Source: Henriciella sp. (GTDB lineage: Bacteria > Pseudomonadota > Alphaproteobacteria > Caulobacterales > Hyphomonadaceae). From it: a stretch of DNA of 64,000 nucleotides. The stretch covers positions 620,001 to 684,000 of the forward strand of contig NZ_JAPYRE010000001.1 of the NCBI RefSeq assembly GCF_029936995.1. Direction: 5' to 3'. This document shows positions 1 to 64,000 of this stretch, in pieces (the stretch's first letter is position 1; every line of letters begins with the position of its first letter). The notes under the pieces are model-generated. The model saw only the letters and a program-made list of their open reading frames with translations, had not been told where the DNA came from and ran no database searches. The position numbers and the translations under genes are program-made.

Positions 1-562
1 CAAGGAAACCTCCGGCCTGCTGCTGATCGCCCGCCATCCGGCGGCTGCAGCGCGCCTGGGAGACCTGTTCCGTTCGCGCGAGATGGAGAAGGTCTACTGG
101 GCCGTCACCGTCGGTGCACCGAAGCCCCCGGCCGGGCAGGTGCGCTGCTGGATGACGAAGGGCCAGGGCCCGGAAGGTCGCGAACGCATGGTGCAGTGCG
201 CCCAGAACGATGAAGGTGCGCGTCATGCCATTACTGACTATATCACCGTGTCGCAGGCGGCTCAGAAAGCCGCATGGGTGGCGCTTCGTCCGCAGACAGG
301 CCGGATGCACCAGCTGCGCTTCCACATGCACGAGCTCGGCACCTCGATCCTTGGCGACGACAAGTATGTTACCCGCCGGGAAGTGCCGCAGGGCGTCGCC
401 AGGGGGCTTCACCTGCATGCCCGTGCATTGCTCATACCGCGCAAGAACAAGAAACCGCTTCTGCTCGAGGCGCCGATCTCCGGACATATGAAAGACACGT
501 TCAAGACGCTGGGCTTTCTGGAAGCCGAGGCGGGCAGCGATCCGCTCGAGCTGTTTATCTGA
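1..562 (+). CDS. RluA-family 23S rRNA pseudouridine synthase, 3' part only
   Basis: C-terminal part of an enzyme that isomerises uridine to pseudouridine in 23S rRNA (RluC/RluD group). The open frame runs in from the window edge. It starts with KETSGLLLIAR, the second half of the family motif HRLDxxTSGLLL; the first visible base fits the end of the codon for the catalytic Asp, which lies just outside. The RPQTGRMHQLR motif (C-terminal RluA signature) and a GDDKY motif follow. An internal ATG at 83 is not the start, because the conserved motif lies upstream of it. The HAD gene follows 11 bases downstream with its own ribosome site, so the two are probably co-transcribed. The exact target uridines cannot be told from this fragment. 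Confidence 0.93.
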   Translation, partial: KETSGLLLIARHPAAAARLGDLFRSREMEKVYWAVTVGAPKPPAGQVRCWMTKGQGPEGRERMVQCAQNDEGARHAITDYITVSQAAQKAAWVALRPQTGRMHQLRFHMHELGTSILGDDKYVTRREVPQGVARGLHLHARALLIPRKNKKPLLLEAPISGHMKDTFKTLGFLEAEAGSDPLELFI

Positions 563-573
563 GGAGGCTGCCG

Positions 574-1275
574 GTGGAGCTCAAACTCGCCATCTGGGAC
601 ATGGACGGCACAATCGTTGACTCGCGTGAAGTCATACAGGCGGCCATGTGCAAGGCATTCGGCCTGTGCGGACTGCCGGAACCTGAATATGAGGCGACCC
701 GCAAGGTGATCGGCCTCGGTCTGGAGGAAGCCTGCGGCATCCTGGCCCCGGACTATCATGACGTGCCGGGCCTGAGCCTCGCTTACAAGCAGGCGTTCGT
801 CGCCCGGCGAAGTGAAAAGAATTTTCGCGAGCCGCTATATCACGGGGCAGTCGAGACGCTTGATCGCCTGGCTAACGAGGGCTGGTTGATCGCGATGGCG
901 ACTGGCAAGTCGCACCGCGGCATTCGTGCTATCTTCGAGATGCACCCTCTGGAGCAGTATTTCGATACGATCTGGTGTGCCGATGATGGGCCGGGCAAGC
1001 CACATCCTCATATGGTCGAGCAGGCAATGAATGCGCTGGGCTGCGAGCGGCCTCAGTCTGTCATAATCGGGGATGCCGTACACGACATCTCGATGGGGTT
1101 GAACGCTGGTATTCATACGATGGGGGTAAGCTGGGGATTTGGCCGCGCCGAGGAGCTTGAAGACGCCGGCGCCCATGAAGTTCACCATGACTTCACGAGC
1201 CTGAATGCCGCTCTGGATGCCTTCGCAGCAAAAAAATTAAACATCGCCGGAACTGACGTGGCGGCGTCGCGTTGA
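574..1275 (+). CDS. HAD-superfamily phosphatase, phosphoglycolate phosphatase-like
   Basis: A 233-residue haloacid-dehalogenase-type hydrolase, probably a small-molecule phosphatase. All four HAD motifs are visible: DMDGT at residues 9-13 (Asp9 nucleophile, Asp11 acid/base), MATGKS (motif II), the Lys of GKPHP (motif III) and GDAVHD (motif IV). The open frame extends far upstream through the preceding gene, but the real start is taken as GTG at 574, preceded by GAGGAGG six bases away and placing motif I at the usual distance from the N-terminus. A HAD gene between an RluA-type synthase and atp12 is an arrangement I recall from alphaproteobacteria. The substrate is not known; phosphoglycolate is a guess from overall similarity. 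Confidence 0.88.
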   Translation: MELKLAIWDMDGTIVDSREVIQAAMCKAFGLCGLPEPEYEATRKVIGLGLEEACGILAPDYHDVPGLSLAYKQAFVARRSEKNFREPLYHGAVETLDRLANEGWLIAMATGKSHRGIRAIFEMHPLEQYFDTIWCADDGPGKPHPHMVEQAMNALGCERPQSVIIGDAVHDISMGLNAGIHTMGVSWGFGRAEELEDAGAHEVHHDFTSLNAALDAFAAKKLNIAGTDVAASR

Positions 1276-1307
1276 GCTGCTGAAGTCACACCAGCAAGGG
1301 GAATCCC

Positions 1308-1460
1308 ATGAAAAAATCAATGCTCGCACTTCTTTTCGCAATTGGCGCCGCTGGCACCGGAACGCTTGCTGCTTGCGGCGACGCGAATGATGGTCCGGTA
1401 GAGGAAGCCGGTGAAGAAGTTGATGAAGCTGCTGAGGAGATGGAAGAAGAAGTCGAGTAG
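1308..1460 (+). CDS. Tiny acidic lipoprotein (50 aa)
   Basis: A 50-residue open frame starting MKKSMLALLFA, with a hydrophobic signal sequence and the lipobox LAAC (Cys23), so it should be lipidated and anchored in the envelope. The mature part is only 28 residues and is dominated by Glu and Asp (EEAGEEVDEAAEEMEEEVE). It starts at ATG 1308 after a purine-rich AAGGGGAA ribosome site and is followed within 40 bases by a clear rho-independent terminator, which supports a real expressed gene. It resembles entericidin-sized lipoproteins in length and lipobox only; no function can be assigned. It is too short for most gene-length cut-offs. Confidence 0.8.
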   Translation: MKKSMLALLFAIGAAGTGTLAACGDANDGPVEEAGEEVDEAAEEMEEEVE

Positions 1461-1497
1461 ACCTTTTTCTGTCGTAAAGACGTTTCAATACCGGATA

Positions 1498-1529
1498 AGC
1501 CAGCCCAGAACGGGCTGGCTTTTCTCTTT
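1498..1529 (+). terminator. Rho-independent terminator after the tiny lipoprotein
   Basis: A perfect nine-base stem (AGCCAGCCC at 1498-1506 and GGGCTGGCT at 1512-1520) with a five-base loop, followed by a T-rich run (TTTCTCTTT). It ends the transcript of the lipoprotein gene and possibly of the rluA-type/HAD genes before it. Confidence 0.85.
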
Positions 1530-1618
1530 CAGGAGATGAACTTTTCTTCAGTTCCCCGGGATCGAATGCGCCTGTGCCGCGTTACTTTTTTGTCATTCAG
1601 TCAGGTGGGAAAGCGGTT

Positions 1619-2065
1619 ATGAATTTTCTCAGTATACACCATGTCTTTGCGGGTATGACGGCTGCCGCTCTTGGTGGCGGGGCCTTGGCGCTTACCGCAC
1701 AATCGACACCGGATCCTGTAAGGCTTGGACACACCTTCACTGCTGCTGACAAGGCCGTCTTCTCCAATGAGTTTGAAACCGCAGAAGGGGTTTGCGAGAT
1801 CGGTTATGCTCCGCGCAATGTCTGCTTTGAGGCGTCGCATCTCGAAACAAACATTGTGAAGGGCGAGCCGTTTCCGTCCAACATGTATCCGCTTGCCCTG
1901 GAGTGGCGTGCAAGGCTTGCCCTGACACGAAAGTCTGACGGGCTGAAAACGGTTCGCATCGGACAAACCCTGGCCCTGATAGACCGTGAGACGAATATGG
2001 TCGTTGATACAATGCGCCTGGGGCGGCAGCAGACTGCCGAAACATCCGGCTCAACTGCCAGCTAG
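1619..2065 (+). CDS. Exported protein of unknown function
   Basis: A 148-residue protein with an N-terminal hydrophobic segment (residues 1 to about 26, AGMTAAALGGGALALTAQS) that looks like a signal peptide ending near TAQS. The mature part has two Cys (CEIGYAPRNVC) that could form a disulfide, and a C-terminal stretch with GQTLALIDRETNMVVDTMRL. I chose ATG 1619 because AGGTGGGA lies eight bases upstream and the signal peptide then begins immediately; a GTG at 1574 would add 15 residues in front. I do not recognise the family. A small periplasmic structural or regulatory protein is possible. It lies between a terminator and atp12. Confidence 0.7.
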   Translation: MNFLSIHHVFAGMTAAALGGGALALTAQSTPDPVRLGHTFTAADKAVFSNEFETAEGVCEIGYAPRNVCFEASHLETNIVKGEPFPSNMYPLALEWRARLALTRKSDGLKTVRIGQTLALIDRETNMVVDTMRLGRQQTAETSGSTAS

Positions 2066-2113
2066 ACACTCTGACCCGTTCCAATCCGGGCGTCTTCGTG
2101 CCAGTTAGCAGGC

Positions 2114-2842
2114 ATGGCCACTAAATCATCCGACAAACAGGACCTTCCAAAGCGCTTCTACACACAGGTGCAGGTGTCGGCCAGCGAGCAGGGCTGGCGC
2201 ATAGAGCTTGACGGACGGCCTGTACGTACACCATCGAAAGCCGAGCTGCGAGTGCCAGGCGAAGCGCTTGCAAGACATGTCGCAGCGGAATGGGACGCCC
2301 AGGCGACGGTAATCGACCCTGCGACCATGCCGCTTACCCGGCTGGTTAATGTCGCGCTCGACCGTACACCCGAAACACGCGAGGCGCTCGCCGACGAAGT
2401 GGCCCGGTACACCGAAACCGATCTTGTCTGCCACCTCGCGGAAAATCCGGTCGAATTGCGAGAGCGCCAGGAAGCAAACTGGCGGCCATTGCGCGACTGG
2501 GCGGGTAAAACGCTTGATGTCATGCTGGTTCCGGTCGAGGGCATCATCGCTTCCCCTCAGCCTGCTGCCTCGACCCAGGCTGCGCGCGACCATGCCATGA
2601 AGCTCGACGATCTCCGGTTGACCGGGCTTGTCTGGGCAACTGGCCTTTATGGCTCTGCCATACTTGCGCTGGCCGTGGAGCAGGGTGAGATCGATGCGGA
2701 GGATGCATTCGAGCGCTCACGTATAGATGAGGCCTGGCAGATCGAGCAGTGGGGCGAGGACGAGGAGGCGAGACTCGCAACCGAAAACCGTCGCGCAGAT
2801 GCGCGGGCCCTTGGGCAACTCTTCGCAACCCTGCCGCGTTAG
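2114..2842 (+). CDS. Atp12-family F1-ATPase assembly chaperone
   Basis: A 242-residue Atp12 homologue. In mitochondria Atp12 binds the free F1 alpha subunit and prevents aggregation during ATP-synthase assembly; the bacterial homologues are largely confined to alphaproteobacteria and are presumed to act likewise in the cytoplasm. Family hallmarks seen: the N-terminal beta-rich part with WRIELDGRPVRTPSK, the MPLTRLVN motif, YTETDLVCHL, and the C-terminal IEQWGEDEEA acidic motif near the end. Length is normal for the family. Its place after the HAD gene is consistent with alphaproteobacterial synteny. Confidence 0.93.
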   Translation: MATKSSDKQDLPKRFYTQVQVSASEQGWRIELDGRPVRTPSKAELRVPGEALARHVAAEWDAQATVIDPATMPLTRLVNVALDRTPETREALADEVARYTETDLVCHLAENPVELRERQEANWRPLRDWAGKTLDVMLVPVEGIIASPQPAASTQAARDHAMKLDDLRLTGLVWATGLYGSAILALAVEQGEIDAEDAFERSRIDEAWQIEQWGEDEEARLATENRRADARALGQLFATLPR

Positions 2843-2913
2843 ACCCCCGAACACGCGTATTGCGTGTTCAGGCAGGACTGGAAGGATCCAGTCCGTGATA
2901 TGGGAGACGGCTT

Positions 2914-3564
2914 ATGCTCAAACTTCTACCCCTGCTCGTTGGCGGCATGCTTCTCGCGGCCTGCAACCCGGCCCAGCCAGCTGATCCGGCACCGGCCACG
3001 CCGCCAGAGAATACAGCAACCTCCAGTACCCCGCAGTCCGGCAAGGTGCTGGCCGATAATACTGCCACGCCTGTCCCGCCATCTGGGGCGGGCGTGGCGC
3101 CCCCGCGCCAGCTTGGCAGCGCCTGCGGCACACTGACGGCTGACGGGCTTTGCAATGTCGAATTCGGGATGACGGCAGAGGAAGCACGCCAGGCCCACAA
3201 GGGCGAGCTTCACAGGCTTGGGTCCGCTGGTGCAGAGCCGGGCGAATGCTACTATCTCGGCCCTGAAAAAGACAATTACGACATCGGCTACATGATCGTG
3301 GGGGGAACTGTGCAGCGTATAGATGTGCGTGCGCCGGGTGTTGCAACCGGTGAAGCCGTTCAGGTCGGCATGCCAGCCGGGGAAGTGGAAGGCATCTATC
3401 CCGGTCTTGAGCGCCAGCCCAACAAGTATAGCGACCGCGACAACCTGATTATTGACCTCGAAGGCGATGCCAAACTCGTCATGGAAACAGACGAGAATGG
3501 CAATATCGGCGCTTACAGGGTCGGTCTCGAGCCTGCTGTCGATTATGTCGAAGGTTGCGCCTGA
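2914..3564 (+). CDS. Lipoprotein with a Pro/Thr-rich linker, function unknown
   Basis: A 216-residue predicted lipoprotein. Residues 1-17 form a signal peptide with lipobox LLAAC. A low-complexity Pro/Ala/Thr linker follows (about residues 18-65), then a folded domain with four Cys (SACGTLTADGLC, GECYYLG, and a C-terminal CA) and acidic, periplasm-like composition. The motif GMTAEEARQAH is typical of small secreted repeat-like domains whose function is not known. GGGAGA lies upstream of ATG 2914. I cannot name the family beyond this. Confidence 0.75.
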   Translation: MLKLLPLLVGGMLLAACNPAQPADPAPATPPENTATSSTPQSGKVLADNTATPVPPSGAGVAPPRQLGSACGTLTADGLCNVEFGMTAEEARQAHKGELHRLGSAGAEPGECYYLGPEKDNYDIGYMIVGGTVQRIDVRAPGVATGEAVQVGMPAGEVEGIYPGLERQPNKYSDRDNLIIDLEGDAKLVMETDENGNIGAYRVGLEPAVDYVEGCA

Positions 3565-3673
3565 GCTTTCGTATCCTGTGATACTGCATTGATAAAAAGT
3601 CATATTCTGAGGTGAACTGGAGCCGAACACGCCGGTCATGCGGGGTTCCGTCCGGCCATGTTTTCCTCAAGTC

Positions 3674-4234
3674 ATGATGAAACGCATCATGACACACCGA
3701 GTGGCGGCGCTGGCTCTGGCGGCAATTCCACTCACAGCAGCTCCAGCCCTCGCTGACCAGCCGGGCCGGACTGCGACGGCAACATCCGGCCTGTCGGTCG
3801 GGCTCGCCGATGCCGGTATATATGTCTCCATTGGAAATGACCGCCGGCGCGGATATGGCCGTCATCACGGTCGCACCAATCACTGGAACCAGCCCCGCTG
3901 GGAAGTTCGCCAGATGCGGCGTGATGCCATCCGGCGCTGTGCCGGGGCCATCAAGCGCCAGGGCTACCGCTTCGGCTATCGCGACATTGACATTGATGAC
4001 GATGTCCGCGCCCGCCAGATCGGCCCGCGCGGCTTCCGGGTCCGGTTCGACGAAGTAGAATTCGAAGGCCGCCGCCGGGATTTCGAGCGCCATGTGAGCT
4101 GTACGGTCCGCCGTGGGCAAGTTGTTTCGGTTGACGGCCTCCCACGCCCCGGCCGCAGGGGCCATCACTACCGTGATGACCGTCGCTGGGACCATGACTA
4201 TGGCCGTCTTCGTGGCGGGCGCTACGACGACTGA
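3674..4234 (+). CDS. Exported Arg/Asp-rich protein, unknown function
   Basis: A 186-residue protein with a signal peptide (residues 1 to about 28, ending APALADQ) and a mature part very rich in Arg, Asp, Gly, His and Tyr. The ends RRGYGRHHGR and HHYRDDRRWDHDYGRLRGGRYDD are low-complexity. A more ordered centre (about residues 75-145) contains two Cys (RRCAGA, HVSCTV) and alternating charged strands. The start could be ATG 3674, ATG 3677 or ATG 3689; 3674 gives a full n-region. The composition is like small periplasmic RcnB-type or glycine-zipper-associated proteins, but I see no defining motif. A terminator follows. Confidence 0.65.
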   Translation: MMKRIMTHRVAALALAAIPLTAAPALADQPGRTATATSGLSVGLADAGIYVSIGNDRRRGYGRHHGRTNHWNQPRWEVRQMRRDAIRRCAGAIKRQGYRFGYRDIDIDDDVRARQIGPRGFRVRFDEVEFEGRRRDFERHVSCTVRRGQVVSVDGLPRPGRRGHHYRDDRRWDHDYGRLRGGRYDD

Positions 4235-4267
4235 TCTCAACGTAAAGCCATGAAACATGCAAAATAG

Positions 4268-4304
4268 AGGGCAGGTTGCCTCAGCGGCAGCTTGCCCTTT
4301 GGCT
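4268..4304 (+). terminator. Probable terminator before pccB
   Basis: Twelve-base stem with G-U pairs (GGGCAGGTTGCC at 4269-4280 and GGCAGCTTGCCC at 4286-4297), five-base loop TCAGC and a short T run at 4298-4300. It probably separates the Arg-rich protein gene from pccB. The T tract is weak. Confidence 0.6.
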
Positions 4305-4363
4305 TGCGTCATCGTTCTGTGTGCGTATCAAGGGCAGCAGAAAACGGTTGATGGAGCTATGCC

Positions 4364-5896
4364 ATGAAAGACGTCATTGAAGCGCTGGAAGCCAAACGCG
4401 AGGAAGCCCGGCTCGGCGGCGGCCAGAAACGGATCGAGCGCCAGCACGAAAAGGGCAAGCTCACCGCGCGTGAGCGCGTGGCCCAGCTGCTTGATGAAGG
4501 CAGCTTCGAGGAAACCGACATGTTCGTGGAGCACCGCTCCCATGATTTCGGTATGGAAGAGCAGCGTATCCCCGGCGACGGCGTTGTTACCGGCTATGGC
4601 ACGGTGAATGGCCGTCTCGTCTACGTCTTTTCCAAGGACTTTACCGTCTTTGGCGGTTCGCTCTCCAAGGCGCAGTCGGAAAAGATCGTGAAGGTCCAGA
4701 AATCGGCGGCCAAGAACGGCGCGCCCGTGATCGGCATTTTCGATGCTGGCGGCGCGCGCATCCAGGAGGGCGTCGACAGTCTCGCAGGCTATGCCGACAT
4801 CTTCATGGAAAACGTGCTCTCCTCCGGCGTCGTGCCGCAGATTTCCGTCATCATGGGTCCGTGCGCGGGCGGGGACGTCTATTCCCCGGCCATGACGGAC
4901 TTCATCTTCATGGTGAAGGACACCTCCTACATGTACGTCACCGGCCCGGACGTGGTGAAGACCGTCACAAATGAAGAGGTCTCCCACGAGGACCTTGGCG
5001 GCGCGCGCGTCCATGCTGCGAAGTCCGGCGTCGCCGATGGCGCCTTCGAGAACGATATCGAGGCGCTGGTCCAGATGCGCCGCCTGATCGACTTCCTGCC
5101 GCTGTCCAACCTCGAAAGCCCGCCGACCCGGCCGAGCTTCGATGATCCCGAGCGGATGGAGCCCTCTCTCGACACGCTCATCCCGGACAATCCTAACGTC
5201 CCCTATGACATGAAGGAGCTGATCGAGAAGACCGCCGACGAGGGCGACTTCTTCGAGATCAGCCCGGATTTCGGCGCCAACATCATCATCGGCTTTGGCC
5301 GCATGGAAGGCTCCACGGTCGGCTTCGTCGCCAACCAGCCGATGAGCCTCGCCGGCGTGCTCGACATTGACAGCTCGCGCAAGGCGGCGCGCTTCGTGCG
5401 CTTCTGCGACTGTTTCAACATCCCGATCGTCACCTTCGTGGACGTGCCGGGCTTCATGCCGGGCACCAAGCAGGAATATGGCGGCCTCATCAAGCATGGC
5501 GCGAAGCTGCTCTTCGCCTATGCCGAGGCGACCGTGCCGAAAGTCACCGTCATCACGCGCAAGGCCTATGGTGGCGCCTATGATGTGATGAGCTCGAAAC
5601 ACCTGCGCGGCGACATGAACTATGCCTGGCCGACCGCGGAAATCGCCGTGATGGGCGCCAAGGGCGCGGTGGAGATCATCTTCCGCAAGGATATCGACAA
5701 TCCGGAAAAGATCGCCGAGCACACAAAGATGTACGAGGACAATTTCGCCAACCCGTACGTCGCCGCGCGCAAGGGCTATATCGACGACATCATCATGCCC
5801 CACTCAACCCGCAAACGCGTCTGCAAGGCGCTGCGGACCCTGCGCAACAAACAGCTCGAAAACCCCTGGAAGAAGCACGATAATATTCCGCTTTAG
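4364..5896 (+). CDS. pccB: Propionyl-CoA carboxylase beta subunit (carboxyltransferase)
   Basis: A 510-residue carboxyltransferase subunit that transfers CO2 from carboxybiotin to propionyl-CoA, giving methylmalonyl-CoA. It has the two crotonase-like halves of the family: the N-terminal half with [15 protein letters not shown] and [13 protein letters not shown], and the C-terminal half with [21 protein letters not shown] and the [14 protein letters not shown] segment. The Asp in the last motif region is the usual determinant for propionyl rather than acetyl specificity; I infer propionyl from overall resemblance to PccB. It starts at ATG 4364. Its partner pccA lies 9.5 kb downstream on the same strand. 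A TIR-domain gene begins only 38 bases after the stop. Confidence 0.95.
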
Positions 5897-5934
5897 GGGA
5901 AATGGCGGAGAAATCAGAATATCGGTAGAAGCGC

Positions 5935-7293
5935 GTGAAGCACGACGTATTCATTTCTCACGCAAGCGAAGATAAAACGCCTTTCGTCAGAGAATTTGCT
6001 GCTGCTTTGGTCAGCAAGGGAATTCACGTTTGGTATGATGAGTTTTCGCTAAAGCTTGGCGACAGTCTGTCGGAGTCAATCGACCACGGATTGGCTCATT
6101 CGCAGTTTGGAATTGTGGTGCTCAGTCCAAGCTTTTTTGCGAAGAAATGGCCGAGGAGGGAACTGCAAGGTCTGGTCGCTCGACAAATGTCGGGTGATTC
6201 AAAGGTCATCATTCCCATATGGCATGGTCTCACATATGGGGATGTTCTCAAGTATTCGCCGCCGTTGGCTGATACGTTTGCTGCGAACTCTGCGGAAGGT
6301 GTGGAAGCTCTCACAGAGAAAATCATTCGAGAAATACGACCCACCGGCAGCCCACTTTCTGTGGCCCATGAAATATTGTCCTCTCACGGTCTGGAACTGC
6401 CGCCGCTGTCGGACATCTGGTGGATAAGCCTGATCGAACACAAAGAGAGAGAGTTCAAAGATCCGCATCTTAATTCGCTTTCGACGCCTTGGATGTTTCC
6501 GCTACCCAACCACAAGGATTGGACCTCGCAGGAAAGAGGAGAAAATATCGCATCGACAGCACTTCAACTCGATTGGATTGCGGAAGCGTGGGAGTTTGGA
6601 CCCCATCATCTGTCTCACCCGGATAAAGTGCACGATTTCATTCTGAAGTGGCCAGGTTTGTTAGACACCGTGCGACGGTATCCGGAAGTGCTGGCTATTT
6701 ATGCGCCGCAGTTGACTATTCCGGGATACGATAGCGGATTTGAGCAGCTATTTGATGAGCTACTCGAACCAGCAAATAAGTGTGCGTACGCCATGCCGGG
6801 TTACGGCGGCCCACCAGAAACCACAGATGGAAGACCTCCTCTTTGCGGTGAGCTCATTGCTTGGCGACATCCTACGTTCGGGAACTATTCTCCTGGGGAG
6901 TTGGCGAGCTCGTTCGTAAGTGCGCACACAGGCAATTATTATCGAGAATGGTACACTGGCATTCAATGCCTATTCTGGTTGCTTAGCAGCAGTTCTGAAT
7001 GGATGCCGGAAAATCTTAAGCAACAAATATTGACCGGGTTTCACGACAATCCCCTTATTTGGGAACATCGATTAGAAGTGGTTCATCGAAACAACGTGTT
7101 CGTTTCTGAGCTTTATTCGAAAACGCCGAGCAGATTTTCAATAACACGAAAGGTGAAGTCAGGGCTTGAAGATCTAGTCTCGGAAATGGTTGAGGACTTG
7201 GAGTTAGCCGACAGTGTTGAAGCTTTGTCAGACAGGTTTCTTAAAGGCGGCTTCATCCGTAGCTTCCATAAAGTCATGTATAATCGACGCTAA
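5935..7293 (+). CDS. TIR-domain protein with an unrecognised C-terminal region
   Basis: A 452-residue protein. Residues 2 to about 130 are a TIR domain: strand A HDVFISHASED, the BB-loop region VWYDEFSLKLGDSL (32-45), FGIVVLSPSFFAKKW, and Glu76 in WPRREL at the position of the catalytic Glu of NAD-cleaving TIR domains. The remaining 310 or so residues are rich in Trp, Pro and His, contain no motif I recognise, and show no obvious membrane segment. The likely start is GTG 5935. The base composition is clearly more AT-rich and the codon use looser than in pccB and the TonB gene on either side, which suggests acquisition. Bacterial TIR proteins often serve in phage defence by depleting NAD or making signalling nucleotides; that role here is inference. 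Confidence 0.85.
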   Translation: MKHDVFISHASEDKTPFVREFAAALVSKGIHVWYDEFSLKLGDSLSESIDHGLAHSQFGIVVLSPSFFAKKWPRRELQGLVARQMSGDSKVIIPIWHGLTYGDVLKYSPPLADTFAANSAEGVEALTEKIIREIRPTGSPLSVAHEILSSHGLELPPLSDIWWISLIEHKEREFKDPHLNSLSTPWMFPLPNHKDWTSQERGENIASTALQLDWIAEAWEFGPHHLSHPDKVHDFILKWPGLLDTVRRYPEVLAIYAPQLTIPGYDSGFEQLFDELLEPANKCAYAMPGYGGPPETTDGRPPLCGELIAWRHPTFGNYSPGELASSFVSAHTGNYYREWYTGIQCLFWLLSSSSEWMPENLKQQILTGFHDNPLIWEHRLEVVHRNNVFVSELYSKTPSRFSITRKVKSGLEDLVSEMVEDLELADSVEALSDRFLKGGFIRSFHKVMYNRR

Positions 7294-7422
7294 GCAGTAG
7301 CGTGGCGCCGAGCCTCATCCAGATTAAACCGAGCTGCACCATGCTCCTGGCGCTTGCGCCCCATGGGATGGGGAAGACCGGGGTGCGCGGAAAGGCCCAC
7401 GTGGGCTAAGCCTTGCTTTTTG

Positions 7423-7511
7423 TCCGATCTCCCCGGCGCAGGCCGGGGTCTCAGGCGATTGAGGCGCTCGGCTTGCGGCATGAGATCCCGGCCTGCGCCG
7501 GGATGATCGGA
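7423..7511. repeat. Palindromic intergenic repeat, copy 1
   Basis: Two inverted arms carrying CCCGGCGCAGGCCGGG: left arm about 7425-7455, right arm about 7479-7509 (seen there as CCCGGCCTGCGCCGGG), joined by a short centre. Each arm is itself nearly palindromic, so the unit could fold as a double hairpin, in the manner of REP/BIME elements. On the minus strand it lies downstream of the TonB receptor gene, and on the plus strand downstream of the TIR gene. Confidence 0.7.
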
Positions 7512-7907
7512 AATCCATCCCACCCCTCCAATCCTCACCCATACTCCCAACCATCCCATCGTCAGACAGGGCGGTCCGGACCGGCCGGGTGGCGGTGGGG
7601 TGTGAGAGTGACCGATGCTGCGGGCAGGGATGTAACGGCCCTGCCACAAGTGTTCCGGCGCCATGTGGTTCGCTAGGGACGCCGGGGCAGCCCCCGGTGA
7701 TTACTGTTTTCGGGCGGGCCGGAGAGGGACACCTTGCCGGCCAACACCTCTCACGGGCGCGTCCTGTTCGGGCGCTTACCAGCCACGCCGTAAGGCTGGC
7801 ATTACATCAGCGTTCAAACTGGACGCGCCCGGCCCTGTCATCTAGGGCAAGTTTTATAGCGCCAGGCGGAGCCGCCGTGGCGGTTTTCGTACAGGGAGTT
7901 TCAACAC

Positions 7908-7998
7908 CGCTCACCCCGGCGCAGGCCGGGGTCTCAGGGGGGGGGGAGCAGACGCAGCGGGTTGCCGCACAAGATCCCGGCCTTCGCCGGGATGAGCG
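7908..7998. repeat. Palindromic intergenic repeat, copy 2
   Basis: Same design as the copy about 480 bases to the left. The left arm (about 7908-7936) shares CCCGGCGCAGGCCGGGGTCTCAG with copy 1. The right arm (about 7971-7998) has AGATCCCGG and CCGGGATGAGCG, with one change in the core (TTCG for TGCG). A run of ten G sits in the spacer. The outermost bases CGCTCA/TGAGCG are inverted. Confidence 0.7.
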
Positions 7999-8129
7999 AA
8001 AAAAGACAGCCCTGAGCGTGATCCATCGCGAAGGCGAAGCCGCAGCGGGGATCAAAAGTAAGACAGCCCTGAGCCCGCTTCATGTGAGGCGCGAGAGCGC
8101 CGATACGGAAGCGAAGCCGGAGACTCTCC

Positions 8130-10250
8130 CTAAAACCGTCCGCTGATTGTGACACGCGCATTCAGCGGCGCGCCGACCGTGGCCTGGTGCGTGCTGTGGG
8201 CGTTCGGGAAGTAGAGCTCGTCGGTCAGGTTCTCGACATTGAGCTGCACCCGGAGCCGCTCGGACACATCGTAATACGCGGCCGCATCGACGCGCGTATA
8301 GTCCGGCAGGGTCGCGGTGTTGCTATTATTGATGAAGCTCTCGTCCTGATAGGTCAGGCCGAGGCCAAGGCCGAACTTGGAGGTCACCTTGTAGGTGTTC
8401 CAGAGCGAGAACATGTTTTCCGGCAGCTCACGCGGGGTGCGCCCCGTCGGGCCGGTCCGGTCGACGATCTCGCCATCGAGATAGCTGTAGCCGGCCGTGA
8501 CGAACCACCTGTCCGTCACCTGGCCCTGAAGCTGGGCCTCGAAGCCCTGTGTCTCGGAATCGATGATGTCGAGGGTTTCGGGGTCATTGTCGGCGACCTG
8601 CGGCGAGCTCTGCTCGATCTCGAACACGGCGGCGGTCAGGCTGAGGCCGCGGCGGATCTCCCATTTCAGGCCGGCTTCGAGATTGGTGAACTCGTCCGGG
8701 TCGAGCTGGTTGGCCGCGCCATTGATGCTGGCAAACTGCTCGCCGCTGCGCGGCAGAAAGGATTCGCTGTAGCTGGCATAGAAGGAGACATTCTCCCGCG
8801 GCTTGAAGACCAGGCCGAGGCGTGGCGAGACCTTCTCGTCCTTGCGCGAGCGGGTCTCATCGGCGGGCACGTTGAGGACCTCGATGTCGAAGCTGTCGAA
8901 GCGCGCACCGACGATCAGGTCGAGCATGGCCGAAATCTCGATCTCGTCCTGGATGTAGGCGGAGAAGACGTCCACTTCGGCCTTGGTGAAGTCATTCAGG
9001 TCCGTGGTGAAATCGGCGCTTGTCGGCACGCCGTCTGAATTGATGCCCGTGCCGCCGCTCAGGTTCAACGGGCGCTGGATGTCGAACATTTCATTGTCGT
9101 CCAGCGTGGTGTTCCAGAGCACGTTGAAGCGGTCATTGTCGTTCGACGTGTCGATATATTCCGCGCCCGTGATGACGGTGTGGCCGATGCCTCCGGTCTG
9201 GAATTCGCCGACGAGGTTGCCCGAGAGGATCAGGTTTTCGCGCTGCGTCGTGTCGAGATAGCCATCGAGCGTGACGATGCCAGGCGTGGACGCCTCGTCG
9301 TAGCTGGAGGCGTAGAAGTTCTGGTAGGACTTGTCATAGTCGCCGTAGAAGGCGCTGAAATTACCTTTCAGGTTCTCGGTGAATTCATGTTCGAGCCGTG
9401 CGCGCAGCAGGTGGGCTTCAAGCTTGGTTTCGTTGAGATCCGGATCGCCGAAGACGATGTTTTCGAAAGCCTCGACGGGGCGACCGTCAGCGCCGGTCGG
9501 GATGCCACGGTCGATGAAGCGCTCATGGTCGAGGTACTCGTAGGAGAGATCCAGCGTGGTCGCCGGGCTCAGCTCGAACCGGGCGGTCGGATTTATCCCG
9601 AAGCGGTCGCCATCATAGAAGTCGCGGTGGTTCTCCAGGCTCTCATACATCGCATTGATGCGGAATGCGGATGTGTCGCTCGTGGAAATATTGCTGTCGA
9701 GCTGGACGCCATAGCCGCCGAATGTGTCGGCGCTTGCCTGATAGCCGGTGAAGGTCTCGCCGACGACGCCTTTTTTCGTGACCCGGTTCAGGATACCGCC
9801 CGAGCCGCCGCGCCCGAAAAGAAGGGCGTTCGGGCCACGCAGGATCTCGATCTGTTCAAGGTTATAGAGCGGGCGGTAATACTGCACGTCATCCCGGACG
9901 CCGTCGATGAAGAAGTCGGCCGTCGAGCGTACGCCCCGGAAAACAACCGCGTCGCGGTGCCCTTCGCCCTGGGAGGTGTTCACGCCGGGTGTGTAATCGA
10001 TGATGTCGCCAATGCTCTGAAAGCCCTGTTGGTCGATCTGGTCGGCGGTGACGATCGACAGACTTTGGGGAACGTCGATTACGGGTGTCGGTGTCTTCAG
10101 GGCGTTGACCTGGTCTGTGTAGAGGTACTGGCCAATCACGACGATCTCATCAAGAACCGCCTCGTCGGACTCCTGGCCGAAAGCTGCGGGCGCTGTCAGC
10201 GTGAAGGAAAGCGCCGTCGCGCCGAGCAGGTAGGAAGACAGTTTTGTCAT
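8130..10250 (-). CDS. TonB-dependent siderophore receptor
   Basis: A 706-residue outer-membrane receptor that imports ferric siderophore with energy from TonB. It starts MTKLSSYLLGATALS (signal peptide to about AAFGQ), then the TonB box DEIVVIGQ, the plug domain with PQSLSIVTADQI, FRGVRSTADFFIDGVRDD and EILRGPNALLFGRGGSGGILN, and a 22-strand-type barrel ending in Phe (VTISGRF), the usual outer-membrane C-terminal signal. The open frame extends 44 residues further upstream, but the signal peptide fixes ATG at 10250. A Fur-box-like site lies 40 bases upstream. The plug resembles receptors of the TIGR01783 (siderophore) group; the siderophore cannot be named. Confidence 0.93.
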   Translation of the reverse strand: MTKLSSYLLGATALSFTLTAPAAFGQESDEAVLDEIVVIGQYLYTDQVNALKTPTPVIDVPQSLSIVTADQIDQQGFQSIGDIIDYTPGVNTSQGEGHRDAVVFRGVRSTADFFIDGVRDDVQYYRPLYNLEQIEILRGPNALLFGRGGSGGILNRVTKKGVVGETFTGYQASADTFGGYGVQLDSNISTSDTSAFRINAMYESLENHRDFYDGDRFGINPTARFELSPATTLDLSYEYLDHERFIDRGIPTGADGRPVEAFENIVFGDPDLNETKLEAHLLRARLEHEFTENLKGNFSAFYGDYDKSYQNFYASSYDEASTPGIVTLDGYLDTTQRENLILSGNLVGEFQTGGIGHTVITGAEYIDTSNDNDRFNVLWNTTLDDNEMFDIQRPLNLSGGTGINSDGVPTSADFTTDLNDFTKAEVDVFSAYIQDEIEISAMLDLIVGARFDSFDIEVLNVPADETRSRKDEKVSPRLGLVFKPRENVSFYASYSESFLPRSGEQFASINGAANQLDPDEFTNLEAGLKWEIRRGLSLTAAVFEIEQSSPQVADNDPETLDIIDSETQGFEAQLQGQVTDRWFVTAGYSYLDGEIVDRTGPTGRTPRELPENMFSLWNTYKVTSKFGLGLGLTYQDESFINNSNTATLPDYTRVDAAAYYDVSERLRVQLNVENLTDELYFPNAHSTHQATVGAPLNARVTISGRF

Positions 10251-10289
10251 GTGTTGGCATCCCATCAGAATCTGGAGCTTGCCGCCTAA

Positions 10290-10310
10290 TGCACATGAGA
10301 ATGAAAGGCA
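10290..10310 (-). promoter_or_regulatory. Candidate Fur box upstream of the TonB receptor
   Basis: Plus-strand TGCACATGAGAATGAAAGGCA, a 21-base TGC-N15-GCA palindrome with the core ATGAGAAT, close to the TGCAAATGAGAATCATTTGCA-type Fur site. It lies 40 bases upstream of the receptor start, where a repressor could block transcription under iron sufficiency. The right half is degenerate. Confidence 0.6.
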
Positions 10311-10385
10311 AACGCATTGGTTAGCGTCACTGTACTTTGATGTCCGAAAAAGATGAAAGGGGAATGTCTTTACGGGATGCATATG

Positions 10386-10420
10386 AAAACGCCAGTGACC
10401 CCGCGTGCCACTGGCGTTTC
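10386..10420 (-). terminator. Terminator downstream of mlaC
   Basis: Eleven-base perfect stem (AAACGCCAGTG at 10387-10397 and CACTGGCGTTT at 10409-10419) with an 11-base loop. Read on the minus strand it ends in TTTTC and follows the mlaC stop by about 40 bases, so it should insulate the TonB receptor gene from mlaC read-through. Confidence 0.8.
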
Positions 10421-10459
10421 TGATGATATGAGGAAACAGCAGGCTACGCTGCGACTTGC

Positions 10460-11071
10460 CTAGCTCGAAATCTCATCGATCAAGGCGTCGATGTCTCCAT
10501 TGTTCTGATCAAGAATTGTCTTGAACTGAGCGCGCTGTTCAATTGCGAACCAGACATCCTGGGCCTGGATGTCAACGATGGTCCATTCGCCTTGATCCAT
10601 GAGACGCCAGCTGAGGGTCTGCGGATTGTTATTGTCGGAGGTTGTCACGCGGGTCGCCACAATCTTGTCGGTCTCGCCGCGTGGCGTCACCTTGACGACC
10701 TCGACCTCGGCACCCGACAGGCCGGACAGGTGTTCCTTGAGCTGGCTCTTCGCAAACACGCGGAACGCCTCGACATAGCGCGTCTTTTGATCGTCGCTCA
10801 GCTCGGCCCATTTGTTGCCGAGGGTGAATTGCGCCACACGGTCCACATCGACCAGTTCTATGATCTGGCTGGCTTCTGAATCGGAAATACTGGAATCCTC
10901 AAGTGCGCTCACTGCACGCTCGGCGGCTTCGGTAACGACCGCTGTAGCCTCTTCATCGGAAGCCTTGGCATAGGCCGCTGAAGAGAAGGCGAGCGCCATG
11001 CCGGTGGCAAGGACGCCAGCAGCAAGGTGGCTGCGCACGCGATGGAGGGGGTATTTGAAACTGGGCGTCAT
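10460..11071 (-). CDS. MlaC/Ttg2D-type periplasmic phospholipid carrier
   Basis: A 203-residue protein with a signal peptide (to about SSAAYA) and the MlaC/Ttg2D fold signature: VDVDRVAQFTLGNKWAELS, KTRYVEAFR, and a central VTPRGETDKIVATRV segment, ending with the INDI-like TIVDIQAQDVWFA motif. MlaC proteins ferry phospholipid between outer-membrane MlaA and the inner-membrane MlaFEDB complex. None of those partners is nearby, so this is an orphan carrier. It is monocistronic, with its own terminator downstream and divergently placed to the SDR gene upstream. An alternative role in hopanoid transport (HpnM-like) is possible; the HpnM subfamily shares this fold. Confidence 0.85.
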   Translation of the reverse strand: MTPSFKYPLHRVRSHLAAGVLATGMALAFSSAAYAKASDEEATAVVTEAAERAVSALEDSSISDSEASQIIELVDVDRVAQFTLGNKWAELSDDQKTRYVEAFRVFAKSQLKEHLSGLSGAEVEVVKVTPRGETDKIVATRVTTSDNNNPQTLSWRLMDQGEWTIVDIQAQDVWFAIEQRAQFKTILDQNNGDIDALIDEISS

Positions 11072-11274
11072 CTAATTCTCCTTCGTGCATTCTGCACAAT
11101 CTTAAGTCTGCAACGCGTCGGGGCGTTTAGCTCATGACGCAACAGTTTAACGCGAAGCCAGTGATGAGGTTTCAGGCGGACTGCTATTATCGGGCAAGCC
11201 GCGTTCGTCATGACAATGGCAACCCGATGATCTAGGATGACTTTCCAGTGATATCCCAGCCAACGGAGCCTGCC

Positions 11275-12288
11275 ATGACGAAAGACCTTAACCTGAGCCG
11301 CCGCCAGCTGATGCTGGGCGCAAGTGCCGCCGGTATGGCGTTCACGGCAGGGGCGGCCAGTGCCCAGTCGCAGTCTGGTGCGCAGCCGGCTGGCAATGGC
11401 CTGGCTGGCAAGTCTGTCCTGATAACCGGCACATCATCCGGTTTTGGCCGCCTGGGTGCCGAGCACTATGCCCGGCTCGGAGCGAAAGTCTTTGCCACAA
11501 TGCGTAACCTGCCACGCCCCGAGGCTGATGAGCTTAAAGCGCTGGCAGAAGAAGAGGGACTGGATATCACCGTTCTGGAGATTGATATCACCTCGGATGA
11601 ACAGGTCCGCACGGGGGTTGCCGCAGCCGAGAAGGCAGCTGGTGGTGCGCTGGACGTGCTCATCAACAATGCCGGCATCTCGTTTTCCGGGCCCATCGAG
11701 GTTCAGGATATGGAAGCGACGCAGCAGATTTTTGATACCAACGTCTTTGGTGCGCAACGTATGACCCGCGCCGCGCTGCCCGCCATGAGGGCAGCAGGCT
11801 CGGGGCAGATATTCAATGTTACCTCACAGCTTGGCCGCCTGATCGTGCCGGGTCTGGCGCAGTATTCACCGACGAAATTTGCCCTCGAAGCGCTGAGCGA
11901 ACAGCTGGCCTATGAAGTGGTATCAAAGGGCATTGATGTGACGATCATCCAGCCAGGCGGATATCCAACTGAAATATGGGAAAACTCGGCCATCCGTTCG
12001 GCTGAGCTCAAGGAACGCACGTCCGAAGCGCTACTGTCCGCCTATCCGCAAATGACGGATGGCATGGGAGAGTCCCGCAATGGCGGTGGAAGCACCGATC
12101 CGATGGACGTTCCGCGCGCGATTGCGGAGATAATCATGATGCCGGCAGGCCAGCGTCCGCTGCGGCGCGCGGTCCACCCTGGTGCCAAACCCCAGATTCC
12201 GATCAATGAAGTGTCTGCCCAGCAGCAGATGGCGATGCTGGGCAGTTCCGGGTATGGGCCGATGCTCAAGGCGGTTCTGGACCGCTGA
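11275..12288 (+). CDS. Tat-exported short-chain dehydrogenase/reductase
   Basis: A 337-residue classical SDR preceded by a twin-arginine signal (LSRRQLMLG, Arg9-Arg10; signal to about ASAQ). NAD(P)-binding TGTSSGFG (51-58), NNAG (131-134), catalytic Ser184, Tyr197 and Lys201 (YSPTK) are all present, so it should be active. I chose ATG 11275, because the Arg pair then sits at the usual distance and a CGGAG site lies upstream; the open frame begins nine residues earlier. SDRs are normally cytoplasmic; Tat export of a cofactor-loaded enzyme is the likely reason for the signal. Substrate unknown. It faces the acyl-CoA ligase gene tail to tail. Confidence 0.88.
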   Translation: MTKDLNLSRRQLMLGASAAGMAFTAGAASAQSQSGAQPAGNGLAGKSVLITGTSSGFGRLGAEHYARLGAKVFATMRNLPRPEADELKALAEEEGLDITVLEIDITSDEQVRTGVAAAEKAAGGALDVLINNAGISFSGPIEVQDMEATQQIFDTNVFGAQRMTRAALPAMRAAGSGQIFNVTSQLGRLIVPGLAQYSPTKFALEALSEQLAYEVVSKGIDVTIIQPGGYPTEIWENSAIRSAELKERTSEALLSAYPQMTDGMGESRNGGGSTDPMDVPRAIAEIIMMPAGQRPLRRAVHPGAKPQIPINEVSAQQQMAMLGSSGYGPMLKAVLDR

Positions 12289-12319
12289 GTCATGGTATCG
12301 AGTAGGGGCGTAAGTTTCC

Positions 12320-14014
12320 TTACGCCTGCACTTGCGAAGTGAGGCGGTTGCGAAGGTCCTTCTTGAGGAACTTCCCGCTTGCATTGCGTGGCAATGCTTC
12401 GTCCATGAGCCAGAAATAACGCGGGATCTTGTGCTTCGCCATGATGGCTGCGCAATGCTCCCGCAAGGCGTCTTCAGTGAGATGTTCGCCGGGTTTCAGC
12501 ACGATGGCAGCGCCGACTTCCTCACCGAGCCGGTCATCCGGAACGCCGAAGACGGAGCACTCCGCGACCGCATCATGACGGTAGAGGGCCGCCTCAACCT
12601 CGGCGCAGTAAATGTTCTCACCGCCACGCAGCACCATGTCCTTCTTGCGGTCGACAATGTAGATGAAACCGTCTTCGTCGATGCGCGCGATGTCACCGGT
12701 GTGGAGCCAGCCGTCGGTGATGGATTCTGCGGTTGCTTCCGGCCGGTTGATATACCCCTTGATGACCGAAGAGCCGCGGACCCAGAGCTCGCCGAGTTCG
12801 CCCTGCGCGACAGCCTCATCCAGCTCATTGACGCATTTGACTTCGAAATTCGGCATGGCCGGTCCCGCGCTGTCGGGCCTGTCGACATAAAAGTCCGCGC
12901 CGATGGACGTAATGATGCCGCAGGTCTCCGTCATGCCGTAGCCCGTATTGGGGCGGGCTGTGGAGACCTTGGCCTCGATCGACTGGACAAGATCAGGAGG
13001 CACCTGGGCCCCACCGCCACCGAGCGTTGTCAGGCTGGAAGTGTCTGTCGTTGCGAAATCGGGATGGTTGATGACTTCACGGGCCATGACAGGCACGCCG
13101 CTCATGCTGGTAACGCCTTCCCTCTCGATCAGGCGCAGCGCCTCGCCTGCATCCCATTTGTACATCAAAACCATGGTGCCGCCCGCGGCGGTCACGGCAT
13201 AGGCGCCACAGTTGTTGGCTGTGACATGGAAGAGCGGTGTCGTGATAAGGCCGACAGGGACCGGGGGCGGATCAGGTATCTCTTCACCCGTCGCCCAATG
13301 AGTGGCGAGCCCGGCTGAAGCGCGGGCATAAAGCATGTTCATGAGGTTGGCGACACAGCCGCGATGGGTGAGCTGTGCGCCTTTTGGAAAGCCGGTGGTG
13401 CCTGAGGTATAGAAAATGCAGGCATCTGAGTCCGGATCGACCGTGACATCCGGCATACTGCCGCCGTGAGCGACGACCTCATTCCACGCCACAACGCCGG
13501 ACGGCGTATCGCTGAGCCTGACGCCGACAAGGGTCATCCCGGAGGCCATGTCCGGGCGCTCCTGCAGGCGAGCGAGGCGCTCCTGATCGAGGATCAGGAC
13601 TTTCGGTGCGGAGTCTTGTAGCGCGTACGCCATCTCTTCGGCGGTCCACCAGGCATTCATGCCAACGATTGTCACGCCGATAGACGCGCCGGCCCAGTAG
13701 GCCAGCATCCATTCGGGATAATTGCGCATGGAAATGGCCACGCGGTCGCCGGGCTTTACGCCCTGTGCAATCAGCCATGATGCGACAGCATTCACGTGTT
13801 CATGAGCTTGAGCGTAGGTGAGGCGCTCATCATGATAGACGAGATAGTCACGGTCTGAGAACTCCAGCGTGGAAAGCCAGAACTCGCGGATACTCGGTGG
13901 GGCATTCTTGTAGCTAAGGATATCATTGCCCAGGATATTTTCCCGGACGATTTCAAAATCACCCCCGGGTCCGGTCAGTTCCTTGTATGCCTTTGATAGC
14001 TCGGCGTAATGCAT
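12320..14014 (-). CDS. Acyl-CoA synthetase (AMP-forming), fatty-acid type
   Basis: A 564-residue ANL-superfamily ligase that activates a carboxylic acid to its CoA thioester via an acyl-adenylate. Core motifs visible: YTSGTTGFPKGA (P-loop), NTGYGMTETCG (A5), GWLHTGD (A7), the DRKKDMVLRGGENIY hinge (A8) and PRNASGKFLKKDLR with the catalytic Lys near the C-terminus (A10). The start MHYAELSKAYKEL has no strong ribosome site. Neighbouring PCC and leucine-catabolism genes would fit a supply of acyl-CoA, but the acid is not identifiable; medium- or long-chain fatty acids are the default guess. Confidence 0.9.
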   Translation of the reverse strand: MHYAELSKAYKELTGPGGDFEIVRENILGNDILSYKNAPPSIREFWLSTLEFSDRDYLVYHDERLTYAQAHEHVNAVASWLIAQGVKPGDRVAISMRNYPEWMLAYWAGASIGVTIVGMNAWWTAEEMAYALQDSAPKVLILDQERLARLQERPDMASGMTLVGVRLSDTPSGVVAWNEVVAHGGSMPDVTVDPDSDACIFYTSGTTGFPKGAQLTHRGCVANLMNMLYARASAGLATHWATGEEIPDPPPVPVGLITTPLFHVTANNCGAYAVTAAGGTMVLMYKWDAGEALRLIEREGVTSMSGVPVMAREVINHPDFATTDTSSLTTLGGGGAQVPPDLVQSIEAKVSTARPNTGYGMTETCGIITSIGADFYVDRPDSAGPAMPNFEVKCVNELDEAVAQGELGELWVRGSSVIKGYINRPEATAESITDGWLHTGDIARIDEDGFIYIVDRKKDMVLRGGENIYCAEVEAALYRHDAVAECSVFGVPDDRLGEEVGAAIVLKPGEHLTEDALREHCAAIMAKHKIPRYFWLMDEALPRNASGKFLKKDLRNRLTSQVQA

Positions 14015-14241
14015 GCTTCTCCCCGTATATCTTTTACTAGTGAACTATACACACCGCCACGACTCCGCAAACAACCGACGCAGGGGAAAGCATGATTTCG
14101 TGAACGCAGTTTAATGGCTGCGGGCCATCACAGGATGGGGTATTTGACCGGGTGACAGAGCCTTTGTCAGGGATAACCCTCTGGAAACGGATTTGTGGGA
14201 CTGCAGAATAAGGTTTTTTGTATTCGGTCCCAGGGGAAGCC

Positions 14242-15207
14242 ATGGACAACGAAATGCAGCTCCTCATGGCGCGGATCGCCCACCTAGGTGCGATTGGAGA
14301 AGCCGAGGCGCGACGGATCGTCAATGAAATCTACAATGATGGCATTGTAAGCCGCGAAGAAGCCGAGGCGGTTTTCAGGCTGAACGACCAGCTGGCGGAT
14401 CGTGATCCGGCCTGGGTGGAGCGGTTCATCATTGCTATAGGCGATTTCCTGCTGAACAAGCAGCCTGCACCCGGCTGGGTTGGCGAGGAAGATGCGGACT
14501 GGCTGATTGGCATGATTGGCCGTGAGGACAATGAGGTCAGCGATAGCGAGCTTGATCTGATGCTGTCTGTCCTGCGCCGGGCAGAAGGCGCGCCCATGAG
14601 GCTGTCACGCTTCTGCCTGCAGGCTGTCTCCAGACGCATCATGGATGAGGGCGCGGCCTCCGAAGAGATGACAGAGCGTATGCGCCGCATCCTCTATGCA
14701 CCGGCCGGGGAAGCATCCCTATGGGTCAGCCGCCATGAAGCCAGTGTCCTGTTTGGCACGAATGACGCAATCGCGCGGGCGGCGAATGCAGCAAGCTGGA
14801 ACAACCTGTTTGCGAAGGCTGTATTGAATCACCTGATTGCTGCCGCCCATCCTGATCCAGGCAGCGAATCTGACGCTCTCAACCGTCAGGCATGGCTGAA
14901 GGACAAGAAAACGAACGTAAGCGGGTTCCTGTCGAGTATGGCCGGGTCCTTCACCAGTGGCAGCTGGTTCGACAAGGTCAGCCGGGATCACGATGCGGCA
15001 ATGCGGGCGAGAGAAATGGCGAAAGAAGCTGCTTCACGAGCCGGTAGCCAGATTACACAGAATGAAAAGAACTGGTTTCTGCGCCGGCTTGGCTGGGACA
15101 AGTCTGTCAGCCCGGCCGAGCGGAAACTTGTCGATCTCCTGAATACAGAAGTGCCCGGATTTGCCCACGGACTACTGGAAGCGACGCAGCCAATGAAGGC
15201 GGCCTGA
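14242..15207 (+). CDS. Conserved-looking cytoplasmic protein of unknown function
   Basis: A 321-residue, mainly helical, acidic protein with no signal peptide and no membrane segment. The first 160 residues contain recurring helical hairpins with patterns such as EAEARRIVNEIYNDGIVSREEAEAVF and GREDNEVSDSELDLMLSVLRRAE, which resemble a tandem TerB-like or EF-hand-like arrangement without clear metal ligands. The C-terminal half contains WFLRRLGWDKSVSPAERKLVDLLN. The start ATG 14242 follows CAGGGGAAGC; an earlier in-frame start at 14218 has no ribosome site. It lies just upstream of pccA on the same strand (153-base gap). I do not recognise the family. Confidence 0.72.
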   Translation: MDNEMQLLMARIAHLGAIGEAEARRIVNEIYNDGIVSREEAEAVFRLNDQLADRDPAWVERFIIAIGDFLLNKQPAPGWVGEEDADWLIGMIGREDNEVSDSELDLMLSVLRRAEGAPMRLSRFCLQAVSRRIMDEGAASEEMTERMRRILYAPAGEASLWVSRHEASVLFGTNDAIARAANAASWNNLFAKAVLNHLIAAAHPDPGSESDALNRQAWLKDKKTNVSGFLSSMAGSFTSGSWFDKVSRDHDAAMRAREMAKEAASRAGSQITQNEKNWFLRRLGWDKSVSPAERKLVDLLNTEVPGFAHGLLEATQPMKAA

Positions 15208-15360
15208 TCCTGTTTTCTTGTGGGCCTTCAGGGAAAAGCTCGACGCACCGCGTGTGAAGTTTATGCGGTAGCTGACGCGAGGTTAGGCGATGGACACGCC
15301 GTCGAGCGGGCTATAAGCCACTCCTGATCGTATCTGTAGCTGCTATTTCAGGGGGCAGTC

Positions 15361-17358
15361 ATGTTCAACAAAATCCTGATCGCTAACCGCGGTGAGATCG
15401 CCGTTCGCGTCATCAAGACGTGCAAGCGTATGGGTATCAAAACTGTTGTGGTGTATTCCGATGCCGATGCAGGCTCGATGGCTGTGGAGATGGCTGACGA
15501 AGCCGTCCATATCGGCCCGCCACAAGCGTCCGAATCCTATCTGGTCATGGACAAGATCGTCGATGCTGTGAAGCAGACGGGGGCGGAAGCCGTTCACCCC
15601 GGCTTCGGTTTTCTCTCGGAGAACCCGGAATTCGCCAAGCGGCTGGACAAGGAAGGCATTACCTTCATCGGGCCGAACGCACATGCCATTGAGGCGATGG
15701 GCGACAAGATCAGTTCGAAGAATCTTGCTGCCGAAGCTGGTGTCAGCACTGTGCCGGGTCATATGGGCCTGATCGAGGATACCAAGGAAGCTGTGAAAGT
15801 CTCCGGCGAGATCGGCTACCCGGTGATGATCAAGGCGTCCGCCGGCGGTGGCGGCAAGGGTATCCGCGTTGCCTATAACGACAAGGAAGTCGAGGAAGGC
15901 TTCCCGGCGGTGAAGGCGGAAGCCAAGGCCTCCTTCGGGGATGACCGGATCTTCATCGAGAAGTTCATTGAAGCCCCGCGGCATGTCGAGATCCAGGTCA
16001 TGGGCGACAAGCATGGCAACTGCATCTACCTGTTCGAGCGCGAATGCTCGATCCAGCGGCGGAACCAAAAGGTCATCGAGGAAGCGCCGAGCCCGCTGCT
16101 CGATGAGGCGACCCGCAAGAAGATGGGCGAGCAGGCAGTCGCACTGGCCAAGGCGGTCGACTATGACAGCGCCGGCACGGTGGAATTCGTCGCTAGTGGC
16201 AAGGACAAGAGCTTCTACTTCCTCGAAATGAACACCCGCCTCCAGGTGGAGCACCCGGTCACCGAGATGATTACCGGCGTCGACCTGGTCGAACAGATGC
16301 TGCGTGTCGCCTATGGTGAGAAGCTGGCGATCGGGCAGGGCGACCTGAAGATCAATGGCTGGGCCATTGAGAGCCGCGTTTACGCCGAAGACCCGTACCG
16401 CAAGTTCCTGCCGTCCATCGGGCGGCTGAAACGCTTCAATCCGCCGGAAGAGGGTCCGCTGAACGGTGGCACCGTCCGCATGGACTCAGGCGTGCGGGAA
16501 GGCGACGAGATCTCGATGTATTACGATCCGATGATCGCCAAGCTCGTCACGCACGGCAAGACCCGTGACGAGGCACTCGACGTGCAGGCTGCCGCACTGG
16601 ACCGTTTCCACATCGAGGGTATCCAGGACAATATTCCCTTCGTCGCCGCGGTCATGGATGAAGCCCGCTTCCGCTCCGGCGACCTGACAACCGGCTATAT
16701 CAAGGATGTCTTCCCGCACGGCTTTGAAGGAACCGAGCCGACCGCACACCAGACCCTGCTGCTAACCACGGCAGCTGCCTATGTGCATGGCGTTTTCGCC
16801 CGCCGGGCCGAAAAGATTTCCGGCCGCATGAGCGAACCCGGTGAACAACGTAACGACTGGGTCGTCATTCTCGGCGATGCGCATCACGAGGTAGACCTCG
16901 AGCTTGGCGAAGGCGAAGCGACGATCCGCATAGACGGGACCGGCCATAAGCTGGTGACGGGCTGGCGTCCGGGCACGCATCTCTTCGAGGGTGAACTGGA
17001 TGGTGAGCCCTTCGCCGTGAAATTTGCCGATCGCACGGAAGGCTATGTCTTCCGTCACCGGGGTGTCTCGGTGCGTGCACTGGTTTGCACACCGCTGACG
17101 GCAACGCTTCATGCACGCCTGCCGGAGAAGCCGAAGCCGGACATGTCGAAGCTCGTCATCTCTCCGATGCCGGGACTTGTCGTCTCGGTCGATGTCGAAG
17201 TTGGCCAACAGGTCGAGGAGGGCGAAGCTGTCTGCATCGTCGAAGCGATGAAGATGCAGAACATCATTCGCGCCGAGGCGACGGGTACGGTCAAAGCCAT
17301 CAATGTCGGCGATGGCGACAGTGTCGCTGCTGACGAAGTGATGGTGGAGTTCGAATAG
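15361..17358 (+). CDS. pccA: Propionyl-CoA carboxylase alpha subunit (biotin carboxylase/BCCP)
   Basis: A 665-residue subunit with the ATP-grasp biotin carboxylase at the N-terminus (LIANRGEIAVRVI at 5-17, KASAGGGGKGIR, the EMNTRLQVEHPVTE core), a BT-type linker (about 470-590) and a C-terminal biotinyl domain with EAMKM, Lys631 being the biotin site. It carboxylates its own biotin with bicarbonate and ATP and hands CO2 to PccB. AGGGGGCA lies upstream of the ATG. A length of 665 and the linker fit PccA rather than the shorter MccA at 36.5 kb. Unusually for this pair, pccB is 9.5 kb away. Confidence 0.95.
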   Translation: MFNKILIANRGEIAVRVIKTCKRMGIKTVVVYSDADAGSMAVEMADEAVHIGPPQASESYLVMDKIVDAVKQTGAEAVHPGFGFLSENPEFAKRLDKEGITFIGPNAHAIEAMGDKISSKNLAAEAGVSTVPGHMGLIEDTKEAVKVSGEIGYPVMIKASAGGGGKGIRVAYNDKEVEEGFPAVKAEAKASFGDDRIFIEKFIEAPRHVEIQVMGDKHGNCIYLFERECSIQRRNQKVIEEAPSPLLDEATRKKMGEQAVALAKAVDYDSAGTVEFVASGKDKSFYFLEMNTRLQVEHPVTEMITGVDLVEQMLRVAYGEKLAIGQGDLKINGWAIESRVYAEDPYRKFLPSIGRLKRFNPPEEGPLNGGTVRMDSGVREGDEISMYYDPMIAKLVTHGKTRDEALDVQAAALDRFHIEGIQDNIPFVAAVMDEARFRSGDLTTGYIKDVFPHGFEGTEPTAHQTLLLTTAAAYVHGVFARRAEKISGRMSEPGEQRNDWVVILGDAHHEVDLELGEGEATIRIDGTGHKLVTGWRPGTHLFEGELDGEPFAVKFADRTEGYVFRHRGVSVRALVCTPLTATLHARLPEKPKPDMSKLVISPMPGLVVSVDVEVGQQVEEGEAVCIVEAMKMQNIIRAEATGTVKAINVGDGDSVAADEVMVEFE

Positions 17359-17422
17359 TCTTTACGGCTCGGGCCCGATCTGCTCAGAGAAGATAGGTCA
17401 CGCTTTGAACCGGAAGGGCAGT

Positions 17423-17938
17423 ATGGGTAATCTCCTCTTCAATCCGCAGGGACGGATACAGAAGAACCGTTTCTGGCAGGGGCTCGTGCTGCTGACGGTG
17501 GCGTCCGTGATCGCCACGGCGTTGCCGGTCTATCTCGGCTCGATCTTTGGCCTGGCCAGCTTGCTGCTGATCTACCCCTATATCTGCGTCTATGTGAAAC
17601 GCTTTCATGATGCAGGCACGACGGGATGGTGGGTCATCGCCGTCTGGCTTGGGGCCGTCGTCCTTGAAATTATCGAAGGCATGATTCTCGGTCCCCTTTT
17701 CATGGGAGAAGAGGGGCGGGCAATCCAGGAAGAGGCGGCTGAACGCTTTTCGAGGGGCGAGTTCGACGTTTTCATGCAGGCGCAGGAAAGATTGGCAGAG
17801 ATCATGCTGCCTCTGTCGATCCTGACAACGGTGGTCAATGCCGTCATTCTCGGCTTTATCGTCGGTTCGCTGGCGACCGAACCGCGAACCAACAAGCACG
17901 GCCCTGTGCCCGGTTCGGAGCATGACGAGTTCAGCTGA
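17423..17938 (+). CDS. DUF805 inner-membrane protein
   Basis: A 171-residue membrane protein of the DUF805 type. It opens with NPQGRIQKNRFWQG, the family's 'GR..R..FW' start, has hydrophobic helices at about 20-40, 42-60 and 70-90, and carries the loop motif VKRFHDAGTTGWW (family R-hDxGxSGWW). A last helix (about 140-160) precedes a hydrophilic tail. The start at ATG 17423 follows GGAAGGG; a TTG at 17405 is less likely. A second DUF805 protein follows 79 bases downstream on the same strand. The biological role of DUF805 is unknown. Confidence 0.83.
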   Translation: MGNLLFNPQGRIQKNRFWQGLVLLTVASVIATALPVYLGSIFGLASLLLIYPYICVYVKRFHDAGTTGWWVIAVWLGAVVLEIIEGMILGPLFMGEEGRAIQEEAAERFSRGEFDVFMQAQERLAEIMLPLSILTTVVNAVILGFIVGSLATEPRTNKHGPVPGSEHDEFS

Positions 17939-17940
17939 CA

Positions 17941-18007
17941 TTTTTCTTATCGTTTATTGATAAATAAGAAAAAGCGCGTATAACCGTTTTTCGATAAGAA
18001 CGATAAG
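17941..18007. promoter_or_regulatory. AT-rich nested inverted repeats between two DUF805 genes
   Basis: A perfect ten-base inverted repeat TTTTTCTTAT (17941-17950) / ATAAGAAAAA (17964-17973) overlaps a second one, CTTATCGTT (17946-17954) / AACGATAAG (17999-18007). TATCG/CGATA words recur. The first could be a bidirectional terminator, although its stem is AT-only. The second ends ten bases before the start of the next gene, so a protein-binding operator or a 5' leader that folds two ways is possible. The stretch is strikingly AT-rich for this region. Confidence 0.5.
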
Positions 18008-18017
18008 GCGCACCCGG

Positions 18018-18833
18018 ATGTCAGATACGTCTCAGGCTCTCGACCCAAAACGGCCATGGATTACAGATGAACGCGAGCTGCCGTCGCGTATGAACTGGGT
18101 GCGGACCCTGCTCGATCCGACAGGCGAATCTCCGCAGCTGCATTTTACCCGGGCCTGGACGCTGCTCTTCATGTTGCAGCTCCTGATTATCCTCCTTCCG
18201 TTTGTCCTTGCGCTGATACTCAACCTGGCCGGCGGGAATGGAAAACCTGTCGGCGCGTTTGGCGTCTATGCCACGCCCGTCGTCTTTCTTGTCACGACGC
18301 TGATGTCGTACGTGATACATTCACGTCGCCTGAATGATGCCGGCAAACCCCAGCTTCTGGCTGTCATTCCACTTGTGCCGCTTGTGCTTGCAGCAGGCAT
18401 TTTCGTCATGACGGCCCAGAGCCAGTCGGCCCAGTATGACAAGCGCTATGAGACGCGCCAGGAATACCTGGCCGATCCGGATGCTTTCCGGGCCAAGCAG
18501 CGCGCAGAACGGGAAAAGGCCCAGGAAGAGGCTGAAAAGCGTGCGGCAGAAGCAGAAGCCAGTGGTGAGGCCGGTGAAGCCGGAGAGGCGCAGCAGGCGC
18601 AGGGGCGTGGAAGGCGGGGCGGCCCTGATGGCGGTCCGGGCAATCTGGACCAGCCCATGGATGCCAAGGCGCCCACGGTTCTGAAGGCTTCATTGCCCGT
18701 AATCCAGAATACCATAATCCCGCTTAGCGGCCTGATCGCGATATGGAGCCTGCTGTGGGTGGCGCGTGTCCCATATTTCGGCCGCCGTAATGAACAGGAA
18801 GCCGGTGAGCAGAGGCGGCCCTACGAGACCTGA
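18018..18833 (+). CDS. DUF805-like membrane protein with a large charged insertion
   Basis: A 271-residue membrane protein related to the gene before it: hydrophobic helices at about 45-70, 80-100 and 112-133, with the loop motif [13 protein letters not shown] in place of the usual DUF805 R-hDxGxSGW. Residues 134 to about 225 form a hydrophilic insertion, first a Lys/Arg/Glu/Ala coiled-coil-like stretch ([21 protein letters not shown]), then a Gly-rich stretch ([13 protein letters not shown]). A last helix lies at about 228-248. The 3' end overlaps the 3' end of lipB, on the other strand, by 13 bases. Function unknown. Confidence 0.78.
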
Positions 18834-19555
18834 TCTGAGAGGGGCGCTTTCGTCTCGACAAGCTCCGACAGGAAAACCTGCCTGAACGCTGTCTTCAGCG
18901 CCTGATCGGCATCATCCATTATGACGGGCAGGCCGAGGTCGACGAGACTGGTGACACCAAGCCCGTCCTCTGAAATGCCGCAGGGGGTGATGCCGGTGAA
19001 ATGGCTCAGGTCCGGCTCGACGTTCAGGCTGATGCCATGGAAGCTGACCCATCGTTTGAGACGCAGGCCGATAGCCGCGATCTTGTCCTCGCGCACCGGG
19101 CCGCCGGGTTGGGTCCGGTCGACCCATACGCCGACGCGGCCATCCCTGACTTCGCCCGTCACGTTAAATTCAGCCAGTGCAGCGATGATCCAGCTTTCGA
19201 GTTTGGCGACGAAGTCGCGTACATCGCGTCCGCGCTGGCCAACATCGAGCATGACATAGGCGACGCGCTGGCCGGGGCCATGATAGGTGTACTGGCCACC
19301 ACGGCCGGCCTCATGAACGGGAAACCGGGCCGCATCCCTGAGGTCTTCAGGCCGGGCGCTCGTGCCAGCGGTATAAAGTGGCGGGTGTTCCAGCAGCCAC
19401 ACCAGCTCCGGTGCGCCAGACTCGCGGATATCGCGGACCCGGCGCTGCATGAAAGCGAGCGCATCCTGATAATCCACGGGTGAGGGGCTTACAGCCCACT
19501 GGACGGGAGAAAAATCTGCCATTTGACGCATATAGAGGTGCAAGGAGGGCTTCAC
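18821..19555 (-). CDS. lipB: Octanoyl-[acyl-carrier protein]-protein transferase
   Basis: LipB moves octanoyl groups from ACP to lipoyl domains of 2-oxoacid dehydrogenases and glycine cleavage H protein, the first step of lipoate synthesis. The 244-residue protein shows [12 protein letters not shown] (85-96), the Lys of DKIAAIG (Lys158), FHGISLNV and the thioester-forming Cys192 in [10 protein letters not shown], so both catalytic residues (Lys, Cys) are in place. The most upstream start, GTG 19555, has AGGAAG five bases ahead; ATG codons at residues 9 and 12 are alternatives. It is transcribed towards the DUF805 genes, and tRNA-Leu lies just upstream on the other strand. Confidence 0.93.
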
Positions 19556-19605
19556 AAAGGCTTCCTACGCACTTATACCGCGCTCTTCTTCCCATACGGG
19601 ACTTT

Positions 19606-19690
19606 GCGGTCGTGGCGGAACTGGTAGACGCGCAACGTTGAGGTCGTTGTGGAGCAATCCGTGGAGGTTCGAGTCCTCTCGACCGCACCA
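19606..19690 (+). tRNA. tRNA-Leu (anticodon GAG)
   Basis: An 85-base class II tRNA with encoded CCA. Acceptor GCGGTCG (19606-19612) pairs with CGACCGC (19680-19686), followed by discriminator A and CCA. The D-loop GGTAGACGC, anticodon stem CAACG/CGTTG with loop TTGAGGT (anticodon GAG, reads CUC/CUU) and a T-arm with GGTTCGAGTCC are visible, with the long variable arm typical of Leu. Confidence 0.97.
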
Positions 19691-19756
19691 TCCCGGGGGA
19701 AGATATGGCAGGGGGACAGGCTGACTGACTGTCCTGCAGGATAGGAGGTCCACCCC

Positions 19757-21148
19757 ATGTCCGAGCTGTCCAGCCCCCAGGCCGAAGAATCACCCGATGA
19801 GGCAGTGAGCGAGAAATATCTCGCCCTCGAGCAGGATGTCCGCGAGGCCGTCTGGGATGATGACAAGCGCTGGCTTTCCCGCACGCTGAAGCGTTTGCAT
19901 CCGGCGGATGCTGCCGACCTTCTGGAACAGCTCTCCACTGACGATTTTTCCGATGCCGTTGCGCTGCTCGGCGAGGACCTGTCGACCGAGATCATTATCG
20001 AACTGCGCGACGAGTATCGCGAGGATGCTGTCGAAGCATTGCCTGACGCGACCGTGGCAGCCGTTCTCGGCGAGCTCGATTCCGATGATGTGACGACCAT
20101 CCTTGAGGACCTCGAGGAAGAGCGGCGCGAAGAGATCCTGAAAAAACTGGCTCCGGCCGACCGGGCCTCCTTCGAGCAGGGGCTCGCCTTTGACGAGGAA
20201 ACGGCTGGCCGGCTCATGCAGCGGGAGTATTTTGCTGCGCCTGAGCTCTGGACAGTTGGCCATGCGATCGATCACGCACGCGATAATGCCGAGGAGCTGC
20301 CAGCGGAATTCTATGCCGTGTATGTCATTGACCCGACCCACCACCTGAAGGGGCAGGTGCCGCTGGCCACATTGCTGCGCACGCCGCGTGACGTGATGCT
20401 GTCCGACATCATGGAGGATATCCAGTCCGACATTCGCGGAGACATGGACCAGGAAGAGGCGGCCTATCAGTTCCAGAAATACTCACTGGCGTCGGCGCCC
20501 GTCACGGATGGTGATGGACGCCTCATGGGTATGCTGACCGTCGATGATGTTGTTGACGTCATACAGGAAGAAAACACCGAAGACCTGCTCGCTCTTTCCG
20601 GCGTGAATTCCGCTGAAGGTACCGATACTGTGCTGGATTCCGTCAAGGCACGCGCCCCCTGGCTGGCGGTCAATCTGGTCACGGCGTTCATAGCCTCCGG
20701 CATCATTTCAATTTTCGAGGGTACGATTGAGCAGGTCGTGCAGCTTGCGATCCTGATGCCTGTTGTTGCCGCACTCGGGGGCAATGCGGGCAGTCAGGGG
20801 CTGGCGGTAGCTGTCCGCGCGATCGCTGAGCGCGAGATGGATGGCGATGCCAGCCGGCGAGCCATTATCCGCGAGACACTGACGGGGATCGCGAATGGTG
20901 TGATCTTCGCGGTCGGGGTTGCTGCGATCGCCGGTTTCTGGTTCAGCAGCGTTGCCCTGGCCGTTACGATAGGGGTTGCAATGTTCGCGACCTTTGTGTG
21001 GGCTGGATTTTCGGGTGTTATCGTACCGATAACGCTGCGCCGCGTCGGGGCTGACCCGGCTGTCGCATCCTCGGTTTTCGTGCTGACCCTGACAGACATA
21101 ATGGCGTTCTTCAGCTTCCTCGGCCTGGCGTCCATAACTCTGCTCTAG
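19757..21148 (+). CDS. mgtE: MgtE-type magnesium channel/transporter
   Basis: A 463-residue MgtE. The N-terminal cytosolic superhelical domain (about 30-140, LHPADAADLLEQL) senses Mg2+, two CBS domains follow (about 150-280, MQREYFAAPELWTV and VTDGDGRLMGMLTVDDVVDVI), then five transmembrane helices with the pore region MPVVAALGGNAGSQG and the final VLTLTDIMAFFSFLG, in which the Asp of TLTD is the conserved pore acid. In known MgtE the channel closes when Mg2+ fills the cytosolic sites. A strong AGGAGGT lies eight bases before ATG 19757. It is monocistronic, between tRNA-Leu and the lysozyme-like gene. Confidence 0.94.
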   Translation: MSELSSPQAEESPDEAVSEKYLALEQDVREAVWDDDKRWLSRTLKRLHPADAADLLEQLSTDDFSDAVALLGEDLSTEIIIELRDEYREDAVEALPDATVAAVLGELDSDDVTTILEDLEEERREEILKKLAPADRASFEQGLAFDEETAGRLMQREYFAAPELWTVGHAIDHARDNAEELPAEFYAVYVIDPTHHLKGQVPLATLLRTPRDVMLSDIMEDIQSDIRGDMDQEEAAYQFQKYSLASAPVTDGDGRLMGMLTVDDVVDVIQEENTEDLLALSGVNSAEGTDTVLDSVKARAPWLAVNLVTAFIASGIISIFEGTIEQVVQLAILMPVVAALGGNAGSQGLAVAVRAIAEREMDGDASRRAIIRETLTGIANGVIFAVGVAAIAGFWFSSVALAVTIGVAMFATFVWAGFSGVIVPITLRRVGADPAVASSVFVLTLTDIMAFFSFLGLASITLL

Positions 21149-21229
21149 GCTCGGCTTCTCACCGTCAGGCGTGCATTTTGCACGACCGGCCTATCGAAGA
21201 GTGCTGATTGTATCGGTTTGGAGCAACAC

Positions 21230-22447
21230 ATGGAGTCTGGGCTGCGAACATCAGAGGCCGGTCTTACGCTGATCAGGGCATATGAAGGTTTCAGGCCTCA
21301 TTCCTCACGGCTGCCTGACGGCCGCTGGGTCATCGGTTATGGGCATGTGCGCGCGGCCCGCGAAGGCCTCAAGGTCAGCCAGGTGGAAGCTTCGACCATC
21401 CTTCGTGAGTTCGACCTTCCGCCTATCGAGCAGGGTTTGCGCGACATGGTGCTGGTTGCCCTGAACCAGAATGAATTCGACGCGCTCGTCTCCTTTATTT
21501 TCAATATCGGTCTCGAACAGTTCGCAGGGTCTGATGTCCTGGCTTTCCTGAACGCGGGTGACCGCATGTCAGCTGCCCGCGCCATCGAGCGTTGGCGCAA
21601 TGCAAGGGTCGGGCCCCGCACCATGGTTGTTGATCCGCTTGTGCGTCGGCGCGCCGATGAGAAGTCGCTCTTCCTGAAAACGAAAGGCAGTGTCCCTCTG
21701 GCGTCGTCCAGCCGCTTCAGGCCATTGCCGGATGCTGAGCCGGTCGCGCCGCTTGCAGGCACACAGAATTTCGTGGTCAGCGAAGGTGGTAATATCAGCC
21801 CTGAACAGACCAGGCCGGCTGACCAGGGCGACGAGACAGCGCCAGAAGCTGCTGCCCGAACGGTCAAGGAACGGCTTACCCGGATACTGGGAGAGCAGGA
21901 ACCCGGAGATGAAGACGCGCCTGAAGGGCTCGGTGAGGCGAATGAGGCATCTGTCGAAGACGGATCGCAGGAAGCAAGCGTCGAGGAAATCCGGACAGCC
22001 ATTTCGGCACTGGTTTCCGATGACGATGAAGCTGATGATGAAAAGATCGGGAAAACCGGACCTGGCGGGATCGACTTCCTTCAGGATGAGGCCGATGAAA
22101 ACCTGAACCTGCGCCCCGGTCATCTTGAGGTTTCAGAGGCTGGGAAAACGCAGCACAAGGATGGCCTCTACATAGATGATATAGATGACGGCTCGGCCTC
22201 TCTGCGGCCCGGAAAAGAAGGCAAGCGTGAAGGCCCGCTGGAAATATTCGTCCTGTCGCTGATTGCCATGATGGGAGCCAGCCTCATCGCTTTCGGCGGT
22301 ATAATGAACTTTGGCTGGCTCGGGATCGAGATGCCGGTTGCCGGGTCGGTTCCGTCCTATACACCTCTGGTCTTGATCCTTGTGGGCGGTCTGATCTTCG
22401 TGATGATGGTTTATTATCTCATCAAGGCGCTTGTGCGCAGCGGCTAG
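21230..22447 (+). CDS. Membrane-anchored GH24 lysozyme-like protein
   Basis: A 405-residue protein. Residues 4 to about 145 are a T4/P21-type lysozyme domain with catalytic Glu19 in YEGF and Asp30 in LPDGRW, followed by IGYGHV. The residue that is Thr in T4-type lysozyme is Val34 here. A long acidic, Ser/Glu/Asp-rich linker (about 150-335) leads to two transmembrane helices, about 337-360 and 377-402. Phage endolysins do not have this C-terminal membrane module and there are no other phage genes nearby, so this is probably a chromosomal cell-wall enzyme or a binding/sensor derivative. There is no N-terminal signal peptide, so topology is uncertain. ATG 21230 follows GGAG. Confidence 0.82.
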   Translation: MESGLRTSEAGLTLIRAYEGFRPHSSRLPDGRWVIGYGHVRAAREGLKVSQVEASTILREFDLPPIEQGLRDMVLVALNQNEFDALVSFIFNIGLEQFAGSDVLAFLNAGDRMSAARAIERWRNARVGPRTMVVDPLVRRRADEKSLFLKTKGSVPLASSSRFRPLPDAEPVAPLAGTQNFVVSEGGNISPEQTRPADQGDETAPEAAARTVKERLTRILGEQEPGDEDAPEGLGEANEASVEDGSQEASVEEIRTAISALVSDDDEADDEKIGKTGPGGIDFLQDEADENLNLRPGHLEVSEAGKTQHKDGLYIDDIDDGSASLRPGKEGKREGPLEIFVLSLIAMMGASLIAFGGIMNFGWLGIEMPVAGSVPSYTPLVLILVGGLIFVMMVYYLIKALVRSG

Positions 22448-22499
22448 CCAATGAACCTATCGGATTGGCAAGTGGGGCAGGACCAGCTACACCCTGTGC

Positions 22500-23672
22500 A
22501 TGATCCCGAACACATATCCCACGCTGAACTTTGACCTTGGTGAAACTGCGGAGATGATCCGCGATACCGTGCAAAGTTTTGCCGCCGACAATATCGCCCC
22601 GATTGCCGCCGAAATCGACAAGACGGACGTCTTCCCACGCTATCTCCTGCCAAAGATGGGCGAACTTGGCCTTCTTGGTATCACTGTCGAGGAAGAGTGG
22701 GGTGGTACCGGGCTTGGCTATCTTGAGCACGTCGTTGCGATGGAAGAAATTTCCCGTGCTTCGGCTTCTGTCGGCCTGTCCTATGGCGCGCATTCCAATC
22801 TTTGCGTCAACCAGCTTCGCCGCTGGGGCAGCGAGGACCAGAAGAAGCGCTACCTCGAAAAGTTGATCACCGGCGAGCACCTTGGCGGCCTGGCCATGTC
22901 GGAGAGCGGTGCGGGCTCCGATGTCGTCTCGATGAAACTCAAGGCCGAGAAAAAGGGTGACCGCTACATTCTCAATGGCTCGAAGATGTGGATCACGAAT
23001 TCACCCGACGCCGATACGCTGATCGTCTACGCCAAGACGGAGCCGGAGAAGAAATCACGCGGCATAACCGCTTTCATCATCGAGCGTGGCATGAAGGGCT
23101 TCTCGGTTGCACAAAAGCTCGACAAACTTGGTATGCGCGGCTCTGAGACGGGCGAACTCGTTTTCGAGGATTGCGAAGTTCCTGAAGAAAACATCATGGG
23201 CCCGCTGAACGGCGGTGTCGAGGTGTTGATGAGCGGGCTTGATTACGAGCGCGCGGTACTTTCGGCAGGGCCTACGGGTATCATGCAGGCCTGTATGGAT
23301 GTCGTGCTGCCCTATATTCATGACCGCAAGCAGTTCGGCCAGTCCATCGGCGAGTTCCAGCTCGTGCAGGGCAAACTTGCCGACATGTATGTCCAGATGA
23401 ACGCTGCCAAGGCCTATGTCTACACAGTTGCGAAAGCCTGTGACCGGGGCGAGACTGCACGCAAGGATGCGGCCGGTGCAATCCTCTATGCGGCGGAAAC
23501 GGCCACCAAGCTGGCCCTTGACGCGATCCAGCTGCTCGGTGGCAATGGCTATATCAACGAGTATGCCACAGGCCGTTTGCTGCGCGACGCCAAGCTCTAC
23601 GAAATCGGGGCAGGTACAAGTGAAATCCGCCGCTGGCTGATCGGGCGCGAACTGTTCGGAGAGACATCCTAG
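22500..23672 (+). CDS. ivd: Isovaleryl-CoA dehydrogenase
   Basis: A 390-residue FAD acyl-CoA dehydrogenase that oxidises isovaleryl-CoA to 3-methylcrotonyl-CoA in leucine breakdown, passing electrons to ETF. Signatures: [11 protein letters not shown] (95-105), [11 protein letters not shown] (132-141), [17 protein letters not shown] and [13 protein letters not shown] with Glu250. Placing the catalytic base at that Glu in the G-helix region rather than near residue 375 is what distinguishes IVD from short- and medium-chain enzymes. It is grouped with mccB, liuC-type hydratase and mccA further on. It ends four bases past the stop of the convergent kinase gene (23669-23672 overlap). Confidence 0.92.
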
Positions 23673-25618
23673 CCGGTCGCGCGTACCTCTTCATCAGATG
23701 TAACGCTGAGAACCTGTCCCATGGTGGAAATCAGCTCGCGTTCCTCAATCGGTTTGGAGACATAGCCGTCAAAGCCCATGCCGAGAAAACGTTCGCGGTC
23801 TCCCTGCATGGAGTCTGCGGTGAGCGCGATGACAGGGACGATGCGATTGAGGCTATCGGACATGCGCAGGCGGCGGAAGGCTTCCATCCCGTCGAGACCG
23901 GGCATGTGTATGTCCATCAGCACGATATCGAGCGGTTCCTGCTTCAGAAGCTCCAGGGCCTCATTACCGTCCCCAGCTTCCGATACCTCGATTCCATACT
24001 GCTCCAGGAAGGTTCTCGCGACACGGACATTGATGGCGTTGTCGTCAACGACAAGTGCCCGTGTCCCTGAGAGACCCGAGCGCTGGTGACGTGGCTTCGC
24101 CTTGGCCGGGCGGTGTTGAAGGATTTGTGCCGGCCCGCATGTGGCGGCCTGGAATTTCAGTGTGAAGACCGAACCCCGGCCGGGTTCACTTACGGCTGTG
24201 ACATCGCCGCCCATCATCCGGGCAAGTTTGCGGGTAATTGCAAGGCCAAGGCCGGTGCCGCCAAACTTGCGGCTTGTGGAGCCATCCTCCTGGGCAAAGC
24301 TATCGAAGATTCGTTCAATCTTGTCCGGCGCAATCCCACAGCCTGAATCTGAAACGTGCATGGTGAGCGTCGCTTCGCTTTCGGTGGAAGGATCGCATGT
24401 CACCACGATCATGACTTCACCTTGTTCGGTGAACTTGATCGCATTGGAAACAAGGTTGCCAATGCACTGGCGCACGCGAACGGGGTCGAATTCAAGCCTG
24501 GAGGGGACTGACGGGTCTATGTGCAGGCTGAGCTTGATGCCTTTTTCTTCTGCGACTGCCTCATGCAGCTTGAACAGGCCGCTCAGCTTGTGGCGCAGAT
24601 CGCTCTCAACGGGCGAGACTTCGAGTTTGCCGGATTCGATCTTGGAGAGATCCAGAATGTCGTTGAGCAGGACCATCAGGGCCTTGCCGGAATCGAGAAT
24701 GATGGAAACCTGCTCGGCCTGGGATTCTGTGAGCTTCTCGTGCGAGAGCGTCTGCGCCATCCCGAGAACACCGTTGAGAGGTGTACGGATTTCATGGCTC
24801 ATATTGGCCAGGAATTCAGACTTGAGCCGTGTCGCCTGCTCGGCGCGATGCAAGGCATCGGTCAGTTCGTGTGCCTTGCGGCGTTCTTCCCGAACATCCT
24901 GAATGTGCATGATGTAGACTGGCTCTGCGGCATCGGGAAGATAGGCATTATTGAGCGCGATCGAGACGCGGATACGTTCGCCTGAAAGTGAGAGTATCTC
25001 ACCATCGGAGATATGCTGGATGATCTGCCCGCTTGCCAGCTTGCGCTGGAGTTCCTCGCTGCGGACGGCCTGACCGGGGCCCATCAGCGTATCGGCATGC
25101 TTGCCCATCACATCTTCGGGCTTGTGGCCGGTCAGTTTCGAGAGGGCGTCATTGATGTAGAGAAGACTTCCCTCATGGTTCGCAATGGCGATGCCATGCA
25201 GCGCATGATCGCAGGCCAGCCTGAGCAGTTCGGCGCGGTTGGCTGCCTCGTCACGCTCCTTGGCAATGTCGGTGATCTCGTGAGAACAGCAGAGCACCCC
25301 ACGTTCGGTTGGCAGCAATGTCGTCTTCATGACCTTGCTGAGCATCTTCGCGCCGCGACCCTGTCCGGTTGTCAGGGTGCCGGGCTGTCCGGTCTCGATT
25401 ACCTTGATCACTGCATTGCACATTTCCGAGCCGCGATAGGCGGGATCGAATTCAAAGATGCGCATGCCAACGATACTGCCCCCTTCAGGCAGGATCGACT
25501 CGTTCATGAGCTGGTTTGCATCAGTCCATTCCAGGTCGATAATTTGACCGGCCTCATCCCGGACAGGAACTGTTTCACAGACAATGATTGGAAGTCGGTC
25601 GAAGAGACTGGCATCCAT
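23669..25618 (-). CDS. Soluble hybrid histidine kinase (PAS-HisKA-HATPase-REC)
   Basis: A 649-residue sensor kinase with no transmembrane segment. The N-terminal part (about 1-115) looks PAS-like, a second PAS domain follows at about 125-245, then the HisKA helix pair with [11 protein letters not shown] and phospho-acceptor His275, the HATPase with N box Asn388, G1 DSGCGIAP (about 424-431) and G2 GGTGLGLAI, and a C-terminal receiver with DD at 525-526, Asp569 phospho-acceptor and the Lys of YVSKPI. Phosphate would therefore pass from His275 to Asp569 and on to an unseen Hpt or response regulator. The cytosolic PAS sensors suggest an internal, redox or small-molecule signal. The start at 25618 gives [17 protein letters not shown]. 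Confidence 0.92.
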
Positions 25619-25898
25619 GGTAAATTTCCCCCGGCCTGTAGCAAGAATTACAGGACTGTTACGAAAGAAACTTAATGCCGTGTTGAAATAATGAGGATGG
25701 GCTGCCTTTGATTATCAGGAGGCCGAATAACTGACCGTGAATTAATCGCGATAAATTGGAACCGGGACGCTTTTGCGTAACTATTAACTACGGGGCGCGT
25801 TCAGCAGGCCTTGTCAGACAGGTGTTACGTGACACCTTCATGCATATATGTAGGGTTGCGGCATCGATGCTTCATGCAGCCCGCGAAAGGAGCGGCCA

Positions 25899-27167
25899 AT
25901 GTCAGAGGCGTTAAACCGGACCGAGCCTGTCACCCCTGAAAGCCTGATACGGCGATTTGATGAGATCAGATCCCGTTCGCTGGACCTCGCCAGCGACCTT
26001 TCGGATGCGGATGCGACAGTCCAGTCGATGGAGGATGCCAGTCCGGCGAAATGGCACCTGGCACACGTAACCTGGTTTTTCGAACGGTTCATCCTGAAGC
26101 CGAATGTCGATGGATACCGCGGCTTCGATGACGATTATGATTACCTCTTCAACTCCTATTATGATGCCGTCGGCGAACGTCATCCGCGGCCGTGCCGGGG
26201 ACTGTTGAGCCGTCCGGCACTGGAAGAAGTGCTGGCATATCGCACGCACGTCGACGCCGCGATGCGCAGCCTGCTCTCTGGCGATGTCAGTGAGAGAGTG
26301 TCGGAGCTGGTGACGCTCGGCCTGCATCATGAGGAGCAACATCAGGAACTTTTCCTGACGGATATACTCCACCTGTTCGCCCAGAACCCGCTTAAGCCTG
26401 CCTTTCGTGCACCTGAGCCCCGCCTGATGAAGGCTGCGAGCGCAGAGATGTGCTGGCACCGCTTCGAGGGCGGTCTGCTGGGAATCGGCCATGATGGCGA
26501 AGGCTTTGCCTTTGATTGTGAAGAACCGCGTCACAAGCGTTGGATCGAGCCCTTCGAGCTGGCCAGTCGCGCTGTCACAAACGCAGACTGGATCCAGTTT
26601 ATCGAAGATGGGGGCTATGAAGACCCTGCCTACTGGCTTTCGGATGGTTGGGCTGTCTGCGTAAGTGAAGGCTGGCACTGTCCCCTTTACTGGAAGCAGG
26701 GCGAGGGGGAGTGGTGGACTATGACCTTGCGTGGCTGGCAGCCTGTCGACCGGGAAGCGCCGGTTTGCCATGTTAGTTATTATGAAGCCGATGCATATGC
26801 GAGCTGGGCCGGGGCGCGCCTTCCAGACGAAGCGGAGTGGGAGATTGCTGCCAGCAACACCTCCCTTGCCGGAAACGATGCCGGGACGGGCAGGCTAAGC
26901 CCGGCACCTCAGACAGGCGATGGCCTGCTTGGCTTGTTCGGTGATGTCTGGGAATGGACGCGGAGCGCTTACGCTCCATATCCGGGCTTCGCGGCAGCTG
27001 AGGGCGCTGTCGGGGAGTATAATGGCAAGTTCATGAGCGGTCAGTATGTCCTGCGCGGAGGCTCCTGTGTCACACCGCGCGGCCATGTTCGAGCTACATA
27101 CCGCAACTTCTTCCACCCGGAAAAGCGCTGGCAGTTTGCCGGTCTCAGACTGGCGAGAGACGCGTAA
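25899..27167 (+). CDS. egtB: Ergothioneine biosynthesis protein EgtB
   Basis: A 422-residue non-haem iron enzyme joining N-alpha-trimethylhistidine (hercynine) to a thiol with O2 to make a sulfoxide. It has the N-terminal DinB-like domain with the iron ligands: His56 in [10 protein letters not shown] and the HEEQH motif (His144, His148), corresponding to the three-His facial triad known for EgtB. The C-terminal half is a formylglycine-generating-enzyme-like fold ([62 protein letters not shown]). ATG 25899 follows AAAGGAG. Its TAA overlaps the ATG of egtD by one base. Confidence 0.94.
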
Positions 27168-28105
27168 TGGATGGAATGAACACAGATCCCTTCCGCGCGG
27201 ATGTGCTGGACGGGCTTTCGTACCCTCAGAAATCGTTGCCGAGCCGCTGGCTTTATGACGCCGAAGGGTCACGTCTGTTCGACAGGATTACAGAGCTGCC
27301 GGAATATTACCCGACGCGCACAGAACTGAAGATATTGCGTTCACGCGCGAGCGAGATGGCCTCGGCCATAGGCCCGCAAAGCGTCGTCATAGAGTATGGG
27401 GCCGGTTCTCTGCTAAAGGTCCGTATTCTTCTTGACGCGCTGGACAGGCCGGAAGCCTTTGTGCCTGTCGATATTTCAGCAAGCCACCTCCACACAGCGG
27501 CGGATGAACTGAAAGCTGACTATCCGAAGCTGCAGATCCATCCGGTTGCTGCAGATTTCATGGCCTCGAACCTTGGCGAGGCGCTACCTCAAGCGGCCGG
27601 TCGCCGGGCGGGTTTCTTTCCAGGTTCCACGGTCGGCAACCTCCTCGACGCTGACATTCTCCGCTTTCTTTCCAATGCCCGGTCCGATCTTGGCGATGGA
27701 AGCTGCTTCATTGTCGGGCTCGACCAGCCCAAGTCACCGGATGTGCTCCTTCCGGCCTATGATGATGCACAAGGCGTGACGGCTGCGTTCAATCTGAACC
27801 TGCTCAAACGGATCAACAGGGAACTTGGCGGAAATTTCGATCTGGATGCCTTTGCCCATGAGGCCCGCTGGAACGCGGCAGAAAGCCGGATAGAGATGCA
27901 TCTGAGGAGCCTCAAACCGCAGTCTGCTACGGTCGCAGGAGAGCGTTTCCGGTTTGCCGAAGGGGAAACGATCCACACGGAGAATTCCCGCAAGATCGGG
28001 CTGGACGCTTTTGGTGAGCTTGCCGAAAAAGCTGGCTGGCGACTGGACCGGACATGGATGGATGACGATAATCTCTTCGCTGTCATGATGCTGGAAGCGG
28101 TCTGA
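27167..28105 (+). CDS. egtD: L-histidine N-alpha-methyltransferase (EgtD)
   Basis: A 312-residue SAM-dependent methyltransferase that trimethylates histidine to hercynine, the substrate of EgtB. Features seen: SRWLYDAEGSRLFDRITELPEYYPTR (first family block), the SAM motif EYGAGSLLKVRILLDAL, PVDISASHL, FPGSTVGNLL and GLDQPKSPDVLLPAYDD. It is translationally coupled to egtB through an overlapping TAATG at 27165-27169. No glutamate-cysteine ligase-like egtA or egtC/egtE is next to it, so thiol supply and the last lyase step would come from elsewhere in the genome. Confidence 0.94.
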   Translation: MDGMNTDPFRADVLDGLSYPQKSLPSRWLYDAEGSRLFDRITELPEYYPTRTELKILRSRASEMASAIGPQSVVIEYGAGSLLKVRILLDALDRPEAFVPVDISASHLHTAADELKADYPKLQIHPVAADFMASNLGEALPQAAGRRAGFFPGSTVGNLLDADILRFLSNARSDLGDGSCFIVGLDQPKSPDVLLPAYDDAQGVTAAFNLNLLKRINRELGGNFDLDAFAHEARWNAAESRIEMHLRSLKPQSATVAGERFRFAEGETIHTENSRKIGLDAFGELAEKAGWRLDRTWMDDDNLFAVMMLEAV

Positions 28106-28133
28106 GTTCATGGATCGTGGCAGGAGGGGGTAA

Positions 28134-28499
28134 ATGACTCTTGCAGAATACAATGAGTTTTGCGCCAGGCTTGCGCACACCACGCATGTCGTTCAGTGGG
28201 GTGGCAGTCATGTCTGGAAGATTGGCGGCAAGGTTTTCGCCATCGGCGGGGATGGTGGGCCTGAAGGGTTTCGTGTAAGTTTCAAGGTCTCAGAACTGGC
28301 GTTCGATATTCTGCGCGAGCAGGCCGGTTGCCGGGGCGCGCCCCACTTGGCGTCGCGTGGCATGAAATGGATCCAGCGCTTTTCCGAAGAGACCATGGAT
28401 GATGCTGCGCTGAAAGATTACCTGCGTGAGAGTTACCGTCTTGTTTCACTTGGCCTGACCAAGAAGCTTCAGAAAGAGCTTGGGTTAAATCAGTCCTGA
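28134..28499 (+). CDS. MmcQ/YjbR-family protein
   Basis: A 121-residue protein with the MmcQ/YjbR fold signature (HVVQWGGSHVWKIGGKVFAI, FRVSFKVSELAFDILRE, WIQRF). The family has an uncertain role; some members are described as DNA-binding-like. It begins 28 bases after egtD and AGGAGGGGG precedes ATG 28134, so it is likely co-transcribed with the ergothioneine genes. A direct role in ergothioneine synthesis is not implied by this alone. Confidence 0.83.
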   Translation: MTLAEYNEFCARLAHTTHVVQWGGSHVWKIGGKVFAIGGDGGPEGFRVSFKVSELAFDILREQAGCRGAPHLASRGMKWIQRFSEETMDDAALKDYLRESYRLVSLGLTKKLQKELGLNQS

Positions 28500-28564
28500 T
28501 CGGTGGGTCGGGGAACACCGCATCCTTCGGGCCGTTTTGTAACCAGCAAGAAGGAGCCCAGACG

Positions 28565-29398
28565 ATGACCCTGACAACGAAGCATTTTGGTGTCGATATC
28601 CCGGTAATCGGTTTCGGAACATGGAAGCTCAAAGACGAGACGGCCCAGATGTGTGTGGCGAAAGCCATTGAGGCGGGCTACAGGATGATCGACACTGCGC
28701 AGGCCTATGAAAATGAAAAGCATGTCGGTCGTGGGATCCGCGACGCGCAACTGCCGCGTGAAGACCTCTGGGTCACTACGAAAGTCTGGATGTCTGAATT
28801 CAAGCAGGGAGACCTGCAGGCATCAATTGACCAGAGCCTCGACCGGATGGGCCTCGACCAGCTCGATCTCGTCCTGCTGCACTGGCCGAACAGGGATGTT
28901 CCGCTTGAGGAGACACTGGACGCGCTCAATGATGCTCACGCCAAAGGTATGACGAAGCACATTGGGGTATCAAACTTTACGACGTCACAGATGGCGGATG
29001 CGGTAAAGCTGTCCAAGGCTCCCATCATCACCAATCAGGTCGAATATCACCCCTTCATAGACCAGACCCCTGTGCTCGAAGCGGCTCATTCACTGGGAAT
29101 GTCTATCACGGCGTTTTCACCGTTGGCTCAAGGCAAGGTGTTCGATGAGCCGGTACTCAAGGAAATCGGCGAGAAATATGGAAAATCGGCGGCTCAGGTC
29201 GCTGTGCGCTGGTTTGCGCAGCAACCGGGTATCATCACCATTCCGCGTTCATCTTCACCGGACCACCTGGCTGCGAATAATGACATTCACGACTTCGAAC
29301 TTACGCCGCAGGAAATGGGTCGCATTACATCTCTAAAGGCGAATAATCAGCGGCTGATCGACCCGAGCTGGGCGCCGAACTGGGATAATGCGGCGTGA
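28565..29398 (+). CDS. Aldo/keto reductase
   Basis: A 277-residue NADPH-dependent aldo/keto reductase of the DkgA/DkgB-like group. The four catalytic residues are present: Asp43, Tyr48 (DTAQAYEN), Lys73 (TTKVW) and His106 (LLHWPN). GVSNFTTSQM, a QVEYHPF barrel segment and an IPRSSSPDHLAANNDI cofactor segment also fit. Typical reactions are reduction of 2-keto sugars, methylglyoxal or other aldehydes; the physiological substrate is not evident. It is preceded by AAGGAGCCC and lies 65 bases after the MmcQ-family gene, so it may belong to the same transcript. Confidence 0.92.
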   Translation: MTLTTKHFGVDIPVIGFGTWKLKDETAQMCVAKAIEAGYRMIDTAQAYENEKHVGRGIRDAQLPREDLWVTTKVWMSEFKQGDLQASIDQSLDRMGLDQLDLVLLHWPNRDVPLEETLDALNDAHAKGMTKHIGVSNFTTSQMADAVKLSKAPIITNQVEYHPFIDQTPVLEAAHSLGMSITAFSPLAQGKVFDEPVLKEIGEKYGKSAAQVAVRWFAQQPGIITIPRSSSPDHLAANNDIHDFELTPQEMGRITSLKANNQRLIDPSWAPNWDNAA

Positions 29399-29464
29399 CC
29401 CACGACAATGGGCGGTGCTTTCGCGCAGCAACGCGACCCGCGAACGGAATCTTAGCCTGTGCCC

Positions 29465-31300
29465 TTATTCCATGGGGTCGACCGTAACTGTGGGAACTTC
29501 CGTTTTCGGGCCGTAGCAGAACTTATGCAGCTCTCCCGAAGCAAGGGCTTTCTGGGCAGCATCATATCCAGCCTTGACGGCATCCTCATAGGCTTCCCAG
29601 TCCCGCAATTCGATGTCGCGAAGCTCCGGCACGACAAGGACATCGACCAGCTCGCGGCCCGCAGACGGATTAACGCTGATTGTGGCAGACCGCATCAACA
29701 GGCCGGCAATCGGAGGCGCGGAAGAAAAGCCATGCTTGAACACCCAGCCGAAGAATCCCGGCGGGTTGGTGAAGTCCTCTGCCTTCAGGCCCTCGGGGGC
29801 ACGGGAGACGTCTGATCCGACAACAACGCCGCGATGAAGTTCACGCATTACGTTGGTGGGAAAATTGTTCAGGACAGCGCCATCCACGAGTACTTCGCCT
29901 TCATAGACCACAGGCGGCAGGATACCGGGCAGGGATATCGTCGCACGCAGGGCTTCGCGCATGAGCCCCCGCCTGTGAACGCGGTAAGTGCCATCTGTCA
30001 GGTTCGTGGAGACGGCGAAGAATGGAATGTCGAGATCACCGATCTCCGCATCTCCAAAATGTTCGCGTAACCGTGTGTTGACGCGCTTACCCCGAACAAG
30101 GCCGACGACGGGCAACACATAGTCGCTCAAGGGGTTGGATGAGACAAATGCTTTGCGGATACGTGCGTCTATTTCATCATCATTCCATCCCATGGCGACA
30201 CACGCGGCCACAACGGCGCCCATGGAAGAACCGCCCGCAAAGTCGATCGGTATGCCGGCCTCACGCAAGGCCCGGACGACCCCGATATGAGCATAGGCGC
30301 GGGCACCGCCGCCGGACAGCACGAGACCGACTGAGCGGCCAGCCATCACACGGGCCAGCCTGTCGCAGGACGCGCCCTCCATACCCTCCCAGTGAAACAA
30401 GCGCGCTGCTCCTGCTGCGTCTTTCCATTCGACAGGTTTGGCCGCCTGCCGCTCGCCGCTGTGATGCAGCAGGACGACATCAATGAGCTTGAGTGACCGG
30501 GCCGGAGAATCGTCTTCCGGCATGAGTGGGATCGACGGGCGGGCATCTGCCCGGCCGACCACCCATATCCGGTCAGCCTGACGCACTGACAACCTGTACC
30601 AGGAGGTATCCCCGATCGAGGAGATCAGGATGACAACGTCATTATCCGCCTCGAGCTTATCGAAGAAGCCGCCTGTCTGGTCTGTGCCTTCAACCTCATC
30701 GATTATCCGCGACTTGACGCCCAGCTTGTCGAGCGATGCCTTGAGGGAATTTGCACGTAGCCTGAGGTCGATGGTCGGGGAGGTCGCGACCATCGCAAAG
30801 ACTTTCGGCGCGTTGCGTTTGTTGGGTTTGCGCCCTTCTCGCAAGCGGGTCAGCATGAGCCGGACCATCGCGGTCAGAATTTCCGGTTCTGCCTTTATCA
30901 GACGATCAAACCCAGCCCTCGAAATTTCCAGGATTTCGGCATCGCGCAGGGCGTAGACGGAGCTGGTGTGCGGGGCATTGTCGGGGGCGCCGTCGCCATC
31001 TGCATCGATCGTGCCTTCGAACAGGGCCATCTCGCCAACAGGTTCGCCAGCCCGTATGTGACCGATGAAGTCGCTGCGCCCATCCCCCATTTTCTGGAAG
31101 GCGCCAAGTGACCCGGACAGGACAAAATAGATCGAGGTAGAAATATCGCCGGCCTTGAACAGTTCCCAGCCTGCCGGCAGCGAAAACCAGTTCGCCTCCC
31201 GCCCGGCGGCACGCAGGGCACGCTTGGGCACATCTTCAAGAAAAGGGATGGTCTTGAGCGTGGGTGTGATGTTCAGACTCATGGCCATGAATGTGTTCAC
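29465..31300 (-). CDS. NTE-type patatin phospholipase with a cyclic-nucleotide-binding domain
   Basis: A 611-residue protein. Residues about 10-150 are a cNMP-binding domain (YFVLSGSLGAF, GHIRAGEPVGEMALFEGT). The patatin domain begins at about residue 323 with GLVLSGGGARAYAHIGV (oxyanion hole), then GGSSMG with nucleophile Ser359 and DGAVLNN with Asp473, completing the Ser-Asp dyad. This is the architecture of neuropathy-target-esterase-like lysophospholipases, which are regulated at the membrane. A DxDxDGxxD calcium-loop-like insert (99-107) lies inside the cNMP domain. The start codon is uncertain: GTG 31300, ATG 31288 and ATG 31282 are in frame and none has a strong ribosome site. It diverges from mccB. 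Confidence 0.9.
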   Translation of the reverse strand: MNTFMAMSLNITPTLKTIPFLEDVPKRALRAAGREANWFSLPAGWELFKAGDISTSIYFVLSGSLGAFQKMGDGRSDFIGHIRAGEPVGEMALFEGTIDADGDGAPDNAPHTSSVYALRDAEILEISRAGFDRLIKAEPEILTAMVRLMLTRLREGRKPNKRNAPKVFAMVATSPTIDLRLRANSLKASLDKLGVKSRIIDEVEGTDQTGGFFDKLEADNDVVILISSIGDTSWYRLSVRQADRIWVVGRADARPSIPLMPEDDSPARSLKLIDVVLLHHSGERQAAKPVEWKDAAGAARLFHWEGMEGASCDRLARVMAGRSVGLVLSGGGARAYAHIGVVRALREAGIPIDFAGGSSMGAVVAACVAMGWNDDEIDARIRKAFVSSNPLSDYVLPVVGLVRGKRVNTRLREHFGDAEIGDLDIPFFAVSTNLTDGTYRVHRRGLMREALRATISLPGILPPVVYEGEVLVDGAVLNNFPTNVMRELHRGVVVGSDVSRAPEGLKAEDFTNPPGFFGWVFKHGFSSAPPIAGLLMRSATISVNPSAGRELVDVLVVPELRDIELRDWEAYEDAVKAGYDAAQKALASGELHKFCYGPKTEVPTVTVDPME

Positions 31301-31438
31301 TGCCGAGCGATCTGAAAAGGATTTTCTGTCTTTTCACCGCCAAGATGGCATCATCGTTCAGGATTTGACGGCGACCGGAGGGATGACAATGCCTGCATGC
31401 GGCGATAGTTCTGCAACAAACGGTCAACAGGAGAGCAT

Positions 31439-33046
31439 ATGCCGGTTCTAAAATCCAAGCTTGATGCTGCCAGCGCAAAATTTTCCGCCAACCGGCAGGC
31501 GATGGAAGCTCTCGTCGAGGAGCTGCGCGCAAAGACCGAGGCAGCCGCGCGTGGCGGATCCGACAATGCCCGCAAGCGCCACACTGATCGGGGCAAGCTA
31601 TTGCCGCGCGAGCGTGTCGAGCGCCTTCTCGATCCGGGCACGCCCTTTCTGGAAGTCGGAGCGCTCGCAGCCAATGGCATGTATGATGACGAGGCGCCCG
31701 GCGCTGGCCTCATTACCGGTGTCGGCCGCGTCGAGGGACGAGAGTGCATGATCGTGTGCAATGACGCCACGGTGAAGGGCGGGGCCTATTACCCGATGAC
31801 GGTGAAGAAGCATCTGCGCGCGCAGGAAATCGCGATGCAGAACCATCTCCCCTGTATCTATCTCGTCGACTCGGGCGGGGCGAACCTGCCGCACCAGTCT
31901 GAGGTCTTTCCCGACCGGGATCACTTCGGGCGTATTTTCTACAACCAGGCCCAGATGAGCGCGATGGGGATTCCCCAGATCGCTTCTGTCATGGGATCCT
32001 GTACGGCGGGCGGGGCCTATGTTCCGGCAATGTCCGATGAGACTGTCATCGTACGAAAGCAGGGGACGATTTTCCTGGGGGGGCCGCCGCTTGTGAAGGC
32101 GGCGACCGGGGAAGAGATTTCTGCAGAAGACCTTGGCGGGGCAGATGTTCACGCACGCAAATCCGGCGTTGCCGACCATTATGCCGCCAGTGACGAGCAT
32201 GCGCTTGCAATTGTGCGTTCCATTGTCCGCACCCTGCACCAGCCCAAACCCGACACCGTTGGATACAGTGAACCGATTGAGCCGCTGTATAACCCGCAGG
32301 AGTTACACGGGCTTGTGCCGAAGGATGTACGCGAACCCTATGATGCACGGGAAGTGATTGCCCGTGTGGTCGATGGCTCGGATTTTCACGAGTTCAAGCA
32401 TCTTTATGGCGATACGCTGGTCTGCGGCTTTGCCCGGATTTACGGTATGCCCGTCGCCATCCTCGCGAACAATGGCATCCTTTTCTCGGAAAGCGCGCAG
32501 AAGGCGGCACACTTCATCGAACTGGCCGACCAGCGCCGTACCCCTTTGATCTTCCTTCAGAACATTACAGGCTTCATGGTTGGCTCCAAATATGAGGCCG
32601 GAGGTATTGCAAAGGACGGGGCAAAGATGGTCACGGCTGTCGCGACTGCTTCGGTCCCGAAGTTCACCGTTGTAACGGGCGGCAGCTTCGGGGCAGGTAA
32701 TTACGGCATGTGCGGTCGGGCCTACAGCCCGCGTTTCCTGTTCATGTGGCCGAATTCGCGGATTTCCGTCATGGGTGGTGAGCAGGCCGCATCCGTTCTC
32801 GCCACTGTACGCCGGGATGGTATCGAACGCCGCGGCGATAGCTGGAGTGCGGAAGACGAAGAAGCTTTCAAGGCACCGATCCGGGAAGGCTACGAACGCG
32901 AAGGTCAGCCTTATTTTTCAACGGCGCGTATGTGGGACGACGGGATTATCGACCCTGCAGACACGCGGCGCGTACTTGGGCTCTCTCTCTCAGCAAGCCT
33001 CAATGCGCCTCTTGGGGAGCGTGGTTTCGGCGTGTTCCGCATGTAG
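31439..33046 (+). CDS. mccB: Methylcrotonyl-CoA carboxylase carboxyltransferase subunit
   Basis: A 535-residue beta subunit converting 3-methylcrotonyl-CoA to 3-methylglutaconyl-CoA with CO2 from carboxybiotin. Seen: the N-terminal [25 protein letters not shown], the [17 protein letters not shown] oxyanion segment, the C-terminal half with [27 protein letters not shown] and [18 protein letters not shown]. The last two motifs are characteristic of MccB rather than PccB, where the equivalent reads [18 protein letters not shown] 31439 follows GGAGAG. Its partner mccA lies 3.4 kb downstream. Confidence 0.95.
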
Positions 33047-33230
33047 TTGCGAGAAAATTTCCGGATGGAAGAAGTTTCATCGAGAATATAGGTATCTGTA
33101 ATTTTTGCGCTTTTCGAAATTATTTCAATGATTTCATGAGCCTGTCCAATTCTTAACGCATCCATTTACGCGCCTTGTGCGTCTATTCGGTACGCCAGAC
33201 GGAATGGCGTTAAGCAAACGGAGTTACATC

Positions 33231-33560
33231 ATGAAACGCATTGCAATCTTTGCAGCCGCCGCAGCAACTGGAGCCTTCGCCGCATCAGCTGGTGAAATGG
33301 CCGCTTTCTCGGACATCGATACTGATGCAGACGGTATGATTACCGAAACTGAATTCGTTGCACACAAGACCGCTGATGGCGAAGTGACGGAGCAGGAAGC
33401 TTCTGACAAGTTTGCCAAGATCGACGCTGACTTTGATGGATCCATCACGGAAGCTGAAATGACAGCTGCCAAAGAGCAGTGGAAAGACAAGGAAGCAGGC
33501 GCGGATGCCGGGATGGGCATGGAGGCTGAAACAGAGATGGAAGGTGACACCAGCTACTAA
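33231..33560 (+). CDS. Small secreted EF-hand protein
   Basis: A 109-residue protein with a signal peptide (residues 1 to about 20, FAASAG) and two EF-hand loops: DTDADGMITETE (30-41) and DADFDGSITEAE (65-76), both with complete D-D-D-G-I-E ligand patterns. It should bind two Ca2+ in the periplasm. The C-terminal tail is Glu/Met/Ala-rich. I chose ATG 33231 because an ACGGAG site precedes it and the signal peptide starts directly; upstream codons would add 18 residues. A strong terminator follows. Such EF-hand exported proteins are frequent in alphaproteobacteria; function unknown. Confidence 0.85.
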   Translation: MKRIAIFAAAAATGAFAASAGEMAAFSDIDTDADGMITETEFVAHKTADGEVTEQEASDKFAKIDADFDGSITEAEMTAAKEQWKDKEAGADAGMGMEAETEMEGDTSY

Positions 33561-33591
33561 GAGCTGAGTTTCACATCTTTCCCCAGAGCCT

Positions 33592-33626
33592 ATGGCCCGC
33601 TCAAATGAGCGGGCCATTTGTTTTTT
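33592..33626 (+). terminator. Rho-independent terminator after the EF-hand gene
   Basis: A perfect 12-base stem (ATGGCCCGCTCA at 33592-33603, TGAGCGGGCCAT at 33606-33617) followed by TTTGTTTTTTG. It ends the EF-hand transcript just before the acyltransferase gene. Confidence 0.92.
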
Positions 33627-33631
33627 GAGAC

Positions 33632-34717
33632 TTGATTTCCGGCAGTGGAAGCGGTTGCAAGGCTGAGGGTGACCAATCAAGGAGCGCCGCGCTGGCTGCC
33701 AACCGTTTCGACTTCCTGCGCCTTGCATTCGCATGCGGCGTTTTTGCCTTTCATGCCTGGGTCCTCGCAGCCTTTGCTCCGGATGGAGCCGTGGAGCGGT
33801 CGCTCGGTCATATGGCCGAGCTCAGCATCCAGGGCTTTTTTATCGTTTCCGGTGCGCTCGTTTTCGGCTCGCTGGAACGTACCCGGTCTCTTCTGACATA
33901 TGCCAGCAAGCGTATCCGCAGGCTTTATCCGGCATATGCGACCATTATCCTCATTCCTGTACTCATCAGCGGTTTCATGACGGGCTGGGCCAGGCCGGAA
34001 GCGCTTATGGAATATCTGGGTGCAAACCTGATCTTCCTGAACTTCCTGTCGCCTGATCTCCCAGGCCTGTTTGCGGATAACCGGTTTTCGGCGGTGAACG
34101 GCGCGCTCTGGACACTGAAAGTGGAAGTGCTGTTCTACATGGTTCTTCCGGTCTTTGCGGTGTTCTTGCGTCTGTTCGGCCGATTCAGCTGGGTCCTGTT
34201 TGGCCTCGTTTACGTGCTGGCCGAAATGTGGCGGCTTCTCCTGCCTGTGTATTTTCACCATCCCCTGGCCGAGGAGCTTTCCCGTCAGCTACCGGGCCAG
34301 ATGGCATTCTTTGTAAGCGGCATGGTGCTCTGGAAGCTTTGGCGCACGGCCGCGAAGCAGCCGGGTCTCTTCGGTCTTGTCGGCTTAGCGCTGGTCCTGG
34401 TTTCCTTCCTCAGCCCGTGGCTTGAGCCATTGCGGGCAGCCGGACTGGGGGGGATAATCGGATACGTTGCTTTCGCGCCAGGACCATCCCTCCAGGCGGC
34501 ACGGTTCGGTGATATCAGTTATGGCGTCTACATCACGCACTTCCCGATAATACAGGCCCTGGTCATGTTGGGCCTTTTCGGTCCCGAGCAGGCGCTGGTA
34601 GGCATTGCTGCCGCGACAGTGCTGGTGCTGCTGGCGAGCTTCCTTCTCTGGCATCTTGTGGAACGCCCGGCCCTGCGGCGCGATAGTCATTACAGACGTG
34701 CCGAAGCACAGGCATAG
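33632..34717 (+). CDS. Acyltransferase-3 family membrane protein (OafA-like)
   Basis: A 361-residue integral membrane protein of the acyltransferase-3 (OafA/YrhL) family, which transfers acyl groups, usually acetyl, to cell-surface polysaccharides, lipids or other envelope molecules. It shows the early conserved His in AFHAWVLA, SKRIRRLYPAY, and about ten hydrophobic helices. The first motif (FDFLRLAFACGVFAFHA) sits at about residues 26-42. The start is uncertain: TTG 33632 is given; it lies within six bases of the terminator's T run. A later start within the ACCAATCAAGGAGCGCC region is possible. It lies between the EF-hand gene and the hydratase gene. Confidence 0.82.
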   Translation: MISGSGSGCKAEGDQSRSAALAANRFDFLRLAFACGVFAFHAWVLAAFAPDGAVERSLGHMAELSIQGFFIVSGALVFGSLERTRSLLTYASKRIRRLYPAYATIILIPVLISGFMTGWARPEALMEYLGANLIFLNFLSPDLPGLFADNRFSAVNGALWTLKVEVLFYMVLPVFAVFLRLFGRFSWVLFGLVYVLAEMWRLLLPVYFHHPLAEELSRQLPGQMAFFVSGMVLWKLWRTAAKQPGLFGLVGLALVLVSFLSPWLEPLRAAGLGGIIGYVAFAPGPSLQAARFGDISYGVYITHFPIIQALVMLGLFGPEQALVGIAAATVLVLLASFLLWHLVERPALRRDSHYRRAEAQA

Positions 34718-34773
34718 GGACATTTCCAAGGTCCGGTTTAAGCCCTAGTATCCGGACAAACAGGAGATTTTTC

Positions 34774-35568
34774 ATGGACGAGTACGAGACGATCAATCTT
34801 GATGCCACACCCGGTGGTATCGCTGTCATAACACTCGACCGCCCTGACAAGCACAACGCTTTCAATGCGCAGGTCATATCCGAACTCACCGATGCACTGG
34901 AGACGCTTGAAGAGCAGACCACGGTTCGCATGGTCATCCTGCGGGGCAATGGCAAGAGCTTTTCAGCCGGGGCTGACCTGACCTGGATGAAGGCTGCTGC
35001 CGACTATACCCGGCATGAGAATGAGGAAGATGCCTACCGCCTTGCGGAAATGCTCAGGAAGCTCGCGAATCTCCCGCAGATGACTGTCGCGCTGGTGCAT
35101 GGCGCCGTTATGGGCGGGGGCGCCGGACTTGTTGCGGCGTGTGATATCGCCGTGGCGCTCAAGGATACCAAGTTCCGATTTTCAGAGGTTCGTCTGGGGC
35201 TGACCCCGGCAACGATAAGTCCCTTTGTGATGTCTGCGATCGGCCCGCGCTGGGCCAAGGCACTTTTCGTTTCAGCGGAGAGTTTCGATGCGGCTTTCGC
35301 TGAACGGATCGGTCTGGTCCAGTATGTCGTGGAGGATCAGGCAGAACTCACCGCGATGGAGGAACATCTCGCCACCTTGGCCATGCAGGCCGCGCCCGGT
35401 GCCATCCATGACTCCAAGCGGCTCGTACAGGACCTTGCAGGGGTCGAGATCAACCAGTCGCTCAGCCATGAGACGGCAAAACGGATCGCGGGACGGCGTG
35501 TAAGTGAAGAAGGACGTGAGGGGCTTGCGGCCTTTCTCGACAAGCGCAAGCCGGACTGGACGGTATAA
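34774..35568 (+). CDS. Enoyl-CoA hydratase, probably methylglutaconyl-CoA hydratase
   Basis: A 264-residue crotonase-fold enzyme. Seen: LDRPDKHNAFNAQVISEL, the CoA-oxyanion segment LRGNGKSFSAGADLTWMK, HGAVMGGGAGLVAACDIAVA and RLGLTPATISPFV. Such residues are typical of the LiuC/methylglutaconyl-CoA hydratase group, which adds water to 3-methylglutaconyl-CoA to form HMG-CoA. I favour this because mccB lies upstream and mccA downstream on the same strand. CAGGAG lies eight bases before the ATG. A generic enoyl-CoA hydratase cannot be excluded. Confidence 0.88.
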   Translation: MDEYETINLDATPGGIAVITLDRPDKHNAFNAQVISELTDALETLEEQTTVRMVILRGNGKSFSAGADLTWMKAAADYTRHENEEDAYRLAEMLRKLANLPQMTVALVHGAVMGGGAGLVAACDIAVALKDTKFRFSEVRLGLTPATISPFVMSAIGPRWAKALFVSAESFDAAFAERIGLVQYVVEDQAELTAMEEHLATLAMQAAPGAIHDSKRLVQDLAGVEINQSLSHETAKRIAGRRVSEEGREGLAAFLDKRKPDWTV

Positions 35569-35637
35569 GAGGCAGGCTGGCCAGTAACGCCATGATAAAG
35601 TCATGCTAGTGCCTTGCATCAGGGAGAAGAAGCCCTG

Positions 35638-36510
35638 ATGAGCCGGTTCTCAGCCCTTTCTGACAAGCTGACAGGTGCGCGTGAGCGACTGCGGCGTCTG
35701 GCTGTGAAAGGGCCTGTGACCGCAGGCGTATTCGAGTTTGTCAGCTTCGGTATCAAGCAGGCATGGGCCTGTATTTTCGGCGGTCTGTTGCTCGCACTCA
35801 TCCTGGCGACGCATCTCTGGTACCCAGAGACAGCTTGGCTCAGCCGGTATGATTTTCTTGTTATCACCGCCATCTTTATTCAGGTCGGCCTGATCGCGAC
35901 GGGGCTGGAAACCTGGGAAGAGGCACGCGTCATCCTTGTTTTCCATGTCGTCGGGACTGTCATGGAAATCTTCAAGACAAGTGCCGGAAGCTGGATCTAT
36001 CCAGAGGACAGCTTGCTGCGTATTGGCGGGGTGCCGCTCTTTTCAGGCTTCATGTATGCCGCAGTCGGCAGCTATCTCGCCCGGGTGTGGCGAATATTCG
36101 ATTTCCGGTTTGACCATTTTCCATCACTCTGGCTTCAGGGCTTGCTGGCACTGGCGATCTATCTGAATTTCTTCACTCATCACTTTACGGTGGATATTCG
36201 CAATGTCCTGTTTGTGGCGACCCTCCTTGTCTATGGCCGTTCTATTGTCTGGTTCAGGCCGGACAGGGCATACCGGCCGATGCCGCTCGTTCTTGGGTTT
36301 GGACTGGTCGCACTGTTTATCTGGATTGCAGAAAACCTGGGAACACTTGCCCGTGCATGGACTTATCCGGGGCAGGAATCAGTCTGGAAACTTGTATCTG
36401 CCGCAAAATTCGGCTCATGGTATTTGTTGATGATCATAAGTTTCGTGCTGGTGGCGCTTGTCCACAGCGCGCGGAAAGGACGCCATGCTGAAAAGCCTGC
36501 TGATCGCTAA
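35638..36510 (+). CDS. DUF817 family integral membrane protein
   Basis: A 290-residue polytopic membrane protein with about eight hydrophobic helices, among them WACIFGGLLLALILATHLWYP, FLVITAIFIQVGLIATGL, a YAAVGSYLARVWRIFDFRFD segment and a final YLLMIISFVLVALVHSARKG. Conserved features of DUF817 such as HVVGTVMEIFKTSAGSWIYPE and FTHHFTVD are clear. ATG 35638 follows AGGGAGAAGAAG. Its 3' end overlaps the mccA start by 26 bases, which suggests translational coupling. The function of the family is not known; its position inside the leucine-catabolism genes is a clue. Confidence 0.85.
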   Translation: MSRFSALSDKLTGARERLRRLAVKGPVTAGVFEFVSFGIKQAWACIFGGLLLALILATHLWYPETAWLSRYDFLVITAIFIQVGLIATGLETWEEARVILVFHVVGTVMEIFKTSAGSWIYPEDSLLRIGGVPLFSGFMYAAVGSYLARVWRIFDFRFDHFPSLWLQGLLALAIYLNFFTHHFTVDIRNVLFVATLLVYGRSIVWFRPDRAYRPMPLVLGFGLVALFIWIAENLGTLARAWTYPGQESVWKLVSAAKFGSWYLLMIISFVLVALVHSARKGRHAEKPADR

Positions 36511-38422
36511 CCGGGGTGAGATTGCCTGCCGTATCATGGCGACCTGTCGCCGGCTGGGTGTACGCACGGTTGCGGTTTACTCCGACGCCGATGCTTACGC
36601 CCGTCATGTGCGGCTAGCCGATGAGGCCGTACACGTTGGTGCTGCGCCTGCAAGCGAGAGCTATCTCGACGGCGAGCGCATCATTGCGGCTGCCAGGGCT
36701 TCCGGCGCTGAAGGGATACATCCGGGCTACGGGTTTCTCTCTGAAAATGCCGATTTTGCAGACGCCGTCGTCAAGGCAGGGCTGATCTGGGTTGGCCCAA
36801 AGGCGGAGACGATCCGGTCTATGGGGCTCAAGGACGAGGCCAAGAAGATAGCCGAAGAGGCCGGGGTGCCCGTGCTGCCCGGCTATCGTGGCGAAGCGCA
36901 GGACGCTAAAACGCTGGAAGCCGAGGCCGAACGTATCGGGTATCCGCTCCTGATCAAGGCTGTTGCAGGCGGCGGGGGCCGCGGAATCCGGCTCGTTTCG
37001 CAACGATCGGAGTTGAAGGACGAGCTGGAAAGCGCGACGCGTGAAGCGAAATCCTCCTTCGGGGATGCGCGTGTCATGCTTGAAAAACTGGTCGAGCAGC
37101 CCCGTCATATCGAGGTGCAGGTGTTCGGTGACAGCCACGGAGGTGGCGTCCATCTCTATGAGCGTGACTGTTCGCTCCAGCGCCGTCGCCAGAAGGTTGT
37201 CGAGGAAGCTCCGGCGCCTGGGATGCCGGAAGATGTCCGTAAGGCGATGACAGACGCAGCTGTGCAACTGGCGAAGGCGGTAGGCTATGAAGGCGCCGGC
37301 ACGGTCGAGTTCATTGTCGATGGCGCCCGGCCGCTGGCAAAGGACACTTTCTGGTTCCTTGAAATGAATACCCGCCTGCAGGTCGAGCATCCGGTGACGG
37401 AATACATCACCGGCACGGACCTGGTCGAATGGCAGCTGCGTGTGGCATCGGGTGAAAAAATCCCTCTGGAACAGAAGGATATACCCCTGAATGGACACGC
37501 TATCGAGGCCCGTATCTGTGCGGAAGATCCGGCGGACAATTTCCGGCCTGGCGCAGGGCGGCTCTTCGCTTTCGATCTCGGCAATGTCGAACGCCTCTCT
37601 GAGGACATGGAAGAATTCGGTACCGATGAGATGGGCGACGAATTCAACCAGTATCGGCTCGATACCGGTTTTGGCGCGGGCGATACTGTGCCGGCGGTCT
37701 ATGACTCCATGATCGCCAAGGCCATTGTGAAAAGCTGGGATCGTGAAAGCGCTATTGATGCCCTTTCCGAAAGCCTTGGCCATAGTGTCGTGGCTGGCAT
37801 CCCATGCAATATCAATTTCCTGAAGCGCTGCCTGGACCATGAAGTCTTCCGTTCGGGCGACCACCATGTGAACTGGATCGCTGAAGAAATAGAAACACTC
37901 ACGGCTCGGAATGAGGATGATCGTCGGGCAGCTGCTGACCTTGTCGCGAACGCGCTGTTGCATCCAGTGGGCGATGGGCCGTGGGAGCTGGCGGATGGCT
38001 GGCGAATGAATGCTGCTCCCTGCCGGTCGATACGCCTCAAGGTGGATGGCGAAGTGATGGATCTCACGCCTGATCCCGCGGCTGCAACGCCAATCTGGCA
38101 GGTTGCGGCGATATCGGAGCACAGTTTTGCGGTGTCTGCGGATGGCGAGACCGTTCTCGTGGATGTGCCTGATTACGAGGCTGAGGCCGAAGCTATTGCC
38201 GGGGGTGACAAGGTGTCGGCGCCGATGCCGGGCAAGCTGATCGAGCTGAAAGTGTCTGCCGGCGACCAGGTTCAGAAGGATCAGGTGGTGGCCGTTATGG
38301 AAGCCATGAAGATGGAGCATAGCCTGACGGCCCCGCGCGATGGTGTGGTCAAGGCGACAGGTGCCGGGGTTGGCGAGCAGCTTGGTGAAGGCGCTATGCT
38401 GGTCGAGCTCGAAGAAGTCTGA
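36485..38422 (+). CDS. mccA: Methylcrotonyl-CoA carboxylase biotin-containing subunit
   Basis: A 645-residue alpha subunit with a biotin carboxylase ATP-grasp domain (SLLIANRGEIACRI at the start, KAVAGGGGRGIR, EMNTRLQVEHPVTEYI) and a C-terminal biotinyl domain with EAMKM, Lys609 being the biotinylation site. It carboxylates biotin for MccB in leucine degradation. I place the start at ATG 36485, after AAAGGA, because the conserved N-terminus begins there; the open frame runs nine residues further back. It begins inside the last 26 bases of the DUF817 gene. Together with ivd, mccB and the hydratase it gives four consecutive steps from isovaleryl-CoA to HMG-CoA. Confidence 0.94.
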   Translation: MLKSLLIANRGEIACRIMATCRRLGVRTVAVYSDADAYARHVRLADEAVHVGAAPASESYLDGERIIAAARASGAEGIHPGYGFLSENADFADAVVKAGLIWVGPKAETIRSMGLKDEAKKIAEEAGVPVLPGYRGEAQDAKTLEAEAERIGYPLLIKAVAGGGGRGIRLVSQRSELKDELESATREAKSSFGDARVMLEKLVEQPRHIEVQVFGDSHGGGVHLYERDCSLQRRRQKVVEEAPAPGMPEDVRKAMTDAAVQLAKAVGYEGAGTVEFIVDGARPLAKDTFWFLEMNTRLQVEHPVTEYITGTDLVEWQLRVASGEKIPLEQKDIPLNGHAIEARICAEDPADNFRPGAGRLFAFDLGNVERLSEDMEEFGTDEMGDEFNQYRLDTGFGAGDTVPAVYDSMIAKAIVKSWDRESAIDALSESLGHSVVAGIPCNINFLKRCLDHEVFRSGDHHVNWIAEEIETLTARNEDDRRAAADLVANALLHPVGDGPWELADGWRMNAAPCRSIRLKVDGEVMDLTPDPAAATPIWQVAAISEHSFAVSADGETVLVDVPDYEAEAEAIAGGDKVSAPMPGKLIELKVSAGDQVQKDQVVAVMEAMKMEHSLTAPRDGVVKATGAGVGEQLGEGAMLVELEEV

Positions 38423-38518
38423 ATTCGGCCTTATTCAGCCTGTCTAAGAAATCTCGGAGTGGCCGGGGCATGTATTTGTAAATGAGCCAGCCAGGACGGC
38501 TGGAGCCGGAGGTTTTAT

Positions 38519-39250
38519 TTGTCGTTTGGACTTGTATTGGCGCTGGCGTTCGAACTGTCTGTGCAGACAGGACCGATAGACCGGGCACTACAGGCGACCG
38601 AAGTGCCGGAGACATTCAGGGCGGCATTCACCGTACGTCTCAACAGTGACAATGCGATGCGTGAACTGCGCTTCGATCCGCGGCTTGAAGAGGCCAGTCA
38701 GTGGCAGCTGGTGTCTTCTGAGGGCAAGGATGACGATCTCGATGATGCCGTCTCGGCGTGGCAGGATGAGACGGTGCCTGATGGGCGGCTTTTCCCTGGC
38801 GGTCTGAGAGGAAGTCTAGGCAACCGCGTTGATGTCAATGATTACGGTAAAGCTTGGCGTATTGAGTTTCAGCACATTCCCTACTTCAATAATGATAATG
38901 TCGATTCCGGGTTCGCCAGCCACATCGATGCCGCTCTCTGGATGGAGCCGCGGACAGCCCGCGTGATGCGACTGGATTACAGTCTGCCGGAACCTGTCCG
39001 AGGCCCCGAAGGTGTGCGTCTGGTCGAATTCGAACAGTCTTTCATTCTCGAAAGCGACCCGGTCTGGGGCTTGTCCTATGTGTCTTCGTTTGCCGTCGAT
39101 ATCGAAGCTGAGGGCCGCTACCGCAGGACCGAGCGCGACTATGTTGCCCAGGTCACTTCGGTAGAGTTCTTCTTTTCAAGTCCCGAAGCCGAAGCCAGAT
39201 TCAAGGCCCAGCGGCAAACTGGCACTGGTCCGGACCTCGCTGAGCGTTAG
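38519..39250 (+). CDS. Hypothetical protein, probably exported
   Basis: A 243-residue protein with a short hydrophobic N-terminus (MSFGLVLALAFELSVQ) that could be a signal peptide, followed by acidic, beta-rich sequence without cysteines. The start is probably the TTG at 38519, since GGAGG lies seven bases upstream and no ATG is available. It includes RLNSDNAMRELRFDPRLEE, YGKAWRIEFQHIPYFNNDN, RVMRLDYSLPEPVRGPEGV and a C-terminal TSVEFFFSSPEAEARF. I do not recognise the family. It is followed after ten bases by the DUF1489 gene, so the two are likely co-transcribed. Confidence 0.72.
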   Translation: MSFGLVLALAFELSVQTGPIDRALQATEVPETFRAAFTVRLNSDNAMRELRFDPRLEEASQWQLVSSEGKDDDLDDAVSAWQDETVPDGRLFPGGLRGSLGNRVDVNDYGKAWRIEFQHIPYFNNDNVDSGFASHIDAALWMEPRTARVMRLDYSLPEPVRGPEGVRLVEFEQSFILESDPVWGLSYVSSFAVDIEAEGRYRRTERDYVAQVTSVEFFFSSPEAEARFKAQRQTGTGPDLAER

Positions 39251-39260
39251 AGTCACGCCT

Positions 39261-39677
39261 GTGACGATGCACATGATCAAACTCTGTGTCGGGGCAGGCG
39301 AAATCGCTGACCTTGAGGCGTGGCAGAAACGTGTCATGCAACGCGCGCCCCTGCCTGTACACCATACCCGCATGGTGCCGAAGAAGATTGATGAGCTTCT
39401 GGATGGAGGCTCCATATACTGGGTGATCAAGGGCATTATACAGGTACGCCAGTCATTCTCCGATATCCGCGTGATAGATGACCGTAACGGCAAGCGTGCC
39501 TGTGAGCTTGTATTCGATCCGGAACTCATTCCTGTCGACCCGACACCGAAGCGTCCTTTCCAGGGCTGGCGTTATCTGAAACCCGTAGAAGCACCGGCTG
39601 ATCTGAAGCAGGGCAAGCAGGGCGATGACATTCCGCCAGACCTCCATGCCAAGCTCAAGGATGCAATGGTCTGGTAG
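39261..39677 (+). CDS. DUF1489 family protein
   Basis: A 138-residue protein of the alphaproteobacterial DUF1489 family: HMIKLCVGAGEIADLEAWQ, HHTRMVPKKIDELLDGGSIYWVIKG, RQSFSDIRVIDD, ACELVFDPELIPVDPTPKRPFQGWRYL. All of these blocks are typical. The function is unknown. GTG 39261, ATG 39267 and ATG 39273 are possible starts; the family usually begins a few residues before IKLCVG, which fits any of them. A bidirectional terminator follows. Confidence 0.88.
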   Translation: MTMHMIKLCVGAGEIADLEAWQKRVMQRAPLPVHHTRMVPKKIDELLDGGSIYWVIKGIIQVRQSFSDIRVIDDRNGKRACELVFDPELIPVDPTPKRPFQGWRYLKPVEAPADLKQGKQGDDIPPDLHAKLKDAMVW

Positions 39678-39686
39678 GACAGGCCA

Positions 39687-39722
39687 CAAAAAAAGCCCTC
39701 ATCTAGAATGAGGGCTTTTCCT
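39687..39722. terminator. Bidirectional terminator between DUF1489 and clpA
   Basis: A perfect 12-base stem AAAAGCCCTCAT (39691-39702) / ATGAGGGCTTTT (39708-39719) with loop CTAGA, flanked by A runs on one side and T runs on the other, so it can stop transcripts from both convergent genes. Confidence 0.92.
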
Positions 39723-39740
39723 GATTTGCAGGGCAGGGGC

Positions 39741-42062
39741 CTAGTCGACCTGTTCGGGCTTGCCCTTTTTCTTGGGCTTGGACTTCTTGCCCTTGTCTTC
39801 GATGTACTCGAAAGACAGTTTTTTCGCGTCGTCCTTGTCGGTGTCGATCTTGACCGCACCGCCTTTGGCGAGCTTGCCAAAGAGGAGCTCCTCGGCCATC
39901 GGCTTCTTGACGTGCTCCTGAATGGTGCGTGCCAGTGGCCGGGCGCCGAACTCTTCGTCGAAGCCGCGTTCGGCCAGCCAGTCACGGGCCGCATCACTGA
40001 GTTCGATCGTGACATTGCGGTCGGCCAGCTGGACTTCGAGTTGCAGGACGAATTTCTCGACGACACGTTCGATGATTTCCTGTGTCAGGCCACCGAACAT
40101 GATGGTGGAGTCGAGACGGTTGCGGAACTCCGGCGTGAAGAGGCGCTTCAGGGCATCTTCCTGCTCGTCTGTCTTCTTGCCGCGGCCGAAGCCGATGGAG
40201 TTCTTCGCCGCGTCAGAGGCGCCGGCATTCGTCGTCATGATCACGATCACGTTGCGGAAATCGACCTGACGGCCATTAGCGTCGGTGAGCGAACCATTGT
40301 CCATCACCTGAAGCAGGATGTTGAACAGGTCCTGGTGGGCCTTCTCGATCTCGTCGAGCAGGAGCACACAGTGCGGATGCTGCATGACGCCGTCGGTCAG
40401 CAGGCCGCCCTGGTCGAAGCCGACATAGCCGGGCGGCGCGCCGATCAGGCGGGAGACAGTGTGGCGCTCCATGTATTCCGACATGTCGAAGCGCAGCAGT
40501 TCCACGCCCATGATTGAGGCGAGCTGGCGGGCAACTTCGGTCTTGCCGACACCGGTCGGGCCGGTGAACAGGTAGGAGCCGATTGGCTTGTTCGGCTCGC
40601 GAAGGCCGGCGCGGGCGAGCTTGATCGATGAGGACAGCGCCTCGATCGCCTGGTCCTGTCCATACACCACACGCTTGAGGTCCGGCTCGAGATTCTTGAG
40701 CGCGGCGGCGTCGTCCTTGGAGACCTGCTTGGGAGGAATTCGCGCGATCTTGGCGATGATCGCCTCGACTTCCTTCGTGCCGATCTGCTTGCGCCGGCGG
40801 CTTTCCGGGATCAGCCACTGGGTGGCCCCGGCTTCGTCGATCACGTCGATGGCCTTGTCTGGCAGCTTACGGTCGTTGATATACCGTGCTGAAAGCTCGA
40901 CGGCCGTCTTGATCGCTTCATTAGTGTAACGCAGGCCATGAAACTCCTCGAAGACCGGTTTCAGGCCGGTGAGGATTTTCACGGCATCCGGCACGGACGG
41001 TTCGACGACATCCACCTTGCGGAAACGGCGGGCAAGCGCGCGGTCTTTTTCGAAGTGCTGCTTGAACTCCTTGAAGGTCGTCGAGCCCATGCAACGGACT
41101 TCGCCGCTCTGCAGGGCAGGCTTGAGGAGGTTCGAGGCATCCATCGCGCCGCCTGACGTCGCGCCAGCCCCGATCACGGTATGAATCTCGTCGATGAACA
41201 GGATGCCTTTCTCCTGTTCGCCGACTTCCTTCATGACCGCCTTCAGGCGTTCCTCGAAATCACCGCGATAACGCGTTCCCGCAAGCAGGGCCCCCATATC
41301 GAGCGCCCAGATGACGGCGTCTTCCAAAATTTCCGGGACCTCGCCATCGACAATCTTCTTGGCAAGGCCTTCGGCGATGGCGGTCTTGCCAACGCCAGGG
41401 TCGCCAACGAGAACCGGGTTATTCTTGGACCGGCGGCACAGCACTTCGATGCAGCGCTCGATTTCGAAATTTCGCCCGATCAGCGGGTCAATCTTGCCCT
41501 GTTTGGCTTTCTCATTGAGGTTCACGCAATAGGCTTCGAGGGCTTCCTTGGCCGGGCCCTGTTTCTGCTGCTGCTCGGTTTCTTCGGCGCCGCGTGGCGT
41601 GGAGCTGCGGGACATGCCTGGAGACTTGGCAAGGCCGTGCGAGACGAAATTGACAGCATCATAGCGCGTCATGTCCTGCTCCTGCAGGAAATAGGCGGCA
41701 TGGCTTTCGCGTTCGGAGAAGATGGAAATAAGCACGTTTGCGCCGGAGACTTCATCGCGTCCCGAACTCTCCACGTGCAGGATGGCGCGCTGGACGACAC
41801 GCTGGAAGGCAGCTGTCGGCTGCACGCTCACGGCCGGGTTATCGGTAATGAGGCTTGATAGTTCCTCGTCAATATATTGCGTCAGGGACTGGCGCAGCAG
41901 GTTGATGTCGACCTTGCAGGCCGTCATCACTTCCACCGCGTCAGTATCTTCCGTCAGCGCCAGGAGCAGGTGTTCGAGCGTTGAGTATTCGTGCGAACGC
42001 TCCCCGGCCAGGTTGAGGGCCTTTTCAAGGGCATTTTCGAGGCTATCGGTCAGTGAAGGCAT
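39741..42062 (-). CDS. clpA: ATP-dependent Clp protease ATP-binding subunit ClpA
   Basis: A 773-residue Hsp100 unfoldase that feeds proteins into ClpP. It has the N-terminal Clp repeat domain (about 1-145), the first AAA+ with Walker A GDPGVGKT and Walker B ILFIDEIHT, the second AAA+ with GPTGVGKT, LLLDEIEKAH and the sensor region, and a C-terminal small domain. The ClpP-binding loop IGFGRGKK (IGF) is present, so it should work with ClpP rather than be a disaggregase like ClpB; the ClpB middle coiled coil is absent. clpS lies six bases upstream, giving a clpS-clpA operon for N-end-rule substrates. Confidence 0.96.
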   Translation of the reverse strand: MPSLTDSLENALEKALNLAGERSHEYSTLEHLLLALTEDTDAVEVMTACKVDINLLRQSLTQYIDEELSSLITDNPAVSVQPTAAFQRVVQRAILHVESSGRDEVSGANVLISIFSERESHAAYFLQEQDMTRYDAVNFVSHGLAKSPGMSRSSTPRGAEETEQQQKQGPAKEALEAYCVNLNEKAKQGKIDPLIGRNFEIERCIEVLCRRSKNNPVLVGDPGVGKTAIAEGLAKKIVDGEVPEILEDAVIWALDMGALLAGTRYRGDFEERLKAVMKEVGEQEKGILFIDEIHTVIGAGATSGGAMDASNLLKPALQSGEVRCMGSTTFKEFKQHFEKDRALARRFRKVDVVEPSVPDAVKILTGLKPVFEEFHGLRYTNEAIKTAVELSARYINDRKLPDKAIDVIDEAGATQWLIPESRRRKQIGTKEVEAIIAKIARIPPKQVSKDDAAALKNLEPDLKRVVYGQDQAIEALSSSIKLARAGLREPNKPIGSYLFTGPTGVGKTEVARQLASIMGVELLRFDMSEYMERHTVSRLIGAPPGYVGFDQGGLLTDGVMQHPHCVLLLDEIEKAHQDLFNILLQVMDNGSLTDANGRQVDFRNVIVIMTTNAGASDAAKNSIGFGRGKKTDEQEDALKRLFTPEFRNRLDSTIMFGGLTQEIIERVVEKFVLQLEVQLADRNVTIELSDAARDWLAERGFDEEFGARPLARTIQEHVKKPMAEELLFGKLAKGGAVKIDTDKDDAKKLSFEYIEDKGKKSKPKKKGKPEQVD

Positions 42063-42068
42063 AGGCTT

Positions 42069-42440
42069 CTAATCCTCTTTCTCCATCGTGCATTGCAGAG
42101 GATGCTCGTTACGCCGCGCCAGGTCCATGACCTGAGCCACTTTCGTTTCAGCGACTTCGAAAGTGTATACACCACATACACCCACACCTTTCTGATGTAC
42201 GTGCAGCATGATGCGTGTCGCTTGTTCGCGATTCTTGTTGAAGAATTGCTCCAGGACGAAGACCACGAACTCCATGGGCGTGTAATCGTCGTTAAGTAGC
42301 AGAACCCGGTACATGGACGGCTTCTTCGTCTTGACCCGGGTTTCGGTCGCCAGGCCAGGCCCGTCCGTGTCGCCCGTCTTTGCCGGTCCGGTAGGATCTT
42401 CCGGTTCCGCGAGCCTTGGTCTGTCGTCTCTAGCCATCAT
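42069..42440 (-). CDS. clpS: ATP-dependent Clp protease adaptor ClpS
   Basis: A 123-residue ClpS that recognises destabilising N-terminal residues and delivers such proteins to ClpA. Core motifs: [20 protein letters not shown] (Asp-Asp of the N-degron pocket), [19 protein letters not shown]. The start is set at ATG 42440 (MMARDDRP); the open frame goes on for 21 more residues, but the extra part has no family similarity. A long N-terminal extension of about 40 residues, rich in Gly, Asp and Pro, precedes the fold. Confidence 0.93.
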
Positions 42441-42499
42441 GGTAAAAAGATATGGTTTGCATTTGGCAATTTTAAGCCTGAACAGGTGAACATCACTGC

Positions 42500-42916
42500 T
42501 CAAACTGTTGTTTGTGTGTATTGATTCAACTCCCGCAGCAGCAGTTCAACCCTTTTACGGTTCGCACCAAGGTCATGATAGCCGACTCGCGAGCGCGAAT
42601 AGATGGCCAGTTGCGATTTTTCTTGTGAGTTGACGTCAGGAATGACGCGAATGGCGATATCGTCCTTGAATTTAAGGACTTTTGTCGTGGCAATGCATTC
42701 TATCTGCCGGGCAGTTTCATCATTTAAATGAACCGACCAGTGATCGTATGCGCCTACAAGGAGGCTGATTTCAGCAAAAAGCCTGTCGGGTGAAAGCAGG
42801 AAGATTGGCGACTCTATATCAGGCGTTGCATGCCCGCAGAGCCATTTCGGCGCCAGCAGGCATGTATTCGGCGAGGTTGGCCGATGCAGGGTTTCGAAGT
42901 TCACCCGCTCATCCAT
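42500..42916 (-). CDS. DUF1499 family protein
   Basis: A 138-residue protein with the DUF1499 C-terminal signature: [40 protein letters not shown] and an N-terminal PNTCLLAP that matches the usual 'PN..L..P' start. The family has no assigned function. It lacks the signal peptide/membrane helix seen in many relatives. It lies upstream of clpS in the same direction with a 59-base gap, so it may share its promoter. Confidence 0.8.
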
Positions 42917-42974
42917 GAGTTAATCCTAGCGTCTGCAAATGCTCCCGTATGCAGTCTTCTACAGCTGCCACATA

Positions 42975-43010
42975 AGAAAATGGCCGGCTGCAATCACAGC
43001 CGGCCATTCT
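42975..43010 (-). terminator. Terminator downstream of the phasin gene
   Basis: A perfect 12-base stem AATGGCCGGCTG (42979-42990) / CAGCCGGCCATT (42997-43008) with loop CAATCA. On the minus strand it is followed by TTTTCTTATG, so it should end the phasin transcript 28 bases after the stop. Confidence 0.88.
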
Positions 43011-43036
43011 ATCAACTTGCCTGATTTGTGGTCAGA

Positions 43037-43462
43037 TCAGGATGCTTTTGCTTTTGGCGCGGCCTTCTTGGCCTCATCCATGACGCCCTTGGCATAGCCT
43101 GAAAACGGCTCCATGCAGTCTTTCATTGCGGTAGAATAGATACCGGCCAGTTCATTAAGCCCGTCCATCTGTGCCTGAAAGGCGTTGCGGAAATAGCTGG
43201 ACTGGATTTCGACGGCTTCATCCATTGTTTTCGCACCGGCCAGCGTCTTGCCGGTTTCTACCGTCATGCTGACGCGGTCCTGCGCCTGACGCATCATGGC
43301 CGCACTGACATCCTGGAAACTTTTCACCGACGCTTTCGCGCTTGCGGTGCTGGCAGTCATTGCGTCCTTGCCCATGTCGCCAAACTGGGTGGCGAAGGGA
43401 AATGCTTTGGTGAAAGTCTCGGGGTTGAAGGCCCCAAACATGTTTGTTTCGGTCTTGGCCAT
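43037..43462 (-). CDS. Phasin family protein
   Basis: A 141-residue amphipathic helical protein of the phasin type, which coats polyhydroxyalkanoate granules or acts as a small cytoplasmic helper. It has MAKTETNMFGAFNPETFTKAF, long Ala/Ser/Met-rich helices with AMMRQAQDRVSMTVETGKTL, a YFRNAFQAQMDGLNELAGIYSTAMKDCMEPF block and a Lys/Ala-rich tail (AKKAAPKAKAS). Length is normal. No PHA synthase is nearby, so a PHA role is by family only. It is monocistronic, with its own terminator. Confidence 0.85.
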   Translation of the reverse strand: MAKTETNMFGAFNPETFTKAFPFATQFGDMGKDAMTASTASAKASVKSFQDVSAAMMRQAQDRVSMTVETGKTLAGAKTMDEAVEIQSSYFRNAFQAQMDGLNELAGIYSTAMKDCMEPFSGYAKGVMDEAKKAAPKAKAS

Positions 43463-43678
43463 GAGAACACTCCTTTGGTGAGGAGTATATAGACCATGAT
43501 GTTCGCGGTTGCAACATTTATTGTGCGCCGCACAAAAATGGCCATGACGGCTCGGAGGTACTGCACATTCGGCCTCTTCTTGAGGGTGTGGTTAACGACT
43601 GGATAATACAATTTGGCCACCCTATGATCGAATCTTCGGCGGGCCGGGGTTCACAACGTTCTGGGACGGAGGAAATCC

Positions 43679-44665
43679 ATGGCAATTCGTGCTGGCGGTA
43701 AGGGGATACGGGCAGCTCTCGGTGCAATCGCGCTCATCGTTGTTTGTGCGCCGGCCGCAATCGCAGAGAAATACGCATCCATTGTTGTCGATGCTGATAC
43801 CAATGAAGTCCTTCACGCCAGGCATGCAGACACAGCCCGGTTTCCCGCCTCCATGACCAAGGCGATGACGCTCTACATGCTGTTCGATGCACTCAAGGCT
43901 GGCGAGGTCACATTCGACGAAAAGCTCAAAGTATCTCGTCACGCTGCTTCCCAGCCACCTTCCGCGCTCAGGCTGAGCGTCGGTTCGACGATAAGTGTGC
44001 GTGATGCGATCGATGCGCTTGTGACGAAGTCGGCAAATGACGTTGCTGCCGTCGTCGCAGAACGGCTTGGCGGCACAGAATCCCGCTTTGGAACCCTGAT
44101 GACCGCAAAAGCCAAGTCAATGGGTATGAAGAATACGATCTTCCGCAATGCGTCCGGCCTGCCGGATGATCAGCAGGTGTCGACAGCTCGTGATATGGCA
44201 ATCCTCGCGGAACGCTTGCTTGAGGATCATGCGGACTATTACCACTATTTTTCACGTCAGAGTTTCAAGTGGGGCAGCCGTACCTACGGCAATCACAACA
44301 ACCTCCTCGATAGCGTTGATGGGGTCGACGGAATCAAGACGGGCTACACGCGGGCGTCCGGCTTCAACCTGATGGCTTCTGCCAAACGTGACGGGCGACG
44401 CATCATTGCAATCATGTTCGGCGGATCGACATCGAAATCACGCGATGCTCATGTCGCAGACTTGATCGAGGCGGCTTATGAAAGCTTCGACGAGAACAGT
44501 GAGCCTGATGAACTGAAAGCAGATTATGCCTTCAGCGCGCTCCAGTCCCCGATCAATCCGGATGGGGCCGCGATGCCGATGCTGAACGGGCAGGTCTTCG
44601 CACCCAAGCCGGTTGGCGAAGGCGATGAGAGCGGCAGCTTTGAAGAGCTGGTCCCCGCCGAGTAG
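43679..44665 (+). CDS. D-alanyl-D-alanine carboxypeptidase (PBP5/6-like)
   Basis: A 328-residue low-molecular-mass penicillin-binding protein that removes the terminal D-Ala of peptidoglycan stem peptides. The signal peptide ends at about AIAEK, then the active-site Ser58-Met-Thr-Lys61, Ser118-Ala-Asn120 and Lys220-Thr-Gly222 motifs appear in the right order and spacing. After the catalytic domain, which ends at about residue 265, there is a short acidic tail rather than the beta-sheet domain and amphipathic anchor of E. coli PBP5. AGGAAA precedes the ATG. A strong terminator follows. Confidence 0.93.
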   Translation: MAIRAGGKGIRAALGAIALIVVCAPAAIAEKYASIVVDADTNEVLHARHADTARFPASMTKAMTLYMLFDALKAGEVTFDEKLKVSRHAASQPPSALRLSVGSTISVRDAIDALVTKSANDVAAVVAERLGGTESRFGTLMTAKAKSMGMKNTIFRNASGLPDDQQVSTARDMAILAERLLEDHADYYHYFSRQSFKWGSRTYGNHNNLLDSVDGVDGIKTGYTRASGFNLMASAKRDGRRIIAIMFGGSTSKSRDAHVADLIEAAYESFDENSEPDELKADYAFSALQSPINPDGAAMPMLNGQVFAPKPVGEGDESGSFEELVPAE

Positions 44666-44686
44666 CTGCAGGATCATGACGTTAAC

Positions 44687-44721
44687 TAGAAAACGCCCAC
44701 CAGTTCTGGTGGGCGTTTTCA
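44687..44721. terminator. Bidirectional terminator between the carboxypeptidase and mipZ genes
   Basis: A perfect 14-base stem AAAACGCCCACCAG (44690-44703) / CTGGTGGGCGTTTT (44706-44719) with a two-base centre, T-rich on both strands. It serves the two convergent genes. Confidence 0.92.
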
Positions 44722-44749
44722 TTTGTCCAGGGCGTGTCTTGCGATGGGT

Positions 44750-45640
44750 TCAGAAGGTGATCTCTGCCCCTGCAAGCGCTGGTAGCTTGAGCAGGATAAC
44801 CAGGTCCCTCAGTTCCTGTCGGGCGGCTACATGGCTCATCGTGAAGGCAATGTTCGAGCCGCGCTCCGTGAGGTCCAGAAGGGTCAACCCGGCGGGGAAC
44901 AGTTCGCGATAGATCACACGTTCGGACAGGCCCGGTCCAAGCCGAAACCCGATCCGCTTCGAGAGGTTGTTCAGTGCCTCCCCAACCTTCTGCTTGTTGC
45001 GCGCTTCCAGTGGCGAAACGCGGTTGCGCATCACAATCCAGTCAATCGGTTTGCGTGATTCCTGGGCCTTCTTCTTGCGGCAGTTCCAGACCATTTCCGA
45101 GTAGAAGCTGGGCCGGATAACTTCGAGCGTCTGCGGATTTACGTCACCCAGCAGGTCGAAGTCGACAAAGCTGTCATTCAGGGGCGTCACCAGTGTGTCG
45201 GCAACGGTATGCGCAAGCCGGGCGAGGAAGGTGTCGCCGCCTGGCACGTCGATTATGATAACGTCGCAAACCGCTTTCAGGCGTTTGATGGCGCCCAGTA
45301 ACCGCTCCGACTCTTCACGTTCGGCGGCGTCGAGGTCGCGTTCAGTGCTGGCATCCACGCGGATGATTTCCGGAATGGGAAGCTTCGAGCCGGTTGACTG
45401 GACCCAGCGCAGGCGGTTTTCGAGGTAGCGCGTGAGCGTTCTCTGGCGCACATCCAGATCGATCACTCCGACGCGCTGGTTCATGCGCATGAGCGCGACG
45501 GACATGTGCATGGCGACGGTGGACTTGCCGGCACCACCTTTTTCATTGCCAACGACGATCACACGAGCGTCGGTGTCTGAGGTCTGCCTTAGAGAATGAG
45601 GGGTCTTCTGATCCACTGTGCCGAATCCATCTGCTGGCAT
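44750..45640 (-). CDS. mipZ: MipZ, ParA-family division-plane positioning ATPase
   Basis: A 296-residue P-loop ATPase matching MipZ of Caulobacter: VIVVGNEKGGAGKST with the deviant Walker A (34-41), DLDVRQRTLTRYLENR, VIIIDVPGGDTFLARLAHT and SFVDFDLLGDV. MipZ binds the ParB-origin complex, forms a bipolar gradient and inhibits FtsZ away from mid-cell, so it couples chromosome segregation to division. A 25-residue N-terminal extension precedes the conserved start. ATG 45640 has TGGAG eight bases upstream. An unidentified gene lies 40 bases upstream in the same direction, probably in the same transcript. Confidence 0.94.
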   Translation of the reverse strand: MPADGFGTVDQKTPHSLRQTSDTDARVIVVGNEKGGAGKSTVAMHMSVALMRMNQRVGVIDLDVRQRTLTRYLENRLRWVQSTGSKLPIPEIIRVDASTERDLDAAEREESERLLGAIKRLKAVCDVIIIDVPGGDTFLARLAHTVADTLVTPLNDSFVDFDLLGDVNPQTLEVIRPSFYSEMVWNCRKKKAQESRKPIDWIVMRNRVSPLEARNKQKVGEALNNLSKRIGFRLGPGLSERVIYRELFPAGLTLLDLTERGSNIAFTMSHVAARQELRDLVILLKLPALAGAEITF

Positions 45641-45680
45641 CTGTGTCTACTCCACTTGGCCTTGCATCAGGGTGCCGTTG

Positions 45681-46148
45681 TCAGGCAGCCGGTTGAGAAA
45701 GAATTGGTGCGTGACTGCGGCCTACACGTGGTGTTGCCGGAGCGGCCTCTTCGAAGAGGTCTTCATCGAGACCGGTAATCTCGCCCTTGCCCTGGCCCAT
45801 ATAGAGGGGCTCGCCGTCAAACAGGTCGCGATCATAGAGGGCAGTGTTACAAGCCGTTGCAGTTTCAGCTTCTGCGACAACAGGCGCTTCTTCGGCCACA
45901 TCGCACAATGTGCTTCGCAGGCGTGCAAGTGCATCTGTTAGCGCATCTACGGTATCTGAGTGGATCCGGGCTTCTAGAGAGCGGTCGCTGCGATAATAGT
46001 CTGCGCGCGCGGCCTTGAAGCGTTCGGCCTCGACCGGAACAGATTCACGGTTGATATGACGCGAATATGCCTTTTTACGGAGCTTGAGAGAAGGCAGGCC
46101 CCTGCGGGCGAAAAGTGTCTTGAGGCGAGGCATGATAGGCTTTCTCAT
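45681..46148 (-). CDS. Basic/acidic protein of unknown function upstream of mipZ
   Basis: A 155-residue protein. The N-terminal third is basic (KPIMPRLKTLFARRGLPSLKLRKKAYSRH), the middle is helical (VPVEAERFKAARADYYRSDRSLEARIHSDTVDALTDALARLRSTL) and the C-terminal third is acidic and Pro-poor (GLDEDLFEEAAPATP). No signal or membrane segment is visible. ATG 46148 is given; ATG 46133 (MPRLKTLF) is an alternative. The frame ends just before mipZ, and the order suggests co-transcription. I do not recognise the family. Confidence 0.65.
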   Translation of the reverse strand: MRKPIMPRLKTLFARRGLPSLKLRKKAYSRHINRESVPVEAERFKAARADYYRSDRSLEARIHSDTVDALTDALARLRSTLCDVAEEAPVVAEAETATACNTALYDRDLFDGEPLYMGQGKGEITGLDEDLFEEAAPATPRVGRSHAPILSQPAA

Positions 46149-46172
46149 AGATGAACAAGTCACGCGATTTGG

Positions 46173-46187
46173 TTAATGGCGTGTTTA
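46173..46187 (-). promoter_or_regulatory. CtrA-box-like site upstream of the mipZ operon
   Basis: TTAATGGCGTGTTTA: TTAA-N7-TTTA, one base off the TTAA-N7-TTAA CtrA consensus. It lies 25 bases upstream of the first gene of the likely mipZ operon and in the divergent region to panC. A single near-match could be chance. Confidence 0.3.
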
Positions 46188-46215
46188 CGAAATCAGAGTT
46201 CGGGAGCATCTCCAA

Positions 46216-47079
46216 GTGGGTATTCAGCAGGCCAGGATCGTCAGGACGCGCACTGAATTGCAGGACGCTGTCGCCGCGGAACGAAAAAAAGGCAGGCAAA
46301 TCGGGTTCGTACCGACAATGGGGGCGCTTCACGACGGGCATATTTCGCTTGTCAGAAAAGCTGGGGAAAAGTGCGATTTTGTCGTCGTGAGCATTTTCGT
46401 GAACCCGACTCAGTTTGCGCCCGGTGAAGACCTGGACCGGTATCCGCGCGATGAGGCTGGCGATGTTGCAAGACTGGGCGAGGCGGGCTGTGACCTGGTC
46501 TATTGTCCGAGTGTCGAAGAGATGTATCCGGCAGGCTCGCTCACGAATGTCCGTGTCGAGGAAATGTCCGACTTGCTGGACGGGATTCATCGCCCGCATT
46601 TCTTCTATGGTGTCGCAACCGTCGTTGCCCGCCTGTTCATACACGTGAAGCCGGATACGGCCGTCTTCGGGGAAAAGGACTATCAACAGCTCCAGATCAT
46701 CCGGCGCATGGTGCGCGATCTCGGATTTGGGATCGAGATTATCGGTGGAAGGACCTGGCGGGATGCCGACGGTCTCGCCCAGTCTTCGCGCAACGCTTAT
46801 CTGAGCGAGGAAGAGCGCGCGCGTGCCAGTGCGATTTCATCGGCCTTGCATCGTGCAGCCTGCCGTATCCGCATAGGTGCTCCGGTCGAAGAAGTTGTAA
46901 CGGAAGCGCGGGGCCTGATCCTTGCTGCCGGCTTTGCAAAGCTGGATTATGTCAGCGCTGTCGATCCGGAAGATTTGCAGGACCTGCCGGACGGGCCTCT
47001 CCGGGAAGGGCAGGCGTGCCGTTTACTGGCCGCTGCGTGGATGGGATCAACCCGCCTTATCGACAATATCGGCGTATAG
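46216..47079 (+). CDS. panC: Pantothenate synthetase
   Basis: A 287-residue enzyme that joins pantoate and beta-alanine with ATP to make pantothenate, a CoA precursor. Seen: VPTMGALHDGHISLVR (the His-x-Gly-His nucleotide motif), SIFVNPTQFAPGEDLDRYPR, FYGVATVVARLFIHVKPDTAVFGEKDYQQL and SSRNAYLSEEER, all normal. GTG 46216 is the likely start, since the first conserved residues begin about 25 residues later. Its last 33 bases overlap the 3' end of the convergent gene. CoA supply fits the CoA-rich catabolism elsewhere in the window, but this is an essential housekeeping gene. Confidence 0.95.
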   Translation: MGIQQARIVRTRTELQDAVAAERKKGRQIGFVPTMGALHDGHISLVRKAGEKCDFVVVSIFVNPTQFAPGEDLDRYPRDEAGDVARLGEAGCDLVYCPSVEEMYPAGSLTNVRVEEMSDLLDGIHRPHFFYGVATVVARLFIHVKPDTAVFGEKDYQQLQIIRRMVRDLGFGIEIIGGRTWRDADGLAQSSRNAYLSEEERARASAISSALHRAACRIRIGAPVEEVVTEARGLILAAGFAKLDYVSAVDPEDLQDLPDGPLREGQACRLLAAAWMGSTRLIDNIGV

Positions 47080-47694
47080 TTCGTCCTCAGCCTCCGGTCC
47101 GCGCGTGTAGATCAGCACGCCATCGGCGATCTTCGGAATCAGGTCTGCCGCGACATGCTGTTCAAGTGACGGGCATCCCCAGCTGCGCCCCATCTTGGAC
47201 CGGTTGGCGTCCACATAATCGGCGCCATGAATGACAATTGCGCGCTCTCGGGCGGCTGCATTCTGGCTTTCAAGGCCATCAAGACGCAAGGACAGGCCGT
47301 GCTTGCCATAATACGTTTCCGCGGTCACGAAGCTGCCAAGTGATGACATTTTTGATCCAGATACATTGGAAAAGCGGTCAGCCATTCCATCATGATCCGG
47401 ATCTGAAGCGCGTCCGTGCGAAACGAGATAGGCCTCGGCAGTCTTCTCTTCCATGTCGATCAGAAAGAAGCGCGGCTCGCCGGAATGGCGGCGATAGTCG
47501 ATCACGATCATATAGTCGTCATTGCTGACATGATCTTCATGGGCGGCATAAGCGGACATGGCTTCCTGCCATAACGCATTGCCCATGATGGCTTGCGGGG
47601 AGCGGTCATCGTGAAGCACTTTAGCATCAGCAAAGCCGCTAATGAGCGTGGTCAGAAAAAAAGCGGAAAAGAAAAAACGCGTGATATTCGGCAT
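47047..47694 (-). CDS. L,D-transpeptidase-like protein (YkuD_2 group), exported
   Basis: A 215-residue protein with a signal peptide (residues 1 to about 24, TTLISGFADA). The core has VSHGRASDPDHDGMADRFSN, AIVIHGADYVD and GRSWGCPSL with Cys174, the catalytic Cys of the murein L,D-transpeptidase/YkuD_2 type, and His156 as the likely partner. Family members crosslink or trim peptidoglycan. The DxDxDGxxD arrangement (98-106) looks like a calcium loop and is placed where the family has a conserved loop. It is convergent with and overlaps panC at its 3' end by 33 bases. Confidence 0.85.
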   Translation of the reverse strand: MPNITRFFFSAFFLTTLISGFADAKVLHDDRSPQAIMGNALWQEAMSAYAAHEDHVSNDDYMIVIDYRRHSGEPRFFLIDMEEKTAEAYLVSHGRASDPDHDGMADRFSNVSGSKMSSLGSFVTAETYYGKHGLSLRLDGLESQNAAARERAIVIHGADYVDANRSKMGRSWGCPSLEQHVAADLIPKIADGVLIYTRGPEAEDELYADIVDKAG

Positions 47695-47736
47695 GGTTCC
47701 CGAATATCACGCGAAATCTGTCAAAATTTTGGTTGG

Positions 47737-48480
47737 CTAGAAGACGCGGGGGCGTTCTTTCTTGTCGACGTGCAGTCCGCACTCGCTCTTGTCCATACCG
47801 GCCCAGCGGCCTGAACGTATATCGTTCGGGTCTTCGGCCGGCTTGGTGCAGGGCCAGCAACCGATAGAAGGATACCCCTGGTCGACAAGCGGGTGACGGG
47901 GCAGGTTACGGCGGGCAAAAAAGCCATCGACATCTTCCTGCGTCCAGCTTGCCAGCGGGTTCACCTTGAAGCGGCCGTCGGCATGTTCGAAAACTGGCAG
48001 GCTGAGCCGGGCACCGCCATGAAAGCGCTTTCGGCCTGTTATCCAGGCATCAAAACCTTCAAGTGCCGGTTCGAGCGGGCGCACCTTACGCAAGGCGCAG
48101 CAGGCATCCGGATCGGTTTTCCAGAGGGTGTTCTTCGGATCGAGCACCTTGCGCTCGGTCTCGCTCGGCGGAATCTCGCGGACATTGGTCAGGCCGAGCT
48201 GGTCAATCAACTGGTCCTTGTAATCCAGTGTCTGCGGAAAATGCATACCGGTTTCGAGGAAAACAATCGGAAAGTTTGGGTCGACATCGGCAATCAGGGC
48301 CAGCATGACGGCGCTCTCAGCCCCGAAGCTGGACACATAAGTGATTTTTTCCTGCCACTCGCGAACAAGTGATGCCCGCAGGATCGTGGTCGCGGAAGCT
48401 TCACGCAGTTCGCCGTTCAGGCGCGCGAGGCGGTCTTTCACGGGCTCCTGAAGACGTGTCTGATAATCCGCATAAGGCAT
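47737..48480 (-). CDS. cysH: Assimilatory adenylyl-sulfate (APS) reductase
   Basis: A 247-residue enzyme that reduces APS (or PAPS) to sulfite and AMP with thioredoxin or glutathione. Cys127-Cys128 (DACCALRKV) and Cys208/Cys211 (GCWPCTKP) are the [4Fe-4S] ligands that mark the APS-reductase type. The catalytic Cys234 lies in ECGLH near the C-terminus. SFGAESAVM is the PP-loop. It is the last gene of the minus-strand cysG-DUF2849-cysI-DUF934-cysH operon, with only eight bases to DUF934. Confidence 0.95.
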   Translation of the reverse strand: MPYADYQTRLQEPVKDRLARLNGELREASATTILRASLVREWQEKITYVSSFGAESAVMLALIADVDPNFPIVFLETGMHFPQTLDYKDQLIDQLGLTNVREIPPSETERKVLDPKNTLWKTDPDACCALRKVRPLEPALEGFDAWITGRKRFHGGARLSLPVFEHADGRFKVNPLASWTQEDVDGFFARRNLPRHPLVDQGYPSIGCWPCTKPAEDPNDIRSGRWAGMDKSECGLHVDKKERPRVF

Positions 48481-48488
48481 GAAGGCCT

Positions 48489-48980
48489 CTATTTCTTTCC
48501 ATGGCGGCGGGCAAATACGGTTGCCGCACCATCTGCTGCCGGTTGATAGAACGCTGAAAATTCCTCCAGCGCCTGCAGTATGGAAGGTAGTTCGGTCCGC
48601 TCTGTCTCGAAAGCATCGAAGCCTGAACGGTTCATATAGAGAATCTGATCTCGCAGGACCTGGCCGACAGCGCGCAGCTCGCCCGTATAGCCATAACGCC
48701 GCCGCAGGAGCTGGGCCTGGGAGTAGCCGCGGCCATCGGTATATTTGGGGAAATCGATCTCGATCAGGGCCAGGCGTTCGAGGTGGTCCTCGAGTTCCTG
48801 CGGGTCGTCGGCCGGCTCCAGACGCACGCCAATTTCGGTGTTTCGGGCGAGCAGGAGCTCGGTCTCGCTGCGAAAGCGCGACAGGGAGACCGTGATGCAG
48901 CCGCCGGGAGAAAGCGGGGCTTCGTCCGGGACATAGGCCCAGACATCATCGACTTCCTGACCGTTCTTGATGAGTGGCAT
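48489..48980 (-). CDS. DUF934 family protein of the sulfate-reduction operon
   Basis: A 163-residue DUF934 protein: MPLIKNGQEVDDVWAYV, FRSETELLLARNTEIGVRLEP, LERLALIEIDFPKYTDGRGYSQAQLLRRRYGYTGELRAVGQVLRDQILYMNRSGFDAF. The DGRGYSQAQLLR block is very conserved and characteristic. DUF934 almost always lies next to cysI and cysH, which points to a role in sulfite reduction, but its biochemical activity is unknown. I set the start at ATG 48980; the frame extends eight residues further upstream. Confidence 0.9.
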   Translation of the reverse strand: MPLIKNGQEVDDVWAYVPDEAPLSPGGCITVSLSRFRSETELLLARNTEIGVRLEPADDPQELEDHLERLALIEIDFPKYTDGRGYSQAQLLRRRYGYTGELRAVGQVLRDQILYMNRSGFDAFETERTELPSILQALEEFSAFYQPAADGAATVFARRHGKK

Positions 48981-48998
48981 TATTCGAAAACCTCTTTT

Positions 48999-49104
48999 CG
49001 TCATCCCGGCCGGAGCAAGGCGCAGAGCCGGGACCCGGATGTCACATATTACGCCGTAAATTACTGGGGCCCGGCCATGCGCTGCTCCGCTCTCCGGGAT
49101 GACG
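48999..49104. repeat. Palindromic element inside the cys operon
   Basis: Outer arms CGTCATCCCGG (48999-49009) and CCGGGATGACG (49094-49104) are perfect 11-base inverted repeats, with a partially matching inner part (GGCCGGAGC versus GCTGCTCC) around an AT-rich centre. It fills the 133-base gap between cysI and DUF934, on the path of the operon transcript. It resembles REP-like elements in having GC-rich terminal palindromes. Confidence 0.65.
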
Positions 49105-49113
49105 CTCTAATCC

Positions 49114-50772
49114 TTACGCTCCGGCATAGATCGCCTCTTTGAATGCATCCATGCCTTCACGTTCGAAAGTCTCGATGAAGGTCTCATCCTTGCTGGTGCG
49201 CAACTCGCGATAACGGTCAACGAGGCGTTTCAGGGCGACAGGCACATCGTCGGCTTTCAGGCCCGGCCCGGCAATTGAGCCGATGGCAGCCTTTTCGTCG
49301 GCGCGCCCGCCCAGCGTGATCTGGTAGTATTCCTCACCTTTCCGGTCGACGCCCAGAATACCGACATGGCCAACATGGTGGTGGCCGCAGGCATTGATAC
49401 AGCCGGAGATGTTGATGTGGAACTTGCCGATATCGGCCTGGTCGTCCGGATCGGCAAAGGCTTCCTGGATCGCAATTCCGACTGGGATTGAGCGGGCATT
49501 GGCGAGGTTGCAGTAGTCCAGCCCCGGGCAGACGATCATGTCCGAGATAAGCCCTTCATTCGGGGTGGCGAGGCCAGCCGCATCCAGTTCACGGTAGACG
49601 TCATAGACATCATCCAGCGCGATATGCGGCAGGACGAGGTTCTGCGCATGGGTGACGCGAATATCGTCATGGCCGTAGGTCTCGGCGAGATGCGCGACGA
49701 CCATCATCTGCGTGTCGGTCGCATCACCTGCGGCAACCCCGATCGGCTTCAGGCTGACCGTCACGGTCGTATATCCGTCCACCTTGTGCTCGTGCAGGTT
49801 GGCACGGGTCCAGCGGGCAAAAGCCGGGTCCGCTGTCTTCGCCTTCTCGAAACCTTCGGAGGTGGCTGGCTTTGCGGCCAGTTCCGGCGGCGTGAAATAG
49901 GCGTGAATACGGTCAATCTCTTCCTGGGGAAGGTCGATCTTTTCGCCCTCGCGCTGGGCGGCGTATTCTTCCTCGACCAGCTTGCGGAACTCTTCTTCAC
50001 CGGTCTCCGCGACGAGGATCTTGATCCGGGCCTTGAACTTATTGTCGCGCCGTCCGAAGCGGTTATAGACGCGCATGATCGCTTCGAGATAATCGAGCAG
50101 CTCGGCTTCAGGCACGAAGTCTGCCACCTTTGCGGCGATATGCGGAGTACGGCCCTGGCCGCCGCCGACATATACTTCGAAACCGGTCTCACCGTTCCGC
50201 TGGCGCATGTGCAGGCCGATATCGTGGACCTTGATCGCAGCGCGGTCATGCTCGGCTGCCGTTACAGCGATCTTGAACTTGCGCGGCAGGAAGGCGAATT
50301 CCGGATGGAAGGTCGACCACTGGCGGATGATCTCGCACCAGGGGCGCGGGTCCATGATCTCGTCCTTCGTCGCGCCGGCATAGTGGTCGCTCGTCGTGTT
50401 ACGGATGCAGTTGCCCGAGGTCTGGATGGCGTGCATCTCGACTTCGGCGAGTTCTGCCAGCACATCGGGAATGTCTTTCAGGGCGACCCAGTTGAACTGT
50501 ATGTTCTGGCGTGTGGTGAAGTGACCATAGCCACGGTCATAGTCACGCGCGATCTTGGCCAGCCGGCGCATCTTGCGCGAGCTGAGCTGGCCATAGGGCA
50601 CGGCAATGCGCAGCATGTAGGCGTGCAGCTGGAGGTAGACGCCGTTCTGGAGCCTCAGCGGCTTGAACTCGTCCTCTTTCAGTTTGCCCGACAGGCGGCG
50701 GGCCACCTGTCCGCGAAACTGTTCGACCCGTTCATGCACGAGTTGTGCGTCGAATTCGTCATACCTGTACAT
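49114..50772 (-). CDS. cysI: Assimilatory sulfite reductase, siroheme-binding subunit
   Basis: A 552-residue nitrite/sulfite reductase-type haemoprotein that reduces sulfite to sulfide by six electrons. The N-terminal half has YGHFTTRQNIQFNWV. The C-terminal half carries the [4Fe-4S]-siroheme Cys motifs CPGLDYC and SGCINACGHH. Placement in the cys operon argues for sulfite rather than nitrite. No cysJ flavoprotein is visible, so electrons would come from ferredoxin or another reductase. ATG 50772 has weak GAGG upstream. Confidence 0.95.
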   Translation of the reverse strand: MYRYDEFDAQLVHERVEQFRGQVARRLSGKLKEDEFKPLRLQNGVYLQLHAYMLRIAVPYGQLSSRKMRRLAKIARDYDRGYGHFTTRQNIQFNWVALKDIPDVLAELAEVEMHAIQTSGNCIRNTTSDHYAGATKDEIMDPRPWCEIIRQWSTFHPEFAFLPRKFKIAVTAAEHDRAAIKVHDIGLHMRQRNGETGFEVYVGGGQGRTPHIAAKVADFVPEAELLDYLEAIMRVYNRFGRRDNKFKARIKILVAETGEEEFRKLVEEEYAAQREGEKIDLPQEEIDRIHAYFTPPELAAKPATSEGFEKAKTADPAFARWTRANLHEHKVDGYTTVTVSLKPIGVAAGDATDTQMMVVAHLAETYGHDDIRVTHAQNLVLPHIALDDVYDVYRELDAAGLATPNEGLISDMIVCPGLDYCNLANARSIPVGIAIQEAFADPDDQADIGKFHINISGCINACGHHHVGHVGILGVDRKGEEYYQITLGGRADEKAAIGSIAGPGLKADDVPVALKRLVDRYRELRTSKDETFIETFEREGMDAFKEAIYAGA

Positions 50773-50805
50773 TTCTTACCTCTTCAGAAAGGACGACAGA
50801 GCTTG

Positions 50806-51120
50806 TCAGCTTGCGCCCCGCTGGAATTGCGGATGAATGGTCGGCCCGTTCGCGCGGATATTTTCACGCAGGGTCTCGCGTCCTTCGATGGTCCCGTCTT
50901 CGCTCACCTGCATGAAGTAAGGGTCCGTCACAGTATCTTCCTGGGCCTGTGCGGCTGAAAGTTTCTCTTCAGCCTCGTCGCCAACGAAGACACCAAGCTG
51001 TGACGGATTATCGCTCCAGCTACCATCGGCTGTCATCCATACAACCTTGCCGGTTGCTGTTTCCCATGCAGTGACCGTCTTTGGCTGGTCCGGCTTCAGT
51101 TTCGGGCGAACCGATGTCAT
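50806..51120 (-). CDS. DUF2849 family protein of the sulfate-reduction operon
   Basis: A 104-residue protein of the alphaproteobacterial DUF2849 family, which is regularly placed between cysG and cysI. Features: TAWETATGKVVWMTADGSWSDNPSQLGVF, AEEKLSAAQAQED, TDPYFMQVSEDGTIEGRETLRENIR. Its ATG overlaps the last bases of cysG (51117-51120, ATGA), so translation is coupled. The function is unknown; a small helper or adapter of sulfite reductase is the usual guess from context. Confidence 0.9.
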   Translation of the reverse strand: MTSVRPKLKPDQPKTVTAWETATGKVVWMTADGSWSDNPSQLGVFVGDEAEEKLSAAQAQEDTVTDPYFMQVSEDGTIEGRETLRENIRANGPTIHPQFQRGAS

Positions 51121-52520
51121 GCGAGTGCCTCCGCAATAATGCTGTCCTGGGCTTCGGCCGGAAGCCCTGCGACCTCACCAATGATGAGCAGGGCCGGCCC
51201 CTTGATGCCGCGTGTTTCGATTATCTTCGGAAGCTGCGCAAGCTCTCCGAAGGCGCGCTTCTCATTAGCACGCGTGCCATTCTCGATAACGGCCACGGGC
51301 GTTTCACCGGAAAGGCCGGCTTCCTGCAGTTTTTCAGAAATCGTGGCCGACGTGCCAACGCCCATGAAGACCACCACTGTCTGGTGGGGTTTGGCGAGAC
51401 CCTGCCAGTCGAGATCCGGAACGCCACCCCGCCGGGCATGACCGGTTACGAAGGTCAGCGTCTGGGCATGGTCGCGGTGAGTGAGGGGAATGTTGGCACC
51501 CGAGGCACATCCCATGGCAGACGATATGCCGGGCACGACAGTGGCCTCGATCCCGGCTTCACGCAGCGCTTCGACTTCCTCGCCGCCGCGGCCGAAAATG
51601 AACGGGTCGCCGCCCTTCAGGCGGACCACGCGTTTGCCCTCCTGGGAGGCGGCGATCATCAGCTCGTGAATACCATCCTGTGGCACGAGGTGTTCGCCCT
51701 TGGACTTACCGACTGGCACGCGCTCGGCGTCGCGGCGGATCATGTCCATGATCTCCGGTGAGACGAGCTTGTCGTGAAAGACGATATCGGCCTGCTGGAT
51801 CAGGCGGAACGCCTTGAGTGTAAGTAGTTCAGGATCGCCCGGCCCGGCCCCGACGATATGCACGGGGCCTCTGCCGGTTGCTGTGGCCGACCGGGCAAAC
51901 TGTTCGAGCGTTTCGCCCATGAGTGTTTCGGCGCGCGCATCATCATTTGCGTAGACGGCTTCAGCTACAGGGCCGCGCAGGGCGCTTTCCCAGAAATGAC
52001 GGCGCTCCGTTTCGTTTCCAATAGCCTCTTTCACAGCCGGGCGCCAGCGCTCGGCGAGTGCAGCAAGTGCGCCAATCCGTTCAGGCATCAGCGTCTCGAG
52101 CTTGGCACGAATATCCTTCGCCAGAACGGGAGCAGCTCCGCCTGTGGCGACCGCCGCGACGATCTCGCCACGGTCGAGAAGGCTTGGCACGGTGAAGTCG
52201 CACATCTCCTTGCGGTCGACCGTATTGACCGGAACGCCATGCTCGCGGGCGAGTCTGTAGGCGGCATGTGCTTCATCATCATCCTCAAGCGCGATGATGG
52301 TGAAACGCGCGGTTTCGAGGGCGCGGCCAGCCTCTCCCGGCGATACGAGTGTCACTTTATCGGTGAAGTCGCTCGTCCAGCGGGGCAGGCTTTCTGACAC
52401 CAGCGATATTCGCGCAGGCGTCTTGGCAACAAGCCGCACCTTGCGTTCGGCATTGGTGCCATCGCCGAAAATGACGATGTGGGCATCATCCATCAGGAAG
52501 AAGGCTGGGAACAGGCGCAT
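51117..52520 (-). CDS. cysG: Siroheme synthase (CysG)
   Basis: A 467-residue bifunctional enzyme. The N-terminal CysG-N domain (about 1-200, [38 protein letters not shown]) is the NAD-dependent precorrin-2 dehydrogenase/ferrochelatase. The C-terminal SUMT domain (about 215-460) methylates uroporphyrinogen III, with [41 protein letters not shown]. It makes siroheme for CysI and is the first gene of the operon. It diverges from the LysR-type gene over a 116-base gap. Confidence 0.95.
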
Positions 52521-52609
52521 TAGAGCTCACATTAAAAATCAGTCGCTGACGTGCCGGGAAAATGGGGCTTGTGGGACGGTCCCCGCAAGCGTAGACCCCT
52601 GATCCGATC

Positions 52610-52621
52610 GTTTAGATAAAC
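52610..52621. promoter_or_regulatory. Small palindrome in the cysG-lysR divergent promoter region
   Basis: GTTTAGATAAAC: five-base arms GTTTA/TAAAC around GA, located 15 bases before the LysR-gene start. It may be part of a regulator site or overlap a -10 element. It could equally be chance. Confidence 0.35.
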
Positions 52622-52636
52622 TATGAGAGGCCGAAC

Positions 52637-53572
52637 ATGGCCGATAATCATGACCGCCTTCCGCCCCTGAATGCCTTGCGGGCGTTTGAAGCTGCTGCAA
52701 GACGACTTTCCTTCAGTAAGGCAGCTGAAGAGCTCAATGTCACGCCGGGCGCAGTGTCGCAGCATATCCGCCAGCTTGAGGAATATGCCGGGACGCCACT
52801 CTTCAAACGAACAGGGCGCAGTGTCCTGCTGACCGACGCGGCGCAGGCCAGCCTTCCGCTTGTGCGGGAAGCCTTCTCGAAGATCACAGAGGCGGGGCGC
52901 ATCATGCAGATGCCCGCCCGGAAAGGCCGGGTCATGGTCTCCTGTGCCCCTTCATTTGCCGCCAAGTGGCTGGCCCCTAGGCTCGACAGGTTTCACATTG
53001 CCCATCCCGGCATCGAGGCCTGGATATCGGCCGATATGTCGATCACGGATTTCACCACAGCAGACGCAGATTTCGCGATCCGCTATGGCCGCGGCAGTTA
53101 TGACGGACTGAAATCAGAAAAACTGATGGACGAAACTGTCCTGCCTGTCTGCTCACCACGCCTGCTGGAGGGCAAGGATGCGATCCGCAGACCCGAAGAC
53201 CTGGCCAATCATGCGCTCATACATGATGAGAGTACGGAGAAGGACCCGTCCTGCCCGGACTGGACAAGCTGGCTGGCCGCTCGTGGTGTTGCCGACAAGA
53301 TGGATTCAACTCGCGGTCCGCGGTTCAACCAGTCATCCCTGGCCATCGAGGCGGCTGCATCGGGCCGGGGCATCGTACTGGCCAAGCGCGCTATTGCTTC
53401 CTCAGACATGGCTGCCGGGCGGCTGGTTGCACCATTTGCGGACGGATCAACCAGCATCGACTTCGGTTACTGGCTCGTCTGGCCGAAAGGACGCCACATT
53501 TCCGAAGATGTTCGTGCATTCATCAAATGGGTGAAAGCCGAAGCAGCCGCCGGTGAAATTCACGGTGTTTGA
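52637..53572 (+). CDS. LysR-type transcriptional regulator (GcvA-like)
   Basis: A 311-residue LysR regulator. The N-terminal winged HTH (PPLNALRAFEAAARRLSFSKAAEELNVTPGAVSQHIRQLEE) is followed by the LysR linker and a periplasmic-binding-protein-like effector domain (residues about 95-300). The start and PLNALRAFEAAARRLSF pattern fit the GcvA subgroup. GAGAGG precedes ATG 52637. It is divergent from cysG, so it may regulate the sulfate-reduction operon, but the GcvA-type sequence gives no independent support for a cysteine or sulfate effector. Confidence 0.9.
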   Translation: MADNHDRLPPLNALRAFEAAARRLSFSKAAEELNVTPGAVSQHIRQLEEYAGTPLFKRTGRSVLLTDAAQASLPLVREAFSKITEAGRIMQMPARKGRVMVSCAPSFAAKWLAPRLDRFHIAHPGIEAWISADMSITDFTTADADFAIRYGRGSYDGLKSEKLMDETVLPVCSPRLLEGKDAIRRPEDLANHALIHDESTEKDPSCPDWTSWLAARGVADKMDSTRGPRFNQSSLAIEAAASGRGIVLAKRAIASSDMAAGRLVAPFADGSTSIDFGYWLVWPKGRHISEDVRAFIKWVKAEAAAGEIHGV

Positions 53573-53676
53573 TAATGATCGGGCCTGGCACCCGTATTCT
53601 GCCATCCGGCATATGGTAACCAAGCGTTAAGCACAAATCAGGGAACCTGCATGTGAGGCCGAAGGGGGCACGCAAC

Positions 53677-54069
53677 ATGCTGTTTTTTCTGAACGACCAG
53701 ATTGTCGATGTGGCCGCGCCGGAAATTCATGTCGAAAGGCGGTGGAAGGCGATGCGGTGCGGATATCCGCATGACCTTTCAGTGAGTGATGTCGTCGACT
53801 TTGTTCATGCCCGGCTTGACCATGCCCGACTGACATGGCGGCGCGTTGTAGACTCCGAGGCCTGTGACCTGGCTGCGCTTGTCATTTCACGTACGGGTGC
53901 CAACAGCTTCATGCTGAAATTGCGCGAGGACGGGACAACCCAGCCGCTTTTGCAGGACGTGCCCGAAACGGTTCTGGAAACATTCGCCAGAGGTATGGCA
54001 AGCCGGGAGCTGGTTGCCGCCAGGGCTGTGCCCCAGCGGCTGGAAGCCGAGCTCCGCCGGATCGCCTAA
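53677..54069 (+). CDS. Hypothetical protein (130 aa)
   Basis: A 130-residue soluble protein: MLFFLNDQIVDVAAPEIHVERRWKAM, SVSDVVDFVHARLDHARLTWRRVVDSEACDLAALVISRTGANSFML, FARGMASRELVAARAVPQRLEAELRR. The start at ATG 53677 is preferred over GTG 53653. The 3' end overlaps the AbgT gene's 3' end by four bases. I do not recognise the family; the pattern is that of a small cytosolic alpha/beta protein. Confidence 0.65.
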   Translation: MLFFLNDQIVDVAAPEIHVERRWKAMRCGYPHDLSVSDVVDFVHARLDHARLTWRRVVDSEACDLAALVISRTGANSFMLKLREDGTTQPLLQDVPETVLETFARGMASRELVAARAVPQRLEAELRRIA

Positions 54070-55688
54070 CCTGCGCTGGGCAGTTCGAATCTCATCGGTG
54101 CGCCCGGTCCGAGGTCCCAGCCGAGCCAGACCCACAGTACGACGAGCAGGACGCCGGAAATCAGCATCCAGACCGAATACGGGATCATCATCGCCATCAG
54201 GCTGCCAAGCCCGAAATCCTTCTGCCAGCGCTGTGCGAAGACAAGGATGAGCGGGAAATAGACCATGAGCGGGGTGATGATGTTTGTTGCGGCATCGCCC
54301 ACGCGATAGACCGCCGTGGCACCGTCTGGCGAGACGCCAAGCAGCATCAGCATCGGCACCATGACCGGTGCTAGCAGCGCCCATTTCGCACTTGCCGAGC
54401 CGACAAACAGGTTGATCGACGCGGAGAAGAGGACGATCAGACCGAGCAGGATGGGCAGGGGAAGTCCGGAGCTCTCGATCGCATCGGCGCCGTGGACAGC
54501 CGAGATCAGGCCAAGATTCGACCAGCTGAACATGGCCACGAAATGAGCGGCGGCAAAGGCAAGGACGAGGTAATAGCCCATGTCCTTCATGGCCTCCGCC
54601 ATCATCTCCACCAGATCCTTATGATTGTTGATCGTGTTGGCAGCCGCGCCATAGGCCCAGCCGGCGGCCAGGAAGATCACCAGGAAGAAGGCAACCAGCG
54701 AATTGAAGAAAGGCGAATACTCGATGTACCACTCGACCGTTTCGCCTTCCGGGGCTTCACTGATCAGCGGCGTTCCCGGCCCCCAGGTCATGAAGGCCCA
54801 GAGCGCGATGGTGCCGAGGCAGGCAAGACCGGCCCATTTCAGACCTTTCACCTGTTCGGGCTCAAGCGGCTTGTCATCCTCATTGAAGCTGTTGGCCGCC
54901 GTGCCGGACGGTTCGTATGCACCGAGTTTCGGCTCGATTACACGGTCGGTGACCAGCCAGATGATCGGCAGGTAGATGAAGAGAATGGCCGCGATGAACC
55001 ACCAGTTACCGGCAATGTTTGCGTCATAGTCCGGCACGAGGATTTCTCCGGCAGCTTCGGTAATGCCGTAGAGAAGTGCATCAAGCTGGCCAGGGAACAG
55101 GTTGGCCGAGAAACCGCCGGAAACCCCTGCAAAGGCGGCCGTGATACCGGCAATCGGGTGGCGCCCGGCGGAGGCGAACAGGATGCCTGCGAGCGGGATC
55201 AGGACGACATAGGCGGCATCAGCGGCATGATTGCCGACCATTGCAACCAGGGCAACAACCGGGGTCAGCAGGAATTTCGGAGCTCCGCGGACAGCAGACC
55301 GCATCCCTGCGGCGAACAGGCCGGAGCGTTCTGCGACGCCGGCGCCAAGCATGACGACCAGCACATAGCCGAGCGGATGGAAGTGCGTGAATGTCTCCGG
55401 CATTTCCACCCAGAGCCGCTGGATATTGTCAGGCGACAACAGGCTGATCGCGGGGATGAGGCCATCTTCGCCAATCGAGAAACGCTGCTTCTGCGACTCA
55501 GCCATCCCGCTGAGGACCTGCTCGCCAAGAACCGCATTCGCGCCGAGTGCGGATGTGATGACCGAGATGATCATCAGGGCGATGATCAGGTAGAAGAAGA
55601 TGAAAACCGGATCGGGCAGCTTGTTGCCCGTTTTCTCGACCCAGCCGAGAAAACCTTTCGTCTCTGTCGCCTGCGATTGATCTGACAT
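54066..55688 (-). CDS. AbgT-family transporter
   Basis: A 540-residue polytopic inner-membrane transporter of the AbgT family. E. coli AbgT imports p-aminobenzoyl-glutamate; other family members (for example MtrF and YdaH) export sulfonamides. It begins with GFLGWVEKTGNKLPDPVFIF, has about 12 hydrophobic helices, and shows the family re-entrant features MLGAGVAERSGLFAAGMR, GNHAADAAYVVLIPLAG and SASAKWALLAPVMVPMLMLLGVSP. No abgA or abgB peptidase genes are near it, so import of aminobenzoyl-glutamate is only a family guess. Confidence 0.9.
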   Translation of the reverse strand: MSDQSQATETKGFLGWVEKTGNKLPDPVFIFFYLIIALMIISVITSALGANAVLGEQVLSGMAESQKQRFSIGEDGLIPAISLLSPDNIQRLWVEMPETFTHFHPLGYVLVVMLGAGVAERSGLFAAGMRSAVRGAPKFLLTPVVALVAMVGNHAADAAYVVLIPLAGILFASAGRHPIAGITAAFAGVSGGFSANLFPGQLDALLYGITEAAGEILVPDYDANIAGNWWFIAAILFIYLPIIWLVTDRVIEPKLGAYEPSGTAANSFNEDDKPLEPEQVKGLKWAGLACLGTIALWAFMTWGPGTPLISEAPEGETVEWYIEYSPFFNSLVAFFLVIFLAAGWAYGAAANTINNHKDLVEMMAEAMKDMGYYLVLAFAAAHFVAMFSWSNLGLISAVHGADAIESSGLPLPILLGLIVLFSASINLFVGSASAKWALLAPVMVPMLMLLGVSPDGATAVYRVGDAATNIITPLMVYFPLILVFAQRWQKDFGLGSLMAMMIPYSVWMLISGVLLVVLWVWLGWDLGPGAPMRFELPSAG

Positions 55689-55833
55689 TCCTCACACCCT
55701 GCAATTTTGAAGTTGTTGCGACCCTAGCCGCCTCTGCCACGGTAAGGCAATCCAGCAGACATCTTTCATTGCAGGCCAAGATCGGCTAGGCGACGGCGCT
55801 CAACACATTCATTGCTTCACGCGATACTTGACC

Positions 55834-57435
55834 ATGTCCCTGACACCCGCAGACGAAGCCGCCCGCCGGCGGACCTTCGCCATCATTTCACACCCGGATG
55901 CCGGTAAGACGACGCTGACCGAGAACCTTCTTCTTGCAGGCGGCGCGATCCGGCTGGCCGGACAGGTCGCCGCGCGTGGTGAGCGCCGCCGGACCCAGTC
56001 TGACTGGATGAAGATCGAGCGTGACCGGGGCATCTCCGTGTCGGCCTCCGTGATGACGTTCGAGCGTGACGGGCTGGTTTTCAACCTGCTGGATACGCCG
56101 GGCCACGAAGACTTCTCCGAAGATACCTACCGCACGCTGACGGCGGCGGATTCGGCTGTCATGGTGCTCGATGCGGCCAAGGGGATCGAGCCGCAGACAC
56201 TGAAGCTGTTCGAGGTCTGCCGGATGCGCGACATCCCGATCACGACCTTCATCAACAAGATGGACCGCGAAGCGCTCGATCCGCTCGAACTTCTCGATGA
56301 GATACAGGACAAGCTCCAGCTGGATACCTCGCCGCTTTACTGGCCAGCCGCTTCGGGGCAGCGCTTTGCCGGCATGATGGACCTGCGCAAGAATGATTTC
56401 GTCCAGTTCCGCAAACGCACTGCCGATGAGGCGCTGGAGCCCGGACCGAGCCCGCGTATAGGTATGCAGGAAGCCCGCGGAACGATTGATTCCGAAGTGA
56501 TGGACGAGCTGGAAGAGGGCGCCGAACTTGCACGTGAAGCCCTGCCGGACTTCGACCCGGAAGCCTATGCGGAAGGGCATATGACACCCGTTGTCTTCGG
56601 CTCGGCGCTGCGCCATTTCGGGGTCTCGGAGCTGTTGTCGACACTGGCGGAATTTGCGCCCGGCCCACGCCCGCAAACCGCGCAGAAAAGCGGTGATCCC
56701 GTGACTGTCGAGCGTAGCGACAAGCCGGTTTCCGGCTTTGTTTTCAAGATCCAGGCAAACATGGACCCGAACCATCGTGACCGTGTGGCCTTCCTGCGGC
56801 TCTGCTCGGGCGAGTTCAAGCGCGGCATGCGCCTGAAGACGACATCGAACAAGCAGATCAATGTTCATGCGCCTCTCATGTTTCTTGCGCAGGACCGGGA
56901 GATCGCCGAGACGGCTTATGCCGGCGACGTGATCGGCGTGCCGAACCACGGCCAGCTGCGGGTAGGCGACAGTTTATCCGAAAACGGCAACATCCGTTTC
57001 CAGGGCATTCCGAATTTCGCGCCGGAAATTCTGCGTCGTGCCCGTCCAAAGGATCCGATGAAGTCGAAGCACCTGCGCAAGGCGCTGGAGAGCCTCGCCG
57101 AGGAAGGTGTGACCCAGCTTTTCACAGCGGCGCTCGGGTCTGACATGATTGTCGGCGCCGTCGGCTCGCTCCAGATTGATGTGATGGCTGAGCGCATGGC
57201 AGCGGAATACAATCTGGAGGTCGTTTTCGAGCAGGCATCCTACAATGTCGCGCGCTGGATAAATTGTGACGATGAAGCCAAGCTCGAAGCCTTCCTGGAC
57301 AAGAACAAGTCGGCCGTCGGCACCGACCTGGACGGCGCGCCCGTCTATCTTGCCAAGAATGCCTGGGAAGTCGGCTACGCGCAGGAAAAGAATCCGGACC
57401 TGGAATTCACGACCACGAAGGAGCGGATGCTCTGA
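55834..57435 (+). CDS. prfC: Peptide chain release factor 3
   Basis: A 533-residue translational GTPase that removes RF1/RF2 from the ribosome after termination. G1 HPDAGKTTLTE, the switch I/II DTPGHEDFSEDTYRTL, NKMD (G4) and the domain II/III segments (KMRDRVAFLRLCSGEFKRGM-like, FQGIPNFAPEILRRARPKDPMKSKHL) match RF3 and not EF-G. The start ATG 55834 is used; an upstream TTG at 55828 is in frame. It is monocistronic, between AbgT and a convergent MscS gene. Confidence 0.94.
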   Translation: MSLTPADEAARRRTFAIISHPDAGKTTLTENLLLAGGAIRLAGQVAARGERRRTQSDWMKIERDRGISVSASVMTFERDGLVFNLLDTPGHEDFSEDTYRTLTAADSAVMVLDAAKGIEPQTLKLFEVCRMRDIPITTFINKMDREALDPLELLDEIQDKLQLDTSPLYWPAASGQRFAGMMDLRKNDFVQFRKRTADEALEPGPSPRIGMQEARGTIDSEVMDELEEGAELAREALPDFDPEAYAEGHMTPVVFGSALRHFGVSELLSTLAEFAPGPRPQTAQKSGDPVTVERSDKPVSGFVFKIQANMDPNHRDRVAFLRLCSGEFKRGMRLKTTSNKQINVHAPLMFLAQDREIAETAYAGDVIGVPNHGQLRVGDSLSENGNIRFQGIPNFAPEILRRARPKDPMKSKHLRKALESLAEEGVTQLFTAALGSDMIVGAVGSLQIDVMAERMAAEYNLEVVFEQASYNVARWINCDDEAKLEAFLDKNKSAVGTDLDGAPVYLAKNAWEVGYAQEKNPDLEFTTTKERML

Positions 57436-57472
57436 TAGCCTTCTGAATACGGCCTACGGTCTGGCAGTTCGG

Positions 57473-59935
57473 CTATGATTGTTCGTCAGGGCCTGCGTCA
57501 GCCTCGGGCTTTGCAAGAGATGCAGGCCACTCGAAATTGAGGTCGCGCTGCGGGAACGGGATCGTGATGTCTTCACGCTTGAAGATCGCCGCGATTTCGT
57601 GGCGCAACTCCGATGGTGCCGTGACGATATCATCCGCGATGATGTAACCGCGCAGTTCAAATTCGAGTGCACTGTCACCGAAGCCTTTGAAGATAACATA
57701 GGCTGGCGGGAAGGACCTGACCTTGTCGATGGTTTCGGTGGCTTCCAGAAGGAGCTTCTCGACCAGCCGGCTGTCGGTGCCGTATTTCACGCCCACCGGT
57801 ACGGCAATCCGCATGACTTCGCTCTTGTGCGTCCAGTTGCCAAAAGAGGAGCTGACCAGTTCGCCGTTCGGCACGATGATCGATTGACGGTCGAAGGTTT
57901 CGACTTCGGTTGCACGGACATTGATCTTGCGCACTGTACCTTCGCCCGACGGCGTCACGATCCAGTCGCCAATCTTGAACGGGCGCTCGAAGAGAAGGAT
58001 CAGACCTGCCACAAAGTTGCTGACGATACTTTGCAGCCCGAAACCGATACCGACAGACAGGGCACCAGCAATGATGGCAAGACTGGAGAGGTCGAACCCG
58101 ACGACGCTGATGGTTGAGATCATCGCGATGATTACGCCGGCATAGCCAAGAAGCGTGATCAGTGAATTACTTGCGCCCGAGCTTATCTGGGTGTGCGGGA
58201 AGATGTTCTTTTCGAGCCCGCGCTGAACCAGCCGCGTCGCCAGCAGTACCGAGGCGAGCGTCATCAGGGCCGCAAAGACCTTGCCCATGGAAATGCGCTG
58301 GCCGCCAACTTCCACACCGGTGATGAGGCGACGGATTTCATTCCAGAGTTCCTGCGCGGGCATGCCGAGTGCGAGAAGGATGAATGGTGGAAGGAGCAGG
58401 AAGATCAAGACGTCTGCGACGAGCCTGACCCAGAACTCCCCGCTCATGGCGGAGTTGCCCTCGCTCTCTTCAGTTTCCTCATTGCGTGCGGAGTGGTAGC
58501 GGTGGCGCTCCACAACACCGGAGACGAACTTCAGCGCCGTCGCGCGGATGAGTTCGCGCACGAGAATTGCGATGAGGAGAACAAAAGAAATCAGGACGAT
58601 ACGTTCGACCATGAAGCGCGCAAGCTGTGAGTAGCCTGCCGCTGATGAAGCCAGTATGATCAGCCCCAGCGCGGCCAGGACGATCCGCCCAGCCTGACGC
58701 AACAGGGTCGCGCCACTATCTGTCCTCGGCTTGAGTTCGAAAGCGAGCCAGCATAACAGGCCAGCCGTTATGAGCGCGAGCAGGAATGTCCCTGCGGAAC
58801 GTTGTTCAGCGCCGGCTGGAGAAATCGCGCCTGTCGCCTGAAAGAGGGTCTCAAGAGCGAACATGACGACCAGGACAATAAACGCCAGGCACGCCGCGTG
58901 AGCGCTCCTGTCTCCGACAGCTATCAGGCGAAACGCGCGGGTTCGCGGTGCCATTACCGACTCCACAAGCGCTCGCGCGGATATGACGGCAATGGCGACC
59001 GCCCCCAGAGAGGTGGCAATGGAGGGCTCCATTGAATCGAGCGCGCCAATCGCTTCCGCAACGCCAGCAACTATTGCCACCGCGCTTACGGCAAGAACCA
59101 GACGTAACAGGAAACTGGTCATGGCCGCCGAGGCAACGGCTTGCCGGGTTGGGGACTTTTCGGCGAATTTCCGGACCTGCCAGCCGTGGAAGCGGGCATT
59201 GATGCCAAGAATAGCGGCGAGTGCGAGAATTGCGCTTAGACCAAGGATGACAAGCGGCATGGGTTTACCTTCGGCGATCCGGTCACGGCGCCAGCGCTCC
59301 ACGCTATCGGAAACTTCAGACATGGCGGTCATGACGCGATCGCCAGCACTGGCCCAGACGGAAGCCTGAAGGGGCGAGGGGCCCCGGTCCAATGTAGAGG
59401 CAACGAGTTCCTGATCGCGCATGCTCGTCAGTTCGATTTCGAGTTGGCGCGCTTCGGTTCTGGCCAGTCGGGCTTCTGCCACCACGACACTCGCACGCGC
59501 CTTGATATCGCGTAAGGGTTCGAGAACCCTATTGATCGCGGTTCTTGAAGGGCTTTCTTCTGGCTGTTCCGGCTCCGTCGATTTTTCCGAGCTGGAATCT
59601 TGCTCTCCAAGAAGGGGCGAAACATCGTTTATGGAGCGTGTGATCCGGGAGCGAATTGACTCCGCATCACTTTCGATCCGGCCGAGATCGGTCCAGATTT
59701 CGGCAAGCCGGACAATCTTGCTGCTGAGTATTGATTGCTCTGTCGAGCCCTCAAGCAGATCTGCTGTTTCATCTATCTCTGCGGAGTATTGGGAAAGCTC
59801 GCTTTCAAGCGATAACAATGCTTCACGCGTCTGCTCACGTGTAACGACGGTCTGGGCTGTTGCAATCGGCCACAATGTTGCGGCGAGAAGAGCTGCAACG
59901 ATAAAATATGTAATGCGCAATGATGGCTTCATCAT
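57473..59935 (-). CDS. Large MscS-family mechanosensitive channel (DUF3772-type)
   Basis: An 820-residue membrane protein. After a signal-peptide-like N-terminus (to about TAQT), residues about 30-190 are a predicted periplasmic coiled-coil region (DUF3772-like). About ten hydrophobic helices then lead to the MscS core: the pore helix AIIAGALSVGIGFGLQSIVSNFVAGLILLFERPFKIGDWI and the cytoplasmic beta domain (EGTVRKINVRATEVETFDRQSIIVPNGELVSSSFGNWTH). This resembles the larger MscK/MscM-like channels, which release solutes under hypo-osmotic shock. It is convergent with prfC. Confidence 0.92.
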   Translation of the reverse strand: MMKPSLRITYFIVAALLAATLWPIATAQTVVTREQTREALLSLESELSQYSAEIDETADLLEGSTEQSILSSKIVRLAEIWTDLGRIESDAESIRSRITRSINDVSPLLGEQDSSSEKSTEPEQPEESPSRTAINRVLEPLRDIKARASVVVAEARLARTEARQLEIELTSMRDQELVASTLDRGPSPLQASVWASAGDRVMTAMSEVSDSVERWRRDRIAEGKPMPLVILGLSAILALAAILGINARFHGWQVRKFAEKSPTRQAVASAAMTSFLLRLVLAVSAVAIVAGVAEAIGALDSMEPSIATSLGAVAIAVISARALVESVMAPRTRAFRLIAVGDRSAHAACLAFIVLVVMFALETLFQATGAISPAGAEQRSAGTFLLALITAGLLCWLAFELKPRTDSGATLLRQAGRIVLAALGLIILASSAAGYSQLARFMVERIVLISFVLLIAILVRELIRATALKFVSGVVERHRYHSARNEETEESEGNSAMSGEFWVRLVADVLIFLLLPPFILLALGMPAQELWNEIRRLITGVEVGGQRISMGKVFAALMTLASVLLATRLVQRGLEKNIFPHTQISSGASNSLITLLGYAGVIIAMISTISVVGFDLSSLAIIAGALSVGIGFGLQSIVSNFVAGLILLFERPFKIGDWIVTPSGEGTVRKINVRATEVETFDRQSIIVPNGELVSSSFGNWTHKSEVMRIAVPVGVKYGTDSRLVEKLLLEATETIDKVRSFPPAYVIFKGFGDSALEFELRGYIIADDIVTAPSELRHEIAAIFKREDITIPFPQRDLNFEWPASLAKPEADAGPDEQS

Positions 59936-60049
59936 GGAATAAACAGACGCTCTGATTGGCCTTGGGCTTGCCTATAGAAGGTTCGATACCAGGGAAAGGG
60001 GTAAGGCGTTTCTGACGGTTTCCAGTGGGGCCTGTCAGGTATCAGGCCT

Positions 60050-60373
60050 TCACCTTCTTTGGCTGATGCCGATACGGTTCAGGACTGCACGGGGTATATC
60101 GAATGACTGGATGATGTCGCGCTGATCGCGCAAGCCATTCAACTCCCGTATAAGAAAATAGCCCTGAGTCTTCTGGGCTGCATCGATGAGCAGGGCTTCC
60201 CGTTCTGCTTCAGATTCTGCGCTATCCAGACGTAAGATAGCCTTTTCCAGTGCACGGCCGGCCCGGCCCAGTGCCGCCGCTTTCTCAGCGGCCACTTCAG
60301 CTTCCAGTGGGGCCTTGGCTTCGGCTGCCTGGGCGCGGGAAAATGCTCTGGTTGTCGGTGCGCGGACCGCCAA
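60050..60373 (-). CDS. Small helical protein of unknown function
   Basis: A 107-residue protein, Ala/Glu/Arg-rich and helical (FSRAQAAEAKAPLEAEVAAEKAAALGRAGRALEKAI), ending in GYFLIRELNGLRDQRDIIQSFDIPRAVLNRIGISQRR, an ordered C-terminal segment that may be the functional part. No signal peptide. It lies three bases downstream of the DUF411 gene on the same strand, so they are probably co-transcribed. I do not recognise the family. Confidence 0.72.
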   Translation of the reverse strand: MAVRAPTTRAFSRAQAAEAKAPLEAEVAAEKAAALGRAGRALEKAILRLDSAESEAEREALLIDAAQKTQGYFLIRELNGLRDQRDIIQSFDIPRAVLNRIGISQRR

Positions 60374-60376
60374 GGC

Positions 60377-60802
60377 TCAAAGCTCCATGAAGACTTTTCC
60401 GTCAGTGCCAATCACTTCGACGATGAAAGGCCCCGATTTCTCGCCGCCCATACCAGGCGATCCTGCCGGCATGCCTGGCAGGGAAATACCGGTGATGTCA
60501 GGGCGCTTTGCCAACAGGGCTTCGATGGCCTCCACGGGAACATGACCTTCTACCACGTAGCCTTCGATCATGAGTGTGTGGCAGCCTTGCTGGGCAGCAG
60601 GAACAGCGTTCTCTTCCTTGACCCCGGCAAGTTCTTCAGCAGTTTTCTCGATCACTTCAACGTCGAATCCATGATCGTCCAAATAGGCGGCATGCCCTGA
60701 GCAGCACCCGCACCAGGGTGTCTTGTACATGGTGGCAGACTGCGCCATCGCGATCAGCGGGGCAAAAAGGGCCGAAGCGGCAAGAGCAGAAAACCGGAAC
60801 AT
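60377..60802 (-). CDS. DUF411 metal-binding-type periplasmic protein
   Basis: A 141-residue exported protein (signal peptide to about AMAQS). The mature part starts with TMYKTPWCGCCSGHAAYL, the Cys-Gly-Cys-Cys motif of DUF411, and has a second Cys in QGCHTLMIEGYVVEGHVP. These proteins are annotated as CopG-like or metal-binding and often occur near copper or heavy-metal resistance genes. Here only a short unknown gene follows, so the metal is not indicated. The C-terminal PGMPAGSPGMGGEKSG segment is Met/Gly-rich and may bind metal as well. Confidence 0.88.
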   Translation of the reverse strand: MFRFSALAASALFAPLIAMAQSATMYKTPWCGCCSGHAAYLDDHGFDVEVIEKTAEELAGVKEENAVPAAQQGCHTLMIEGYVVEGHVPVEAIEALLAKRPDITGISLPGMPAGSPGMGGEKSGPFIVEVIGTDGKVFMEL

Positions 60803-60839
60803 GATTTATTCTCCACAAGAGGTAAGAGTTTGATAGTTC

Positions 60840-62945
60840 CTAGCCTAGCGCGGCATCGATCAACATGAAAGCAGACAGGCGCGCGCTTGCATTGCGCGAT
60901 GAGCGGGCCGTCTTTTCCAATGCTGTGAGCGCATCGGGTTCTTCCAGGGCCAGGAACTCGCGTGCCATGTGCATCAGTTTGCGGTCGCTATCGAGCCTGT
61001 TCTGGACACGTTGAACCTGCTGCGACGCTGTATCGACGACAGCCTTGCGGCGAAGGCCAGCGCCTTTGCGGGCCGCGTTGGCGATCTTCTTCTTGTCGCG
61101 AGGGCGGAAGATGTCGCCGAGCCTGACACCGGATTCCATGAGCTTGTTGATAACCTCCTCAGCCACCGCTTCCCGCGGCATGGGAGAATTGCTGTCATGG
61201 TCCATGTCCGCGAGTATGTCGCTCCATTGCTGGCGGTTATCGCGGTACGCTTCGTGTGAACCAGCGTCAGATTGGGCCCGCTCGCCTTCATGGTTTTCGT
61301 GCAGGCTGGTCTCACCGGTCTTGTCTTCGTCCTCATCCATATCGGTCTGATCGGCCGGGGCCAGATTCACCGCTTGGGTGCCGCCAACGGGTTTGAGGTA
61401 GGGCGGATGGCGATCAGTTCGTTTTCGCAGGAACGGGATCGTTCGTCCTGTCTCGTCTGATCGGGAAGTCTCAGTGCTCATGCCAGCATCGCCATTTGGC
61501 CTGCCGGTTTCGCGGGATTGCGTCAGAGAGCCGCCGTCTATGGCAAGATCTTTCTTACTTTCTTCCGGTCCTTCTTTGGGGGCCGATGAATGGTCTGACG
61601 TGTCGGTCTTGTCGGAATTGAACAGGTCGTCATCACCATCATCGCCATGCTCTGATGGTGTTGCTACGGATGGCGTGTCCTCGAAGACGTCATCATCCTC
61701 AAGCCTGGGCTGGGACGGGCCGCGTGTGGGGTGTGTCTGCGGCTTTCCTGCGGAGTGAATTTGCTCGGACGAGCTTTGTTCGGCCTTTTCAACAGGGGTC
61801 TCAGCAGGACGGTCCGCCGGACGTTCTTTTGCGTTAGTTTCAGCTTCAGCGCGGGCGGCACGGACGGCTTCTGCGGCTTCCTGTCCGGCAGCTTTGAGCT
61901 GGGCGAGTGATACGGCGGCTTTTTCGGAGGCTTCCAGCGCTTCGCTCTGAATATCGCGCGAAGCGGCACGGGCGCGTTCGAGGGCGGAATTTACGGCTTC
62001 CGTCAAACGGTCGCCTGTCGTGTGGGCGCCTGCTGCAGCGACTTCGCCAGCGCGCACGGCCTGATCGACCATGCGGCGGGACTGTTCCAGCTTCTCTTCC
62101 ATGCGCGTGACAGCGAAGGTGAGCTCTTCGCTGCGTTTTGCTGCTTCGGCTGACATCTCGTCGAGAGATTTTACCTTTTCCGTCAGACGGGTACTGGCAC
62201 CATCAAGGGTTTCCAGACGGGCTTCGAGAGCCTGGTCGGCCTCGGCGATATCGGCAGCGGCCTGGCGCGCGGAATCACGCATGTCTGCTGCCTGGCGCGG
62301 GATCGCCTCGCTCATCATGTCTGTCTGCTCGCGGATGTCTGCGGCCAGCTGCTCCAGGGATGTGCGCTCGACATGCAGGCGTTCGGCAAGCTCGCGAGCA
62401 TTGTCTGCGGTGACATGCGAAACGCTCTCAAGTCTTTGTCTTTCATCAGAAATTTCACCGGCCATGGCCTTCATGGAGGACAGGGCGTGAGCCATTGCGC
62501 GGTCAACCTGGGCGGCGCTCTCGCGCATGTGACCGGCGAAAACCGTCGACTCCTCACCGCTTGTCTGCATCGGGGCGAGCAGGCGCGCGGCGGCTTCCAG
62601 CACCACGGCATTGGTCGAGGCGGCGCGCGAATTCTCCCGTGCCAGAAGGCCCGCCATGACCAGCATCAGACCCGGAATGGCAAGCGCGACGAAGCCTGCG
62701 AGGATTACGGCAGGCGAGAGCTCCGACAATCCATCCAGTCCGATGAATGCAGCCACCCCGCCAAAAGCGGCGATCCACCAGGCGAACGCTCCGGCAAGGC
62801 CTATCCAGAGGAGGTTTTTGCCGCTGTCCCGCGCACGCGACAGCATCTGGAGGTGTTTTGACGGTGTACCAGCGGTGTGGTCATGGTGTGACAGCGGTGT
62901 GACCAGCGGCAGTGTTTCGCGGTCTTGTGGGTCAGTCTCGGGCAT
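60840..62945 (-). CDS. Large coiled-coil membrane protein, possibly TipN-like
   Basis: A 701-residue protein with two N-terminal transmembrane helices (about 45-69 and 79-101), a long Ala/Glu/Arg coiled coil (about 105-380, with ARELAERLHVERTSLEQL and TRMEEKLEQSRRMVDQAV), an acidic, low-complexity linker (about 380-590, including DDDVFEDTP and DMDEDEDKTGE) and a compact helical C-terminal domain (591-701). That layout of two membrane helices at the N-terminus followed by a coiled coil is that of the Caulobacter birth-pole marker TipN, which I think is the most likely relative, although I see no motif that proves it. A methyl-accepting protein is less likely, as no HAMP or signalling hairpin is seen. 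Confidence 0.7.
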   Translation of the reverse strand: MPETDPQDRETLPLVTPLSHHDHTAGTPSKHLQMLSRARDSGKNLLWIGLAGAFAWWIAAFGGVAAFIGLDGLSELSPAVILAGFVALAIPGLMLVMAGLLARENSRAASTNAVVLEAAARLLAPMQTSGEESTVFAGHMRESAAQVDRAMAHALSSMKAMAGEISDERQRLESVSHVTADNARELAERLHVERTSLEQLAADIREQTDMMSEAIPRQAADMRDSARQAAADIAEADQALEARLETLDGASTRLTEKVKSLDEMSAEAAKRSEELTFAVTRMEEKLEQSRRMVDQAVRAGEVAAAGAHTTGDRLTEAVNSALERARAASRDIQSEALEASEKAAVSLAQLKAAGQEAAEAVRAARAEAETNAKERPADRPAETPVEKAEQSSSEQIHSAGKPQTHPTRGPSQPRLEDDDVFEDTPSVATPSEHGDDGDDDLFNSDKTDTSDHSSAPKEGPEESKKDLAIDGGSLTQSRETGRPNGDAGMSTETSRSDETGRTIPFLRKRTDRHPPYLKPVGGTQAVNLAPADQTDMDEDEDKTGETSLHENHEGERAQSDAGSHEAYRDNRQQWSDILADMDHDSNSPMPREAVAEEVINKLMESGVRLGDIFRPRDKKKIANAARKGAGLRRKAVVDTASQQVQRVQNRLDSDRKLMHMAREFLALEEPDALTALEKTARSSRNASARLSAFMLIDAALG

Positions 62946-63157
62946 GGCGGCAATCTACGTGAATATCTTGCGGCCTGCGAGCTTTCTGTGGCGCAGGCCA
63001 TGAAAGGGCCCCGGCCTTCTCGATCCGGGCGCGACGGGTCTCCGGGCACCGGAAGAGGGGACCCGGTTAACCCTGACGGATTATATCATACTTTTTTAAT
63101 GCCCTGTGAACAGGGGCTTGGCGCAAATGCCTGCCATCGCGTGACTGGCAGGCTGGC

Positions 63158-63709
63158 TCAGCGCCGCATGCGCAGGCCCGACGGATGGGTGAGGTCGCCC
63201 GCGCTGATTTCGTAGAGAACGTGGTCGCGCCAGTGGCCGTCGAGCTTGAGATAGGCGCGCGACAAGCCGATCTCGCGGAAGCCCAGGCGTTCCGCCAGCG
63301 CGCGGGAGCGGGTATTGTCCGGCATGATCGCCGCCTCGACGCGGTGCAGGTCGAACTCCTCGAACGCAAGCCGCAGCACATCGGCGAGCGCGCGGCGCAT
63401 CACCGAGCGGCCCTCGTGCAGCCGGTCGAGCATGTAGCCGAGCGTGGCGGCCTGGAATGGCCCGCGCGCGACGCGGTCGAGGTCGATCTTGCCGATCACC
63501 GCTTCGCGCTTGAGCTCGATGCAGAAACGGTAGGCCTTGTCGTCGCGCCACTCGGTGCGCGCCAGGCGGCAGGCGGCGCGCCAGTGCTCGCGCGTGAAAT
63601 AGTGGTCCGAGCGGGTCGGGGAATAGGGGCGGAAGCGCTCGCGGTTATTGGCGAGAAACCGGGCGACCTCGCGCGGGTCGGCAGCATGAAGCGGGACGAG
63701 GTCGTACAT
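63158..63709 (-). CDS. GNAT-family N-acetyltransferase (RimJ/RimL-like)
   Basis: A 183-residue acetyltransferase of the RimJ/RimL type, which acetylates protein N-termini or small amines. Seen: PLHAADPREVARFLANNRERFRPYSP, CIELKREAVIGKIDLDRVARGPFQAATLGYMLD, LHEGRSVMRRALADVLRLAFEEFDLHRVEAAIMPDNTRSRALAERLGFREIGLSRAYL. The GxxxxxR-type acetyl-CoA loop is altered (GRSVMR) but the following helix and the NTRSRALAERLGF block are typical. The nucleotide composition is more GC-rich than the genes around it. Confidence 0.9.
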   Translation of the reverse strand: MYDLVPLHAADPREVARFLANNRERFRPYSPTRSDHYFTREHWRAACRLARTEWRDDKAYRFCIELKREAVIGKIDLDRVARGPFQAATLGYMLDRLHEGRSVMRRALADVLRLAFEEFDLHRVEAAIMPDNTRSRALAERLGFREIGLSRAYLKLDGHWRDHVLYEISAGDLTHPSGLRMRR

Positions 63710-63822
63710 GAAACGCTCTCGTCCGCTTTTGTGGGGCAGGCGTCAAGCGGGAGAGTGAGCGGGGGCGGCTCTATGCTGCGTAAGTCTCCGTTCGCAATCA
63801 GGGCCGATTGCGCCGAACCTGC

Positions 63823-64000
63823 CTAAAACAGCCGCTCATGATCGTCGACGATCTCGTCGATTAGGCGCAGCGCCGCGAGCCCGCCGCCGAGGACCATCAG
63901 CGAATTGCCGAGCGATTTCACCATATTCGACGGCAGCGCCCATTTCGTGACCGTGTCGCGCGTCTGGCGCACCCTGCGGGTCGCGCCGCGATCCAGATGC
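63823..64000 (-). CDS. C-terminal end of an unidentified protein
   Basis: The last 58 complete codons of a minus-strand gene that continues past the right edge: basic, then hydrophobic, then acidic (TRRVRQTRDTVTKWALPSN, SLGNSLMVLGGGLAALRLIDEIVDDHERLF, stop TAG at 63823-63825). The stretch SLGNSLMVLGGGLAALRLI may be an amphipathic or membrane-associated helix. No homologue is evident from so short a fragment. Confidence 0.6.
   Translation of the reverse strand, partial: HLDRGATRRVRQTRDTVTKWALPSNMVKSLGNSLMVLGGGLAALRLIDEIVDDHERLF

Follow-up and report, generated by a model that had tools for sequence, protein, structure and literature searches.

SpbK of Bacillus subtilis is a single-gene TIR NADase in which the phage portal protein YonE induces clustering and NAD+ cleavage; its N-terminal residues 1-94 form a four-helix bundle, and its TIR domain lies at the C-terminus (PMC12847820). 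Swarozyc is a portal-triggered NADase with a DUF4062 TIR-like domain and a C-terminal auxiliary domain described as HTH/winged (PMC13174449). Within the 64-kb stretch of DNA that we analyzed (hereafter the window), we found a whole gene (5935..7293, + strand) encoding a 452-residue protein in which an N-terminal TIR domain (residues 1-130) is followed by a novel C-terminal domain of ~320 residues. Like SpbK, this is one protein joining a TIR NADase (predicted here) to a sensor domain (a candidate here), but the order of the domains differs. It also resembles Swarozyc in being a single gene with a TIR-type domain, a C-terminal extra domain and a patchy distribution; however, its TIR domain is of the TIR_2 rather than the DUF4062 family, and its extra domain had no fold match among those listed, in contrast to the HTH/winged auxiliary domain. 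Given the difference in domain order from SpbK and in TIR family from Swarozyc, we place the window family in neither.

Thoeris ThsB and the SPARTA TIR-APAZ protein are likewise TIR-type NAD-processing modules of anti-phage systems, but ThsB needs ThsA and TIR-APAZ needs a short pAgo, whereas no partner gene recurs in the window family. TIR-APAZ chains present in the PDB library were not matched by the C-terminal domain profile (none better than E 0.3), and no pAgo was recognized by eye beside the window gene. The best PADLOC match of the window TIR domain was to PDC-S66, a candidate single-gene defense family (1.9e-56), but it joined only TIR residues 2-121 to profile positions 148-266 of 282, a placement implying that PDC-S66 carries its partner region ahead of the TIR and leaves no space for the C-terminal domain found here. 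We found no prior description of a family with this TIR and C-terminal domain in the open-access literature for the terms used. The family is a probable new single-gene TIR NADase defense with an unrecognized C-terminal candidate sensor. If so, this cross-phylum family would add to the few TIR immune systems that consist of one protein.

An earlier, sequence-only reading had reported a stand-alone TIR gene at 5935-7293, and the open reading frame is present as claimed. It begins with GTG, its N-terminus aligns with those of relatives, and an in-frame TAG at 5926-5928 makes this GTG the earliest start possible. The TIR domain (5935..6324, + strand), previously placed at residues 2-130, matched Pfam TIR_2 at 5e-21; TIR_2 and TIR were the only Pfam matches up to E 1, and DUF4062 was not among them. 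Glu76 (codon 6160..6162, + strand), proposed earlier as an intact candidate catalytic residue, aligns with the catalytic E208 of AbTir and is invariant in all 61 aligned relatives. The window protein is identical to AbTir at all eight positions where mutants inhibit NADase activity (S8, R19, D35, V61, W72, E76, R83 and Y107); among the 61 relatives, position 8 is Cys in 53 and position 107 is Tyr in only 14. W72 (6148..6150, + strand) aligns with AbTir W204, which is reported as required for 2'cADPR production. W96 (6220..6222, + strand), a Trp in 60 of 61 relatives, is a candidate for the adenine-stacking residue described for AbTir and SARM1 (PMC12847820). On these alignments, the TIR domain looks fully equipped for NAD+ destruction.

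By sequence and by fold, the closest TIR domains were those of AbTir, BtTir, PdTIR and TcpB, which have the same catalytic residues, but these matches end with the TIR domain and none extends into the C-terminal domain. The proteins that supplied the nearest solved TIR structures have been investigated chiefly as bacterial effectors acting on hosts. This kinship would suit a TcpB/TcpC-type effector against eukaryotic hosts or predators, a role that we regard as very improbable: relatives often come from environmental genomes and metagenome-assembled genomes (MAGs), phage-defense genes are enriched near them, and the site that the window gene occupies is common to other defense-like cargo (both below).

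The remainder of the protein had been described as having no nameable domain, and every Pfam, NCBIfam and PADLOC match up to E 1 indeed fell within residues 1-130. What did not stand was the impression of an oddity confined to one gene: the region is a conserved domain of ~320 residues found throughout a large family. We delimited this candidate sensor or regulator from alignment A2 and a structural model (residues 136-452; 6340..7290, + strand). Across 61 relatives, 48 alignment columns are invariant, 26 of them inside the C-terminal domain, and 18 columns of this domain remain invariant over 22 divergent members. Thirteen of these 18 are W, P, G, Y or Q and one is Asp, a composition that suits a recognition role better than an enzyme. 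Structure prediction and fold comparison gave a confident model with no recognized fold (pLDDT 90.1, pTM 0.87); independent folding of the domain is predicted with confidence. No PDB sequence matched its profile better than E 0.3, and no similar solved structure appeared among the fold matches listed. An HTH/winged fold was also absent among those matches, which need not exclude one. The domain showed no kinship with the partner domains of other TIR proteins at the loci compared (60 regions, best probability 1.3%).

We propose that the window gene encodes a self-contained single-gene abortive-infection protein pairing an NAD+-cleaving TIR domain with a C-terminal sensor, and consider this the likely explanation. 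The findings support the earlier suggestion of a single-gene anti-phage NADase. A TIR domain apparently equipped for NAD+ destruction, a conserved novel domain and a site that holds defense-like genes in related species together point to a probable anti-phage alarm that consists of one protein and is so far undescribed. In the corresponding model, of which we infer the NADase activity, the anti-phage role, C-terminal sensing, the trigger and activation by clustering, the N-terminal TIR enzyme would be kept inactive in the uninfected cell, and the C-terminal helical domain would recognize something that infection produces or brings about. The trigger would most likely be a phage structural protein, as the examples of SpbK and Swarozyc suggest. 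Its binding would cluster the TIR domains into a head-to-tail assembly that forms the active site, NAD+ would be depleted to ADP-ribose and perhaps cyclic ADP-ribose, and the depleted cell would no longer support the phage. Should this reading be right, a sensor domain with no similar solved structure among the matches listed would make the trigger and the mode of activation worth solving.

When a 185-residue piece of the C-terminal domain was used as query, 16 shorter proteins matched at E <= 1e-5 among 104 candidates. Two of these carry a TIR domain, and the other 14 start inside the protein, one in the TIR part and 13 in the C-terminal domain (alignment starts at window residues 81-255), which suggests that these TIR-less proteins are cut or frameshifted genes. 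We rejected a C-terminal domain that occurs without a TIR domain, with two possible exceptions. Two TIR-less proteins, P0124 (318 aa, on a 1.1-Mb contig) and P0130, both start at window residue 141 and may be either frameshifted genes or a free-standing C-terminal domain.

Counting the source genome of the window, a full-length match was present in 1 of the 29 genus genomes (a second matched over the TIR domain only), in 2 of 385 genomes of the class (a third match was TIR only) and in 2 of 398 of the phylum. In the phylum of the relative at locus L006, 3 of 395 genomes had one, two of them already source genomes. In all 16 source genomes examined, the C-terminal domain occurs once, within an open frame of 447-490 residues that also holds the TIR domain. 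A tree of 21 members contains a fully supported clade (100/100) that mixes Nitrospinota, Bacteroidota and an alphaproteobacterium; neither alignment A2 nor this tree includes the L010 member, an intact 470-residue frame. Environmental genomes and MAGs are the source of many relatives. The single match among plasmids is on a mobilizable plasmid of Caulobacter, with an integrase gene 3 kb away, and searches of phages and viral contigs returned none.

Composition also marks the window gene as atypical, in agreement with its earlier description as richer in AT than its neighbors. Its GC content is 48.9%, compared with 61.0% for the upstream pccB and 58.6% for the window. Its codon score lies below that of every one of 46 other window genes (z -4.2) and its GC3 is also low against the same set (z -2.8), a contrast inflated by the choice of genes scoring >20 in a codon-based gene caller, which favors typical genes. 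The core genes that flank the TIR gene here, and likewise at several of the other loci, might suggest a vertically inherited housekeeping protein that regulates stress or NAD metabolism, but given the single full-length match in the genus, the cross-phylum clade and the foreign codon usage we hold the chance of this to be minimal. We conclude that the gene was acquired horizontally and belongs to a patchy, mobile family.

At 59 other loci with a similar TIR domain, the attached regions fall into many unrelated groups located on either side of the TIR domain, which indicates that this TIR type is a swappable module. None of these attached regions joined the C-terminal cluster of the window family, and L010, represented there by the frame of an upstream TIR protein, was a loner in this clustering. 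The C-terminal domain is thus one stable partner of a swappable TIR module.

To score homologues for defense neighbors, we compared genes within 4.8 kb of the family gene at 15 of 22 loci with equal lengths elsewhere on the same contig (L007, L011, L014, L015, L016, L018 and L083 were left out for short contigs or lack of a control). At E <= 1e-10, the 128 neighbor proteins drew matches to 175 PADLOC families and the 123 controls to 27; these are counts of redundant families rather than of proteins, and the control matches, among those listed, were to broad families (mads, RtcR, PD-T4-6, Csa3, GlgB and similar). Single PADLOC scans of 19 of the 128 neighbors and one protein 5.8 kb away placed known defense families at 7 of 15 loci, a rate that is not unbiased because the proteins were chosen by eye: GajA and GajB of Gabija (L017), DarT and DarG of DarTG (L025), SIR2 (L019), a ThsB-like protein (L006), pAgo and a ThsB-like protein (L020), Fic and PDC-S15 (L009) and an AriA/NsnB-like ATPase (L010). 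AbiEii lies 5.8 kb from the L003 member. Six of the 20 singly scanned proteins had no PADLOC match (L003 9123, L005 9988, L010 7334, L012 7983 and 11336, and L023 11928), and L002, L004, L008 and L013 contributed no neighbor to these scans. The surroundings of L002, L004 and L008 appear to be of housekeeping type, like the window itself, which counts against the defense reading.

The absence of a nearby partner gene, claimed earlier for the window alone, holds more broadly. On reading the gene list by eye, with no profile scan, we recognized no defense gene elsewhere in the 64 kb, where the other genes appear housekeeping or metabolic, and among the relatives no neighbor family occurs at more than 4 of 21 loci. 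This lack of a recurring partner bears on whether the protein might be a signaling TIR, the sensor half of a Thoeris-like system, whose cyclic ADP-ribose isomer switches on an effector encoded elsewhere. Its AbTir-type TIR domain with W72 at the W204 position, the ThsB-like genes near two relatives and the further TIR protein directly before the family gene at L010 are in keeping with such a role, but without a recurring neighbor we consider it unlikely. The source genome also had no STALD or ThsA_Macro match, an observation of little weight as these controls were positive in only 0 of 14 and 1 of 14 genomes.

Less likely still is defense against plasmids or other mobile DNA with a C-terminal domain that senses nucleic acid. 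The patchy, mobile distribution and the pAgo and Gabija neighbors, at one locus each, would fit it, but no nucleic-acid-binding domain was detected in the C-terminal region by sequence or among the fold matches listed. The single-gene abortive-infection protein remains our preferred reading. Three arrangements near relatives were noted separately. At L010 (9509-11824), in a gammaproteobacterial MAG, the TIR protein directly upstream of the family gene is of a different kind (300-residue frame). In two Brevundimonas genomes (L012 and L013), the TIR gene lies within what seems to be a single conserved element, immediately preceded by a helix-turn-helix gene and immediately followed by a gene for a protein of 354/357 aa. 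Two alphaproteobacteria carry related large proteins near the TIR gene (L005 9988-13548, 1186 aa; L023 14233-18255, 1340 aa), possibly an unlisted defense family; that of L005 had no PADLOC match at 1e-10.

The window gene had been placed between pccB and a repeat-rich stretch. The + strand gene pccB (4364..5896), a core gene present in 29 of 29 genomes of the genus, ends 38 nt before the TIR gene, and its 3' end borders a variable site. REP-like inverted and direct repeats lie at 7423-8122 between the TIR gene and a TonB-receptor gene, including an inverted repeat at 7423..7511 with near copies at 7907-8002. The foreign insert runs from the pccB stop to a shared flank, at about 5897..7548, with the TIR gene as its only called gene; its right border is approximate, since it was set by matches of 81-355 nt to L115 and L119 within DNA rich in repeats. 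Both pccB and the right flank are retained in six close relatives (L117, L121-L125). Five of these have 1.5-2.3 kb of AT-rich DNA straight after the pccB stop; L121 has 0.9 kb of normal-GC DNA, possibly an empty site, with matches to the flanks in other species. Among 14 post-pccB stretches, the window included, none of 91 pairs shared a match of at least 60 nt inside both.

The first 900 nt after pccB lay at least 8 GC points below pccB in 13 of 28 genomes of the genus (the window's included, one more being too short), versus 1 of 173 control windows taken 4-13 kb further on; cut-offs of 6 and 10 points gave 14 versus 5 and 11 versus 0, respectively. In other genera of the family, 7 of 25 met the 8-point cut-off (26 examined of 69 with pccB, one too short). 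Besides window 5894-7548, the hotspot loci are L104, L115-L120, L122-L126, L130, L131, L158-L160, L162, L164, L172 and L173, of which L104 and L120 fall below 8 points. Between 21 cargo proteins from 15 genomes and that of the window there was a single weak match. As a pooled set, in which the assignment of protein to match is inferred for all but the first, the cargo matched PADLOC Ppl, TIR-TM, dCTPase, the candidate families PDC-S31, S32, S45 and M49A and broad ATPase families, together with thymidylate synthase, deaminase, DCD, SMC/AAA, TIR, trypsin, DUF2971, TPR and HEPN domains. From these data, we conclude that, in this Caulobacterales family, the pccB 3' end serves as a hotspot for insertions and that several of its cargoes are defense-like.

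Core and mobile defense hotspots are known from other bacteria (PMC10250203, PMC9122126); for the terms used, we found no prior description of the pccB site in the open-access literature. The differing AT-rich, partly defense-like stretches behind pccB argue that the window TIR gene is one item of rotating cargo. At the insert in the window, we found no integrase, no terminal repeats and no duplicated pccB 3' end. A second copy of ~112 nt of the pccB 3' end is present at L120 (G388:C4), 2.07-2.18 kb downstream, with a cargo gene on each side. It may be a relic of how insertion occurs, as expected for elements that integrate at gene ends or for recombination there. We put forward only tentatively, as something that may well not hold in full, the joint proposal that the C-terminal domain is a new fold that recognizes a conserved phage component directly and drives TIR clustering, that the family is a widespread, undescribed single-gene immune family, and that, within this Caulobacterales branch, it belongs to a large pool of interchangeable one-gene defenses delivered to a dedicated pccB 3'-end site. 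The site also offers a practical handle, in that cataloguing what follows pccB across a single bacterial family provides further candidate one-gene defenses. Inspection by eye showed a dGTPase-like gene at the pccB site of L160 and, judging from the N-termini, one recurrent family of ~281-286 aa at L130, L159 and L173.
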